From: a virus
DNA length: 48,676 nucleotides
IMG/VR virus record: IMGVR_UViG_3300030085_003924
Location: 1-48,676 of that record
Direction: 5' to 3' (one strand)
A program made the position numbers and the translations under genes. Numbering within the stretch: position 1 is the first letter of the stretch; each line of letters starts with the position of its first letter. Below the pieces are notes generated by a model. The model was given only the letters and a program-made list of their open reading frames with translations, was not told the origin of the DNA and did not search any database. Shown here piece by piece: positions 1 to 48,676 of the stretch.

Positions 1-2544
1 ACTAAAGAAGTTACGGTGGGTAAAGAAGATGTAAGTGTCGATTTCACACTTGTGATTGATGCACTTACTATGTCAGCACTCGAAGTACTAGCTTCAAGAG
101 CTGATGAAAGAACACCTGTTGCTTATACTACGGTTAGTAAAAAGGAAATGGAAGTAAGACTTGGTTCACAAGACATTCCAATGATTTTAAATACTACACC
201 AAGTGTATACGCAACTCAACAAGGTGGTGGTGCGGGTGATGCCCGTATCAATGTTCGTGGATTCAACCAACGAAATGTAGCAGTAATGATAAACGGAGTT
301 CCTCAAAATGATATGGAGAACGGATGGGTTTATTGGTCTAATTGGGATGGGGTAGGAGATGCTACTTCCTCAATTCAGATGCAAAGAGGTCTATCAGCTG
401 TTAATCTAGCTACACCTTCAATTGGTGGAACTATGAACATCATTACCGATCCTGCTCAGCATGAAAAGGGTGGAAAGGTAAAACAAGAAGTTGGTGAAGG
501 TGGTTTTCTAAAAACAACTCTAAACTATAACTCAGGTTTAATCGGTGATAAACTAGCACTTAGTGGAACGATAGTTCGTAAAACTGGTGATGGATTCATT
601 GATGGAACTTGGACAGATGCTTGGGCATACTACTTCGGTGGTTCTTACGCCCTAAGTAACAAACAAAGGTTTGAGTTGTATGCTATTGGAGCACCACAAC
701 GACACGGACAGAATCTATACAAACAAAATATCGCAACCTACTCACAAGAGTTGGCTAAAGATATTGGGTTTGATGACGAAGGTAATGGCTACGATCCAAC
801 AGCATTTGCTGAAGGTGAGAAGTTTGAAACCGAAGCTGGTAGATTCTTCAATCAAAATGTCGCACCCATAAATTCAGATTATAAAGGACAACAATATTGG
901 TATATGTACGGAGCTCGTACAACTGATAGATTTAGTCCTGATTTTCTGAATGAAAGAGAAAACTTCTTTCATAAACCATTAGTTAACCTTAACCATTTCT
1001 TAACCATTAACGACCAAACAAGACTAAGTTCAGTATTGTATTGGAGTGGTGGTTCTGGTGGTGGTACAGGAACTTATGGTAGTGTATCTCGTAAACCAGC
1101 AGTCGAAGGAGAACCTTGGTACGCAAGTTCACCTTGGACATGGGATTGGGATGCTGAGATTGCTCAGAACTCTGCTAATGTAGATTCTGCTTTCTCTGAT
1201 GTTGAAAATCGTTCAACTGGTATTCTTCGTAATTCAATCAATAGACAAAACACTATTGGTTTAATCTCAAAGTTAAACTATGATGTGTCAGACGAACTTG
1301 AAGTTCAAGTTGGTATTGATTGGAGAACAGCGGGTATCGAACACGCTCGTGAGGTTCGTGATCTTTTAGGTGGAGACTACTATGTAGATTACGCCGATGA
1401 TAACGCACCTGATGGTAAGAGAGTTGGACTTGGTGATATTATCGCTTATCATAATGAAACCACAGTTGATTGGATTGGTGGATTTGTTCAAGGTAACTAC
1501 ACAACAGATAAACTTAACCTATATGGTATGGGTGGAGTTTCATCTATTAAGTATACCTATGAAGATCATTTCGCTGTTAACAAAGATGAAGATGGAAACG
1601 ATATCGACAACTTTGTATCAGCACCTGCAATCAATACTTTCCAAGTAAAAGGTGGAGCATCATACAATTTAGACGATAGACTTTCAGCTTTCGTCAATAC
1701 TGGATATGTTCAAAAACCACCAATCTTGGATAATGTGATTGACTATGATGGTAATGTTTCACAGAATCCTGATAACGAGAAGTTCATCTCAACTGAAATA
1801 GGTGGTGAGTACAGAAGTGGATTGGTTGCTATCAAGGGTAGTTATTATAACACTCAATGGAAAGATAGAAACCTTACCAAATCTGTAACCACAGGCCAAG
1901 GTGATTCAGGTGATACTGATATCATTTACTTAACTGGTGTGAATCAAAGTCATAGTGGTTTCGAGATAGAGTCTAAAGTGGCTCTACACGAAATGGTTGA
2001 CTTAGATGTAGCAGTTAGTATTGGTGATTGGTATTTCGATGGTGACGCAAAAGGTGATTATACAGAAATGGAATACAATGATGATAACCAAATTATTGGT
2101 CAGACTTCTACGGAATATGAATATGCATTAAACAATCTTAAAGTTGGTGATATGCCACAGACATCATATGTTGGTGGTTTAACAATTAAACCAATTAAGG
2201 GATTAAGTGTACAAGGACTTTACAAATATTATGACAATCATTATTCTGATTGGAGTCCTGATTCTCGTGAGGTTGATGGTGACGCAGATAGAGCACAAGT
2301 ATGGAAAACTCCATCTTATGGTAAGTTAGATTTTCATGTAGCTTATAGTTTACCAAAGATTGGTGGATACGACTTTACTCTAACAGGTCATCTATTTAAC
2401 GCACTTGACGAAGTATTCGTTCAAGACGCGGTTGATAACTCTAAGTATAATGGGTATGGTGATAAACTTCACCTAGCTCATAACGCTGAAGTTTTCTTGG
2501 GAACACCAAGAAGTTTCAACTTAGGACTTAGTGTTAATTTCTAA
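1..2544 (+). CDS. TonB-dependent receptor, 5' end outside the window
   Basis: This is an outer-membrane receptor that would import a ligand with TonB energy. The frame is open from base 1, so the start and signal peptide lie upstream. The first ~30 visible residues look like the end of a carboxypeptidase-regulatory-like domain, as in SusC-type and related receptors. A plug domain follows, with 'INVRGFNQRNVAVMINGVP' near residue 80, and then a long beta-barrel rich in alternating aromatic and polar strands. The last residues, SVNF, give the C-terminal Phe expected for BAM-assembled barrels. It is followed by a terminator at 2554-2583. Its base composition is less AT-rich than the glycan block: 26 of 60 bases are G/C at 301-360, against 9 of 60 at 13141-13200. 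A TonB receptor beside a phage replisome is odd. It may be host-derived cargo or mark a host/phage boundary. Confidence 0.9.
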   Translation, partial: TKEVTVGKEDVSVDFTLVIDALTMSALEVLASRADERTPVAYTTVSKKEMEVRLGSQDIPMILNTTPSVYATQQGGGAGDARINVRGFNQRNVAVMINGVPQNDMENGWVYWSNWDGVGDATSSIQMQRGLSAVNLATPSIGGTMNIITDPAQHEKGGKVKQEVGEGGFLKTTLNYNSGLIGDKLALSGTIVRKTGDGFIDGTWTDAWAYYFGGSYALSNKQRFELYAIGAPQRHGQNLYKQNIATYSQELAKDIGFDDEGNGYDPTAFAEGEKFETEAGRFFNQNVAPINSDYKGQQYWYMYGARTTDRFSPDFLNERENFFHKPLVNLNHFLTINDQTRLSSVLYWSGGSGGGTGTYGSVSRKPAVEGEPWYASSPWTWDWDAEIAQNSANVDSAFSDVENRSTGILRNSINRQNTIGLISKLNYDVSDELEVQVGIDWRTAGIEHAREVRDLLGGDYYVDYADDNAPDGKRVGLGDIIAYHNETTVDWIGGFVQGNYTTDKLNLYGMGGVSSIKYTYEDHFAVNKDEDGNDIDNFVSAPAINTFQVKGGASYNLDDRLSAFVNTGYVQKPPILDNVIDYDGNVSQNPDNEKFISTEIGGEYRSGLVAIKGSYYNTQWKDRNLTKSVTTGQGDSGDTDIIYLTGVNQSHSGFEIESKVALHEMVDLDVAVSIGDWYFDGDAKGDYTEMEYNDDNQIIGQTSTEYEYALNNLKVGDMPQTSYVGGLTIKPIKGLSVQGLYKYYDNHYSDWSPDSREVDGDADRAQVWKTPSYGKLDFHVAYSLPKIGGYDFTLTGHLFNALDEVFVQDAVDNSKYNGYGDKLHLAHNAEVFLGTPRSFNLGLSVNF

Positions 2545-2553
2545 AAGTAAATT

Positions 2554-2583
2554 TGGGGGTTTGAAATATAGCCCCCATTTTTT
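2554..2583 (+). terminator. Rho-independent terminator after the TonB receptor
   Basis: TGGGGG (2554-2559) pairs with CCCCCA (2572-2577) across a 12-base loop and is followed directly by six T. This GC-rich stem with a U tract, ten bases after the receptor's stop codon, is a classic intrinsic terminator. It insulates the receptor from the glutamine synthetase gene. Confidence 0.85.
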
Positions 2584-2598
2584 ACAATGGAGAATTAT

Positions 2599-3582
2599 AT
2601 GCATAAATTAGAATACTTGTGGTTGGATGGTTGTAGTCCAACACAAATAAGATATAAAACAAAAGTAGTAAAAGATTTTGGTAAAAAAGATGCACCCATT
2701 TGGGGATTTGATGGAAGTTCAACAGAACAGGCAGATGGAAACAATTCTGATTGTGTTTTAAAGCCAGTTAGGTACTATCCTAATCCATTAGAGGTGAATA
2801 GTTCAATAGTATTGTGTGAGGTATGGAATGTAAATGATACACCACATGAAACAAATACACGAAGATTATTAGAGGAAACCATTGCAGATTTAGAGGGGTA
2901 TTATGATGAATGGGTGGGTTTTGAACAAGAATATACATTGTTTGATGGTTCAGTACCATTAGGATGGCCATCAAATGGAGAACCAGCTCCACAAGGGGAT
3001 TATTATTGTGGTAGAAATATAGGTGAAAAGATTTCAAGAGAACATTTAAATGCTTGTATCGAAGCTGGTATCAGTATTTGTGGTACAAACGCAGAAGTGA
3101 TGTTAGGTCAATGGGAATATCAGATTGGTGCAGGTGGTTCAATACATATAAGTGATGATTTATGGGTTGCTCGTTGGTTATTGGAAAGAATTTGTGAGAA
3201 ACATGATGTATCAGTTTCATTACATCCAAAACCAATCGAAGGAGATTGGAATGGTGCAGGTTGTCATACCAATTTCTCTACAAACTATATGAGAGATGAA
3301 GGTGGGTATTTAGAGATAATAAATGCATGTGAAAAATTAGGTGAATTTACAAAAGAACATTTAAAAGAGTATGGTGAAGATAATGAAAAACGACTTACTG
3401 GAGAACATGAAACTTGTTCTATTGACGAATTCCGTTACGGAGTTTCAGATAGGGGAGCTTCAATTCGTATTCCGTGGCAGGTAGAAGTAGATGGTTGTGG
3501 TTATTTAGAAGATAGACGACCATCATCAAATTGTGATCCATACAAGGTTAGTGCTAGATTAATTAAAACAATATGTAAATAA
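2599..3582 (+). CDS. Glutamine synthetase, eukaryotic-type (GSII)
   Basis: It makes glutamine from glutamate, ammonia and ATP in the cytoplasm. The protein of about 327 residues has the GSII signatures in order: DGSST at ~38-42, EQEYTLFDG at ~109-117, APQGDYYCG, EVMLGQWEYQIG at ~165-175, GAGCHTNFS near 219 and RPSSNCDPY near 307. It is slightly shorter than typical GSII enzymes of 340-370 residues. An ATG at 2587 is also in frame, but GGAGA at 2589-2593 is a good ribosome site for the ATG at 2599, and 'MHKLEYLWLDG' matches the usual family N-terminus. All catalytic blocks look intact. GSII in a phage-like segment is uncommon. It may boost nitrogen assimilation for nucleotide synthesis. Confidence 0.93.
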   Translation: MHKLEYLWLDGCSPTQIRYKTKVVKDFGKKDAPIWGFDGSSTEQADGNNSDCVLKPVRYYPNPLEVNSSIVLCEVWNVNDTPHETNTRRLLEETIADLEGYYDEWVGFEQEYTLFDGSVPLGWPSNGEPAPQGDYYCGRNIGEKISREHLNACIEAGISICGTNAEVMLGQWEYQIGAGGSIHISDDLWVARWLLERICEKHDVSVSLHPKPIEGDWNGAGCHTNFSTNYMRDEGGYLEIINACEKLGEFTKEHLKEYGEDNEKRLTGEHETCSIDEFRYGVSDRGASIRIPWQVEVDGCGYLEDRRPSSNCDPYKVSARLIKTICK

Positions 3583-3597
3583 AATAGGAGAAACAAA

Positions 3598-4068
3598 ATG
3601 GCAGATTTAGATTTTTCATCAATGACTAAAGATGAAATAGAAGAATATGGAAGGGAAGTTGGTATTGAGTTAGACAAGAGACACTCAAAGGCTGACTTAA
3701 TAGATGAACTCAACCAGCATCTCGAAGATGAAGTTGAGGAAGTCGAAGTAGAAGATGAGGTAGAAGATGAGGTTGAGGAAGTCGAAGTAGAAGATGAGGT
3801 AGAAGATGAGGTTGAAGAAGTGGTAGAAATTGAACCATTGGTTGAAGATATACCCGAAATAGAAGTAGACCAAGACTCTAAATTAGATGCAGCTAGAACT
3901 CAGGCAACTCATCATATATTGAGTGAACATATTAAAGGTGGAATTCAAGTATCAGCTGCGTCACATGAAAGAGTAGAAACTCTGGCAAAACAAATACACA
4001 TCAACAGAGAAAAGGCAGAAAAAAATTCTCAAAAGGTACTTGAGAAATTAGCAAAAGAAGAACAATAA
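3598..4068 (+). CDS. HeH/LEM-like protein with acidic repeats
   Basis: The function is unknown. The N-terminal ~40 residues ('MTKDEIEEYGREVGIELD..HSKADLIDELNQHL') resemble the short helix-extension-helix (HeH/LEM/Rho-N-like) fold often seen in small phage proteins. A strongly acidic tract follows at ~45-80, built from a 13-residue unit (EVEEVEVEDEVED), and then a helical, Lys/Glu-rich C-terminus. A ribosome site (AGGAGAAAC) precedes the ATG. It sits between glutamine synthetase and DNA polymerase. A nucleic-acid or protein-tethering role is possible but is inference only. Confidence 0.75.
   Translation: MADLDFSSMTKDEIEEYGREVGIELDKRHSKADLIDELNQHLEDEVEEVEVEDEVEDEVEEVEVEDEVEDEVEEVVEIEPLVEDIPEIEVDQDSKLDAARTQATHHILSEHIKGGIQVSAASHERVETLAKQIHINREKAEKNSQKVLEKLAKEEQ
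3730..3828 (+). repeat. 39-bp tandem repeat encoding an acidic 13-residue unit
   Basis: Two copies (3730-3768 and 3769-3807) are identical except for one base, and a decayed partial copy follows to about 3828. The unit is in frame and encodes EVEEVEVEDEVED, so copy-number changes would keep the reading frame. Confidence 0.9.
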
Positions 4069-4084
4069 TATTAGCAAAAAAACA

Positions 4085-4124
4085 CTTGATTATTTCGGAT
4101 ATATTTCGTAAGATCAAGTATAAA
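4085..4124 (+). promoter_or_regulatory. Promoter-like element upstream of DNA polymerase
   Basis: The 69-base gap before the polymerase holds CTTGA (4085), TTCGTAA (4105) and AGTATAAA (4117). The same three words occur at identical spacing before the gene at 40373. CTTGAT (4085-4090) and ATCAAG (4113-4118) also form an inverted repeat here. The TATA-like box ends just before the ribosome site AAGAGG (4127-4132). The promoter call is inference. Confidence 0.45.
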
Positions 4125-4137
4125 CTAAGAGGTTACA

Positions 4138-6645
4138 TTGTACCAAAACATATATTACGAAAGTCGTAAGAATAAAGTACATATATGGGATGACAAGAGT
4201 GGTCATGTAATCGTGCCTTATAAAAGGTACGCTTACATAAAAGATAATTATGGAACTCATGTTTCTCTATATGGTGATAGGTTAAAAAAGACATATAAGT
4301 GGGATAAAAGTGTAGAAGGATTACACGAAAGTGACATCAATCCTGAAACACGAACTCTTATTGATATGTACACTAATAGTGATGAACCATCAGTAGGACA
4401 TCGTATTATGATAATCGATATTGAGGTAGAAGTAACCGAAGGTTTTCCAAGTCCACAAAAGGCAGAAAATAAAGTTACTTCTATCGCAATACATGATAGC
4501 GAAACCGACCATTATTGGTGTTTTGTTCTTGATGAGAAAGAAAAACTTGTTCCTGATGAATGGGGGAAGAATGTAAGTGTAGAAACATTCGATAATGAGT
4601 TTGCTTTATTACAAAGGTTTTATGCTAAATATTTAGAAATGAGACCAACCATAATAACAGGTTGGAACATAGATGGTTTTGATATTCCATATCTTTATAA
4701 TCGTTCAGTTCAGATAGTTGGACAAAGTGTTGCTGATTGTCTTTCACCAATTTCAAATGTTTATTGGAATAAATTTCGTGAGAGATTTATGATAGCAGGT
4801 GTGAGTTGTTTAGATTATCTAGCGTTATATAAAAACTTCACATTTAGTTCCAAACCAAGTTATAGATTGGATGATATTGGTGTATCAGAAGTTGGAACAA
4901 ATAAGATTTCATACGAAGGAACACTAAATGACCTATATGAAAATAACTTAAATGATTTTGTAAAATATAACATACACGATGTTAGAATTGTAAAGAAGTT
5001 AGATGATAAGTTAGACTTTATAGATGTCGCTCGAGGTATTTGTCATGTAGGTCATGTTCCGTATGAAGATATACAATATGACTCAAGATTTTTGGAAGGT
5101 GCTATATTGGTGTATCTGAAAAAACTCGGTGTTGTAGCTCCAAACAAAACACCAAGAGATGATGTGAAGAAAGATGGTAAGTTTACAGGAGCTTATGTTC
5201 AGGACCCACAGAAAGGTAAACACGATTGGGTTTATGACTTGGATATCACAAGTATGTATCCATCAATCATTATGAGTTTGAATATATCACCTGAAACAAA
5301 GATTGGTAAAATTGAAGGGTGGAATCCAAAGGAATTTATTAGTGGTAGGAATAAAACTTATTCTATCATTATGAATGGTAAGAAAAAAGGACAATTTACT
5401 GAAACTGAATTGAAGGATTTCTTTGATAAAAATCATGTGTCAGTATCCAACAATGGTATTATATATAGAACTGATAAAAAAGGATTGATTCCAACATTAT
5501 TAGCAGAGTGGTTTGACAAGCGAAAAGAGTTTAGGAAACTGGCCAAAAAGTTTGGTGATGCTGGTGATGAAGAACAATATGGTTATTTTAACAGACGACA
5601 ACATATTCAAAAGATTGTGTTGAACTCCATGTATGGTGTATTGGGTTTACCTGTATTTAGATTCTATGATTTGGATAACGCCGAGGCCACTACAAAAACA
5701 GGTCAAGAGTTAATAAAATTTACCAAAAAAATTGGTAATCATTTCTATAATAAGGAATTGGGTACGGATAAAGACTATTGTATTTACATAGATACCGATT
5801 CTGTATTTTATTCGGCAGTTCCATTGGTTAAAAAACGATTTCCAAATACAGAGTTGAGTGATGTAATGATGACACAAAGAATTAATGAGATAGCAACTGA
5901 GGTTCAAGGTTATCTCAACGATAGTTACAATTACTTCGCTAAGAAGTTCTGTAATCTTGATAAACATCGTTTTGAAATCAAACAAGAGATTGTAGCAAAG
6001 TCAGGTTTGTTCATCGTGAAAAAAAGATATGGTATGAAGATTATATCGGATAATGGTGTTCAAGTAAACAAGACTATGGTAAAGGGATTAGATACGGTTC
6101 GTAGTAATTTCGCACCACTATTTAGAAAACTATTATCAGATGTATTGGATGATATTTTAGCAAGTGTTCCAAAAGATAAGATAGACCATAGAATAACACG
6201 ATTCAGAAAGAATATGAAATATAATGAACTTGACGATATCTCATCACCAACGGGTGTAAAGGGAATATGGAAATATATGGAAAAACAAGATAAAGAAAAT
6301 AGTTCTGTGTTTACCACATTTAAAAAGGGAACTCCTGTTCATGTAAAAGCAGCAATAGCATATAATGACTTGGTTAGATATTTTAAACAAGATAAAAAAT
6401 ATCAATTCATAAATAATGGAGATAAGATTCGTTGGGTGTATTTGAAGAATAATCCATTGGGTTTAAATGCAGTTGCTTATAAAGGACATGAGGACCCACC
6501 TGAGATACTTAGATTTATAAATGACCATATTGACCATGATAAGATATATGGACAAGCATTAACTAAAAAATTACAAATGTTCTACGATTGTTTGGATTGG
6601 GGAAAGCCAGTAGATGAAGAACAGAGTATAGAAAGATTTTTTTGA
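4138..6645 (+). CDS. Family B DNA polymerase (T4 gp43-like)
   Basis: This is the replicative DNA polymerase with a 3'-5' proofreading domain. At 835 residues it is close to T4 gp43. Exonuclease motifs are Exo I D94/E96 (DIEVEV), Exo II N177..D182 (NIDGFDIPY) and Exo III Y277..D281 (YNIHD). Polymerase motifs are A DLDITSMYPS at ~367-376, B KIVLNSMYG from ~492 and C YIDTDS at ~550-555; the KKRYGMK block follows. All catalytic acids are present. The start is TTG: there is no ATG between the in-frame stop at 4126 and this codon, a ribosome site (AAGAGG) sits six bases before it, and 'YQNIYYESRK' matches the usual N-terminus of relatives. The clamp gene follows after ~60 bases. Confidence 0.97.
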   Translation: MYQNIYYESRKNKVHIWDDKSGHVIVPYKRYAYIKDNYGTHVSLYGDRLKKTYKWDKSVEGLHESDINPETRTLIDMYTNSDEPSVGHRIMIIDIEVEVTEGFPSPQKAENKVTSIAIHDSETDHYWCFVLDEKEKLVPDEWGKNVSVETFDNEFALLQRFYAKYLEMRPTIITGWNIDGFDIPYLYNRSVQIVGQSVADCLSPISNVYWNKFRERFMIAGVSCLDYLALYKNFTFSSKPSYRLDDIGVSEVGTNKISYEGTLNDLYENNLNDFVKYNIHDVRIVKKLDDKLDFIDVARGICHVGHVPYEDIQYDSRFLEGAILVYLKKLGVVAPNKTPRDDVKKDGKFTGAYVQDPQKGKHDWVYDLDITSMYPSIIMSLNISPETKIGKIEGWNPKEFISGRNKTYSIIMNGKKKGQFTETELKDFFDKNHVSVSNNGIIYRTDKKGLIPTLLAEWFDKRKEFRKLAKKFGDAGDEEQYGYFNRRQHIQKIVLNSMYGVLGLPVFRFYDLDNAEATTKTGQELIKFTKKIGNHFYNKELGTDKDYCIYIDTDSVFYSAVPLVKKRFPNTELSDVMMTQRINEIATEVQGYLNDSYNYFAKKFCNLDKHRFEIKQEIVAKSGLFIVKKRYGMKIISDNGVQVNKTMVKGLDTVRSNFAPLFRKLLSDVLDDILASVPKDKIDHRITRFRKNMKYNELDDISSPTGVKGIWKYMEKQDKENSSVFTTFKKGTPVHVKAAIAYNDLVRYFKQDKKYQFINNGDKIRWVYLKNNPLGLNAVAYKGHEDPPEILRFINDHIDHDKIYGQALTKKLQMFYDCLDWGKPVDEEQSIERFF

Positions 6646-6660
6646 TTTTGGTAAATAACT

Positions 6661-6695
6661 TTGATATATATGTATATATCAACTAATATAAGGAG
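6661..6695 (+). promoter_or_regulatory. Promoter with perfect inverted repeat before the clamp gene
   Basis: TTGATA (6661-6666), a 17-base spacer and TAATAT (6684-6689) match a sigma-70-type promoter. Bases 6661-6682 form two perfect 10-base arms, TTGATATATA and TATATATCAA, around TG. The palindrome therefore covers the -35 and most of the spacer, where an operator could act. The ribosome site AAGGAG starts right after the -10 box, so a standard start point would fall inside or past it. That weakens a simple promoter reading. Confidence 0.45.
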
Positions 6696-6704
6696 AAATG
6701 ATAA

Positions 6705-7424
6705 ATGAATAAATACAAATTAACTCGATTCATTGATAAGTACCATTTAGGTGGTAATGTGAATGCAGTAGTTATCAATAGTAAAGGAGATAGTCTTTCG
6801 ACTCGATTCATTACTGGTGATAAGGCACTACTTGGTGAATTAAAAATGAATAATTGGACATTCGAAGATTCAGAATTAGGAGTTTACGATACAGAACAAC
6901 TTAGTAGATTACTTGGTGTTTTGGATGATGATGTAACTCTTAATTTGACTCAATCAGGAGATAAAGCTATCGCTGTGGAGATTTCTGATTCATTATCTAA
7001 GGTCAACTTTATGTTGTCGGATAAATCAGTAATCAACCAACCACCAGCCTTAAAACAACTTCCTGAATTTCAAGTTGAGATAAAAGTGGATGCTAATTTC
7101 ATTCAGAGATTCATTAGTGGTAAATCTGCATTACCTGATACCGATACCTTTACGGTTATTACCGATGATGATGGAGTGAAACTTGTAATAGGTTATTCTT
7201 CAATTAATACAAATAGAGTTACGATTCCTGTTGAGACTACATCGTCATCCGACATAGAAAAGGTTTCTTTTAACGCAAATCTATTTAAAGATGTTCTTAC
7301 TGCAAATAAAGAATGTGAAAGTGCGACATTATATGTTGCTCAAGATGGTTTGTCAAAAATCAATTTTAAGGTTGATGATTATGACGCAACTTACTACCTC
7401 GTAGCAGTTCAGGATGTCGATTAA
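6705..7424 (+). CDS. Sliding clamp (T4 gp45-like processivity factor)
   Basis: This is a ring-shaped processivity factor for the DNA polymerase. The 239-residue length and the pattern of two related beta-rich halves resemble T4 gp45 (228 residues). It opens with 'MNKYKLTRFIDKYHLGGN' and has the typical 'NFIQRFISGKSALPDTDTF' segment in the second half. Identification rests on fold-level resemblance plus its place directly after the polymerase. The ribosome site AAGGAGAAA precedes the ATG. Its 3' end overlaps the next gene by 11 bases. Confidence 0.8.
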   Translation: MNKYKLTRFIDKYHLGGNVNAVVINSKGDSLSTRFITGDKALLGELKMNNWTFEDSELGVYDTEQLSRLLGVLDDDVTLNLTQSGDKAIAVEISDSLSKVNFMLSDKSVINQPPALKQLPEFQVEIKVDANFIQRFISGKSALPDTDTFTVITDDDGVKLVIGYSSINTNRVTIPVETTSSSDIEKVSFNANLFKDVLTANKECESATLYVAQDGLSKINFKVDDYDATYYLVAVQDVD

Positions 7425-8391
7425 TTTCGACAACTTCCCAACTTTTAGTGAAGAACATTTTCATACTTGGATAAATGAATTAACACCGATTGAAGAACAC
7501 AAAGGTTATCTTGTCAAAAGGGATGACCTTTTCAATCTCGGTGGAGTTAGTGGAGGCAAAGTTAGACAATGTTCTAAACTTGTCTATGATAATTTAGACC
7601 ACATTAAAAACGATTGTAATGGTGGGATATTAACTGCTGCTGGTATACCATCACCACAAAGTTGTATCACATCAGCAGTTGCTAAGTATTTTGGATTAAA
7701 ATGTTTGGTTACAATACCACATTATCCAGATCACATTAGAGATAGTTATAGAGTGAATGCTTCGTTATCTCAAAAGTTTGGTGCCAAAGTATATGGTGTA
7801 GGGAATCCGAATATATCGGGTCCCGAACTTGATGCTAAAAAGTTGGTTGGTGAAACAGGTTATTTTCAGATAAAATTTGGAATGAATGGAAAACAAGTGA
7901 TGGAAACTATTGCTCAACAAGTGAAAAATATTCCTGACTGTGTAGATACCGTTGTGGGAATAGCTGGAAGTGGATTGTCTATGTTAGGTGTAGCATTAGG
8001 TTGTAAGTTGTATAACAAAAATGTTAAAACTATCCATCCTGTAGCATTGAGTGGTTATATTGATAAAAACAAAAAAATGTGGTATGATCGTCTCAGTCAA
8101 GATCTTAAATTTGACGGAGAATTTCATGTGGTTCAGTCAGAATATCCATATCAACATAAATTGAAATTGGATGAATCTTTACCACTTGACCAAACATATG
8201 AGGCAAAGGCATGGGATTGGATGGTAAAGAACTTAGAACCATCTGAAAAGGTTTTGTTTTGGGATGTTGGTATCAAAGAGTATGACTTAGAATACATCGA
8301 ACCAATAAATTGGCACAAATCAGAATACGAAAAAATCATTGATAGAGAACTAAGAAGGAAACATGAGCAAGTCGAACACAACTTTTTCTAA
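7414..8391 (+). CDS. PLP-dependent enzyme, ACC deaminase/D-cysteine desulfhydrase-like
   Basis: This is a fold-type II pyridoxal-phosphate enzyme of the tryptophan synthase beta superfamily. 'RDDLFNLGGVSGGKVRQ' contains the likely Schiff-base lysine, K49, in the same arrangement as 1-aminocyclopropane-1-carboxylate deaminase and D-cysteine desulfhydrase. Then come 'GGILTAAGIPSPQ' (substrate loop) and 'GIAGSGLSMLGVALG', a Gly-rich phosphate-binding stretch. The length of 325 residues fits the family. The exact substrate cannot be read from the sequence: it could be a D-amino acid, ACC or a diamino acid. It opens a block with Cys-cluster, radical SAM, methyltransferase and amidinotransferase genes, overlapping on both sides. 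Confidence 0.8.
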   Translation: MSINFDNFPTFSEEHFHTWINELTPIEEHKGYLVKRDDLFNLGGVSGGKVRQCSKLVYDNLDHIKNDCNGGILTAAGIPSPQSCITSAVAKYFGLKCLVTIPHYPDHIRDSYRVNASLSQKFGAKVYGVGNPNISGPELDAKKLVGETGYFQIKFGMNGKQVMETIAQQVKNIPDCVDTVVGIAGSGLSMLGVALGCKLYNKNVKTIHPVALSGYIDKNKKMWYDRLSQDLKFDGEFHVVQSEYPYQHKLKLDESLPLDQTYEAKAWDWMVKNLEPSEKVLFWDVGIKEYDLEYIEPINWHKSEYEKIIDRELRRKHEQVEHNFF

Positions 8392-8911
8392 AGCTTGGTT
8401 AGAAAAAAAGATAATGTGTGGTTTATGTAACTTTGGTTGCTGTAACCACAATTCTTTTCATGTCGAGATTACAGAACAAGAACAAGAAAAGTATAGAAAA
8501 AAGTTTGGATTGGATTTAGAACTCGAATGGTCACAAGATGGATGTTGTGATTTGTTGAGTGAGGATGGAAGTGGTTGTAGTTTAGGAAATGAAAGACCTA
8601 TATTTTGTAAAACATATCCATTAGTAGAGAATAAATCAGGTCGTGTGGTGATTAACAATTGGGCATATTTACATTGTCCAAAACCTGATAACTATGAGTT
8701 GGATAAGGTAGTGGATGGGAAATATCACTACAAGTTGAAAAAGAAACATAAGAATAAACGAGATGAATTAATACTTGATGATAAGATGGAAAATGTGGTC
8801 AAACAGATTTGGTTACAATCAAAGGAAGCACTTATTGAAACCTATGGTGAAGAATTTTATGAAAAAATAAAAAATGAAATGAAACAAACAATTAAACACG
8901 AGTTCTTTTAA
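8363..8911 (+). CDS. YkgJ-like cysteine cluster protein
   Basis: It has the Cys pattern of the YkgJ/UPF0153 family, thought to bind zinc or an iron-sulfur centre: 'CGLCNFGCC' near residue 20, 'GCCDLLSEDGSGCSLG' near 55-70 and 'RPIFCKTYPL' shortly after. The C-terminal third is Lys-rich and helical. It has 182 residues. The function of the family is unclear. Some members lie beside modification enzymes, and here it overlaps the PLP enzyme by 29 bases and abuts a radical SAM gene, so a shared pathway is plausible. Confidence 0.75.
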   Translation: MSKSNTTFSKAWLEKKIMCGLCNFGCCNHNSFHVEITEQEQEKYRKKFGLDLELEWSQDGCCDLLSEDGSGCSLGNERPIFCKTYPLVENKSGRVVINNWAYLHCPKPDNYELDKVVDGKYHYKLKKKHKNKRDELILDDKMENVVKQIWLQSKEALIETYGEEFYEKIKNEMKQTIKHEFF

Positions 8912-9933
8912 TGAGTACAGAAACAGCCTTTTGTGATTTACCTTGGACAAGACTTAAAGTTAGTCCTGGTGGAGAAATAACTAATTGTTGTTGGCAACAG
9001 ATTGGTATTGGAAATGTGCTACATAATTCATTTGAAAGGTTGTGGACTAAAAATAATGTCTTAGAGGAGATTAGAGAAGATACGAGAAATGGGGTTTTAC
9101 ATTCACTATGTAAGGAATTTGGTTGTTGTCCATACATGAATCAATCAGAAAATCCTGAATGGAAATCTTGGTATTCTAACGAAAAAAATACTTTTGAATA
9201 TGGTGATTACCCATCGATGTTGGAACTTGATTTACCTAACACTCATTGTAATATAGGACCTGGTATTCCAAATGATGATACTAATCCTGCATGTATTATG
9301 TGTGCAAGGCGAATTGATGGTTTTGTAAATGATACTACTTCATTTTTTGATGATATAGTGGATAGAATAAAATTCTTAATGCCTCATTTGATTAGAATTC
9401 ATGTACAAGGTTATGCCGAACCATTTTATAAAGACATAGTTTTTGAGGTTTTGGACAGATTAGATTTCAAATCTTTTAAAAAAGATATATGGTTGAGTGT
9501 TATTACAAATGGGATGTATATCAATAAAAAAAGTTCTACCAAATGGATGAATTCATCTGATAGAAATACTATTATGGTTTCAATAGATGCTGGAAGTAGA
9601 GAAACATATAAGAAGATAAGAATAGCAGATGCTTATGATTTGGTAATAAAAAATATGACTGAGTATAGTAAAAATAGAGATAGTGAGAAGGATAAACTTC
9701 ACATTAATAATAATATTAACACGATTAATGTTCATGAGTGTGTTAAAATGATTGAAGATGCAGATAAAATTGGAGTGGATGTTATACAACTTGGTCCTAC
9801 GGATCCTATGGAAATGACGCAAGACATATGTGTAAATGAATCTAATAGAGAAATTTTTGAAGAAAATTTTGAACTTGCAAGATTAAGAGCAGAAGAATTA
9901 GGTGTTAATATTCAACTATTAAAGGGATTTTAA
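8911..9933 (+). CDS. Radical SAM protein, N-terminal SPASM-like domain, atypical Cys loop
   Basis: This is a predicted AdoMet radical enzyme. The N-terminus ('FCDLPWTRLKVSPGGEITNC', then GNVLHNSFERLW) is a SPASM-type domain that normally sits at the C-terminus. The radical SAM cysteines follow as C113, C128 and C131, a Cx14CxxC arrangement instead of Cx3Cx2C, caused by an insertion (GPGIPNDDTNP). 'HVQGYAEPFYKD' occupies the place of the GGEP motif, and 'SIDAGSRETYKKIR' matches the family's later strand. It has 340 residues. Its neighbours on both sides overlap or abut it. The substrate is unknown. The widened Cys loop could still bind [4Fe-4S] or could mark a changed activity. Confidence 0.75.
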   Translation: MSTETAFCDLPWTRLKVSPGGEITNCCWQQIGIGNVLHNSFERLWTKNNVLEEIREDTRNGVLHSLCKEFGCCPYMNQSENPEWKSWYSNEKNTFEYGDYPSMLELDLPNTHCNIGPGIPNDDTNPACIMCARRIDGFVNDTTSFFDDIVDRIKFLMPHLIRIHVQGYAEPFYKDIVFEVLDRLDFKSFKKDIWLSVITNGMYINKKSSTKWMNSSDRNTIMVSIDAGSRETYKKIRIADAYDLVIKNMTEYSKNRDSEKDKLHINNNINTINVHECVKMIEDADKIGVDVIQLGPTDPMEMTQDICVNESNREIFEENFELARLRAEELGVNIQLLKGF

Positions 9934-11153
9934 TGTATATAGATTATTTTGATAAATTTATGAATATGAAACCCTATCTTGAAATAAACGAGATAGAGTG
10001 GAAATATATAACAGAAACATTTGATAAAGAGGATGTGAAGGAAAGTCTCGCTACCGTAGCAATGAACTATCCACTTCCGTATCCTAATCTTACTGAGAAA
10101 TCAGCTTATAAAGATTTTATGAAACTCAAAGGGATGAAATGGAACGAAATCATGGTAGAGGGTGAATGGTACGCAAGAGAAGGAACGGAATACACATATG
10201 ATTTACTACACGATGGGAAACCATTGTATTTTAGAAGATTAAATGCTGGTAACATTTCAAGTAACTACTTTCAAATAGAAAATAGATGGAGTGTTGATGG
10301 TTCGGTAGCACCAGGACCTAAACGAACTTGGGAAACTCATAAGTTTATGACGACACTCATGGGGAGTGCATATTCACTTAAAATGACCAAGATAAATAGA
10401 AATATATTGAGAACTATGATTGGACTTCGTAAGTACATCTGTTCTCAGTTCAAACCAAATGTGGCAAAGATAATTTACGATATGTTTGAGTCAGAGAACA
10501 TACTTGACTTTTCAATGGGATGGGGTGATAGGTTAGCTGGATTCTACGCTAGTGAACACGGTAAACACTATGTTGGTTTAGATCCAAGGAAGGAAAACCA
10601 CCCTATCTACAAAGAACAATCGGAGTTTTATCAAAAACATTTGGGATTTTTTGAACACGATAGAAAGTGTGAATTTCATTGTTCACCAGCGGAAGATTTT
10701 GACTTCTCACCGTATAACGAACACTTCGATATGGTATTTACGAGTCCGCCATACTTTAGCGTGGAGCGTTATAGTTATGATGATACACAAAGTTGGGTTA
10801 GATATAAAGATATAAACGATTGGAACAAGGATTTCTTACAGACGACCTTGGGTAACTTATGGGGAAGTATTAAACCAGGTGGATATTTATTGGTAAATAT
10901 TAGTGATGTCTATACAAATTCAAAATGGTCAACCGAAAGAGGTTGGTTAGAAATCTGTAATCCTATGAATGATTTTCTCTCAACACTTGGTGAATATCAA
11001 GGTTGTATTGGAATGGAAATGGCTAAAAGACCTAATAGTGGTGGAGCTGGAACGGCAAAAACTTACGAAGGTTCAGTATGGACGGAAAAATCACTTGAGA
11101 ATAAAGAAGATAAGAAATTTGGAGAACCGATTTGGGTATGGAAAAAATTGTAA
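9933..11153 (+). CDS. DNA methyltransferase (TSPPYF type), copy 1
   Basis: This is an AdoMet-dependent amino-methyltransferase (N6-adenine or N4-cytosine). The motif I-like 'LDFSMGWGDRLAGF' lies at ~191-204 and the catalytic TSPPYF at 270-275, followed by 'SIKPGGYLLVNISD'. The N-terminal ~150 residues may provide target recognition. It is a clear paralogue of the gene at 38635-39729: both share GWG.RL.GF, TSPPYF and a following D/E-E/D-TQS segment. No restriction endonuclease partner was seen next to either, which suggests solitary, protective or regulatory methylation of phage DNA. Confidence 0.85.
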   Translation: MYIDYFDKFMNMKPYLEINEIEWKYITETFDKEDVKESLATVAMNYPLPYPNLTEKSAYKDFMKLKGMKWNEIMVEGEWYAREGTEYTYDLLHDGKPLYFRRLNAGNISSNYFQIENRWSVDGSVAPGPKRTWETHKFMTTLMGSAYSLKMTKINRNILRTMIGLRKYICSQFKPNVAKIIYDMFESENILDFSMGWGDRLAGFYASEHGKHYVGLDPRKENHPIYKEQSEFYQKHLGFFEHDRKCEFHCSPAEDFDFSPYNEHFDMVFTSPPYFSVERYSYDDTQSWVRYKDINDWNKDFLQTTLGNLWGSIKPGGYLLVNISDVYTNSKWSTERGWLEICNPMNDFLSTLGEYQGCIGMEMAKRPNSGGAGTAKTYEGSVWTEKSLENKEDKKFGEPIWVWKKL

Positions 11154-12130
11154 ATAGTCATAACGAATGGGATACTTTAAAAGAAGTATTTGTAGGTAAC
11201 ATAGAAAATCCAAATAATCCAATCAAGGGCAAAGACCTTCATTGCATTAACTATGCCGATAGAGATAACATTGATGATGTTAAAGAGGGTTATTATCCAG
11301 AACAAGTTATAGAAGAAACTAAAGAAGATTTAGAAGAATTAGTATCTACTCTCAAATCATTTGGAGTAAAGGTTAAAAGACCAACGACACAAGATAATTT
11401 TAAACCATTCTTATCAAATGGTGAGTGGATGTCAGATGGGTATTACAATTATTGTCCAAGAGATAGTGTGATTGTTATTGGTGATACTATAATTGAATCA
11501 CCTATGGCTTTGAGGTCAAGATACTTTGAAACATTTTCATTTCGTGATGATTTTATTGATTATATGAAGAAAGGTGCAAGGTGGGTATCAGCACCAAAAC
11601 CAATACTAAGAGATGATTGTTATCAAAGAGAAAACTTAGATGAACTAACATTAACAGAGGTAGAACCAATATTTGATGCAGCAAATATCCTCAGATGTAA
11701 TGATGATATATTATACTTGGTTTCCAATACAGGTAACAAGTTAGGGGCACAATGGTTACAGAATTTTCTTGGAAGTGAGTATAAAGTACATACTTTAGAA
11801 AATATGTATAGTTATGTTCACTTGGATTCTACAATTGCTTTATTACGAGAGGGATTGTGTCTATTGAATCCTGAACGAGTTAATGAAGATAATATACCCG
11901 AACCATTAAAATCTTGGGATAAGATTTGGTGTCCTGATATGGTGGATATAGGACACTATCCTAATTACAATCACGCTTCGGTTTGGATTGGTATTAATTT
12001 ATTGTCTTTGACTGAAAATTTAGTTATATGTGATGAGAACCAAACAGAGTTACACAAGGAATTATATAAAAACAATATAGAAGTTATTCCTATGAAATTA
12101 AGACATGCCAGAACACTTGGTGGTAGTTAG
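11138..12130 (+). CDS. Amidinotransferase, truncated just before the catalytic cysteine
   Basis: It resembles glycine/inosamine amidinotransferases (AGAT, StrB1), which move an amidino group from arginine. The catalytic Asp is in FDAAN (D180) and the His in 'YVHLDST' (H228). The C-terminal 'RHARTLGGS' aligns with the family's HARTLGGGFHC, but a TAG stop follows at 12128-12130, directly before the Phe-His-Cys that carries the nucleophile. As written the protein of ~330 residues should be inactive. The start is the ATG at 11138, overlapping the methyltransferase end. The next frame opens at 12127 with a glycosyltransferase lacking its own start, so a deletion probably joined the two genes. Confidence 0.85.
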   Translation: MEKIVNSHNEWDTLKEVFVGNIENPNNPIKGKDLHCINYADRDNIDDVKEGYYPEQVIEETKEDLEELVSTLKSFGVKVKRPTTQDNFKPFLSNGEWMSDGYYNYCPRDSVIVIGDTIIESPMALRSRYFETFSFRDDFIDYMKKGARWVSAPKPILRDDCYQRENLDELTLTEVEPIFDAANILRCNDDILYLVSNTGNKLGAQWLQNFLGSEYKVHTLENMYSYVHLDSTIALLREGLCLLNPERVNEDNIPEPLKSWDKIWCPDMVDIGHYPNYNHASVWIGINLLSLTENLVICDENQTELHKELYKNNIEVIPMKLRHARTLGGS

Positions 12131-13413
12131 GTGAACTTGAAAAGTTATGTATCAATTCGTGGATAGAGAATGGTTATGAATTTAATCTTTGGTTGTACGA
12201 TGATATAGAAGTGCCTGAGGGCGTGATAGTGAAAAATGCAAGTGATATTATTTCTATTGATGAATATTTTACATATGATGATGGAGTTTCTAAAGGAACT
12301 GCAGTTGCATTTTCAAATTTATTTAGGTCTAAATTATTATATCAAAGGGGTGGATTGTATATTGATTTAGATGTTTTGTGTTTGAGGCCATATAATTTTG
12401 ATAAACGATTTGTATTTTCGAGACAAATAGATAGTGAGTGGGGTTATCATGTTGCAACATGCATTATATATAGTGAAAATACCGAAGAAGAAATATTTAA
12501 TGATTGGTCGAATAGGATTATAGAAACAAAGAATGTCAGTTCAATCGCTCACGGAGATTTAGGGCCACATTTATTTACAAGGTTGATTGAATTATATAAT
12601 TTAAAAAAGTATGTGTTACCAAAAAGAAATTTTTGTCCAATTGATTGGGAATCTTACAAGGATGTACTTGAATCTAATTTTGATTCATATGGTGTTCATT
12701 TATATAGAAGTTTATGGGATGACGAGGACTATAAAAATATAAATAAATTAAAATCTCAAAATAGTATAAAAGACAATCTAACAAAATGGACTTATCCTGG
12801 AGCTTGGAGTAAAGATGGAGATGAGTGGGATGACCAAGCCATATTCTGTAATCAACCTTATGAAAAATGGAAAAGTTCATTAATAGAAACTTTTATTAAA
12901 GATAACTCTAATAATAGTGTTCTTGAAATAGGATGTGGACATGGTAGATGGAGTGAACATCTTATTAAATTTGCTAACAATGTTTCTTTGGTAGACTTAA
13001 ATGGAGAGTATGTAGATTTTTGTAAAGATAAATTTAAAGACAAGGAAAATGTAACTTTTATTAAAAATGATGGAAAGAGTTTAAGTGATATAAAAGATAA
13101 CTCAATAGATTTTATATGGTCGTATGATGTATTTGTTCATATGGATAAAAAAACTCAATTTGATTATTTTTTAGAATTTAAAAGAGTTTTAAAAAATGAT
13201 GGTAAGTGTATAATTCATCACACGATTGGAGATGTAACCAAGAGTGTAGAACCAGGATGGCGTTCAATAATATCACGAGATGAATTTAATAAAATGTTAA
13301 GGGATTCAAATCTTAATTTAAATCATCAGACTCAAAGTTGGGGTAAAAATGATGAATTTAATTGTAAATTATTTAATGATTTTATATCTGTAATTGGTAA
13401 ACATAATGATTAA
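12127..13413 (+). CDS. Glycosyltransferase (DXD sugar transferase)-methyltransferase fusion, 5' end missing
   Basis: The N-terminal half is a Gly_transf_sug-type glycosyltransferase. The frame is open from 12127 and encodes 'LGELEKLCINSWIENGYEF', a conserved first segment of this family, yet no ATG, GTG or TTG occurs in frame before the TTG at 12193, which lies inside the domain. The DXD is in YIDLDVLC (Asp codons at 12364 and 12370). The C-terminal half, from about 12,900, is a Class I methyltransferase with 'VLEIGCGHGRW' (12919) and 'SYDVFVHMD'. The ~10 residues before LGELE are missing, together with the end of the upstream amidinotransferase. Translation may fail or start weakly at 12193. 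The segment is very AT-rich. Confidence 0.75.
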   Translation, partial: LGELEKLCINSWIENGYEFNLWLYDDIEVPEGVIVKNASDIISIDEYFTYDDGVSKGTAVAFSNLFRSKLLYQRGGLYIDLDVLCLRPYNFDKRFVFSRQIDSEWGYHVATCIIYSENTEEEIFNDWSNRIIETKNVSSIAHGDLGPHLFTRLIELYNLKKYVLPKRNFCPIDWESYKDVLESNFDSYGVHLYRSLWDDEDYKNINKLKSQNSIKDNLTKWTYPGAWSKDGDEWDDQAIFCNQPYEKWKSSLIETFIKDNSNNSVLEIGCGHGRWSEHLIKFANNVSLVDLNGEYVDFCKDKFKDKENVTFIKNDGKSLSDIKDNSIDFIWSYDVFVHMDKKTQFDYFLEFKRVLKNDGKCIIHHTIGDVTKSVEPGWRSIISRDEFNKMLRDSNLNLNHQTQSWGKNDEFNCKLFNDFISVIGKHND

Positions 13414-14251
13414 TGTAGTTACTACGGTAGGTTTAGATACAATTTTATTACATCATTTTGTGACTCACTACAAGTCATTGGGAGTTGACAATATTTATGT
13501 GGTGGTTTGGGGAGATTCTAAAAAAGTAAAATATAAAGAAATTGTTGATGTATTAGAAACACATAACTTAGAAATCTATAAAGATTTGAGAGATGTAAAT
13601 ACAGGAGATGCAGAATATTTAACTGATATATACAATGATGTAATATCTGATAAACCAAATGAATGGTGGATAGTTGCAGATTTAGATGAATTTGCTGTAT
13701 TTCCAAAACCAGTAGACGAGTTTATAAATAAGGATTTAAAATATAATGATTTTGCATATGGATTGGTCTTAGATAGAGTTGGTGAGAATGGAGAATTTAA
13801 TGAACTTAAATATGAGGATGATATTTGGGAGCGGTTTCCAAATGTGGGATATGTAAGTAGATATGTTAGGCAAAATGATTCAAGGGGTGTTATTTTACTA
13901 AAAGGAACTGCAGGAAAGATTGGTGGTGGTCAACATTGTTTTTCAAGACACATGATGTCAACTGATGATTGGGAAGTATATGTAAAAGATAAGGATTGGT
14001 GGCCACCGATGGTACAGATTCATCATTTTAGATGGGGGAAAAATAATATTAAAATAGAAAAAGAATACATAAGAATGGGAGACAAATGGTGGGGATGGGA
14101 ACACGAGAGTGTTTTAAATTATATGTTAGATAATAAAAAAGTAGATATTACAGACTCAAGATTTTTAATCGAAAGGTGCCCAAATAATCAATTTAATTCT
14201 TATTCAAGATGGGATGAAGTTATTCAGTTACCAACTTATAGGGTTTTATGA
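13406..14251 (+). CDS. Glycosyltransferase, GT-A fold (GT2/GT92-like)
   Basis: It opens with 'MINVVTTVGLDTILLHHFVTHYKSLG', typical of GT92 and GT2-like enzymes that start with a short strand and a helix. The DXD equivalent is 'IVADLDEFAVFP', where metal and nucleotide-sugar would bind. 'HHFRW' near residue 210 and the following Trp-rich region fit an acceptor site. The ATG at 13406 overlaps the previous gene's stop by eight bases; the upstream TTG at 13394 is less likely. The sugar donor is unknown. Confidence 0.7.
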   Translation: MINVVTTVGLDTILLHHFVTHYKSLGVDNIYVVVWGDSKKVKYKEIVDVLETHNLEIYKDLRDVNTGDAEYLTDIYNDVISDKPNEWWIVADLDEFAVFPKPVDEFINKDLKYNDFAYGLVLDRVGENGEFNELKYEDDIWERFPNVGYVSRYVRQNDSRGVILLKGTAGKIGGGQHCFSRHMMSTDDWEVYVKDKDWWPPMVQIHHFRWGKNNIKIEKEYIRMGDKWWGWEHESVLNYMLDNKKVDITDSRFLIERCPNNQFNSYSRWDEVIQLPTYRVL

Positions 14252-14910
14252 TGAAAGAGAAAGGATACCTGGTAGAAAATTTTTTAAGAGAATTCGAACA
14301 CGATACACTACTTTCAGAATTGGAGCTATTCGTTACGAAACAATGTGAATCACTAAATATTAAGATTGATAACTTAACTCAATATCATAAGTATGTAGAT
14401 GATGATATTCACTATAAAATAATTAAAAAAATATATGATAATAGTTTTTTTGATGAGATAAACTTTAATGTTGAGATTATAGAAAATAGAATTTCAGATA
14501 TACTTGATAGAAAACTCGTAATTAAAGATGATTATTATCAAGATACAAAAAAAATTAATATAAGAGCCATCCGTCCCAACAAAAATGATATGAGTCCAAT
14601 ACATAGAGATACTTGGTTAGATAAGTTAAAAGAAAGTGGAATTAATTTGTATATACCTTTATGGGGAAGTAATAAAGATTCAAGTCTTGCAGTTGCAGAA
14701 GGAAGTCATAAGTGGGTTAATTTAGTTAAGGTTAATGATGATAAATTTTCTGTACCTAAATTAAAAGTTCCTTATGGTTTTCCTTTGATAAGACCGAATC
14801 CTAAACCTAACGAAGTATTGATATTTTATCCTAAATTAATACATAGTGGATTAAACAATACAAGTAATGAAACGAGATTTTCATTGGAGATTAGATTGTA
14901 TGAGAATTGA
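14248..14910 (+). CDS. 2-oxoglutarate/Fe(II)-dependent dioxygenase (PhyH-like)
   Basis: This is a predicted non-haem iron oxygenase. The iron triad is visible as H119-x-D121 in 'SPIHRDTWLD' and H199 in 'KLIHSGLNN', and R210 (NETRFS) would bind 2-oxoglutarate. The spacing fits phytanoyl-CoA hydroxylase-like enzymes. It has 220 residues and overlaps both neighbours (ATGATG at 14248). Its place among glycosyltransferases suggests hydroxylation or oxidation of a sugar, lipid or amino-acid precursor. The substrate cannot be told. Confidence 0.75.
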   Translation: MMKEKGYLVENFLREFEHDTLLSELELFVTKQCESLNIKIDNLTQYHKYVDDDIHYKIIKKIYDNSFFDEINFNVEIIENRISDILDRKLVIKDDYYQDTKKINIRAIRPNKNDMSPIHRDTWLDKLKESGINLYIPLWGSNKDSSLAVAEGSHKWVNLVKVNDDKFSVPKLKVPYGFPLIRPNPKPNEVLIFYPKLIHSGLNNTSNETRFSLEIRLYEN

Positions 14911-15718
14911 ACAGGCTCGTATTTCACCATCCCATTACCATTTTGTAGATGAATTTTTAGATAGGTGGAATCTAAGACCATATGATAATCCAGAAGAACC
15001 CGCAGTATTTTGGGGATTGTATCCTGATTGGGATGACGAAATACAATCTGAAAAAGATACATCAACTGATATAGATGTATTTAATAACCACAGAGGGTTA
15101 AAGGTCTTGTTATGTGGTGGTAAAGAATATAAATCGGGAGTATTTGACAAAATAGATAATTATAATCTCGTGTGTGTTGATAAATGGGAATCGGATATTT
15201 CTTCCAAGATGGGATTAAAACATATATGGTTAAAAATACCATATTTTAATTTTGATAAATATAAACCAACACCATTGGGTGATAAGATTTATTCTCACAT
15301 TCCGATGAGAGAAATTGAGCGTCAATACATAGCACATGATGGTAGATTAGTTACAAAGTTTGAAGAAATATTTCAGTATGAAAAATTGATAGATTGGTTT
15401 GGAGAGGATATGTTTTGTTTTCCAAAGGAATGGGTTAGTCGTGAGGAGCTTATTAAATACTACACTAAAAGTTTTGTAAATATAAAACCACATAAGATTA
15501 GAGGTGCAAATACGGCTTGGATGTTAGGATGTATGGGTAGAAATACAATAACCACCAATACTGAACAAGTACCAAGTTATTTACATTATGATTCTGTTGA
15601 TGAATTAAAAAGGTTAGTAGATGAAGAATCAAAAAAGATTGGAACTATACAGGAGAATAAATTATGGGATTATTTTCATCAATCCGATGATTGGTTACAT
15701 GAGGAGTATTGGAAATGA
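14900..15718 (+). CDS. Possible GT-B-like glycosyltransferase
   Basis: I do not recognise it firmly. The C-terminal part ('NIKPHKIRGANTAWMLGCMG' followed by 'TITTNTEQVPSYLHYDSVDEL') resembles the last domain of GT-B glycosyltransferases, where a Gly-rich turn and an acidic residue hold the nucleotide sugar. The middle segment 'KVLLCGGKEYKSG' may be a Rossmann strand. The ATG at 14900 overlaps the oxygenase stop and is preferred over an upstream in-frame ATG at 14867. It has 272 residues. The glycan-cluster context supports a transferase role. Confidence 0.5.
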   Translation: MRIEQARISPSHYHFVDEFLDRWNLRPYDNPEEPAVFWGLYPDWDDEIQSEKDTSTDIDVFNNHRGLKVLLCGGKEYKSGVFDKIDNYNLVCVDKWESDISSKMGLKHIWLKIPYFNFDKYKPTPLGDKIYSHIPMREIERQYIAHDGRLVTKFEEIFQYEKLIDWFGEDMFCFPKEWVSREELIKYYTKSFVNIKPHKIRGANTAWMLGCMGRNTITTNTEQVPSYLHYDSVDELKRLVDEESKKIGTIQENKLWDYFHQSDDWLHEEYWK

Positions 15719-16389
15719 TATTATACACTAATGGATGTAGTTTTGTTTGGGGAGATGAATTAAGGGATAGAAAAAACGAAGCCTTTCCATTCTTATTACA
15801 AAAGAAATTTAATTGTCAATTAATAGATGATTCACAATGTGGTAGTAATAATCAAAGAATTTTACGAACTACTTTACAACAAAACTTTAAAAAAGATATT
15901 TTCGTAATAATCGGATGGAGTTCAATATATAGATATGAATATTATGAAAATGGATGGAATAATGTTGCACCTCATCATGGTGAGAAATTTAAAGTAATAA
16001 AGTATTTTAAGGAAGAATGGTTCATTGTAAATTTTCTCAATCAAGTTTTGGCATTACAGAATCATTTAAAATATCATAATATTCCATTCTTCTTCTTTCT
16101 ATCTTTTGCAGGTGCACCTGTTTTTGGGGTGAAAGATTATGGTTATGATGAAAGAAATGCAACTTTTCCTAATAAACCAATAGTAGATTGGGTAGATTAC
16201 TATGGTGAGTTTTTTGATTTGGTAGACAGAGAAACATTCCCAAGTCTTTTTAATAATGATTTGGTCTTTAGAGATTATTGTTTTAATCATGGAGAGGGAA
16301 TGTCACACGATATTAATGGACACCCAACAAAAGAATCACATAAGTTATGGGCAGATTATTTATATAAAAATATCAATATTACAAAGTAA
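15715..16389 (+). CDS. SGNH/GDSL-type hydrolase-like protein, copy 1
   Basis: 'MILYTNGCSFVWGDEL' at the N-terminus is the block I region (GDS replaced by GCS) of SGNH hydrolases. 'GSNNQRILR' is block III-like and 'VIIGWSSIYR' a later block. 'DINGHPTKESHKLWADYL' near the end carries the block V His. The fold is used for acyl-ester hydrolysis or transfer on sugars. The ATG at 15715 overlaps the previous stop. A second member lies at 28523-29200. It may acetylate or deacetylate the cluster's glycan, which is inference. Confidence 0.7.
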   Translation: MILYTNGCSFVWGDELRDRKNEAFPFLLQKKFNCQLIDDSQCGSNNQRILRTTLQQNFKKDIFVIIGWSSIYRYEYYENGWNNVAPHHGEKFKVIKYFKEEWFIVNFLNQVLALQNHLKYHNIPFFFFLSFAGAPVFGVKDYGYDERNATFPNKPIVDWVDYYGEFFDLVDRETFPSLFNNDLVFRDYCFNHGEGMSHDINGHPTKESHKLWADYLYKNINITK

Positions 16390-16391
16390 CT

Positions 16392-17246
16392 ATGGAAATG
16401 AATCAATCCACTCAATTAAATATAAAAAGAAAAAGTTTATATGTTGATAATGTAGTTTTACATAATGGTAAACCATTATTTAGTTTTATCGATATAAACC
16501 CTACCGAACTTTGTAATAGAACTTGTGAGTTTTGTCCAAGAGTAGATTCTGATATTTATCCTAATCAAGATTTACATATGGATATCAGCACTGCTCATAA
16601 AATACGAGAAGAACTTGAAGAATTAAATTGGAAGGGCTCTATAAATATATGTGGAAATGGAGAGCCACTATTACACAAAGATATAGTTGGTTTGGTAAGA
16701 GCATTTGGTGATAGGATTCATGTAGAAATAACAACTAATGGTGATTTTTTGAGAGTTGACTTAATTAAGGATTTGTATGCAAATCATCTTGATTATATGG
16801 TGATAAGTATGTATGATGGACCAGAACAGGTAAATTATTTTGATGAATTATTTAATAAAAGTAATATTGATAAATCTAAATATACTTTAAGGGATAGGTG
16901 GTATAGAGAAGATGAAGATTATGGTCTTATATTAACCAATAGGGCAGGAACTTTTGATTGGAACAGGAGTATGGGAATTGGTAAACAATGTTTTTATATG
17001 CACTATTCTATACAGATTGATTGGAATGGTGATGTATTATTTTGTGTTCAAGATATATATGGAAAGACAAGAACCTTTGGAAATGTAAATGATAAATCAT
17101 TATGGGATATGTGGGAATCTAAACAAATGGATAAATACAGAAAGTTATTAGGTAAAGGTGATAGAACTGAATCACCATGCAATAAATGTGATGCAAGTGG
17201 ACTTATACACGGATATAGTCATTATTTAAAATGGAAAAATATATGA
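16392..17246 (+). CDS. Radical SAM/SPASM-like enzyme
   Basis: The canonical Cx3Cx2C cluster is C41, C45, C48 ('LCNRTCEFCPR'). 'CGNGEPLLHKD' is the GGEP-type motif, and 'VEITTNGDFL' follows as the next strand. The C-terminal 'CFYMHYSIQIDWNGDVLFC' with 'FGNVNDKSLWDMW' and 'CNKCDASG' is a SPASM/twitch auxiliary-cluster domain in the usual C-terminal position. This is the same layout as peptide- and sugar-modifying enzymes. It has 284 residues and sits within the glycan block. Confidence 0.85.
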   Translation: MEMNQSTQLNIKRKSLYVDNVVLHNGKPLFSFIDINPTELCNRTCEFCPRVDSDIYPNQDLHMDISTAHKIREELEELNWKGSINICGNGEPLLHKDIVGLVRAFGDRIHVEITTNGDFLRVDLIKDLYANHLDYMVISMYDGPEQVNYFDELFNKSNIDKSKYTLRDRWYREDEDYGLILTNRAGTFDWNRSMGIGKQCFYMHYSIQIDWNGDVLFCVQDIYGKTRTFGNVNDKSLWDMWESKQMDKYRKLLGKGDRTESPCNKCDASGLIHGYSHYLKWKNI

Positions 17247-17764
17247 TAGGTGAGTATAGAGAAGCAGATTGGGATAGTTGGGAAACAGATCCTATTCTTA
17301 AAGATAGATTTGCAAATGATGATAATCGTGAATTGAAAATACTTGGAAAAATTTATCCTATTCCAAATAATGGAACATTTACTATATACTGGCCCAATGG
17401 ATTAAAGAGGTATGAATGGGACTATAAAGATGGTAAAAGGGCGGATGGTAAATCCTACGGTTGGTGGCCAAATGGTAAAATAAAAATAATACGAAATTGG
17501 GTAGAACAAAAACACTTTGGATTACAGCAAGAATTTTATACAAATGGGAAAATTTGGTTAGAGGAGATGATTACGGTTAATAAGGATTATGGTGAGTTTA
17601 CAGAGTATAATATAGATGGAACTATAAAACAAAAGGGTAGATTTAATTTAGATTACCGAATAACTGAAGATTATGGGGCGTCTGTTAGTCAACCATTGTG
17701 GCACGATGATGAGGATGTTCTTGTTACAAAGACTACGGGATATCCAGATAAACTTGATTTATGA
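17243..17764 (+). CDS. MORN/YwqK-like repeat protein, short
   Basis: The protein has several repeats of about 20-24 residues built on NG-K-x-x-aromatic: 'GTFTIYWPNGLKRYEWDYKD', 'GWWPNGKIKIIRNW', 'EFYTNGKIWLEEM' and 'EYNIDGTIKQKGRF'. This is the pattern of MORN-type and YwqK proteins. The ATG at 17243 overlaps the previous gene by four bases (ATGA); an ATG at 17231 is also possible. Two longer repeat proteins occur at 19896 and 20848. The role is unknown; scaffolding is a guess. Confidence 0.7.
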   Translation: MIGEYREADWDSWETDPILKDRFANDDNRELKILGKIYPIPNNGTFTIYWPNGLKRYEWDYKDGKRADGKSYGWWPNGKIKIIRNWVEQKHFGLQQEFYTNGKIWLEEMITVNKDYGEFTEYNIDGTIKQKGRFNLDYRITEDYGASVSQPLWHDDEDVLVTKTTGYPDKLDL

Positions 17765-18375
17765 AAATAGCAATACTACAAAGTAATTACTTACCTTGGA
17801 CGGGTGTATTTGAATTGATAAATTCAGTTGATAAGTTTGTATTTTATGACAATGTACAATTTACAAAACAAGATTGGAGAACAAGAAATAAGATACAACC
17901 AGATAATTGGTTATCAGTTCCAATACAAAGACAAAAATTAAATACTAACATAATAGATATTAAAATATGTAATGATATTAATTGGAAGAAGAAACATTAT
18001 AAAAGTATTTATCAGACATATTGTAAAACAAGATATTTCAATCAGTATAAATATTTATTAGATTTTTACTTACAAGATTGGGAATACCTATACGAATTAA
18101 ATCGTTACACTACAAAAAAAATTTGTAAAACCTTACATATAGATACTGAATTTTATCATTCAGAGGATTTTGATTTAATAGGAAATTCATCACAACGGTT
18201 GGTTCAGTTAGTAAAGGAACTTGGTGGAACGCACTATGTATCAGGACCTAAGGCAAAAAATTATATTGATGAAGAATTATTTGGTGATATTAAATTAGAA
18301 TATATGAAATATAAAACAAAAAATAATTTTATGGTATTGGATAATATATATAATAACGGAGTAGATATACTATGA
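17761..18375 (+). CDS. WbqC-like family protein
   Basis: 'MKIAILQSNYLPWTGVFELI' followed by 'VFYDNVQFTKQDWRTRNKI' is the signature of WbqC-like proteins, which are encoded in O-antigen and other surface-polysaccharide clusters. 'LVKELGGTHYVSGPKAKNYI' matches the family's C-terminal region. It has 204 residues, slightly short of the usual ~230. The reaction is not settled; a transferase acting on amino-sugar intermediates is suspected. It overlaps both neighbours by four bases. Confidence 0.9.
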   Translation: MKIAILQSNYLPWTGVFELINSVDKFVFYDNVQFTKQDWRTRNKIQPDNWLSVPIQRQKLNTNIIDIKICNDINWKKKHYKSIYQTYCKTRYFNQYKYLLDFYLQDWEYLYELNRYTTKKICKTLHIDTEFYHSEDFDLIGNSSQRLVQLVKELGGTHYVSGPKAKNYIDEELFGDIKLEYMKYKTKNNFMVLDNIYNNGVDIL

Positions 18376-19061
18376 AATACTTATTTGTAATTTATACCGA
18401 TTCGGAGTATAAAGAACATTTACAAAATTTTAAGACACAAGAATTTTATAAACAGATTTGTGCAGATGAAAATATAGAAGTGATAGAATGGGGTTCGGAT
18501 TTTCATACAGATTATAATGATTTACCAATCAAAACACAGCAAATGATGAAGTGGTGTAGTGAAAATAAGGAATATGATTATTTGATAAAATGTGATGATA
18601 CTATATTTAATGATAGGTGGGTTCATTATAGTGATAGATTAGTATATGAAAATATTTTTAAAAATGATGATGTAGAATATAGTTGGAAGTGGGGGGACTT
18701 TTTTAACGACACAATTACTGAGGACAATAAAGTATATTATGAACCAAACACACATTGGAAAACTGGTTTATTAGGAGCGTGGATTAAAATAAATCAAATC
18801 AGTAACGATTATCGTGGAATTAATTTGTTGGAATTAGAAGAAAAAGATTGGTTAGGATTTGAAAAAAACCACGATTCAGTAGATTCCATTGATATTAATT
18901 TTATACCAAATGATATTCCGTTTTTTGAAGGAAAATTTTATATGGTTTCTAAAAAGTTTAGTATATTTATAGGTGAACATGAATCTTTCGCGAAAGAGTT
19001 GAGTACAAACTTTCCTGTTGAAGATTTAATGATAGGTTATTTAATAGAGGATTTCAAATGA
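18372..19061 (+). CDS. Glycosyltransferase, GT31-like
   Basis: The layout resembles beta-1,3-galactosyltransferase-type (GT31) enzymes: 'DYLIKCDDTIFN' is the metal-binding acidic motif, 'FYMVSKKFS' is the GxxYxxS-like strand and 'PVEDLMIGYL' equals the family's EDVxxG motif with a catalytic acid. It has 229 residues. The start ATG overlaps the previous stop. The donor and acceptor are unknown. It is one of a run of different GT folds in this cluster. Confidence 0.6.
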   Translation: MKYLFVIYTDSEYKEHLQNFKTQEFYKQICADENIEVIEWGSDFHTDYNDLPIKTQQMMKWCSENKEYDYLIKCDDTIFNDRWVHYSDRLVYENIFKNDDVEYSWKWGDFFNDTITEDNKVYYEPNTHWKTGLLGAWIKINQISNDYRGINLLELEEKDWLGFEKNHDSVDSIDINFIPNDIPFFEGKFYMVSKKFSIFIGEHESFAKELSTNFPVEDLMIGYLIEDFK

Positions 19062-19909
19062 AAAAGGTTTTTGTAGCATTAGCAGATAAAAATTTTATAG
19101 AACATACCAAGAGTTTATTTTATAGTGCAAAAGTAGATGGTAAGTGGGATGGTGATTTTGTATTGTTAGTTCCTGAACAAGATAGAGGTACATTTGATGA
19201 AAAGCTTTTTGAAGATAACGATACTCTTTCTGTTACCATACGATATTGTAAAGGGTTAGTTGGATATCCAAGTGCACATTACTACAAGTATTATTTATGG
19301 ACATACTTTTTCAAAAAATGGGATTGGATTTTTTATTGCGATACAGATGTGTTATTTTTTAATAAAATTGATTTTGATTTAAAGAATAAAAAGAAAGACA
19401 TTCTATATACAAATGATTGTGCGGGAACACCACTTTCTTATCAATTTGAATACAGAGATTATAAAAAAGAGAAATTTGCTGCAGACCAACTTCAAAAATA
19501 TAATTGGATTCAAAAAAACTGGTCAGATAAACCATCCTTTCAAAGTTGTTTTATGTTATTTCACAAAAATCTCATACACGAGAACACATTTGATAACTTG
19601 ATAAAGTTACATTATGAATACTACACATACTATGAATTAATTTTACACGGATTAACGGAAGAACAATCTATTTTAAATGTCGAGTTTATGGATAGATGGG
19701 AAAGTCTCGGAGTGAAATTCCAAAATGTATATCAAAGGGCACAAGATTTAGAATGGAAAATAGATAAAATGGATGAGCCTTACGAAGATAAAAGGGATTA
19801 TAAAAAAGATGGTATTATAGCACAACATTTTTATCAGTTCTTTCAGCCATGGTCAGAACACAATAAAAGATTTTATCCAATATGGAAGGAATATCATGAC
19901 AAATTCTGA
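19058..19909 (+). CDS. Glycosyltransferase, GT8-like
   Basis: This is a GT-A enzyme with 'WDWIFYCDTDVLFFNKID', a clear D-x-D preceded by the hydrophobic strand usual in GT8-like proteins, and a later 'GLTEEQSILN' that fits the acidic acceptor-site motif. It has 283 residues. It overlaps the GT31-like gene by four bases and the MORN-like gene by 14, so all three are probably made together. Confidence 0.65.
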   Translation: MKKVFVALADKNFIEHTKSLFYSAKVDGKWDGDFVLLVPEQDRGTFDEKLFEDNDTLSVTIRYCKGLVGYPSAHYYKYYLWTYFFKKWDWIFYCDTDVLFFNKIDFDLKNKKKDILYTNDCAGTPLSYQFEYRDYKKEKFAADQLQKYNWIQKNWSDKPSFQSCFMLFHKNLIHENTFDNLIKLHYEYYTYYELILHGLTEEQSILNVEFMDRWESLGVKFQNVYQRAQDLEWKIDKMDEPYEDKRDYKKDGIIAQHFYQFFQPWSEHNKRFYPIWKEYHDKF

Positions 19910-20879
19910 AAAACATGGTGAGATTATATCATATGATAAAGATGGAAAAATATTCGAGATAGCATGGTATACCAATGGAGTTTTAGATTGTCAATTGGAT
20001 ATTACTGATGGAAAACATTCTTATTATCATGATTCTGAAGAACAAATTCCTTGGCAGAAATACACTATAAAAGATGGTAAACCATCAGGTGAATGGGTAA
20101 TATATCATGGTAATGGACAGATGCAGGAGTACAGAAAGTATAGAAAAGGTGTAAAGGTATCATCTTGGAAGTCTTGGCATCCTGATGGTAACCTTTGGTG
20201 GGAAGAAACATACAAAAATGGTATGAAGAATGGTGTTTGTAGAAAGTGGAGATATGATAAGGTATTAGAATATGAAGGAATGTACAAGGACGATAAAAAA
20301 CATGGGTTGTGGGTAACTTATTATGACAACGGAGTAACAGAATACATAAGGGTATACAAAAACAATAGATTAACTGGAACTGAATATCGATATCACAAAG
20401 AAACAGGAAAACTATGGTCTACTTCAGAATATAAAAATAATAAACGACACGGAAAATTTCAACAATACGATTGGTCAGTAAAACAAAAGAAAATTGTAGT
20501 TCTTGATGCAGAATATAAAAATGATAACCGACACGGAATCAGAAAAGGATATTTTACAAATGGTGCTAAATGGTTTGTGTCAAACTATGTAGATGGTATA
20601 CAGGTTGATGATTGTACTTATTGGCAGATAGATGGTACACCTAAAATAGTGTGTTCTTATAATGAAAATGGAAAACAAGAGGGGAAATGGACAGAGTACT
20701 TCATGGATGGTAGAAAACGGGCAGAAGGTATGATGAAAAATGGAGAGATGGATGGTCAATGGATATTTTGGTATAATACTGGCGAAAAGGAATGTGAGTT
20801 CAAAAGAAAAGATAATATTTTTGTAAATGCAACAGTATATCACGACAATGGAAAAATCAAAGATAAATTTAAAGTATAA
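19896..20879 (+). CDS. MORN/YwqK-like repeat protein, long copy 1
   Basis: Roughly ten MORN-like repeats cover almost all 327 residues: 'GEWVIYHGNGQMQEYRKY', 'SWHPDGNLWWEETYKNG', 'GLWVTYYDNGVTEYIRVY', 'GKWTEYFMDGRKRAEGMM' and 'GQWIFWYNTGEKECEF'. There is no signal peptide or other domain. The C-terminal repeats match those of the following gene, so the pair arose by tandem duplication. The function is unknown. The repeats form an extended beta-sheet and often mediate binding. Confidence 0.85.
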   Translation: MTNSEKHGEIISYDKDGKIFEIAWYTNGVLDCQLDITDGKHSYYHDSEEQIPWQKYTIKDGKPSGEWVIYHGNGQMQEYRKYRKGVKVSSWKSWHPDGNLWWEETYKNGMKNGVCRKWRYDKVLEYEGMYKDDKKHGLWVTYYDNGVTEYIRVYKNNRLTGTEYRYHKETGKLWSTSEYKNNKRHGKFQQYDWSVKQKKIVVLDAEYKNDNRHGIRKGYFTNGAKWFVSNYVDGIQVDDCTYWQIDGTPKIVCSYNENGKQEGKWTEYFMDGRKRAEGMMKNGEMDGQWIFWYNTGEKECEFKRKDNIFVNATVYHDNGKIKDKFKV

Positions 20880-21900
20880 GAAAATTCCTCATAATGATAA
20901 TGCCATAGAGATTGATGGAAAGGTTGTATTATCATTTGATACGAGATACAAAGAATATTTGAAATGGAGAAAAGAAAATCCAGATTTAGAAAAGTCCTTA
21001 GTCAAGGAATCAGAACAAGAGGCACTTAGAGTAAAATTGTACAACAATGGTGCACCACACGAAACTAAAGATGAGTCTGGTAAACTTCAAGGTAGGCGTA
21101 CATTCTATTATGAAAATGGAAATAAAAAATGGGATGGTGAGTATAAAGATAATAAATTACATGGACATTTAATTCAGTATAGGGAAAATGGAATTAAAAA
21201 ATCTGAAGAAGAATTTCAGAATGGAGTACATATTGGTAAGTACAAATATTATCATCCAAATGGGAAGCTGAGACAATCAGGTAATATAAGAGAGCCACAC
21301 AGACAACATGGAGAAATTAAATCGTATTGGACAAGTGGAAATTTAAAAAGAATAGATAATTTTAATTATGGTATTCGTCAAGGAAAGATGGAAACATATG
21401 AAGTAGATGGAAAATCAGTAATTCAAACAGGACAATATGAAAATAATTATAGAACAGGTGATTGGTTAATGTATTACTTGGGAAGTAAAGATAAATTAAA
21501 AAGAGCAGAAACATATGACCATTCAGTTATGGTGAAGGTAGTTGATTGGAACAAGAATGGACAAAAGGTTAGTGAGGCAATCAAGGAGATTAATACGGGT
21601 ACAAACCAAGTCTTGGTGGGATCCCAATGGAGAAATTTTGCATGGTACGATAATGGAGTAAAAAAACATGACAGAGTTTATCGAGGTAATAAAGGTCACG
21701 GAAAATGGACAGAGTGGTATTCAACAGGAATTAAGAGAGCCGAGGGTGATATGAAATACGATGCCATGCAGGGTAAATGGACATTTTGGAATCATATCGG
21801 AAATAAAGAGTTGGAATGTGAATTTGATTTTGGTGAAGTAGTGAATAAGGCAAAAATATGGAATGATAATGGTGAACTGAAACAGGAGATTAAACTTTAG
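20848..21900 (+). CDS. MORN/YwqK-like repeat protein, long copy 2
   Basis: This is a second long repeat protein with units such as 'GRRTFYYENGNKKWDGEYKD', 'GHLIQYRENGIKKSEEEFQN', 'GKYKYYHPNGKLRQSGNI' and 'GKWTEWYSTGIKRAEGDM'. Its final units parallel those of copy 1 ('GKWTFWNHIGNKELECEF'). The start is uncertain: the ATG at 20848 overlaps the upstream gene by 32 bases and another ATG lies at 20827; neither has a strong ribosome site. It ends directly before the next ATG, and AGGAG near 21884 serves that gene. Confidence 0.8.
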   Translation: MEKSKINLKYKKIPHNDNAIEIDGKVVLSFDTRYKEYLKWRKENPDLEKSLVKESEQEALRVKLYNNGAPHETKDESGKLQGRRTFYYENGNKKWDGEYKDNKLHGHLIQYRENGIKKSEEEFQNGVHIGKYKYYHPNGKLRQSGNIREPHRQHGEIKSYWTSGNLKRIDNFNYGIRQGKMETYEVDGKSVIQTGQYENNYRTGDWLMYYLGSKDKLKRAETYDHSVMVKVVDWNKNGQKVSEAIKEINTGTNQVLVGSQWRNFAWYDNGVKKHDRVYRGNKGHGKWTEWYSTGIKRAEGDMKYDAMQGKWTFWNHIGNKELECEFDFGEVVNKAKIWNDNGELKQEIKL

Positions 21901-22701
21901 ATGAAATCATATGTGATATATTTACCAAAATCAGAGTTAAGTACAAAATCTGCTAATAATGTTATTGATGTTGCAAAAAAAGTTGGTAATGTTGAAGTAG
22001 AATTATGGGAAGGTGTAGATAAATTTCAAGCAGAAAGTTTACTTGAAAAATATCAATATTTACCTGACATCCACAGGTTCACAGCATTTAGCTATTTTGA
22101 ACCAGCACTTGGGTGTTTTTTCTCACATCATTCACTATGGGAAGAATCGGTTAGAACTAATGAAAGAATAATGATATTAGAACACGATGCATTATTTTAC
22201 AAAGAGTTTATTGATTGTGAATTTGAAGGAGTGTTAAATATTGGTAAACCATTGTGGGGTTTTAGAAATTGGGATGAGTCTCCGAATGGATTACTTGAAA
22301 GAGATTGTAATAATGAACACAACTTTTTTAACACTCGTGATCATAATTATTGTCAATGTGATACATCCTTTTTATATGGTGCACATGCATATATAGTTAC
22401 ACCAAAAGTTTCTGAGATGTTATTAGAAAAAGCAAAGATTGAGATAGTTCCAGCAGATTGTTTTATAGAATCTCACAGACATGCCAAGATGAGAATACCA
22501 GTTGCAGATTATTTACCTCATTGTGTAGAACAAGTTCAAGAATTTTCATTGATACAGAGAGCAACTGAAGTTCAAGATTGGTGGGCAAGTAGAGAAGATT
22601 TTATCTTTGGTAAGAAAGCTTGGGACGAGTACAAAAATACAACTATTAAGGGAATCTCAACGGATGGAAATAGAGTTGTTGTTAGAAAATTAAAAGAATA
22701 A
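21901..22701 (+). CDS. Glycosyltransferase, GT25-like (LPS type)
   Basis: 'YFEPALGCFFSHHSLWEESV' is the conserved GT25 motif (GxxGCxxSHxxxW), and 'RIMILEHDALFYKEF' is the ExD motif that replaces DXD in this family. 'AHAYIVTPKVSEMLLEKA' and 'PADCFI' match later GT25 blocks. It has 266 residues. GT25 enzymes add galactose or similar sugars in LPS cores and on collagen-like proteins. The start is immediately after the previous stop. Confidence 0.85.
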   Translation: MKSYVIYLPKSELSTKSANNVIDVAKKVGNVEVELWEGVDKFQAESLLEKYQYLPDIHRFTAFSYFEPALGCFFSHHSLWEESVRTNERIMILEHDALFYKEFIDCEFEGVLNIGKPLWGFRNWDESPNGLLERDCNNEHNFFNTRDHNYCQCDTSFLYGAHAYIVTPKVSEMLLEKAKIEIVPADCFIESHRHAKMRIPVADYLPHCVEQVQEFSLIQRATEVQDWWASREDFIFGKKAWDEYKNTTIKGISTDGNRVVVRKLKE

Positions 22702-22713
22702 AAGGATAAAATT

Positions 22714-23634
22714 ATGATTAGTTTTATTATACCATATTGTACAATAGAAAAAGATAAATTTTTAAATTTAAATGAAAAGGAGTTACTACATTGGTTAGAA
22801 AATGATTCTTCCAATATACTACATTCGACTATAAAAACTATTAGAAATGTTAACACTTTAAAATGTGAAAAAGAAATATTGATAATAGATAATAGTCATA
22901 CTTTTCCAGATATTGATTTACCAAATGTTAGGGTAATCAAGGGTTGGCAAGCACTTCCACGAGAAGAACTTGAGAATATTCCTGATTTTATGAACCATAA
23001 AGATATTCAATCAAGTTTAGATAATTTTGGTTGTTTGACTATGTGGGTGTCCATGGCATTTCATCAAGGAACACAAGAGGCAAAAGGTGATTATGTGATA
23101 TTAAATCATAATGATGTTTTTTATCATCAAGATTGTATTGATGAAATGATAAAACAAATGGAAGAAGAAAAACTTGAGTACATTTCTGTTGATAATAAAA
23201 AAATATGGATTTCTGCATATCTGTCAAATAAAGATGTATTGGATAAATATATAAAAGATTATACGGCACAACCAGTGGTGATGAGGCCAGAACAAGGTGG
23301 GTATGTGAAAACCAAAAAGATTGGGTTTGCAGATGCGTATTTTTTCCTATGTAAGAGAAAGTTCTTTGATACTTATAATGTAGATTGGGTATATCAAGAT
23401 ACGAATCACGGAGCAACTATGTATTGTCTTGAAAATAATTTGAATTATTTACATTTAGGGCCATACTATGATAATCCCAACTTCGATACAAAAGATGTTT
23501 TACACACATACAACTATAAAGGAAAACCATTTTTGAGTCATCTCAAAGGGGGATTTTCAGAGAGTAAAATGACATCATCTGATTTTTCAGATGAATTTAT
23601 AAAATATTTAGAGGAACTACAAAATGCAAAATGA
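22714..23634 (+). CDS. Glycosyltransferase, GT2-like
   Basis: 'MISFIIPYCTIEKDKFLNLN' opens as a GT2 Rossmann strand, 'KEILIIDNSHTFPD' is the second strand, and 'GDYVILNHNDVFY' takes the place of the DXD motif (NHND). It has 306 residues with Trp/Tyr-rich acceptor-site segments. The ribosome site AAAGGATAA precedes the ATG. It closes the AT-rich glycan block; the next gene, with an 11-base overlap, is the clamp loader. Confidence 0.65.
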   Translation: MISFIIPYCTIEKDKFLNLNEKELLHWLENDSSNILHSTIKTIRNVNTLKCEKEILIIDNSHTFPDIDLPNVRVIKGWQALPREELENIPDFMNHKDIQSSLDNFGCLTMWVSMAFHQGTQEAKGDYVILNHNDVFYHQDCIDEMIKQMEEEKLEYISVDNKKIWISAYLSNKDVLDKYIKDYTAQPVVMRPEQGGYVKTKKIGFADAYFFLCKRKFFDTYNVDWVYQDTNHGATMYCLENNLNYLHLGPYYDNPNFDTKDVLHTYNYKGKPFLSHLKGGFSESKMTSSDFSDEFIKYLEELQNAK

Positions 23635-24544
23635 ACACACTCTATGGGTAGAAAAGTATCGGCCTTTAACACTCGACACTTATATTGGTAATGACCAATT
23701 AAAAAGTAAAGTCGGAGTGTACTTAGAGAGTGGAGACTTACCACATCTTTTACTATATGGAAAGGCTGGTACAGGTAAGACCACTCTCGCTAAATTACTC
23801 GTTAATAACATAGATTGTGATTATCTATACATTAACGCATCAGATGAAAATAATGTTGAAACAGTAAGGACTAAGGTTAAAAATTTCGCCTCTACTATGG
23901 GTTTCAAGGACTACAAGGTTATCATCTTGGATGAGTGTGATTATATCACACCAAATGCCCAAGCCGCCCTTCGTAATCTCATGGAGACATTCTCAAAACA
24001 TTGTCGATTCATCTTGACTTGTAATTTTGTCGAGAGAATAATCGATCCGATACAATCCCGTTGTCAGGCATTTCAAGTAATCCCACCAAACAAACAAGAT
24101 GTAGCAAAACATCTACACAATATTTTGACAGAGGAAAATATAAATTATGAAAGGGAAGATTTAGGTTTGTTGGTTAATAGTGGTTATCCTGATATAAGAC
24201 GAGTTATCAATGGAGCTCAAAGACAGGCAGTTGATGGTATATTGACGATTGATAAACAGAGTATTGTAGAGAATGATTATAAATTAAAGTTGTTAAAGAT
24301 ATTGGAAACTCAGGATAAGAAAAGTGCCTTCAATAATGTTCGTCAATTGATGGCAGATTCAAAGGTTACGGATTTTGCTGATTTATTTAGACTTCTATAT
24401 GATGAGGTTGATACTTATGGTAAAGGACATATCGCCGCCTGTATCTTAGTTATAGCAAAATATGAATTAAGTGATGCACAAGTAGTTGATAAAGAAATTA
24501 ACGCGATGGCAATGATAATAGAGTTATTAGGAATAATAAAATAA
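23624..24544 (+). CDS. Clamp loader ATPase subunit (T4 gp44/RFC small-subunit-like)
   Basis: This AAA+ ATPase opens and loads the sliding clamp. It starts with 'LWVEKYRPLTLDTYIGN', has Walker A GKAGTGKTT at ~46-54, Walker B ILDECD with DECD at ~103-106, sensor 1 'RFILTCNF' and the arginine-finger motif SRC at ~145-147. Its 306 residues compare with 319 in T4 gp44. All catalytic residues are present. It lies ~16 kb from the clamp gene and ~13 kb from the gp62-like partner, so replication genes are dispersed. Confidence 0.95.
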   Translation: MQNEHTLWVEKYRPLTLDTYIGNDQLKSKVGVYLESGDLPHLLLYGKAGTGKTTLAKLLVNNIDCDYLYINASDENNVETVRTKVKNFASTMGFKDYKVIILDECDYITPNAQAALRNLMETFSKHCRFILTCNFVERIIDPIQSRCQAFQVIPPNKQDVAKHLHNILTEENINYEREDLGLLVNSGYPDIRRVINGAQRQAVDGILTIDKQSIVENDYKLKLLKILETQDKKSAFNNVRQLMADSKVTDFADLFRLLYDEVDTYGKGHIAACILVIAKYELSDAQVVDKEINAMAMIIELLGIIK

Positions 24545-24555
24545 AAGGAGTCGTA

Positions 24556-24774
24556 ATGTATTACGAAGCACAGGTTGTATTTACTGAAGAAATTGATACT
24601 AAAAATGGAGTTAAGGAAAAGAAAGTCCGACGCAACTATTTAGTAGAGTGTGATTCAGTATCAGTAGCAGAAGCAAAGGTAAATGAGTTTTTAAAAGATT
24701 CAGCATTTTTCTTTGAAGTAAAGGTAGCAAAAGAATCTAAAATAGTGGATGTAATAGAACAAAATCATGAATAA
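24556..24774 (+). CDS. DUF4494-like small protein
   Basis: The 72 residues ('MYYEAQVVFTEEI', then 'YLVECDSVSVAEAKVNEFLK', then FFEVKVAKES) resemble DUF4494, a small alpha/beta family known from Bacteroidota and their phages. The function is unknown. A strong ribosome site (AAAGGAG) precedes it. It overlaps the ClpP-like gene by eight bases. Confidence 0.55.
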   Translation: MYYEAQVVFTEEIDTKNGVKEKKVRRNYLVECDSVSVAEAKVNEFLKDSAFFFEVKVAKESKIVDVIEQNHE

Positions 24775-25369
24775 AAAATATTGGGGTGAGAAATCACCAA
24801 CACAAAAAAACACACAAGGTAATAAACAAGAAAAACATATATCAGTTCACGAGAATAAAATTTACTATTACTCGAATGTGAATAGAGATAGTGCATCTGA
24901 ACTAAATAAAAAGATAGGTGAGATAGAATCTAAAAGTTTAACTTTAACTAATACATTAGATTTAGACCAACCACCATCAATAAGAATATATATCAACTCA
25001 GGTGGTGGTTCAGTTACTGCTGGTATTTCATCAATGGACACGATATTAAGGGCTAAAGTACCTATCCATACTTATGTCGATGGGTTTGCAGCAAGTGCAG
25101 CAACATTCTTATCTGTGGTTGGTAATCAGAGATTTATGAGTAGAAATTCTTATATGTTAATTCATCAATTATCAAGTTCGTTTTGGGGAACATACTCAAA
25201 CTTCGAGGATGAGAAACAGAATCTTGATTTGATGATGAAAACCATTAAAAATGTATATAAAAAATATACTAAAGTTCCGATGAAAAAACTTGACGAAATA
25301 TTAAAACACGATTTATTATGGGACTCTGAAACTTGTCTAAAGTATGGGTTGATTGATGAGATAATATAA
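24767..25369 (+). CDS. ClpP-like serine protease, copy 1
   Basis: This is a member of the ClpP/crotonase-fold peptidases. 'IRIYINSGGGSVTAGISSMD' is the oxyanion-region strand, catalytic S110 lies in 'VDGFAASAATFLS', H133 in 'YMLIHQLSS' and D182 in KHDLLWD. The family C-terminal 'CLKYGLIDEI' is present. It has 200 residues and the triad is complete. Phage ClpP homologues often process capsid precursors, but no head gene is adjacent here, so a role in host-protein turnover is equally possible. A second copy lies at 39726. Confidence 0.9.
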   Translation: MNKKYWGEKSPTQKNTQGNKQEKHISVHENKIYYYSNVNRDSASELNKKIGEIESKSLTLTNTLDLDQPPSIRIYINSGGGSVTAGISSMDTILRAKVPIHTYVDGFAASAATFLSVVGNQRFMSRNSYMLIHQLSSSFWGTYSNFEDEKQNLDLMMKTIKNVYKKYTKVPMKKLDEILKHDLLWDSETCLKYGLIDEII

Positions 25370-26442
25370 TGAAACCACTTGTACCTCAATGCTTGATTGG
25401 TCATAAGTTTGTAAGGGTAGATGAAGATAAAAATTATTTTCTTTGTTGTAGATCACCAATAATCGGTAATTATGATACCGATGGTTCTTTTAAGGAGTTT
25501 TGGAAATCAGACAAGTATAATAATTTACGAAAAAGATTAAAGTATGATTTAAAAGGTCAAAATAAAGAATGGGGTGGTGTTTGTTTTGAATGTCCACATT
25601 ATGAACAGGTAAAAATGTTATATGAAGATGGACAAATTGTAGATGAATCACCAAAATTAGGACCTGAAACATTTGACATTGTGATTGGAAATCCTTGTAA
25701 TCATAAATGTAATTTTTGTTGGAATTGGTCTTATGATATGCTAGAAAATAATGCTCAACGAAGTGATTTTAAAGAATGGTCAAAAAAACATATTGATTTA
25801 GAAACCTATGTTTCTATGTTAAATGACTTAGAATCACTTGGTGGATGTGAATGGATATCGATGAGTGGTGGTGGTGAACCTTTTGTTGTACCAAACATTA
25901 TGAAGATGATACAACATACAAAAAACTTAGGATTTAAATTGAAAATGTTTACTAATTTTTCAAGGGTTAATTCTGAGGATATAGATAACTTTATTGAGTG
26001 GGGCGTAGACAGATTTGAAATAAATATTTCGGCAGGAACAGAAGAAACTTATTGTAAGTCAAGAAAGTTAAAGTCTAAGGATTGGAATTTGCTATTAGAT
26101 AACCTTAGATATATGAAATCAAAAAAAGAAGAATTGGGTAAAGGTTTACCTCGATTTAAATATGTGGTTGTTATGACCAAAGAGAACATAGAGGAAGTAG
26201 ATGAAATCTTTCAGTTGGCTGTAGAGTATGGTTCTGATTTTATAGATTTCAGAAATATGATGGGAGAAGTTTACAATGGTGAATATCTATCACCAACGGA
26301 GAATCAAATAGAAAAATTTAATATAAAGTTTATTGATAATATAAAAAAATATGATTTCGAAGTGGTCGAAGGAGAATATTATTTTTATTCTGAAAAATTT
26401 AAATTAGGAGTATACAATGAAAGTTTTAGTAGTTGGGGATAG
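25369..26442 (+). CDS. Radical SAM protein with N-terminal SPASM-like domain
   Basis: The N-terminal ~80 residues ('FLCCRSPIIGNYDTDGSFKE' with FWKSDKYNNLRKRL and 'CFECPH') form a SPASM-like auxiliary cluster domain placed ahead of the radical SAM core. Core cysteines are C110, C114, C117 ('PCNHKCNFCWNW'). 'SMSGGGEPFVVPN' is the GGEP motif and 'EINISAGTEETYCKSR' a later conserved strand. It is a paralogue of the gene at 34855 (shared FCW.WSYDM and SAGT.ETYC). It has 357 residues. The substrate is unknown. Confidence 0.85.
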   Translation: MKPLVPQCLIGHKFVRVDEDKNYFLCCRSPIIGNYDTDGSFKEFWKSDKYNNLRKRLKYDLKGQNKEWGGVCFECPHYEQVKMLYEDGQIVDESPKLGPETFDIVIGNPCNHKCNFCWNWSYDMLENNAQRSDFKEWSKKHIDLETYVSMLNDLESLGGCEWISMSGGGEPFVVPNIMKMIQHTKNLGFKLKMFTNFSRVNSEDIDNFIEWGVDRFEINISAGTEETYCKSRKLKSKDWNLLLDNLRYMKSKKEELGKGLPRFKYVVVMTKENIEEVDEIFQLAVEYGSDFIDFRNMMGEVYNGEYLSPTENQIEKFNIKFIDNIKKYDFEVVEGEYYFYSEKFKLGVYNESFSSWG

Positions 26443-27202
26443 TTGTCAAGATATTTTTATATATGGTGATATAGAAAGAATTAGTCCTGAAGCACCAGTA
26501 CCAGTATTTGTTCCAACCAAAACTGAAAAAAATGATGGTATGGGTAGAAATGTTTCGAATAATGTTGAATCATTAGAGATGAATATATCTACTATTACTA
26601 ATAAAAATGGTATAGTTAAAAAAAGGTATGTTGATAATCGTAGTGGTCAAATGGTATTGAGAGTTGATGAACATGATTATTGTGAACGGATAGATAAGAA
26701 AGTTTTAGAAACTATACGGAACAATGAATGCAAACCACATTTTAATGATGTAACAAAAGTCGATGCAATTATTATATCAGATTATTGTAAGGGCTTTTTA
26801 GAAGAAGAAGATATTCAATTTATATGTGAAAATAATGACAATGTATTTATAGATACTAAAAAACAACTCGGTAATTTTATTCAAAGTGCCGATTTTATAA
26901 AAATAAATGAATTAGAATATAAAAAAAATCATGAAGTATTATCTGATGGTTTTGAAGATAAACTTATTGTTACTTTAGGTAGTAAGGGATGTAGATATAA
27001 AAATACAATTTTTTCTGTTCCTGAAGTACCCGTTAGAGATGTGAGTGGAGCAGGAGATACATTTCTTGCAGGATTGGTTCGTGGTTACTTGGATACGGGC
27101 GATATAGTTGAGGGAATAAAATTTGCACAAAGATGTACTACACTTGTCGTACAAAAACACGGAGTTGCAACCGTAAAATTAAAGGAGTTACAAAATGGCT
27201 AA
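26417..27202 (+). CDS. PfkB-family kinase, HldE/RfaE kinase-domain-like
   Basis: 'VVGDSCQDIFIYGDIERISP' followed by EAPVPVF is the D-glycero-D-manno-heptose-7-phosphate kinase signature. 'DVSGAGDTFLAGLVRG' carries the anion hole and catalytic base D214. The 261 residues lack part of the lid region found in full kinases (~315 residues) and the nucleotidyltransferase half of bifunctional HldE. It would phosphorylate a heptose or related sugar. A GT9-like gene at the right edge may use the product. AGGAG precedes the ATG, which overlaps the radical SAM gene by 26 bases. Confidence 0.85.
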   Translation: MKVLVVGDSCQDIFIYGDIERISPEAPVPVFVPTKTEKNDGMGRNVSNNVESLEMNISTITNKNGIVKKRYVDNRSGQMVLRVDEHDYCERIDKKVLETIRNNECKPHFNDVTKVDAIIISDYCKGFLEEEDIQFICENNDNVFIDTKKQLGNFIQSADFIKINELEYKKNHEVLSDGFEDKLIVTLGSKGCRYKNTIFSVPEVPVRDVSGAGDTFLAGLVRGYLDTGDIVEGIKFAQRCTTLVVQKHGVATVKLKELQNG

Positions 27203-27488
27203 AAGAAAACTACCACCACAAGGGACACAACAAGTTCAAGTTGATTTATCAAAGGCTGAAACTTTAAAATGTGATTCTTGTGGTAACTATCTTTTTATAC
27301 AGGCAAATGTAATTAAGAGAATATCAGCAATTATGTCACCAACGGGACAAGAAGCAGTGGTTCCTGTTCAAGTGTATAGTTGTGGAAATTGTGGAACAGT
27401 TCCAAAGATGTTCATGGAAGGTGCTGGTCTTGATGGTATAGAAGAACCAAAACAAGATTCACTTTCACGACCTGATTTGATGGGGTAA
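27195..27488 (+). CDS. Small zinc-ribbon protein
   Basis: This is a 97-residue protein with two CxxC knuckles ('LKCDSCGNYLF' near 27-36 and 'YSCGNCGTVPKMF' near 66-76) that would bind one zinc ion. Between them, 'SPTGQEAVVPVQV' resembles small conserved proteins of marine T4-like phages as I recall them. The function is unknown. It overlaps the kinase by eight bases. Confidence 0.65.
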   Translation: MAKRKLPPQGTQQVQVDLSKAETLKCDSCGNYLFIQANVIKRISAIMSPTGQEAVVPVQVYSCGNCGTVPKMFMEGAGLDGIEEPKQDSLSRPDLMG

Positions 27489-27489
27489 A

Positions 27490-27894
27490 ATGAAAAAGAA
27501 AAAAGATGATAAACCATTAGATTATGTAGAGAATAAATCAATACTACCTTATGGTGATAATCGTGGTGCTCCTGCAATTAAACCAACAGATATCAATAGT
27601 TGGAAAAATGAAAGGATAACCACAACCAATCATTATTTTGAAACAAGATACAATGAGATAAAAGAGGAATATATTAGGTTGATGCAAGAGTACGAGTGGA
27701 ATCAACTTGTATATAATGCTCAGTATAATTTTCAACCAGTTTTAGGTCATACTTATTATTTATATCAACACGAAAAAGGTCATTTGTGGTTGAGTTTGAT
27801 AGAACCAAACCAATGGTCACAGATATTTATTGGTGCATTTAAATTGACATCAAACGATAAATGGGAGAAGGTAGAGTGGACTACACCACAATAG
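27490..27894 (+). CDS. DUF2452-like protein
   Basis: The 134 residues end with 'FQPVLGHTYYLYQHEKGHLW' followed by LSLIEPNQW and 'IGAFKLTSNDKWEKV', which is the DUF2452 pattern (YxLY..., LSLI.P.xW, L..D..W). 'LPYGDNRGAPAIKPTDI' near the N-terminus also fits. No biochemical function is known for the family. It starts two bases after the zinc-ribbon gene and is overlapped by the next gene. Confidence 0.7.
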   Translation: MKKKKDDKPLDYVENKSILPYGDNRGAPAIKPTDINSWKNERITTTNHYFETRYNEIKEEYIRLMQEYEWNQLVYNAQYNFQPVLGHTYYLYQHEKGHLWLSLIEPNQWSQIFIGAFKLTSNDKWEKVEWTTPQ

Positions 27895-28526
27895 AAAAAG
27901 TATCTTTGGAAATTGCAAACCATTGGTCAGATACAAATTTCTTAGATGAAAGAAACGATAACTCTGGTGTGCTTGTAGCGTTCGATTGGAAAGAAAATAA
28001 CAATGGTGAATATTATTTATCAGAAATAAATACCAATATCGATTTGGGTAAACTTGAATCTGAAAAATTTGACTATAATGCCTTTTCAATATTTTTAAAA
28101 GTAAATGAATATACATTTGTAGTTGGTTTGGATAATGTAAATTTTAGTCCAAGTGATGAGTGGTTAGATAAATTAAAAAATTCTTTAAAATCCAAATCTG
28201 TTGGTTATGATAAATATACAGTTCAGGCATGGCCATCCCCTATTCCAAGATTAGAAACACCGAATAATGTTTTTATTTTGAGATATTGTTTTGATACTAA
28301 CAACCAAATTGATGAACTTGCTGCTAGTAATGAACTTTTCAGTATGTTTATTAAGGAAAGTGAGTGGAGACATCATCAGATATTTAAAGCTTCAACAGAT
28401 TGGGATAAAATCAAAGAAAAAAAACGAGTTATAGTGATGTGTAGTGAGGTCAAAAATATCATATTACACAGAGAGTATGTAAAAGAGCCAAAGCATGTTA
28501 TATTACATAGAGAGTCTATGAAATGA
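27861..28526 (+). CDS. Hypothetical protein
   Basis: I do not recognise a family. The protein of about 221 residues is mixed alpha/beta; 'GEYYLSEINTNIDLGKLE' is faintly like the E-x-N metal site of ATP-grasp enzymes, but no other ATP-grasp motif is clear. The C-terminus is basic and repeats HREY/HRES-type segments ('NIILHREYVKEP', 'HVILHRESMK'). The start may be ATG 27861 or GTG 27876; the latter has GGAG at the right distance. It ends in an ATGA overlap with the next gene. Confidence 0.6.
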   Translation: MGEGRVDYTTIEKVSLEIANHWSDTNFLDERNDNSGVLVAFDWKENNNGEYYLSEINTNIDLGKLESEKFDYNAFSIFLKVNEYTFVVGLDNVNFSPSDEWLDKLKNSLKSKSVGYDKYTVQAWPSPIPRLETPNNVFILRYCFDTNNQIDELAASNELFSMFIKESEWRHHQIFKASTDWDKIKEKKRVIVMCSEVKNIILHREYVKEPKHVILHRESMK

Positions 28527-29200
28527 AAAAAATTTTATACACCATAGGAGATAGTTGGACATATGGATACGAATTAGAGAATCCTGAAACAGAATGTTAT
28601 CCATACCTATTATCCAAAAAGTTAGGATGTGATTTGATAAATGAAGGATTACCTGCCGCATCAAATGATTGGATGTTTAGAAAATCAATCGAGTGGATAA
28701 TTAAGAATGATATTTCAAAATTAGAATTATTTATAGTTGGGTGGTCTTTTCCTTGGAGACGAGAGGAGAATTTTAGTTTTTATCATGGTGGTGATCCTAA
28801 ATCTGAAAGAAAAAGTTATGCACATGGACCCGATGGTGAACCAATCTCTAAATGGATTAGTGAAAATTTGTTTGATGTGAGGTTATCCTATATAAAAACC
28901 TTTACTTATATTTATACACTACAAGAAATATTAAAAAGTAAAAAAATTAATTATTTGTTTTATCATCCTTTAGACGATATTTTCGTTCAAGATGAATGGT
29001 ATGAGAAAAACATCAAATCTGATGTTCATGATATTTATTTACAGATAGATTGGGATAAGAGTGTGGGTCCTGATTTCAATGGAAATTCTGTCATCCCAAG
29101 AGATGAACTCAGACATACATTGGGACATCCCAATAAAAAAGAAACAGAATGGTTGGCTGACCAACTATTTAATTTTATAGAGAAAAATAATGGAATTTAA
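28523..29200 (+). CDS. SGNH/GDSL-type hydrolase-like protein, copy 2
   Basis: 'KKILYTIGDSWTYGYELENP' holds block I with an intact GDS(W), so Ser11 is the likely nucleophile. 'GLPAASNDWMFRK' fits the Gly/Asn blocks and 'LGHPNKKETEWLADQL' carries the final His. It has 225 residues and resembles the protein at 15715 in length and block order. Esterase or acyl-transfer activity on a carbohydrate is likely. It overlaps both neighbours. Confidence 0.75.
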   Translation: MKKILYTIGDSWTYGYELENPETECYPYLLSKKLGCDLINEGLPAASNDWMFRKSIEWIIKNDISKLELFIVGWSFPWRREENFSFYHGGDPKSERKSYAHGPDGEPISKWISENLFDVRLSYIKTFTYIYTLQEILKSKKINYLFYHPLDDIFVQDEWYEKNIKSDVHDIYLQIDWDKSVGPDFNGNSVIPRDELRHTLGHPNKKETEWLADQLFNFIEKNNGI

Positions 29201-29603
29201 AATTTACGATGCGGCAAGATACATACATAGTGGTTCACTTGATCATGTGATATTTTTTGTCAGATATGGATTCGAAGATAGTGGTTCTTCTGCAAAAAAT
29301 GGAGTACTCAATGATAATAGAAAAACTTATTTTAAACAATTACCACCTGTAAGTTCAGATAATTTTGTAACTTACGAGAGTATTAGTGAGTCAACAATCA
29401 AAGGGTGGATTAGAGATTCATATGGAGATGATTGGGGTTCATTTACTTCAAGTATCGAAACCGAAATGACAAATGATTTAAATTCAAGAGCATCATCAAA
29501 ACCAACTTGTGTTATCTGGTGGTCATCTGGTTCACAAGATTTGAATACTGAATTATTAGAAAGTGGGAGTATGAACCATACATATAATAATCCTGACATA
29601 TAA
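29190..29603 (+). CDS. Hypothetical protein
   Basis: I do not recognise this 137-residue protein. It has Ser- and Asp-rich segments ('GSSAKNG', 'SYGDDWGSFTSSIE'), 'CVIWWSSGSQDLN' near the C-terminus and no signal peptide or membrane segment. It overlaps the SGNH gene by 11 bases and is followed by a 14-base gap. Confidence 0.6.
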   Translation: MEFKIYDAARYIHSGSLDHVIFFVRYGFEDSGSSAKNGVLNDNRKTYFKQLPPVSSDNFVTYESISESTIKGWIRDSYGDDWGSFTSSIETEMTNDLNSRASSKPTCVIWWSSGSQDLNTELLESGSMNHTYNNPDI

Positions 29604-29617
29604 AGGTTTTCAATACT

Positions 29618-30790
29618 ATGGTAAAATTTTACTTCGACCTGAATAGTTATGATGAACAAGAAGTTTCTAATGATATTAAAAAAATTAAGGTTATTGACCG
29701 AAAAAAATTACAAGATGCAATAGATACATTTCAAAAAGAATTAGATTGGCGACAGATGTGGTCGGTTGATGATGCACAGGAACGATTAGACGATGGTTGG
29801 TGGTTTTATATAATAGAAAGGGATGATAAATACATTGGTTGGGGATGGTTCGATACTTCACAAAAAAAGTTTTGTAATTTATATGTTCACAAAGATTACA
29901 GAGCAGACGGATATGGAAAAGATTTAGTGTATGTAAGGTTGAATGAGTGTAAGAAACAGAATATAGAAAAGGTTTGGATGGAAGTCAATCGCTGGAATGT
30001 ACCAATTCAAAAAATTAATCAGAAACTTGGATGGACACCAAAGATACATTATACATTTTGGACTGGAGGTTATGATTCTACTTTTTATGTTATAAATTCT
30101 TTATTAGAGGGAAAAGTTGTACAACCTATTTACATAGATGATACGAAAAGACATGGTGGTTATCATGAAAATAGTCTTGTTTTTCGGAGAGATGGAAATG
30201 AAAATAAATATCCAAGAAAATCAACTAATATAGAGTTAGAAAGAATGGAGTGGTTACGAGAAAGAATTTATGAAAATATACCAAATACTAAAGAATTATT
30301 TTTACCTCTATGGGTAATTGAAAAACCTATAGCAGAAGATGAAGAAATAAGTAAATTTGTAGAAAAATATAATGAATGGATTCCAGAACCTGTTTATAAA
30401 AATAAATATGGAAAAGGTCAATGGTTAGAAGCACAAGCAGATATTGTATTAAGATTTCAAAAACAATTTGGACTTAAAATTGATTATCCTATAGAACGAA
30501 TTGATGGAGAGTGGTATGAAATATTTGATTGTGCAATATCTGATGGTAAATTTGATTCTGAAAAATTACCAAAAGAATATAGTGATGTAAAGATATGGGA
30601 GAATTTTAACTATCCAATAAGACATCTTAGTAAAGAAGAAGAATTGGAAATAGCAAAACAAAAAGGATTTGACAAGTTGTTGTACTATACTTGGACTTGT
30701 TGGTATCCAAAAGATGATGAACCTTGTAATGAATGTAAAATGTGTAAGGAGAGAATAATAGAATGTCGGAGTATTGGGGATACCACTTAA
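29618..30790 (+). CDS. GNAT acetyltransferase-PP-loop (QueC-like) ATPase fusion
   Basis: The first ~145 residues are a GNAT domain: 'YIGWGWFDTSQKKFCNLYVH' and then 'DYRADGYGKDLVYVRL', the acetyl-CoA loop, with 'MEVNRWNVPIQKINQKLGW' as the last strand and helix. A PP-loop ATPase domain follows, with 'FWTGGYDSTFYV' (WTGGYDST at 148-155) and a C-terminal zinc cluster C361/C370/C373/C376 ('TCWYPKDDEPCNECKMCKER'). This matches the arrangement of QueC, which makes 7-cyano-7-deazaguanine. No other queuosine-pathway gene is visible here, so the substrate may differ. The domain pairing in one chain is unusual. It has 390 residues. Confidence 0.8.
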   Translation: MVKFYFDLNSYDEQEVSNDIKKIKVIDRKKLQDAIDTFQKELDWRQMWSVDDAQERLDDGWWFYIIERDDKYIGWGWFDTSQKKFCNLYVHKDYRADGYGKDLVYVRLNECKKQNIEKVWMEVNRWNVPIQKINQKLGWTPKIHYTFWTGGYDSTFYVINSLLEGKVVQPIYIDDTKRHGGYHENSLVFRRDGNENKYPRKSTNIELERMEWLRERIYENIPNTKELFLPLWVIEKPIAEDEEISKFVEKYNEWIPEPVYKNKYGKGQWLEAQADIVLRFQKQFGLKIDYPIERIDGEWYEIFDCAISDGKFDSEKLPKEYSDVKIWENFNYPIRHLSKEEELEIAKQKGFDKLLYYTWTCWYPKDDEPCNECKMCKERIIECRSIGDTT

Positions 30791-31119
30791 TACTTGATTG
30801 TAAATCAGGTAATAATGTTGATGATAAACAAAATATAAAAAATTTTGTTACTGATTTGGTTGATAGAATCGATATGGTTGCATTTGGAAATCCAATAGTA
30901 GAACATTTTGCATCTCACGATAAAGAAAAGGCTGGGTTTAGTCTTGTTCAGTTAATAGAAACAAGTTCTATCGTTGGACATTTTGTAGATAAAAATGGTG
31001 ATTTTTATTTAGATATTTTTTCGTGTAAAAAATTTAAAAGGCATATAGTTATAGAATGTGTGAAGCAATATTTTTCACCTTTTAGTGTGAAAGAGACATA
31101 CTTATTAAGACAATCGTAA
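30763..31119 (+). CDS. speD: S-adenosylmethionine decarboxylase-like proenzyme (SpeD)
   Basis: SpeD decarboxylates AdoMet for spermidine synthesis after cutting itself to form a pyruvoyl group. 'YWGYHLILDCKSGN' at the N-terminus, 'GFSLVQLIETSSIVGHF' (E66-T67-S68-S69, H73) and 'FYLDIFSCKKF' match the compact class. In most bacterial forms a Glu-Ser-His motif marks the cut site. Here the surrounding residues read T-S-S, as in some viral relatives, so the cut would be next to S68 or S69. It has 118 residues. Related proteins have evolved into ornithine or arginine decarboxylases, so the substrate should be tested. It overlaps the fusion gene by 28 bases. Confidence 0.8.
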   Translation: MSEYWGYHLILDCKSGNNVDDKQNIKNFVTDLVDRIDMVAFGNPIVEHFASHDKEKAGFSLVQLIETSSIVGHFVDKNGDFYLDIFSCKKFKRHIVIECVKQYFSPFSVKETYLLRQS

Positions 31120-31136
31120 ATCAAACACAGGAGATT

Positions 31137-31955
31137 ATGAAAATGAAAAGGTTATTATTGATATTAGGAATGGTTTCAGTTCTAACGGCACAATCAGCAA
31201 CAATCAAAAATAGCATAATTGGATATACATCAGTAGGTGATACCGTATCTTTTGAAAAACCAACACTTTGGTCATTCATTAAGGATGACAATTCAAAGTG
31301 GATGGCTTCTCTTTGGATAGAGGCACCTTGGAGTGATAAATCCGTTTATGTTGAGGAGTTGTTCTACAAACCTTATAGTGATAAGTTCACTATTGGTTTA
31401 GGTAGACAAGCAATTCCATTTGGTTCTAATGTTCCATATTTGGATTTAACAAGAGGTGATAAGTTTACTTACGCAACACCAACACCTAATGATGTTGGAC
31501 TCTTGTATTTCGGAGATGGTATTAGTATCTATGGTGGAGTTGGTAAGTGGTTTTTAGAAACCTATTATGGTAATGACATCGAAAACGGATATGATGTATT
31601 GACTACTGCAAGATTAAGTTATGAGGTAGGTGATATTCATTTCATCGGTGTATCAGTTGATAATCAAGATAGACAAGTTCTTGATGTAAGTGGATATAGT
31701 AAATATGTCGATTATGTTACAGAATTTAGAGAAGATTATCAATGGGGTAGAGCAATTATCAAGAGTGGTAAGTATGGTCTATCAGCATTAGCAGGTTTTG
31801 AAAGAACCGAAGATGAAACACAGGCACTTTATGGTCTTGTGTATCAGTATGGAGAACCCAATCAATTCGTTTCCGCTGAATTAAGTGGTGAAGGTGATGT
31901 GAGGGTTAAATTGTATTATGGTTTTAACTTAAATGTAGGAAATAAAAATGACTAA
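31137..31955 (+). CDS. Outer-membrane porin-like beta-barrel protein
   Basis: A lipoprotein-free signal peptide ('MKMKRLLLILGMVSVLTAQS') is followed by beta-strands with alternating aromatic residues, such as 'FTIGLGRQAIPFGSNVPYLD', 'GDGISIYGGVGKWFLETYYG' and 'VRVKLYYGFNLNVG'. The final strand supports an outer-membrane barrel, although the chain ends NKND rather than Phe. It has 272 residues. The strong ribosome site AGGAG precedes the ATG. No family can be named. It overlaps the transporter gene by eight bases, and both look like host-envelope genes. Confidence 0.7.
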   Translation: MKMKRLLLILGMVSVLTAQSATIKNSIIGYTSVGDTVSFEKPTLWSFIKDDNSKWMASLWIEAPWSDKSVYVEELFYKPYSDKFTIGLGRQAIPFGSNVPYLDLTRGDKFTYATPTPNDVGLLYFGDGISIYGGVGKWFLETYYGNDIENGYDVLTTARLSYEVGDIHFIGVSVDNQDRQVLDVSGYSKYVDYVTEFREDYQWGRAIIKSGKYGLSALAGFERTEDETQALYGLVYQYGEPNQFVSAELSGEGDVRVKLYYGFNLNVGNKND

Positions 31956-32856
31956 ATTTTTAAAAGGATTCTTAGCAATAGCAACTGCAGTATTCGCTTG
32001 GTCAACCCTTGAGGTTACTGGTAGTTTTATATTTGCTGAAGGAGCAGGACCCGTATCGGTATTGTCGGTTAGATTTCTAATCGCCACACTATTGTTTGGT
32101 GGGGTAATGTTATGGAAGAAACAAACAACAGGTGAAAATCTGTTCGCAGTGGAAAAGGAAGATAGGAAGAAATTTCTATTAAATGGTGTAATATTGGCAG
32201 CACACTTATTAGTGTATTGGTTCGCTTGGGAACTACTCGACCCGAACCTACCTGTTATTTACGCACTATTCTATATATATCCATTTATACTATGTTTGAT
32301 TTCTATATTTTACTATGGAGAAAAATTTAGTAATAATAGAAAACTTGCATTAGGATTGGGAACTATTGGTTGTGCGTTCGCTATTGAACTGATACCATCA
32401 TTCTCAACCGAAGCTCTGAACACCGAAGGTGTATTATTGGGTGTGGCAGCTGGGATATCTTGGGTAGCCTACTTGTTAGTAGGACAAGATATAATGAAAA
32501 AATATAAACCACTTACGATTGTATTTTATGACTTTCTACAAGTGTTCGCTTATGTTTCATTATTTCAATCACCAATGACAACCATTTCGGAAGTAACATT
32601 TAACGGATTACTTGCAATTGCTTACATTTCAGTAGTGGCAAGTTTTATCGCTTATCTATGTTATTGGATAGCAGTTAAGAATATTGGAGCAACCAATACA
32701 GGAATTGCTGAATTGGGAACACCGATATTTGGAGTAACACTCGGTTACTTTTTTCTATCTATGACACCATCATTGTGGCAGATAGCTGGACTTGTAATGA
32801 TTTCAAGTGGATTATATCTAATCTACAACGAAAAACAAGTCGTATATGACCAATGA
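31948..32856 (+). CDS. EamA/DMT-family transporter
   Basis: This is an inner-membrane transporter of the drug/metabolite superfamily with about ten transmembrane helices in two EamA repeats. The first runs from 'LAIATAVFAWSTLEVTGSF' to 'LGTIGCAFAIELI'; the second from 'LGVAAGISWVAYLLVG' to 'LVMISSGLYLIYNE'. 'PVIYALFYIYPFILCLISIF' and 'ELGTPIFGVTLGYFFL' are the typical substrate-lining segments. It has 302 residues, the normal length. The substrate is unknown: amino acids, nucleosides or polyamine precursors. It directly follows the SpeD and porin-like genes. Confidence 0.93.
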   Translation: MTKFLKGFLAIATAVFAWSTLEVTGSFIFAEGAGPVSVLSVRFLIATLLFGGVMLWKKQTTGENLFAVEKEDRKKFLLNGVILAAHLLVYWFAWELLDPNLPVIYALFYIYPFILCLISIFYYGEKFSNNRKLALGLGTIGCAFAIELIPSFSTEALNTEGVLLGVAAGISWVAYLLVGQDIMKKYKPLTIVFYDFLQVFAYVSLFQSPMTTISEVTFNGLLAIAYISVVASFIAYLCYWIAVKNIGATNTGIAELGTPIFGVTLGYFFLSMTPSLWQIAGLVMISSGLYLIYNEKQVVYDQ

Positions 32857-33559
32857 TGTACATATAATAGAAACAGACGAGTATTTAGATTTATCAAATC
32901 TTAATCTATGTACTCAAGAATTCGAAGGTAATTTAAGTGAAATAACTCATAGTGCGACAATAGGTCAATTTTCACCTGATATATCTGTTGAGGATCCAAA
33001 GGATTCCAAAACCATAACTCTGAGAGTTTTAAAAAATAATAACGATTGGAAAGATTGGTCTCTGATAGATAAGGAAGAAAGATGGACAGATGGTTTACTC
33101 TATGAGTTATTTCCCAATACCAAAGAATTTATTTCTACTCTACCATTCAAATCTATTGGTAGAGTTTTCATCAGTTTCACCCAAAATAAAACCAATATAA
33201 CACCACACGCTGGATTTACTCCAGGAGTTCAAAAAACTTGGAGACAAGAATTCTTATGGTTTAATTTGATAGGCAATAAGAGAATGTGGTGTACCAATTA
33301 CGATAATACCTTAGAGTTTTACAAAAATAATTTTGTGGTAGAGGATAGATTTGAAAAGGTATATTCTAAAGGAATTTCTTGTTGGTTTAATCCACTTTTA
33401 TTACATGGTGTTGATTGTGGAGAAAATATTTCTGCAAGTTTAAGAGTGGATGGAGAATACACAAGAGAATTCAGAAAAAAAATATTTGGTGATGAGGAGT
33501 GGAAAACAGAATTTAATTATGTGGATGAAACACACTTAGACCAATTAGGGAGAGATTAG
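32846..33559 (+). CDS. 2OG-Fe(II) oxygenase-like protein (Asp/Asn hydroxylase-like)
   Basis: 'NITPHAGFTPGVQKTWRQEF' then LWFNLIGNKRMW, then 'GISCWFNPLLLHGVDC' and 'ASLRVDGEY' follow the aspartyl/asparaginyl hydroxylase-like double-stranded beta-helix. His in TPHAG and LLHGVD would bind iron, and Arg in SLRVDG would bind 2-oxoglutarate. It has 237 residues. It starts the modification block that continues with SET, LplA-like and radical SAM genes. The substrate may be a protein side chain. Confidence 0.65.
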   Translation: MTNDVHIIETDEYLDLSNLNLCTQEFEGNLSEITHSATIGQFSPDISVEDPKDSKTITLRVLKNNNDWKDWSLIDKEERWTDGLLYELFPNTKEFISTLPFKSIGRVFISFTQNKTNITPHAGFTPGVQKTWRQEFLWFNLIGNKRMWCTNYDNTLEFYKNNFVVEDRFEKVYSKGISCWFNPLLLHGVDCGENISASLRVDGEYTREFRKKIFGDEEWKTEFNYVDETHLDQLGRD

Positions 33560-33561
33560 AT

Positions 33562-34062
33562 ATGAACGAAGATGAAAAATATATCTTAGAATGGTATAAG
33601 AATAAAATATGGTCAAAACCATCCCTTTCTAAAGTATGTGAGGGAATCGGTATGGTTGCCATTCGTGATATACCAAAAGGAACGAGTATATTCGATTTAG
33701 CAGACAGAAGTGTTTATGGTTGGATACCTTGGAGTGAAGCAAAGTCAATTCCGAGAGAGGTCTTGGAATGGGTATTGGAATGTCAACCACAAGTTGGTGA
33801 CCAAGTTATTGATGTTCCAAAATTACACGAAGAATTTTTCAACGACAAACATGAATCTATGTTTGGATATACACAACAAGGAATGAATTGGCAAACGACT
33901 TGGTATTATGTTAATCATTCATCCGACAAACCTAATGTGGCCGCACATTCTACTGGTCATCCAAGAATTCAAAAGTATATTACCCTTAGAGATATTTATA
34001 AGGGAGAAGAAATATTAGAGGATTATAATGGATACACAAAAGAATGGAAATTAGATATTTAG
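33562..34062 (+). CDS. SET-domain methyltransferase-like protein
   Basis: The SET fold is visible as 'GIGMVAIRDIPKGTSIF' (N-terminal AdoMet strand), 'YVNHSSDKPNVA' (NHS motif, AdoMet pseudoknot) and 'RDIYKGEEILEDYNGY' (catalytic Tyr). The length of 166 residues suits a minimal viral-type SET protein. SET enzymes methylate lysines on proteins. A viral relative in chlorella viruses modifies host histones; here the target would be a phage or bacterial protein. It starts two bases after the oxygenase gene. Confidence 0.8.
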   Translation: MNEDEKYILEWYKNKIWSKPSLSKVCEGIGMVAIRDIPKGTSIFDLADRSVYGWIPWSEAKSIPREVLEWVLECQPQVGDQVIDVPKLHEEFFNDKHESMFGYTQQGMNWQTTWYYVNHSSDKPNVAAHSTGHPRIQKYITLRDIYKGEEILEDYNGYTKEWKLDI

Positions 34063-34871
34063 ATTTAGGTTTAGTTTCACCAGAAATATATACATCTCTT
34101 TGGGAATATGACAAAGTAGTTGAACTCAAAGAACCAACCTTAATAAAATTTTCACCTGAAACAACCGTAATACAATTTTGGCAAGGTCCTTATTGGGATG
34201 AAGTTACTCAAACTTGGAAAAACGATTACACAGATTTGAGTAACTTTTATAATGCCGATATACTGAGAGGAATTCCAAAGTCTCGGTGTTACATACCTAT
34301 CGAAATCAATTATAGTGCAGAAATAGCTTATTATATTGCCACACCAAATGGTACAGATTTTATTCTATATGTACCAGATTCTACTAAAGAGGAAAGAGGA
34401 ATATTAGATTCTATGTTTCAAAATGTTATGGTTGAAGTGTTGTCGGATAGAGGTATTGACACTAAAATTGATGGTAATGATGTATTGTATAGGTATGGTC
34501 ATAAATACAAAAAGTTTTCAGGTTCATTATATAGACCAGCCTCAAATGGATTCGGATATATTGATAATGGTATAACATATAAGTTTGATTTTGAGTTGGC
34601 AAATAAATTAAGAGAAATTACTAACGAGATAAATATTAAAAAATTTGATGTCAAGGATGTTTCGGATGTAGTAGGTGGATTGTGGGAAATTGATAGAACC
34701 ATAAATAAAGATGATTTAGATTTCGAAGTAGTACATAGGATGTGTTATAAATTAGGATATACTTTACGACACGACAATTTTGACGAAGAATATTTATTAT
34801 TTGAGAGAGGACATAAGAGAATGACAGATAAAGACTGGTATTTGTATGGAAATAATGATGGGTTTACCTAA
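34044..34871 (+). CDS. Lipoate-protein ligase A-like protein
   Basis: The segment 'HKYKKFSGSLYRPASNGFGY' followed by 'IDNGITYKFDFELANKL' resembles the lipoate/biotin ligase core (KxSG, the lysine that contacts the adenylate, then a GTLL/D-type strand), and 'KDVSDVVGGLWEI' matches the following V..G...I part. The first ~100 residues are divergent and rich in Trp/Tyr. It has 275 residues. If active it would attach an acid to a protein lysine; it could be an unrelated fold. Confidence 0.45.
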   Translation: MEIRYLDLGLVSPEIYTSLWEYDKVVELKEPTLIKFSPETTVIQFWQGPYWDEVTQTWKNDYTDLSNFYNADILRGIPKSRCYIPIEINYSAEIAYYIATPNGTDFILYVPDSTKEERGILDSMFQNVMVEVLSDRGIDTKIDGNDVLYRYGHKYKKFSGSLYRPASNGFGYIDNGITYKFDFELANKLREITNEINIKKFDVKDVSDVVGGLWEIDRTINKDDLDFEVVHRMCYKLGYTLRHDNFDEEYLLFERGHKRMTDKDWYLYGNNDGFT

Positions 34872-35916
34872 AAAATGCAACTTTGGTCGTATTTATGGTA
34901 GACTAACTACTAATGGTGAGTATCAAATTTGTTGTGGTAATGTGCCATCATCTGGTGATTATCATACGGATGGTAAATTTGTAGATTATTGGAAATCAGA
35001 TAAGTTAAATAATTTACTCACTCGACTACGAGACAATCTTGATGAGATGAACCGAACTTGGGCAGATGGTAATTGTAATCATTGTCCACATACTGTCGTC
35101 AACGGAAAACTCAATAGTGGTGAAATAGATATTCCAAATTCTCCAATTATTTTCAATATAGATGTTATTAATCTATGTGATCATAGGTGTAATTTTTGTT
35201 GGCATTGGTCATACGATATGATAGATGATAATGCACAATTCGAAGGGTGGAATGATTGGGTAAAGGAAAAGTTAGATTTTCAGATATTCAAGGATATCAT
35301 AGATGGACTTGTAGAACTTGGTGATTGTGAAGAAATACAAATCGGTGGTGGTGGAGAACCTTTACTACACCCAAATATACACGAGATGATTGGATATGTC
35401 AAGGAAAATAATTTATCTTGTAAGTTAATCACTAATTTCTGTCAGATAACAGAAGAACAACTTGATAATTTAATCAAATTAGGACTTGATAGTATTTTGA
35501 TTAATATATCAGCTGGAACACGAGAGACCTATTGTGAGACGAGACGGGTAAAATCAAAAGTATGGGATAAGTTGCTATTTAACATAGAGTATATACTTAA
35601 AAATAGAATAACAAATGTTCCAAAGATAATTTTAAAGAATGTAATTAATAGCGAAAATATTCACGAAGTCAGTCACATGATAGATTTAGGAGTGACACTT
35701 GAAGTTGATACTATTGCTTTAAGATTTTTTCAAGATGTTGATGTATATAATTCTGATAATAAAGTTGTTACGGTGGAACAACATAATCAATTTAACAAAA
35801 CACTTTTTGAAAAAATAAAAGAATATGGATATAAAGAATACCAGGATGATGATGATTCTTTTATTTATAATTATAAATCGATAGAGACCAATACTTTATT
35901 GAGGGGCGATGTATGA
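34855..35916 (+). CDS. Radical SAM protein with N-terminal SPASM-like domain, paralogue of 25369
   Basis: The N-terminal segment ('GEYQICCGNVPSSGDYHTDG', FVDYWKSDKLNNLLTRL, 'CNHCPH') mirrors the gene at 25369. The core has C108, C112, C115 ('LCDHRCNFCWHW'), 'QIGGGGEPLLHPN' and 'LINISAGTRETYCETR'. Of the closely spaced ATGs at 34846, 34855 and 34858, one of the latter two seems most likely because of the GGA at 34847-34849. It has 353 residues. It overlaps the LplA-like and DUF512-type radical SAM genes. The substrate is unknown. Confidence 0.85.
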   Translation: MMGLPKKCNFGRIYGRLTTNGEYQICCGNVPSSGDYHTDGKFVDYWKSDKLNNLLTRLRDNLDEMNRTWADGNCNHCPHTVVNGKLNSGEIDIPNSPIIFNIDVINLCDHRCNFCWHWSYDMIDDNAQFEGWNDWVKEKLDFQIFKDIIDGLVELGDCEEIQIGGGGEPLLHPNIHEMIGYVKENNLSCKLITNFCQITEEQLDNLIKLGLDSILINISAGTRETYCETRRVKSKVWDKLLFNIEYILKNRITNVPKIILKNVINSENIHEVSHMIDLGVTLEVDTIALRFFQDVDVYNSDNKVVTVEQHNQFNKTLFEKIKEYGYKEYQDDDDSFIYNYKSIETNTLLRGDV

Positions 35917-37163
35917 AATCACATTTGGAAAACAATACAAGTTTAATAGATCCAGCACAGATAAGAAATAAGTGGATAGACTTTGAAGGTGTGCCATTGT
36001 CTATGTACCAAGAAAATGCACAGATGACAGAACGGGTGTATTGGGGATATAAAAGGGAGTATTCATTTGGACTTATGAATGTGGGAACACCTTGTAATAC
36101 CAAATGTTTTTATTGTTCGCAATATTGGAATCCACCAGATGTCATAATAGCCTATCCACAATGGTTGACAATGGACGAGATAAAACACTTTCTTACTTTT
36201 GTACCAAATAAAGTTATACACGAAGTTGGATATGGTCATCATATTAGCAATGGTGAGTTTTTCGCCCACCCAAACGCCACAGAGATATTGAAATATTTTA
36301 TTGATGAGAATTTTACCGTAAGAGGATTGGATACAAATGGACATTTTGTAAGTGAAGAACAAGTACAATTGATGAAAATTTTGTTGGAAAATGAAACTGG
36401 TAGGGGGATAGGATGGGATGATGGTCAAAATAAGGTTGATGTAGATGAAAATATAAATGAAGGTATGTGGTGGGGTTTATATCTTCATTTGACAAATTAC
36501 GAAAAAACAAAACATTGTCTTGATTTATTGGATAAATACAATTTTCCATATGCTGTGGTTATAGTCCCATCATTAGTTGATTTACAAAATGGTACATCAG
36601 AGGAATGGATTAGGTTACTGAATGAGAATCATAATCCAACTGAAATAGAAATCTCACATCCAGCCTATACAAAATATGCTCCACCAAATGTTGCAAAACA
36701 TCTTGATTTTACTTGGGATGAGGGATGGGAATATATTAGAAAATGGCAAAAATCATATCCAAGAGTTAAAATAAATTCTGAAAATAGGATAAGTCCTGAT
36801 AGGATTGACAAATCATTAAATGTTCTAATGGATAATTACAAAGATACAAACAATCTGAAAATGTTATTTATGATTTCGGAGTCGGTGGAAAAAATATTTG
36901 AAAGTCATGTCAAAAAAATTATTCCGTTTGAGTATAAAATTCAAATGGTGAAAAATACGACATTCGGTGGCAATATAATTGTTGCTGGTTTGTTATTGGT
37001 TCAAGATTATTTACCTGTAATTGAACAAGTTTTATCTGATGGTTATACACCAGATTTGATTGTATTACCAAAGGATAGTTTTTATTTTGATGATTTAGAT
37101 TTAACAGGAGTATCAGCTTATACTATCCGTGATAAATTTGGTATTGATATATTTTGGTGTTAG
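35913..37163 (+). CDS. Radical SAM protein with DUF512-like C-terminus
   Basis: The core cysteines are C61, C65, C68 ('PCNTKCFYCSQYW'), with 'HHISNGEFFAHP' where GGEP normally lies. The last ~90 residues ('NTTFGGNIIVAGLLLVQDY', 'DLIVLPKDSFYFDDLDLTG') match the DUF512 pattern of a Gly-rich strand followed by a fixed-spacing LP...F..D..D.TG. DUF512 is known in PDZ/radical SAM proteins of unclear function. It has 416 residues and a four-base overlap with the previous radical SAM gene, suggesting joint action. Confidence 0.75.
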   Translation: MKSHLENNTSLIDPAQIRNKWIDFEGVPLSMYQENAQMTERVYWGYKREYSFGLMNVGTPCNTKCFYCSQYWNPPDVIIAYPQWLTMDEIKHFLTFVPNKVIHEVGYGHHISNGEFFAHPNATEILKYFIDENFTVRGLDTNGHFVSEEQVQLMKILLENETGRGIGWDDGQNKVDVDENINEGMWWGLYLHLTNYEKTKHCLDLLDKYNFPYAVVIVPSLVDLQNGTSEEWIRLLNENHNPTEIEISHPAYTKYAPPNVAKHLDFTWDEGWEYIRKWQKSYPRVKINSENRISPDRIDKSLNVLMDNYKDTNNLKMLFMISESVEKIFESHVKKIIPFEYKIQMVKNTTFGGNIIVAGLLLVQDYLPVIEQVLSDGYTPDLIVLPKDSFYFDDLDLTGVSAYTIRDKFGIDIFWC

Positions 37164-37206
37164 CTAAAATAATTGAATTTGAAAAATTAATTAAATACTT
37201 ATAGAT

Positions 37207-37662
37207 ATGAAAAAGGTTATTAAAAACAAAGGTCTATTCGACCACATCACACACATCACACAAAAACAGACCAAAGGGTATTGGGATTCTCTGAATGAAA
37301 CGGAACAGAAGCAATGGTCTAATTATATGATACATAGATTCTTATCTATGAAGATGGAATATACAGAGGTGGTGAATGAGATTCAAAAATACAATTTAAA
37401 ACCAAAAGACTTATATAAATTATACACCAATGTTTTACCGAAGAAAAGAGAGTGGTTAAAATATACAAAAGGAAAGAAAGATATGAAGTATGAAAAATGG
37501 CTAGTAGAGATAGTGGCCAAGCATTACGAATCAAGTCTATCTGAGGCTAGGGAGTACCTACAAGTGTTTTATTCTACCGAACAAAATAAGGCAAATCTAA
37601 AGACACTTTTGCAAAGGTATGGAGTTGAACCAAAGGAAATTAAAAAACTAAATTTACCATAA
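37207..37662 (+). CDS. Clamp-loader partner subunit (T4 gp62-like)
   Basis: The 151-residue helical protein resembles T4 gp62 (187 residues), which pairs with gp44. The correspondence runs along the chain: 'QKQWSNYMIHRFLSM' with the YSKFM... segment, 'DLYKLYTNVLPKKREWLKY' with the NYLMAAVPRGKRYGKW segment, and 'EKWLVEIVAKHYESS' with the VLIIKLLAKRY segment. T4 gp62 has no catalytic site. The gene lies ~13 kb from the gp44-like gene, not adjacent to it as in T4. No clear ribosome site; TATAGATATG precedes the start. Confidence 0.75.
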   Translation: MKKVIKNKGLFDHITHITQKQTKGYWDSLNETEQKQWSNYMIHRFLSMKMEYTEVVNEIQKYNLKPKDLYKLYTNVLPKKREWLKYTKGKKDMKYEKWLVEIVAKHYESSLSEAREYLQVFYSTEQNKANLKTLLQRYGVEPKEIKKLNLP

Positions 37663-37678
37663 GAGAGGGGAGGGACTA

Positions 37679-38647
37679 ATGTATTTGTATCTTGACAATG
37701 TGGGGTGGTCATTGATAGACACAGGATTTGGAAATCGTATGCAGTTTTGGGAATATGCATATGAATTGAATAGACGGAATGGTTTTAATTTTAAGATGGC
37801 AGTCGAAGAACGAATGTGGGCAGAAACAAAATATTTAAATTTTCCATATACTGAAACATTTAATGTATTTTTTGGTGATTATCTTCCATCACAGAATATA
37901 TCATTAGTTGATCCAAGACTACCTTTTAAAACATTAGATGTAAATAAAAGTTATAATGTTCTTGGTGAGTGGCCACCATATTTGGGTGAAGGAGTAGAAT
38001 CTTGTTATGGAAAATGGGTACATTTGATTACATTGAAGGACAAGATAATTGAAAATAAGATTAAAAATTTGGTGAAGGATAGAATTGGGATTCATGTTAG
38101 ACATTGGCCAGTATTAGATGATACCGATGAAAGAGACAATAAAGTAGAAAGATTTGATTACAAGGGGAAGATGGAGTTATTAAGAAAAACAATGGATAAA
38201 TATCCTAATTCTAAATTTTATATGAGTACAGATTGTACATATGATAAGCCTGGTCAAACACCACCATTGCCTGATTTTAGAAAGGAATCCCATTGGATAT
38301 CTGAAATTTATAAGGACTACGATGTGGTTGATTACAGAGATATATTAGATGTGAGTAAAGTAGTCTCGAATACATTTCCCGATATAGATAATAATGGGTG
38401 GAAGATGGTATTGGATGATGAGGGAAAGCCTGTTAAAGAAATTCGTATTTTTTATCAAACAGGTCCTAAAGGTGGTTTTTTTGATAAATATTCACAATCA
38501 ACGGAAGATGTAAAAATATATAGAGATTGTGTTGATTTATTTGGATTGATTTATAGTAAAAAATTTATAAAGTCAGAAGAAACAGGTCCAGGATCTTCTT
38601 GGAGTGATTTTGTTTCATTTTACAGACAAACAATATGGCAAGAGTAA
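37679..38647 (+). CDS. Fucosyltransferase-like protein (GT11/GT23 fold)
   Basis: 'DTGFGNRMQFWEYAYELN' at the N-terminus and 'DRIGIHVRHWP' (R135-W143) match the GDP-fucose transferase superfamily, where G-x-G-N-x-x-x-Y and HxRxxD-type motifs bind the donor. 'DLFGLIYSKKFIKSEETGPG' followed by SSWSDFVSFYR matches the last nucleotide-binding motif (S.FS). It has 322 residues. The acceptor is unknown. AGAGAGGGGAGG precedes the ATG. Confidence 0.7.
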   Translation: MYLYLDNVGWSLIDTGFGNRMQFWEYAYELNRRNGFNFKMAVEERMWAETKYLNFPYTETFNVFFGDYLPSQNISLVDPRLPFKTLDVNKSYNVLGEWPPYLGEGVESCYGKWVHLITLKDKIIENKIKNLVKDRIGIHVRHWPVLDDTDERDNKVERFDYKGKMELLRKTMDKYPNSKFYMSTDCTYDKPGQTPPLPDFRKESHWISEIYKDYDVVDYRDILDVSKVVSNTFPDIDNNGWKMVLDDEGKPVKEIRIFYQTGPKGGFFDKYSQSTEDVKIYRDCVDLFGLIYSKKFIKSEETGPGSSWSDFVSFYRQTIWQE

Positions 38648-39729
38648 ATTATGAAACTCTCGGTAAGATCATCGATGTGGATGAGAAAGACTTAGAGTTT
38701 GAAAGGGTTACAAATTCAATAGATGTGGTAGATATTGAGTATGGTGTAGAAGTCATATTTGATTACTATCGTAGGCATGGATTCCCTCACTACACAATTC
38801 GTGAAGATGAAAAACACGACCATTTGAAAAAACTGAGAAAGTTTGATGTCGATACGATATTCAAAGATAATCAGATAGTTCAAACTATGCATGGATTAAG
38901 ATTATGTTGGACTTACTTTCCACACTTTTGGGAAGTGGTGTGTGGTAGTGCTAAAAAATCACCTATGGATATATTTCACGATGATGATATGTTCAAATCT
39001 ACGATTCGTAAGTGTTGGAAATGGGAACAGAAACATTACAAGGGTGAGGATCCAGATGGAGAGAGAAATGTATTTCACGAAAATAGATTAAGACAATCCA
39101 TTAAAATATATAGTGGTACACAATCCGTGAGTAATTTCAGACCGACAGCAGCAAAACTAATCTACGAGAAGTTCGGTGGGGATGGAGTCATTAGAGATAT
39201 GAGTTGTGGTTGGGGTGGTAGATTACTTGGATTTTTATCTGCATCAAACACTAAGCATTACATAGGAACTGAACCATCTACAAAGACTTATGAAGGTTTA
39301 TTGCAAATGAGCAAAGAATTTGACTATATTAATAAGAAAGTTGATATATATAAACAAGGGAGTGAAGATTTCGTTCCTAAAAAACAATCAATCGATTTAT
39401 GTTTTACTTCACCACCTTATTTCGATACAGAGAAATACTCAGATGAGGAAACTCAAAGTTATATTAAATTCCCATCCAATGATGAATGGGTAAATGGATT
39501 TTTAAAAAAGACCATAGAGAATTGTCACTATGGTTTAAAGAAAAATGGTTATATGTTAATGAATATTGCAAACACACCAAAATATAAATTTATAGAAGAA
39601 GAAACCGTAAGGATTTCCAAAGAGTTGGGTTTTATCCAAGAGGATACCTTACAATTAACATTATCGAGTGTGATGGGGGCAGGTTATAAATACGAACCTG
39701 TTTTTGTCTTTAAGAAAAAGGAAATATGA
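38635..39729 (+). CDS. DNA methyltransferase (TSPPYF type), copy 2
   Basis: This is an amino-methyltransferase paralogous to the gene at 9933. Motif I 'RDMSCGWGGRLLGFL' is at ~187-200 and catalytic TSPPYF at 258-263, followed by 'YSDEETQSYIKF' and 'GLKKNGYMLMNIAN'. The N-terminal ~150 residues differ from copy 1, so the recognised sequence may differ. It has 364 residues. The adjacent ClpP-like and DUF1599/Nmad1-like genes make a DNA-modification role plausible. Confidence 0.85.
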   Translation: MARVNYETLGKIIDVDEKDLEFERVTNSIDVVDIEYGVEVIFDYYRRHGFPHYTIREDEKHDHLKKLRKFDVDTIFKDNQIVQTMHGLRLCWTYFPHFWEVVCGSAKKSPMDIFHDDDMFKSTIRKCWKWEQKHYKGEDPDGERNVFHENRLRQSIKIYSGTQSVSNFRPTAAKLIYEKFGGDGVIRDMSCGWGGRLLGFLSASNTKHYIGTEPSTKTYEGLLQMSKEFDYINKKVDIYKQGSEDFVPKKQSIDLCFTSPPYFDTEKYSDEETQSYIKFPSNDEWVNGFLKKTIENCHYGLKKNGYMLMNIANTPKYKFIEEETVRISKELGFIQEDTLQLTLSSVMGAGYKYEPVFVFKKKEI

Positions 39730-40325
39730 TGACGGATTCAGCAATCTTAAAAGTTAATTATGGAGACATGCCAGGTATGAATAAAAAAACACAATTATTA
39801 TTTAAAAATTTAGAATGGGGTATCAATATAAAATCTAATACTATGTATTTGACCTATGAAATAGAACAAGATACATTATACGCGGTAATGACGAGATTTG
39901 ATAATTTTATTCAACATAATGAAGGTCGAGATATAAATTTAATAATCTCATCATATGGTGGTGATGTTTATTCTATGTTAGGAATAATTGATTACTTCAA
40001 AACTTTACCTGTAAAAGTTAATACACATTGTTATGGTGCTTGTATGTCAGCAGCCGCTGTTATATTATCATGTGGAACTGGTGAGAGAATTATGACACAA
40101 AATTCTACGGTGATGGTTCACGAAGGTTCGGCATTTGAAGCAGGTAAAACGACAGATGTATTAAAAGGAGCCGACCACTTGAAAAAATTACAAAGTAATA
40201 TAAATAGAATACTTGGAGAGGTTACAGGTAAAGACCAAAAATTTTGGGAAGAAGTTTCTAAATCAGATACCTATTTGACGGCAGAAGAATGTTTAGAATA
40301 CGGAATAGTTGATAAAATCACTTGA
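39726..40325 (+). CDS. ClpP-like serine protease, copy 2
   Basis: 'INLIISSYGGDVYSMLGIID' is the oxyanion-region strand; S108 (GACMSAAAVIL), H132 (VMVHEGS) and D181 (KSDTYLT) form the triad, ending with 'CLEYGIVDKI'. It has 199 residues and differs clearly from copy 1 in the regions flanking the triad. Two active copies suggest a hetero-oligomer or separate jobs. Start options are the ATG at 39726 or 39729. Confidence 0.88.
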   Translation: MMTDSAILKVNYGDMPGMNKKTQLLFKNLEWGINIKSNTMYLTYEIEQDTLYAVMTRFDNFIQHNEGRDINLIISSYGGDVYSMLGIIDYFKTLPVKVNTHCYGACMSAAAVILSCGTGERIMTQNSTVMVHEGSAFEAGKTTDVLKGADHLKKLQSNINRILGEVTGKDQKFWEEVSKSDTYLTAEECLEYGIVDKIT

Positions 40326-40360
40326 CTTTTACATTAATTATTCGTAAATTCCAGTATAGA
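40321..40360 (+). promoter_or_regulatory. Promoter-like element before the DUF1599-like gene
   Basis: CTTGA (40321), TTCGTAA (40341) and AGTATAGA (40353) repeat the order and exact spacing seen at 4085, 4105 and 4117. TATAGATAAGGAG runs the TATA-like box straight into the ribosome site. Unlike at 4085 there is no matching inverted arm. The promoter call is inference. Confidence 0.45.
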
Positions 40361-40372
40361 TAAGGAGATAAT

Positions 40373-40777
40373 ATGCCAGAGGCAATCAAAGAGTCAAAAA
40401 CTAAAAAAGAAGTAAATTCTTATTTAACAGATGACCACGGCGACATCGTAACATTAATGGAACAAGAGTGGCCAGAGATGACCAAAGAATTTAAAAGATT
40501 ACAAAGAGAACAATACGAATTGTTCTTACACAAACAACACGATTACGGTCCAGGTAATATAAGTGTTGGAACACAATTACAAACACCTGATGAGATACAT
40601 TTATCACTTACGGGTTTGTGGTTCAGAATGAACGATAAGATACAGAGGTTAAAAACTTTACTTATGGGTAACAGAGGAAACGCCGTAGAAGGTGAACCTA
40701 TGGAAGATGCTTATCTTGATGTTTCAAACTATGGTATTATGGCAACAATCGTTAAAAACGGAAAGTGGGGTAAATAA
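40373..40777 (+). CDS. DUF1599/Nmad1-like nucleotide-modification-associated protein
   Basis: 'FLHKQHDYGPGNISVGTQL' and 'LWFRMNDKIQRLKTLLMG' carry the family's conserved DYG.GN and R..DK..RL motifs. DUF1599 has been linked by gene neighbourhood to phage base modification and is also called nucleotide modification associated domain 1. It has 134 residues. A strong ribosome site (AAGGAG) precedes the ATG. The two DNA methyltransferases support a nucleotide-modification setting. Confidence 0.75.
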   Translation: MPEAIKESKTKKEVNSYLTDDHGDIVTLMEQEWPEMTKEFKRLQREQYELFLHKQHDYGPGNISVGTQLQTPDEIHLSLTGLWFRMNDKIQRLKTLLMGNRGNAVEGEPMEDAYLDVSNYGIMATIVKNGKWGK

Positions 40778-40896
40778 TGTATAGATATGATTGTGAAGTA
40801 GGATTCTATGAATCAGAATCATATATAGGATTGATGTGGGAAATATTAAAACATCGAACCTGGCATTTGTTTACACACGGAAAGTGGATGGATTAG
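40777..40896 (+). CDS. Small hypothetical protein (39 residues)
   Basis: A 39-codon frame starts in a TAATG overlap with the previous stop and ends nine bases before the thioredoxin gene. It encodes 'MYRYDCEVGFYESESYIG' and then a Trp/His-rich tail ('HRTWHLFTHGKWMD'). It fills the gap exactly between two genes, which supports real coding. The function is unknown. Confidence 0.5.
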   Translation: MYRYDCEVGFYESESYIGLMWEILKHRTWHLFTHGKWMD

Positions 40897-40905
40897 GAGA
40901 TTAAA

Positions 40906-41154
40906 ATGAGAACAGCAAAATATTTTACGGCCACTTGGTGTGGTCCTTGTAAAGCATTTAAACCAGTAATGAACGAAGTATTGAATGAAGGACATTCAGT
41001 TCAGATTCTTGATGTAGACGAGAATAAGGGATTAGCTCAACAATACAATGTTAGGTCAGTTCCGACTACGGTAATTGAAGAAAATGGAGTAGAAGTAGAT
41101 AGGTTTGTAGGTGCACTACCAAAACAATCTGTTATTCAAAAATTAAATGGCTAA
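40906..41154 (+). CDS. Thioredoxin-like protein
   Basis: It has 'YFTATWCGPCKAF' with the redox pair C12/C15 and the cis-Pro loop 'VRSVPTTVI'. At 82 residues it is a short thioredoxin, without the N-terminal helix and strand of bacterial TrxA. It could reduce ribonucleotide reductase or act as a disulfide donor in infection. AGGAG precedes the ATG. Confidence 0.9.
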   Translation: MRTAKYFTATWCGPCKAFKPVMNEVLNEGHSVQILDVDENKGLAQQYNVRSVPTTVIEENGVEVDRFVGALPKQSVIQKLNG

Positions 41155-41998
41155 GAAAAAATCAATATCATATAGTCAGTTTGCACTATGGGAACAATGT
41201 CCATATTCTTGGAAATTGACCTATGTGGATAAGGCAATACCATTCACAGATAATATCTATACAATGTTTGGTACGGCCATGCACGAGGTATTACAAGAAT
41301 ACCTAAAGGTCATGTATTCTGAGAGTATCGTTGAGGCAGACAAATTACTTCTTGAGGAAGAACTCGAAGATAGAATGAAAAAAATCTTTATGGAAATCAA
41401 ACTCAAGAATGGTGGAGAAGAATTCTGTACTAAAAGTGAGATGTTAGAATTTTATAATGATGGACTAAAGATAATCGATTATTTTAAGAAGAAACGAAAT
41501 CAATATTTTAGTAAAAGAGGATATGAATTAGCAGGTATAGAAACACCACTCAGTTATGATTTACCAAACAACTTAAAGTTTCGTGGGTTTATTGATTTGA
41601 TTATCAAGGATACGGTTAGGAATAGAATTAAGATTATTGATATAAAAACATCAACTTGGGGTTGGAATAAATACCAAAAGGCCGACAAGAATAAAACAGA
41701 CCAACTACTTTTATATAAACAATTTTACTCTAAACAATTTGATATTCCTATGGATAGAATTGATATTGAGTATTTCATAGTAAAAAGAAAGTTATACGAA
41801 AATACAGATTTTCCACAAAAGAGAATTCAAACTTTCATACCAGCAAATGGAACACCATCCATCAATAAAGTCAACAGAAGGTTACAGGCGTTTATGGATG
41901 AGTGTTATGATAAGGATGGGAATATCATCCCACATGATTACGAAAAGTGTTCACCTCAAAAGAAATGTAAATCGTTTACTAAATGTAAAGATTTATAA
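41147..41998 (+). CDS. PD-(D/E)XK nuclease, RecB/Cas4-like
   Basis: 'SYSQFALWEQCPYSWKL' opens the RecB-type nuclease fold, the motifs GFID (D150) and 'KIIDIKTST' (D165, K167) form the metal site, and 'QLLLYKQFY' holds the QxxxY motif. One Cys near the N-terminus (QCPYSW) and three at the C-terminus ('KCSPQKKCKSFTKC') could bind an iron-sulfur cluster as in Cas4/AddB. It has 283 residues. It is likely involved in DNA recombination or processing. Confidence 0.88.
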   Translation: MAKKKSISYSQFALWEQCPYSWKLTYVDKAIPFTDNIYTMFGTAMHEVLQEYLKVMYSESIVEADKLLLEEELEDRMKKIFMEIKLKNGGEEFCTKSEMLEFYNDGLKIIDYFKKKRNQYFSKRGYELAGIETPLSYDLPNNLKFRGFIDLIIKDTVRNRIKIIDIKTSTWGWNKYQKADKNKTDQLLLYKQFYSKQFDIPMDRIDIEYFIVKRKLYENTDFPQKRIQTFIPANGTPSINKVNRRLQAFMDECYDKDGNIIPHDYEKCSPQKKCKSFTKCKDL

Positions 41999-42025
41999 TA
42001 CTTATTATTAAGATGGAGAATTAAT

Positions 42026-42481
42026 ATGGCAAAGGCGACAGGAAGAATATATGCACTAAGACTCAAATTATCTGATTTCATCAATACAGAATATGAGTCA
42101 TTGGTAATTAATAAAATAAAAGAGGCAACAAAGTCTCATACTTTTAAGCTTCAGTTATGGTACGATGAGGGGGAAGTATCATCTAAGGAGTTAAAATCCT
42201 TTATGGAAAAGTATGAAAGTTTGCTTCACTATAAGACAACAATAAGACCGAACAGAGATATTGACCGCTCTCAATTTACTTGGTATGATATTATTCACAA
42301 AGATGATATAGAAGAAGGATATCCATATAGATTTAGGTTTGTTGGAGACGAAGATAGATTGACCTGTATTTTTAAAGGATTAAAGAATTTTGAAGATTGT
42401 TTAGAATTTATAACATCCGAAAAACCATCAAAACAAGAAAAACCAAAAAGAAAACAAAAGAGAAACGACTACGAGGATTAG
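42026..42481 (+). CDS. Hypothetical protein
   Basis: I do not recognise it. The 151-residue chain starts 'MAKATGRIYALRLKLSDFIN' and has a central region with 'YRFRFVGDEDRLTCIFKGL'. It ends in a basic tail ('KPSKQEKPKRKQKRNDYED') that could touch nucleic acid. GGAGA precedes the ATG. It lies between the nuclease and the SLOG-like protein. Confidence 0.6.
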   Translation: MAKATGRIYALRLKLSDFINTEYESLVINKIKEATKSHTFKLQLWYDEGEVSSKELKSFMEKYESLLHYKTTIRPNRDIDRSQFTWYDIIHKDDIEEGYPYRFRFVGDEDRLTCIFKGLKNFEDCLEFITSEKPSKQEKPKRKQKRNDYED

Positions 42482-42482
42482 A

Positions 42483-42887
42483 ATGAAACGAATTGGTATA
42501 GTAGGAGCGAGAACCTATACTAATAAAAGAAAGATAAAAGAATTTGTATTTAAATTAAAACAACAATTTAATGATAAGGTTGAGATAGTAAGTGGTGGAC
42601 AACCAAAGGGTGCCGATGGTTACGCCAAAAAATTTGCATTAGAGTTCGATATGAAATATGTAGAATTTCCACCAAGACATTATCAGTATAATCAACATTG
42701 TATTTTAGAACAAAATCACTATGGAAAACCATACCACATTACCAATTTTTTTGATAGAAATAAACAGATAGCAGAATATAGTGATTATATAGTTGCATTT
42801 ATTCCAAACAATTATAATTCAAGAGGGACATTAGACACCATTGAACATGCACAAAAGTTGAAAAAAAAGGTAGTGATTTTAGATTGA
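42483..42887 (+). CDS. SLOG-family protein (YspA/DUF2493-like)
   Basis: It has a Rossmann-like nucleotide-binding fold. 'RIGIVGARTYTNKRKI' is the first strand with G.R, 'IVSGGQPKGADGYAKKFALE' the nucleotide loop, and 'SRGTLDTIEHAQKLKKKVVI' the last, with GT and A. It has 134 residues. SLOG members sense or process nucleotides, for example NAD or cyclic-nucleotide products; some serve immunity. Whether this one hydrolyses or binds a signal cannot be told. Confidence 0.75.
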   Translation: MKRIGIVGARTYTNKRKIKEFVFKLKQQFNDKVEIVSGGQPKGADGYAKKFALEFDMKYVEFPPRHYQYNQHCILEQNHYGKPYHITNFFDRNKQIAEYSDYIVAFIPNNYNSRGTLDTIEHAQKLKKKVVILD

Positions 42888-42917
42888 TATGATATTTATA
42901 TATACATATATACGGAG
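42884..42917 (+). promoter_or_regulatory. Promoter-like element before the RHH-like gene
   Basis: TTGATA (42884), a 17-base spacer and TATATA (42907-42912) match a sigma-70-like promoter with the same first hexamer and spacing as at 6661. CGGAG (42913) lies directly after the -10 and ATG follows at 42924, so the same caution applies. Confidence 0.4.
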
Positions 42918-42923
42918 ATTAAA

Positions 42924-43121
42924 ATGAAAAGTGAAACAAAACTCACTTCGGTTAAAATTATAACCGATTTGTATAAAAAATTTAAAGGTGTGGCTTTAAA
43001 TGAAGAATTTACATTGCAAAAATTAGTGAATAGGTCAATGGACAGGTATTTAAAAGACGAAGAATACAAAAAATCCATTGTGGAATACGATTATCTACAA
43101 ATAAGTGGTAGTAATTTTTAA
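42924..43121 (+). CDS. Small RHH-like DNA-binding protein candidate
   Basis: The 65-residue 'TKLTSVKIITDLYKKFKGVA' followed by 'EEFTLQKLVNRSMDRYLKD' has the beta-strand, helix, turn, helix order of Arc-type ribbon-helix-helix regulators. No dimer structure can be shown from sequence. CGGAG gives a ribosome site. Similar short proteins occur in T4-like phages from memory only. It could bind the palindrome upstream of the clamp, which is speculation. Confidence 0.55.
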   Translation: MKSETKLTSVKIITDLYKKFKGVALNEEFTLQKLVNRSMDRYLKDEEYKKSIVEYDYLQISGSNF

Positions 43122-43139
43122 GTTATAAGGAAAGGTTAT

Positions 43140-44537
43140 ATGTCTAAAAAGAAGATTTTGTTACTCTCAGATGATTTAAGAATGTCAAGTGGGGTTGGTA
43201 CAGTTTCTAAAAACTTTGTATTAGGAACAATAGATAAATATGATTGGGTTCAAGCAGGTGGTGCAATTAAACATCCTGAAGAAGGCAAGGTGGTGGATAT
43301 GAATGATTCAGTTCGTAAAGAAACTGGTGTAGAAGATGCATATCTTAAAATTTATCCAATAAGTGGTTATGGAAATCAAGAGTTATTAAGGAGTTTGATA
43401 AATATAGAAAAACCTGATGCAGTGCTTCATTACACGGACCCAAGATTTTGGACTTGGTTGTATCAAATGGAACATGAAATAAGACAGAACATTCCTATAT
43501 TTTATTATAATATTTGGGATGATTTACCATATCCAAGATACAATGAGTTCTTTTATGAATCTTCTGATTTAATTATGAACATATCAAAACAGACGGTAAA
43601 TATTGTTAATCAAGTGGCACAAAAGAAACCAAGAACAGATTGGGATTGTACATACATTCCACATGGAATTGATGATGAAAAATTCTATCCAATTAGTGAA
43701 CTTCAAGTGGATGAGCATAAAGAAATGATGGAATTTAGAAATACTGTTTTATCAAGGGGTGATAAAGAGTTTATAGTATTTTGGAACAACAGAAATATTC
43801 GTAGGAAAGTTCCAAGTGATGTTGTTATGGCTTACAAAACATTTTGTGATATGTTACCTAAAGAGAAGGCAAAAAAATGTGTATTAATTATGCACACTGC
43901 ACCAATAGATAATAATGGAACAGATTTGACTCAGGTAGTAAAGGAAATGTGTCCTGAGTATGATGTTATATTTTCAAATCAGAAGTTAGAAGAAAAACAA
44001 CTTAATTTTCTCTATAATATAGCAGATATTCAGATTAATATGGCATCTAATGAAGGATTTGGATTAGGAACAGCAGAAGCAATAATGACAGGAACACCTA
44101 TTATTGTTAATGTCACAGGTGGATTACAAGACCAATGTGGATTTAAATTAAAAGGTAAGCATGTTACACACGAAGATTATACGGAAATCGTATCATTCCA
44201 CGATGATAAAAAATGGAAAGATAATCCTGATTTGACTCATGGTGAGTGGGTAAAACCAGTATGGCCGTCTAATCGTAGTTTACAAGGTTCAATACCAACA
44301 CCATATATTTTCGATGACAGATGTAGATTCGATGATGTTGCAGATAAAATTAAAGAATGGTACGATACACCAAGAGAAGAAAGAATAGAGGCAGGACAGA
44401 AAGGTAGAGAGTGGATGTTGAAAGACGAAGTTGGAATGTCTTGTAAGAATATGTGTCAGAGGTTTATCCATGATATGGAACAGGCATGGGAAAAGTGGAC
44501 ACCAAGAAAACGATTTACTTTACATAAAGTAGTATAA
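43140..44537 (+). CDS. Large glycosyltransferase, GT4-like, copy 1
   Basis: This is a GT-B enzyme of 465 residues. The N-terminus 'KKKILLLSDDLRMSSGVGTV' ends in the Gly-rich acceptor loop. The C-terminal domain shows 'FIVFWNNRNIRRKVPSDVV' and 'MASNEGFGLGTAEAIMTGTP' with the E-x7-E nucleotide-sugar motif of GT4. A strong ribosome site (AAGGAAAGG) precedes the ATG. Copy 2, at 44696, has the same ending fold. The sugar and acceptor are unknown. Confidence 0.85.
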   Translation: MSKKKILLLSDDLRMSSGVGTVSKNFVLGTIDKYDWVQAGGAIKHPEEGKVVDMNDSVRKETGVEDAYLKIYPISGYGNQELLRSLINIEKPDAVLHYTDPRFWTWLYQMEHEIRQNIPIFYYNIWDDLPYPRYNEFFYESSDLIMNISKQTVNIVNQVAQKKPRTDWDCTYIPHGIDDEKFYPISELQVDEHKEMMEFRNTVLSRGDKEFIVFWNNRNIRRKVPSDVVMAYKTFCDMLPKEKAKKCVLIMHTAPIDNNGTDLTQVVKEMCPEYDVIFSNQKLEEKQLNFLYNIADIQINMASNEGFGLGTAEAIMTGTPIIVNVTGGLQDQCGFKLKGKHVTHEDYTEIVSFHDDKKWKDNPDLTHGEWVKPVWPSNRSLQGSIPTPYIFDDRCRFDDVADKIKEWYDTPREERIEAGQKGREWMLKDEVGMSCKNMCQRFIHDMEQAWEKWTPRKRFTLHKVV

Positions 44538-44548
44538 GGAGAAATTAA

Positions 44549-44692
44549 ATGAACGGCGTAGATAAGCTTATTAAAGTCATAGATGATGTAACAAGATTCA
44601 TCGTAGGTGATAAAAGAAGCGGTGACGATAGACGAGTTAAAAAGTCTAAAAGAAAAAATACTCGTAGAAAAACATCACGAAGAAAAGGATAA
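44549..44692 (+). CDS. Small basic protein (47 residues)
   Basis: A 47-residue frame with a good ribosome site (AAGGAGAAA) starts 'MNGVDKLIKVIDDVTRFIVG' and ends in a stretch of Lys/Arg ('RRVKKSKRKNTRRKTSRRKG'). It exactly fills the space between two GT genes. The tail suggests nucleic-acid or acidic-surface binding. The function is unknown. Confidence 0.65.
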   Translation: MNGVDKLIKVIDDVTRFIVGDKRSGDDRRVKKSKRKNTRRKTSRRKG

Positions 44693-44695
44693 AAA

Positions 44696-46048
44696 ATGAG
44701 TTATAGACCATTGGTTTTAGTTACAGCACCAGTAGGAACAAGAAGTGGATATGGTTCTCATAGTAGAGATATATGTAGGTCACTAATCGATATGGATAAA
44801 TTTGATGTTAAAATTTGGCCTGTCCGTTGGGGTGCAACTGCACAAAACGCTCTTGAAGAAAATAATCCAAAGGACACTCCTATTATAGAAAGATTATTGG
44901 GACAACCTAATATGGAAAGACAACCAGATATTCATATTCATATTGTTGTTCCAAATGAATTTCAACCATTAGGAAAGTACAATATTGGTATTACTGCTGG
45001 ATTGGAAACAACTATTACACCACCAATTTGGGTAGAGGGAATGAATAGAATGAATCTCAATATAGTTCCTGCTAAATTTATCAAGAAGTATATTGAACCT
45101 GTTGTATTTGATAAACATGATGAACAGACTAAACAAGTTATTGGACAACTCAGACTTGAAAGACCAGTAGAGGTTTTATTTGAGGGAGCCGATACGGACA
45201 TATACAAACAGACAAAAGAATTCTCTAAACCACTACACGAAGAATTATTAAACATAAAAGAAGATTTTTCGTTTTTATTTGTAGGACATTGGTTACAAGG
45301 TGAGTTGGGACATGATAGAAAAGATTTAGGGATGTTGATAAAAACATTTTGTGAAACTTTTAAAAACAAAAAAGACCAACCAGCCTTGGTATTAAAAACA
45401 AGTGGTGCGACTCCAAGTATACTTGACAGAGAAGATATACTTGGTAAAATAGATAGGATTACAAAAACCGTACAAGGTAACCTACCAAGTGTGTATTTGT
45501 TACACGGAGACTTTTCGGATGACGAGATGAATGGATTGTATAATCATCCAAAAATAAAGGCTCATGTTTCATTTACTCATGGAGAGGGATTTGGTCGTCC
45601 ACTACTTGAAGCATCATTAAGTGGAAAACCAGTCATAGCTCCAAATTGGAGTGGTCAAACAGACTTTTTAACTAAGGATGGTGCTATACTTTTACCTGGT
45701 GGGATGAATGATGTAAAACCAGACTCTTTGATGAAAGGATTGCATGTAAAAGATACTAAGTGGTTTACCGTAAATTATAATTACGCATCAAAAGTATTAA
45801 AGGATGTATTTGAAAACTACGATAAACATATGGTCAAGGGTAAAAAATTATCAATAATGAACCAAACTAAATTCTCACTTGACGCTATGACGAAGAAGTT
45901 TGAAGAAATACTTGATAAACATTTACCTAATTTTGAAGCACCAGCAAAGAAAGTGGATTTAAAACTACCAAAACTTAAAAAGGTAGGTTCAGATACACCA
46001 CCACCACAAAAAATGAAATTACCAAAACTAAAAAAGGTGAGTGTATAA
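44696..46048 (+). CDS. Large glycosyltransferase, GT4-like, copy 2
   Basis: This is a 450-residue GT-B enzyme. 'LVLVTAPVGTRSGYGSHSRD' is the Gly-rich N-terminal loop, and 'FTHGEGFGRPLLEASLSGKP' holds the nucleotide-sugar E-x7-E motif (EGFGRPLLE), followed by 'VIAPNWSGQTDFL'. After residue ~415 there is a Lys/Pro-rich tail with two copies of KLPKLKKV separated by a linker, not usual for the family. It may tether the enzyme to an acidic partner. Confidence 0.85.
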   Translation: MSYRPLVLVTAPVGTRSGYGSHSRDICRSLIDMDKFDVKIWPVRWGATAQNALEENNPKDTPIIERLLGQPNMERQPDIHIHIVVPNEFQPLGKYNIGITAGLETTITPPIWVEGMNRMNLNIVPAKFIKKYIEPVVFDKHDEQTKQVIGQLRLERPVEVLFEGADTDIYKQTKEFSKPLHEELLNIKEDFSFLFVGHWLQGELGHDRKDLGMLIKTFCETFKNKKDQPALVLKTSGATPSILDREDILGKIDRITKTVQGNLPSVYLLHGDFSDDEMNGLYNHPKIKAHVSFTHGEGFGRPLLEASLSGKPVIAPNWSGQTDFLTKDGAILLPGGMNDVKPDSLMKGLHVKDTKWFTVNYNYASKVLKDVFENYDKHMVKGKKLSIMNQTKFSLDAMTKKFEEILDKHLPNFEAPAKKVDLKLPKLKKVGSDTPPPQKMKLPKLKKVSV

Positions 46049-46506
46049 TGGAAAGAGTAATAGATTGTCCAGTATGTTATGACCAAGATGCATGTTTTGA
46101 GGACATACAAGAAACATTTAAATCATATATGTGTTTTAATTGTGGATTTATGAGTAATAGTATTTATACTGAAGATAACTTAAATCAGATTGAAAATTCA
46201 TCAAGACTTGTTAATGATTTAAAATACTTTGATGAGGAAAGAAAAATATATTGGTATCCATCGGTGGTCAATATGGGACAAAAGGGAATAATATTTCCTG
46301 AAGGGAAACCTGATTCTTGGTGTTGGAAATACGCACAAGTCGTTCAGATAGAGCAAGAAGAACAATTAGACTATCCGATTCCTGGTGAAGATGGTAAGTA
46401 TTACACAGAAAAACTTGATGTAGAGAACGCAAAATCTTATGGTCAGTATGAATTTCTAAAGGCTTGTAAGGATATGGGAATAACTGTGGATCAACCTAAT
46501 GCCTAA
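46048..46506 (+). CDS. Zinc-ribbon hypothetical protein
   Basis: 'DCPVCYDQDACFED' and 'YMCFNCGFMSN' supply two CxxC pairs, one zinc ribbon, within the first 35 residues. The remaining ~115 residues ('YWYPSVVNMGQKGIIFPEGK', 'LKACKDMGITVDQP') are unlike any family I can name. It has 152 residues. It overlaps the GT4 stop in TAATG and the next gene by eight bases. Confidence 0.65.
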   Translation: MERVIDCPVCYDQDACFEDIQETFKSYMCFNCGFMSNSIYTEDNLNQIENSSRLVNDLKYFDEERKIYWYPSVVNMGQKGIIFPEGKPDSWCWKYAQVVQIEQEEQLDYPIPGEDGKYYTEKLDVENAKSYGQYEFLKACKDMGITVDQPNA

Positions 46507-46996
46507 GATTGGAACAAATTGGAATACACTTGAACCTGGTGATATAGTTTCATTCAGATATCAATCGGTAGTTGATAAAACTAAACAACCAAGAACAACT
46601 ACTATTTTGGTATTGAACAATAAGTACCAAAAAAAATTAAAAAGTGGTAAGACGGAATTTTACATAAATGGGTTAAAGTTAGAGAAATCTAATATTTCTA
46701 TCTTTACGAATAAAGACGAGGCTTGGAATCTTTTAAGTGAAATAGGATGGGTATCTATTGTGTCTTTAAAGGATGAAATTTATAAAGTAAAAATTAAAAG
46801 TAGATATATTGGAACATATGGTGCAACTGATGTGTTGTATAAAAAAGTAGTGAATACACCAGCAGGAAAAAAGGCAGAGTTTAGGAGTTATAATTGGGAA
46901 CAGGCAAGAAAAAATTCTGTTTATTATGAACCAATAAAACTTCCAAAGGATAAAATTTTGTTAATGGAGAGTCAAAGAGCTGAAAATGAAAATTAG
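46499..46996 (+). CDS. Hypothetical protein
   Basis: This 165-residue protein has 'TLEPGDIVSFRYQSV' (a beta-barrel-like opening), 'TTTILVLNNKYQKKLKSGKT' and 'SRYIGTYGATDVLYKKVV'. No family is recognised. It lies between the zinc-ribbon and GT2 genes with overlaps on both sides, so it is likely part of the same transcript. Confidence 0.65.
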   Translation: MPKIGTNWNTLEPGDIVSFRYQSVVDKTKQPRTTTILVLNNKYQKKLKSGKTEFYINGLKLEKSNISIFTNKDEAWNLLSEIGWVSIVSLKDEIYKVKIKSRYIGTYGATDVLYKKVVNTPAGKKAEFRSYNWEQARKNSVYYEPIKLPKDKILLMESQRAENEN

Positions 46997-47648
46997 TTAT
47001 GGTATTACGGTCTACAATGAACACGAAGAACTAAATAAGTTATTAGAGATATTAGTACACAAAACCGATTCTGAAGATGAAATTGTTATTTGTGTTGATG
47101 GTAATGATGAAAAAGTACAAGAAGTCATTACGAGTTGGGTTCAACAATATGGTCATGATGATATGAAAACCATCAAAGTGTATCATAGAAAACTCGATGG
47201 TAACTTTGCAGAACATAAGAATTCAGTTATAGAAAAATCAACAGGTGATTATATATTTCACATAGACGCCGATGAGTATCCACATGAGGTTTTACTTCAA
47301 CAACTCAAACAAATATTAGAAATGAATGATGTGGATTTGGTTTGGATACCAAGAGTAAATACAGTAGAGGGTTTTACACAAAATGATGTTGCAAGATATG
47401 GGTGGAGAATGACAGAAAAAGGTTGGGTAAATTATCCTGATTATCAGGCAAGAGTTTTTAGAAACCACAAAGATATAAGATGGACAAGACCACTTCATGA
47501 ACACATTGTTGGTTGTAAAACATATTCACATCTACCACCACATGAAGAACTATCTTTGTATCATCCAAAGACAAGAAAAAAACAAATACAACAGAATAAA
47601 TTTTATCAAGAGAATTTTAGTAAAGAATTGAATGTGAGGAGAGGATGA
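46986..47648 (+). CDS. Glycosyltransferase, GT2
   Basis: 'KISYGITVYNEHEELNKLLE' and 'EIVICVDGNDEK' are the first GT2 strands, and the DXD motif is 'YIFHIDADEYPHE'. The C-terminal part ends 'LYHPKTRKKQIQQNKFYQEN', similar to GT2 enzymes of lipopolysaccharide inner core (WaaE-like). It has 220 residues, shorter than most. It overlaps both neighbours. Confidence 0.85.
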   Translation: MKISYGITVYNEHEELNKLLEILVHKTDSEDEIVICVDGNDEKVQEVITSWVQQYGHDDMKTIKVYHRKLDGNFAEHKNSVIEKSTGDYIFHIDADEYPHEVLLQQLKQILEMNDVDLVWIPRVNTVEGFTQNDVARYGWRMTEKGWVNYPDYQARVFRNHKDIRWTRPLHEHIVGCKTYSHLPPHEELSLYHPKTRKKQIQQNKFYQENFSKELNVRRG

Positions 47649-48052
47649 GAAAATATTTACCAACGATAGCAGAACTGATAGATAGACTTTCTATTATACA
47701 ATTAAAAGAGGTGTTTATATCAGAACATAAAGAAGAATACGCCCAAGAGATTAAAGACATAGTTCATGATTTAAATAAATTGGGTTTAGAAAAAGAATAT
47801 GATTATTCTAACTTGGGAGAACTCATTAGGGCAGTAGTAGTGTTATCTCAAATGAATTTACATATATGGCACAATGAAACCAAATATCGAGCTGGAGAAG
47901 GTGATGGTAATCTTGGATTAACTCACGGATTAAACGGAATAAGAAATACAGCAAAAAATATAATACAAGATAAAGTAGATAATGAAGGTAGAAAAGATTA
48001 CAAAGTAGATTGTATAGCCGCTGAATTTAAAGATTGGGAAGTGAGTTGGTGA
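47645..48052 (+). CDS. Hypothetical helical protein
   Basis: A 135-residue helical protein opening with 'LPTIAELIDRLSIIQLKEVF' and with 'AVVVLSQMNLHIWHNETKYR' in the middle. The first motif resembles DUF4254-like proteins found in polysaccharide clusters, but the match is weak. It starts in an ATGA overlap with the GT2 gene. Confidence 0.55.
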   Translation: MRKYLPTIAELIDRLSIIQLKEVFISEHKEEYAQEIKDIVHDLNKLGLEKEYDYSNLGELIRAVVVLSQMNLHIWHNETKYRAGEGDGNLGLTHGLNGIRNTAKNIIQDKVDNEGRKDYKVDCIAAEFKDWEVSW

Positions 48053-48258
48053 TGTTCAAGGAAACACGAAGTCGTTCAACCAAGAAGTCTATTAGTTGGA
48101 GAGTTATAGCATTTACCAATTCTTGGATTATATTGGCATTAAGTATGACCGAAGTTCCATTTTGGAATGCAATAATAATGAATGTTACGGGTATGGTTAT
48201 GTTTTATTTTCACGAAAGAATTTGGAATAGAATTGACATTGGGAAACATTCACAATGA
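48052..48258 (+). CDS. DUF2061-like small membrane protein
   Basis: 'KETRSRSTKKSISWRVIAF' and 'VMFYFHERIWNRIDIG' are the start and end signatures of DUF2061, with two predicted transmembrane helices between them. It has 68 residues. The function is unknown. The ATG at 48052 overlaps the previous TGA; an upstream TTG is less likely. Confidence 0.85.
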   Translation: MFKETRSRSTKKSISWRVIAFTNSWIILALSMTEVPFWNAIIMNVTGMVMFYFHERIWNRIDIGKHSQ

Positions 48259-48676
48259 TATTTTGGAGAATCATAGATAATAGATTACATCCTGTATCTG
48301 AAGTACAATCTTTGGGATTTGAAGAATCAGAGGGATTACGGATACCCGATGAGTATTTAGATAAACAAGAGTTTATGGTCATGAGAACAGCACACGGATT
48401 GGGTGATTGGGCAATAATATCATCAATGCCTCGTTTGTTGAAAGAGAAGTATCCAAATTGTAAAGTATATGTACCTTCAGTAAGTTTACTTGAAAGACTC
48501 TTTGGTAATATTAAAGACCATTGGGGAACTTGGGAAAATCCATTTAAAGCTGTAAACTATGTATTTGATAACAATCCATATGTAGATGGGGTTGTGGATG
48601 AATTAGATGGTGAGGTATTTCATGACCATTACAGAGTGTACAATGATAATAAATTAGATATACCATTAGTTAAACA
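48255..48676 (+). CDS. GT9-like (heptosyltransferase-like) protein, 3' end outside the window
   Basis: The frame starts with an ATGA overlap at 48255 and runs open to the window edge, so the 3' part is missing (about 140 residues visible). 'MVMRTAHGLGDWAIISSMPR' then LLKEKYPNCKVYVPS matches the N-terminal Rossmann fold of ADP-heptose glycosyltransferases (GxGD then L..L...yP...i.v). The catalytic half is not visible, so the assignment is tentative. It may work with the HldE-type kinase at 26417. Confidence 0.5.
   Translation, partial: MIFWRIIDNRLHPVSEVQSLGFEESEGLRIPDEYLDKQEFMVMRTAHGLGDWAIISSMPRLLKEKYPNCKVYVPSVSLLERLFGNIKDHWGTWENPFKAVNYVFDNNPYVDGVVDELDGEVFHDHYRVYNDNKLDIPLVK

Follow-up and report, generated by a model that had tools for sequence, protein, structure and literature searches.

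Why does an amidinotransferase gene stop just short of its active-site segment at the very point where a glycosyltransferase (GT) frame opens without a start codon? This question is raised by a locus within bases 1–48676 of a 74,674-base IMG/VR virus record, itself a single metagenomic record; this 48,676-base stretch is hereafter called the window. The source is a marine T4-like phage, marked by a DNA polymerase B and a sliding-clamp relative, both encoded in the window, which also carries a cluster made up of a long series of glycosyltransferase, methyltransferase and radical SAM genes. Most other gene borders in this glycan cluster are exact, with overlapping ATG starts. The amidinotransferase/GT junction is unique among the consecutive junctions of the cluster, being the only one at which the next gene has neither a start codon nor its expected N-terminus at the previous stop.

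Three further features of the window are recorded here in their own right. An 842-aa ORF at 16–2544 contains a TonB-dependent receptor plug domain (E about 1e-13), which is unusual for a phage. A glutamine synthetase match (Gln-synt_N and Gln-synt_C; E about 1e-9 and 4e-15, respectively) lies at 2587–3582, just upstream of the DNA polymerase. Lastly, a 222-nt gap without a listed ORF interrupts the tightly packed cluster at 24545–24766; it is partly conserved in related contigs and is possibly regulatory.

Two genes truncated at one point

The first of the two genes (11138–12130, + strand) encodes a StrB/AGAT-type amidinotransferase that is truncated at its 3′ end, identified by its match to 1bwd, by the intact protein of contig L008 and by 37 intact relatives. 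Its best start is the ATG at 11138, which corrects the start assigned earlier and overlaps the end of an intact N6/N4-type methyltransferase gene (9933–11153, + strand). Upstream again, a radical SAM/SPASM gene (8911–9933) is absent from the contig of L008, a clean cassette insertion exactly at the TTTTAATG gene border, between two genes.

The best solved-structure match of the amidinotransferase is StrB1 (1bwd; E 8.4e-99), with residues 3–328 aligned to residues 3–328 of 1bwd, such that similarity extends over the catalytic fold and ends at 328. The intact L008 protein aligns beyond this residue, through GGFHCATLDVRR of 1bwd, the HC segment. A preliminary description of this DNA placed the stop of the gene directly behind the peptide RHARTLGGS and proposed that the active-site segment had been lost. 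Both points are borne out: the TAG occupies 12128–12130, directly behind that peptide, and among the viral relatives the 3′ end was readable in 37, every one of which goes on into an HC-containing segment, with no truncated copy among them. The window ORF stops before this C-terminal segment and so is missing the last 11 or more residues, the catalytic Cys included. AGAT has three catalytic residues, including Cys407 of the human enzyme (PMC3684758), of which the missing Cys would be the counterpart when positions are equated by alignment. Judged by sequence, the window gene is a truncated remnant and no working member of the StrB/AGAT type. No second amidinotransferase copy was found in the 74.7-kb record, an empty search result that alone shows little. 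StrB/AGAT-like amidinotransferases occur in 42 viral contigs (L002–L043), and their slots within the glycan cluster vary among related phages. These phage enzymes may plausibly serve to add guanidino groups to a glycan of the phage or its host.

The second gene is the coding remnant of a DXD-type glycosyltransferase (Gly_transf_sug, PF04488; 12127–12765, + strand), without a start codon and its first residues, as recognised from Pfam (E 1.5e-7; score 32.5 bits, above the cut-off of 23; the DXD being DLD in LYIDLDVLC) and from relatives. The frame opens at 12127 with LGELEKLCINSW (TTA GGT GAA CTT GAA AAG TTA TGT ATC AAT TCG TGG), immediately downstream of an in-frame TAG (12124–12126). It had been noted earlier that no start precedes 12193, and indeed the first canonical start is the TTG at that position; no in-frame ATG is found before 13141. 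Intact GT relatives have about 12–15 extra N-terminal residues as well as a start codon and begin VNGFWIGE-like, the VNGFW-type segment being found in 5/5 intact relatives and, like the start codon, lacking in the window. Identity to the window GT is 72% for L052, 61–63% for L008–L011, 56% for L056 and 36–39% for L049/L057. The intact GT of L052 reads MDMEKIVNGFWYGSE-LGELEKLCINSW, in which the portion after the hyphen is identical to the first 12 residues in the window. An AlphaFold model of this L052 protein was poor (mean pLDDT 43.8) and was set aside.

Behind the GT, a SAM-dependent methyltransferase domain (12766–13413, + strand) is fused in frame, as defined by a domain match and by the GT of L008, which stops at the corresponding point. 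There is no in-frame canonical start between 12613 and 12988 and the domain therefore shares the start loss of the GT, so that its translation is probably impaired too. The passage of the GT into this domain constitutes a second irregular joint (12730–12800), where the L008 GT stops (NKLK-TGA); no start belonging to the methyltransferase itself was found there. A 32-mer at the GT end is absent from other viral contigs. Neither the GT-methyltransferase ORF nor its methyltransferase part retrieved any close relative from viral contigs; the GT relatives above were found solely by GT alignment and per-record searches. The methyltransferase part has no phage match and one weak bacterial relative.

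The AGTT joint and how it may have arisen

The change from one gene to the other can be placed to the base. In blastn, nine amidinotransferase-bearing records match up to precisely position 12128, and the L052 record matches from 12125 onwards. The regions similar to the two partners thus share exactly 4 nt, AGTT (12125–12128), common to the amidinotransferase of the relatives and to the intact GT of L052. This abrupt switch between two unrelated sequences with few shared bases is that of an illegitimate joint. When all cuts near the two gene ends were paired, four or more shared bases were seen in 2.8% of random joins; microhomology is thus suggested, not proven. We consider it likely that the joint is the scar of a non-homologous, microhomology-sized recombination in the hypervariable glycan-gene cluster of this phage. 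On this reading, a DNA end lying within the 3′ portion of the amidinotransferase gene was joined at AGTT to the 5′ portion of a GT gene; this would have deprived the amidinotransferase of its catalytic-Cys tail, and the GT, along with the fused methyltransferase domain downstream, of the start codon and first residues. Both gene products are probably inactive as a result.

Two routes could have led to such a scar: deletion from an order amidinotransferase–X–GT, which in L008 would amount to about 840 bp, or a crossover by which an amidinotransferase came to lie before a GT in the methyltransferase-proximal slot. Here, L052 and L008 serve as stand-ins for the parents. The junction had initially been read as a deletion scar left by the loss of a short stretch. 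A DNA joint that took away the amidinotransferase tail and the GT head is supported by the intact relatives and does explain both defects; the shortness of the lost stretch and deletion as the sole route are not established. In the same slot, L008–L011 carry an amidinotransferase, a fucosyltransferase-like gene and an intact GT in that order, and the two AGTT points in this arrangement are 840 bp apart with one complete gene between them. Therefore, the lost piece need not have been short: a single deletion from an L008-like order would give the window joint with removal of one whole gene. No copy of the L008 fucosyltransferase-like gene was found in the 74.7-kb record, although this empty result alone shows little.

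Deletion is favoured by the last ~250 bases of the truncated amidinotransferase and the upstream methyltransferase gene, which are closest to L008, the contig with the right gene order. However, the GT is nearer to L052 (72%) than to L008 (61%), and hence vertical descent from an L008-like parent with a simple deletion does not account for everything. The gene that comes after the N6/N4-type methyltransferase, and whose start overlaps the methyltransferase 3′ end in each case, is the amidinotransferase in the window and L008–L011, and a GT in L052 and L049/L057. In L052, the GT thus lies directly behind the methyltransferase, in the slot that the amidinotransferase occupies in the window, and the window amidinotransferase and L052 GT both begin on a common methyltransferase end, ATGGAAAAAATTGTAAA. 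Given this common slot and end, and the closeness of the GT to L052, a non-homologous crossover between an amidinotransferase-bearing and a GT-bearing phage is possible and would leave an identical joint. Neither route is singled out by the data, with deletion slightly favoured.

The surroundings of the joint are themselves mosaic. Alleles similar to those of three related contigs follow one another along the amidinotransferase, which is 94–100% like L003 at the 5′ end, 98–99% like L002 in the middle and 91–96% like L008 at the 3′ end. Moreover, its slot differs: it lies behind the methyltransferase in the window and L008–L011, behind a homologue of 37207–37662 in L002–L006, L012 and L013, and elsewhere in L007 and L014. 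Taken together, the patchwork of alleles and the differing slots point to a locus in active recombination. For the truncated gene, dN/dS (0.125 against L003 and 0.099 against L002) is like that between the intact L003 and L002 genes (0.095). Purifying selection on what is left of the gene is thus as strong as before, which indicates either a recent event or an artefact. We infer that the event was recent and arose in the phage.

Other explanations for the joint

An artefact would take the form of a chimera, produced during library amplification or metagenome assembly, that links two co-occurring phages or two widely separated stretches of a single phage. The window comes from one IMG/VR metagenomic record, and no other viral contig contained the junction 40-mer, although near-identical records may be hidden from the search, so there is no independent copy of the joint. 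There is no sign of decay beyond the joint, and an artefact would look alike. Against this, the neighbouring gene junctions around 12125–12128 are intact and just 4 nt are common at the joint. A de Bruijn assembler needs a k-mer overlap far above 4 nt, which is too short to join two sequences by itself. Thus the joint was probably present in one or more real molecules, though not necessarily natural ones, and we regard a chimera as unlikely.

Recombination also accounts for the locus better than natural working ends, whereby a Cys-less amidinotransferase homologue would have another role and the GT-methyltransferase would be translated from a non-canonical codon or from TTG 12193. Both frames are otherwise open with low dN/dS, values for L056 read in a wrong frame being disregarded, and from TTG 12193 the GT-methyltransferase ORF still has 406 codons. 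However, the HC segment is missing in 0/37 relatives and its Cys is a catalytic residue of AGAT (PMC3684758), whilst a start at TTG 12193 drops the conserved INSW...YEF segment. A degenerate scan for amidinotransferases with the same truncation yielded no other, the one match (L080) being due to chance. Because the lost parts are universally conserved, natural function of the truncated proteins is very unlikely. It is more doubtful still that the joint is a step in the birth of a new arrangement, in which a Cys-less amidinotransferase-fold protein and a GT-methyltransferase fusion would both have some function in the glycan pathway.

A programmed −1 frameshift producing an amidinotransferase-GT fusion protein is very improbable, in keeping with the doubt voiced in the preliminary description: the GT frame does open one nucleotide ahead of the amidinotransferase stop, as would be expected of a −1 shift, but no X XXY YYZ slippery heptamer precedes the stop and no stimulatory structure lies downstream, the RNA around the site folding no better than shuffles (z 0.48), and, moreover, a TAG lies immediately upstream in the GT frame, the fusion protein would still be without the catalytic Cys and no relative has such a fusion. 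Recoding of TAG is likewise unsupported: TAG terminates 9 of the 56 listed window ORFs, and reading through this one would lead into neither conserved protein segment.

Significance and comparison with known systems

A recombination scar of this kind is a known one and an ordinary by-product of the gene shuffling that is common in such phages, and the wider picture is unchanged by it. What the joint offers is an instance, resolved to the base, of the broken by-products that arise when cassettes are shuffled in phage glycan clusters, with the intact partners in related contigs. It also cautions annotators against recording either ORF as a functional enzyme.

Hypervariable, glycosyltransferase-rich islands in marine T4-like phages are exemplified by the host recognition cluster of pelagimyophages (PMC7029224). 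The window resembles this system in combining T4-like replication genes with a variable cluster of tens of kb, rich in glycosyltransferase and sugar-modifying genes. Unlike the pelagimyophage cluster, it also contains StrB-like amidinotransferase, radical SAM and methyltransferase genes, and it adjoins the DNA polymerase and clamp. At the level of the protein, the amidinotransferase can be aligned with StrB1 inosamine-phosphate amidinotransferase (1bwd) and AGAT over its whole length up to the joint, and differs from them in being without the final catalytic-Cys segment. Most surviving joints of illegitimate recombination lie at gene borders, whereas the joint in the window lies inside two genes and breaks both. 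The illegitimate-recombination joints behind phage genome mosaicism are discussed in PMC2327257, and the window joint is like them in that similarity breaks off sharply where only a few bases are shared, within a stretch patched together from alleles of related phages.
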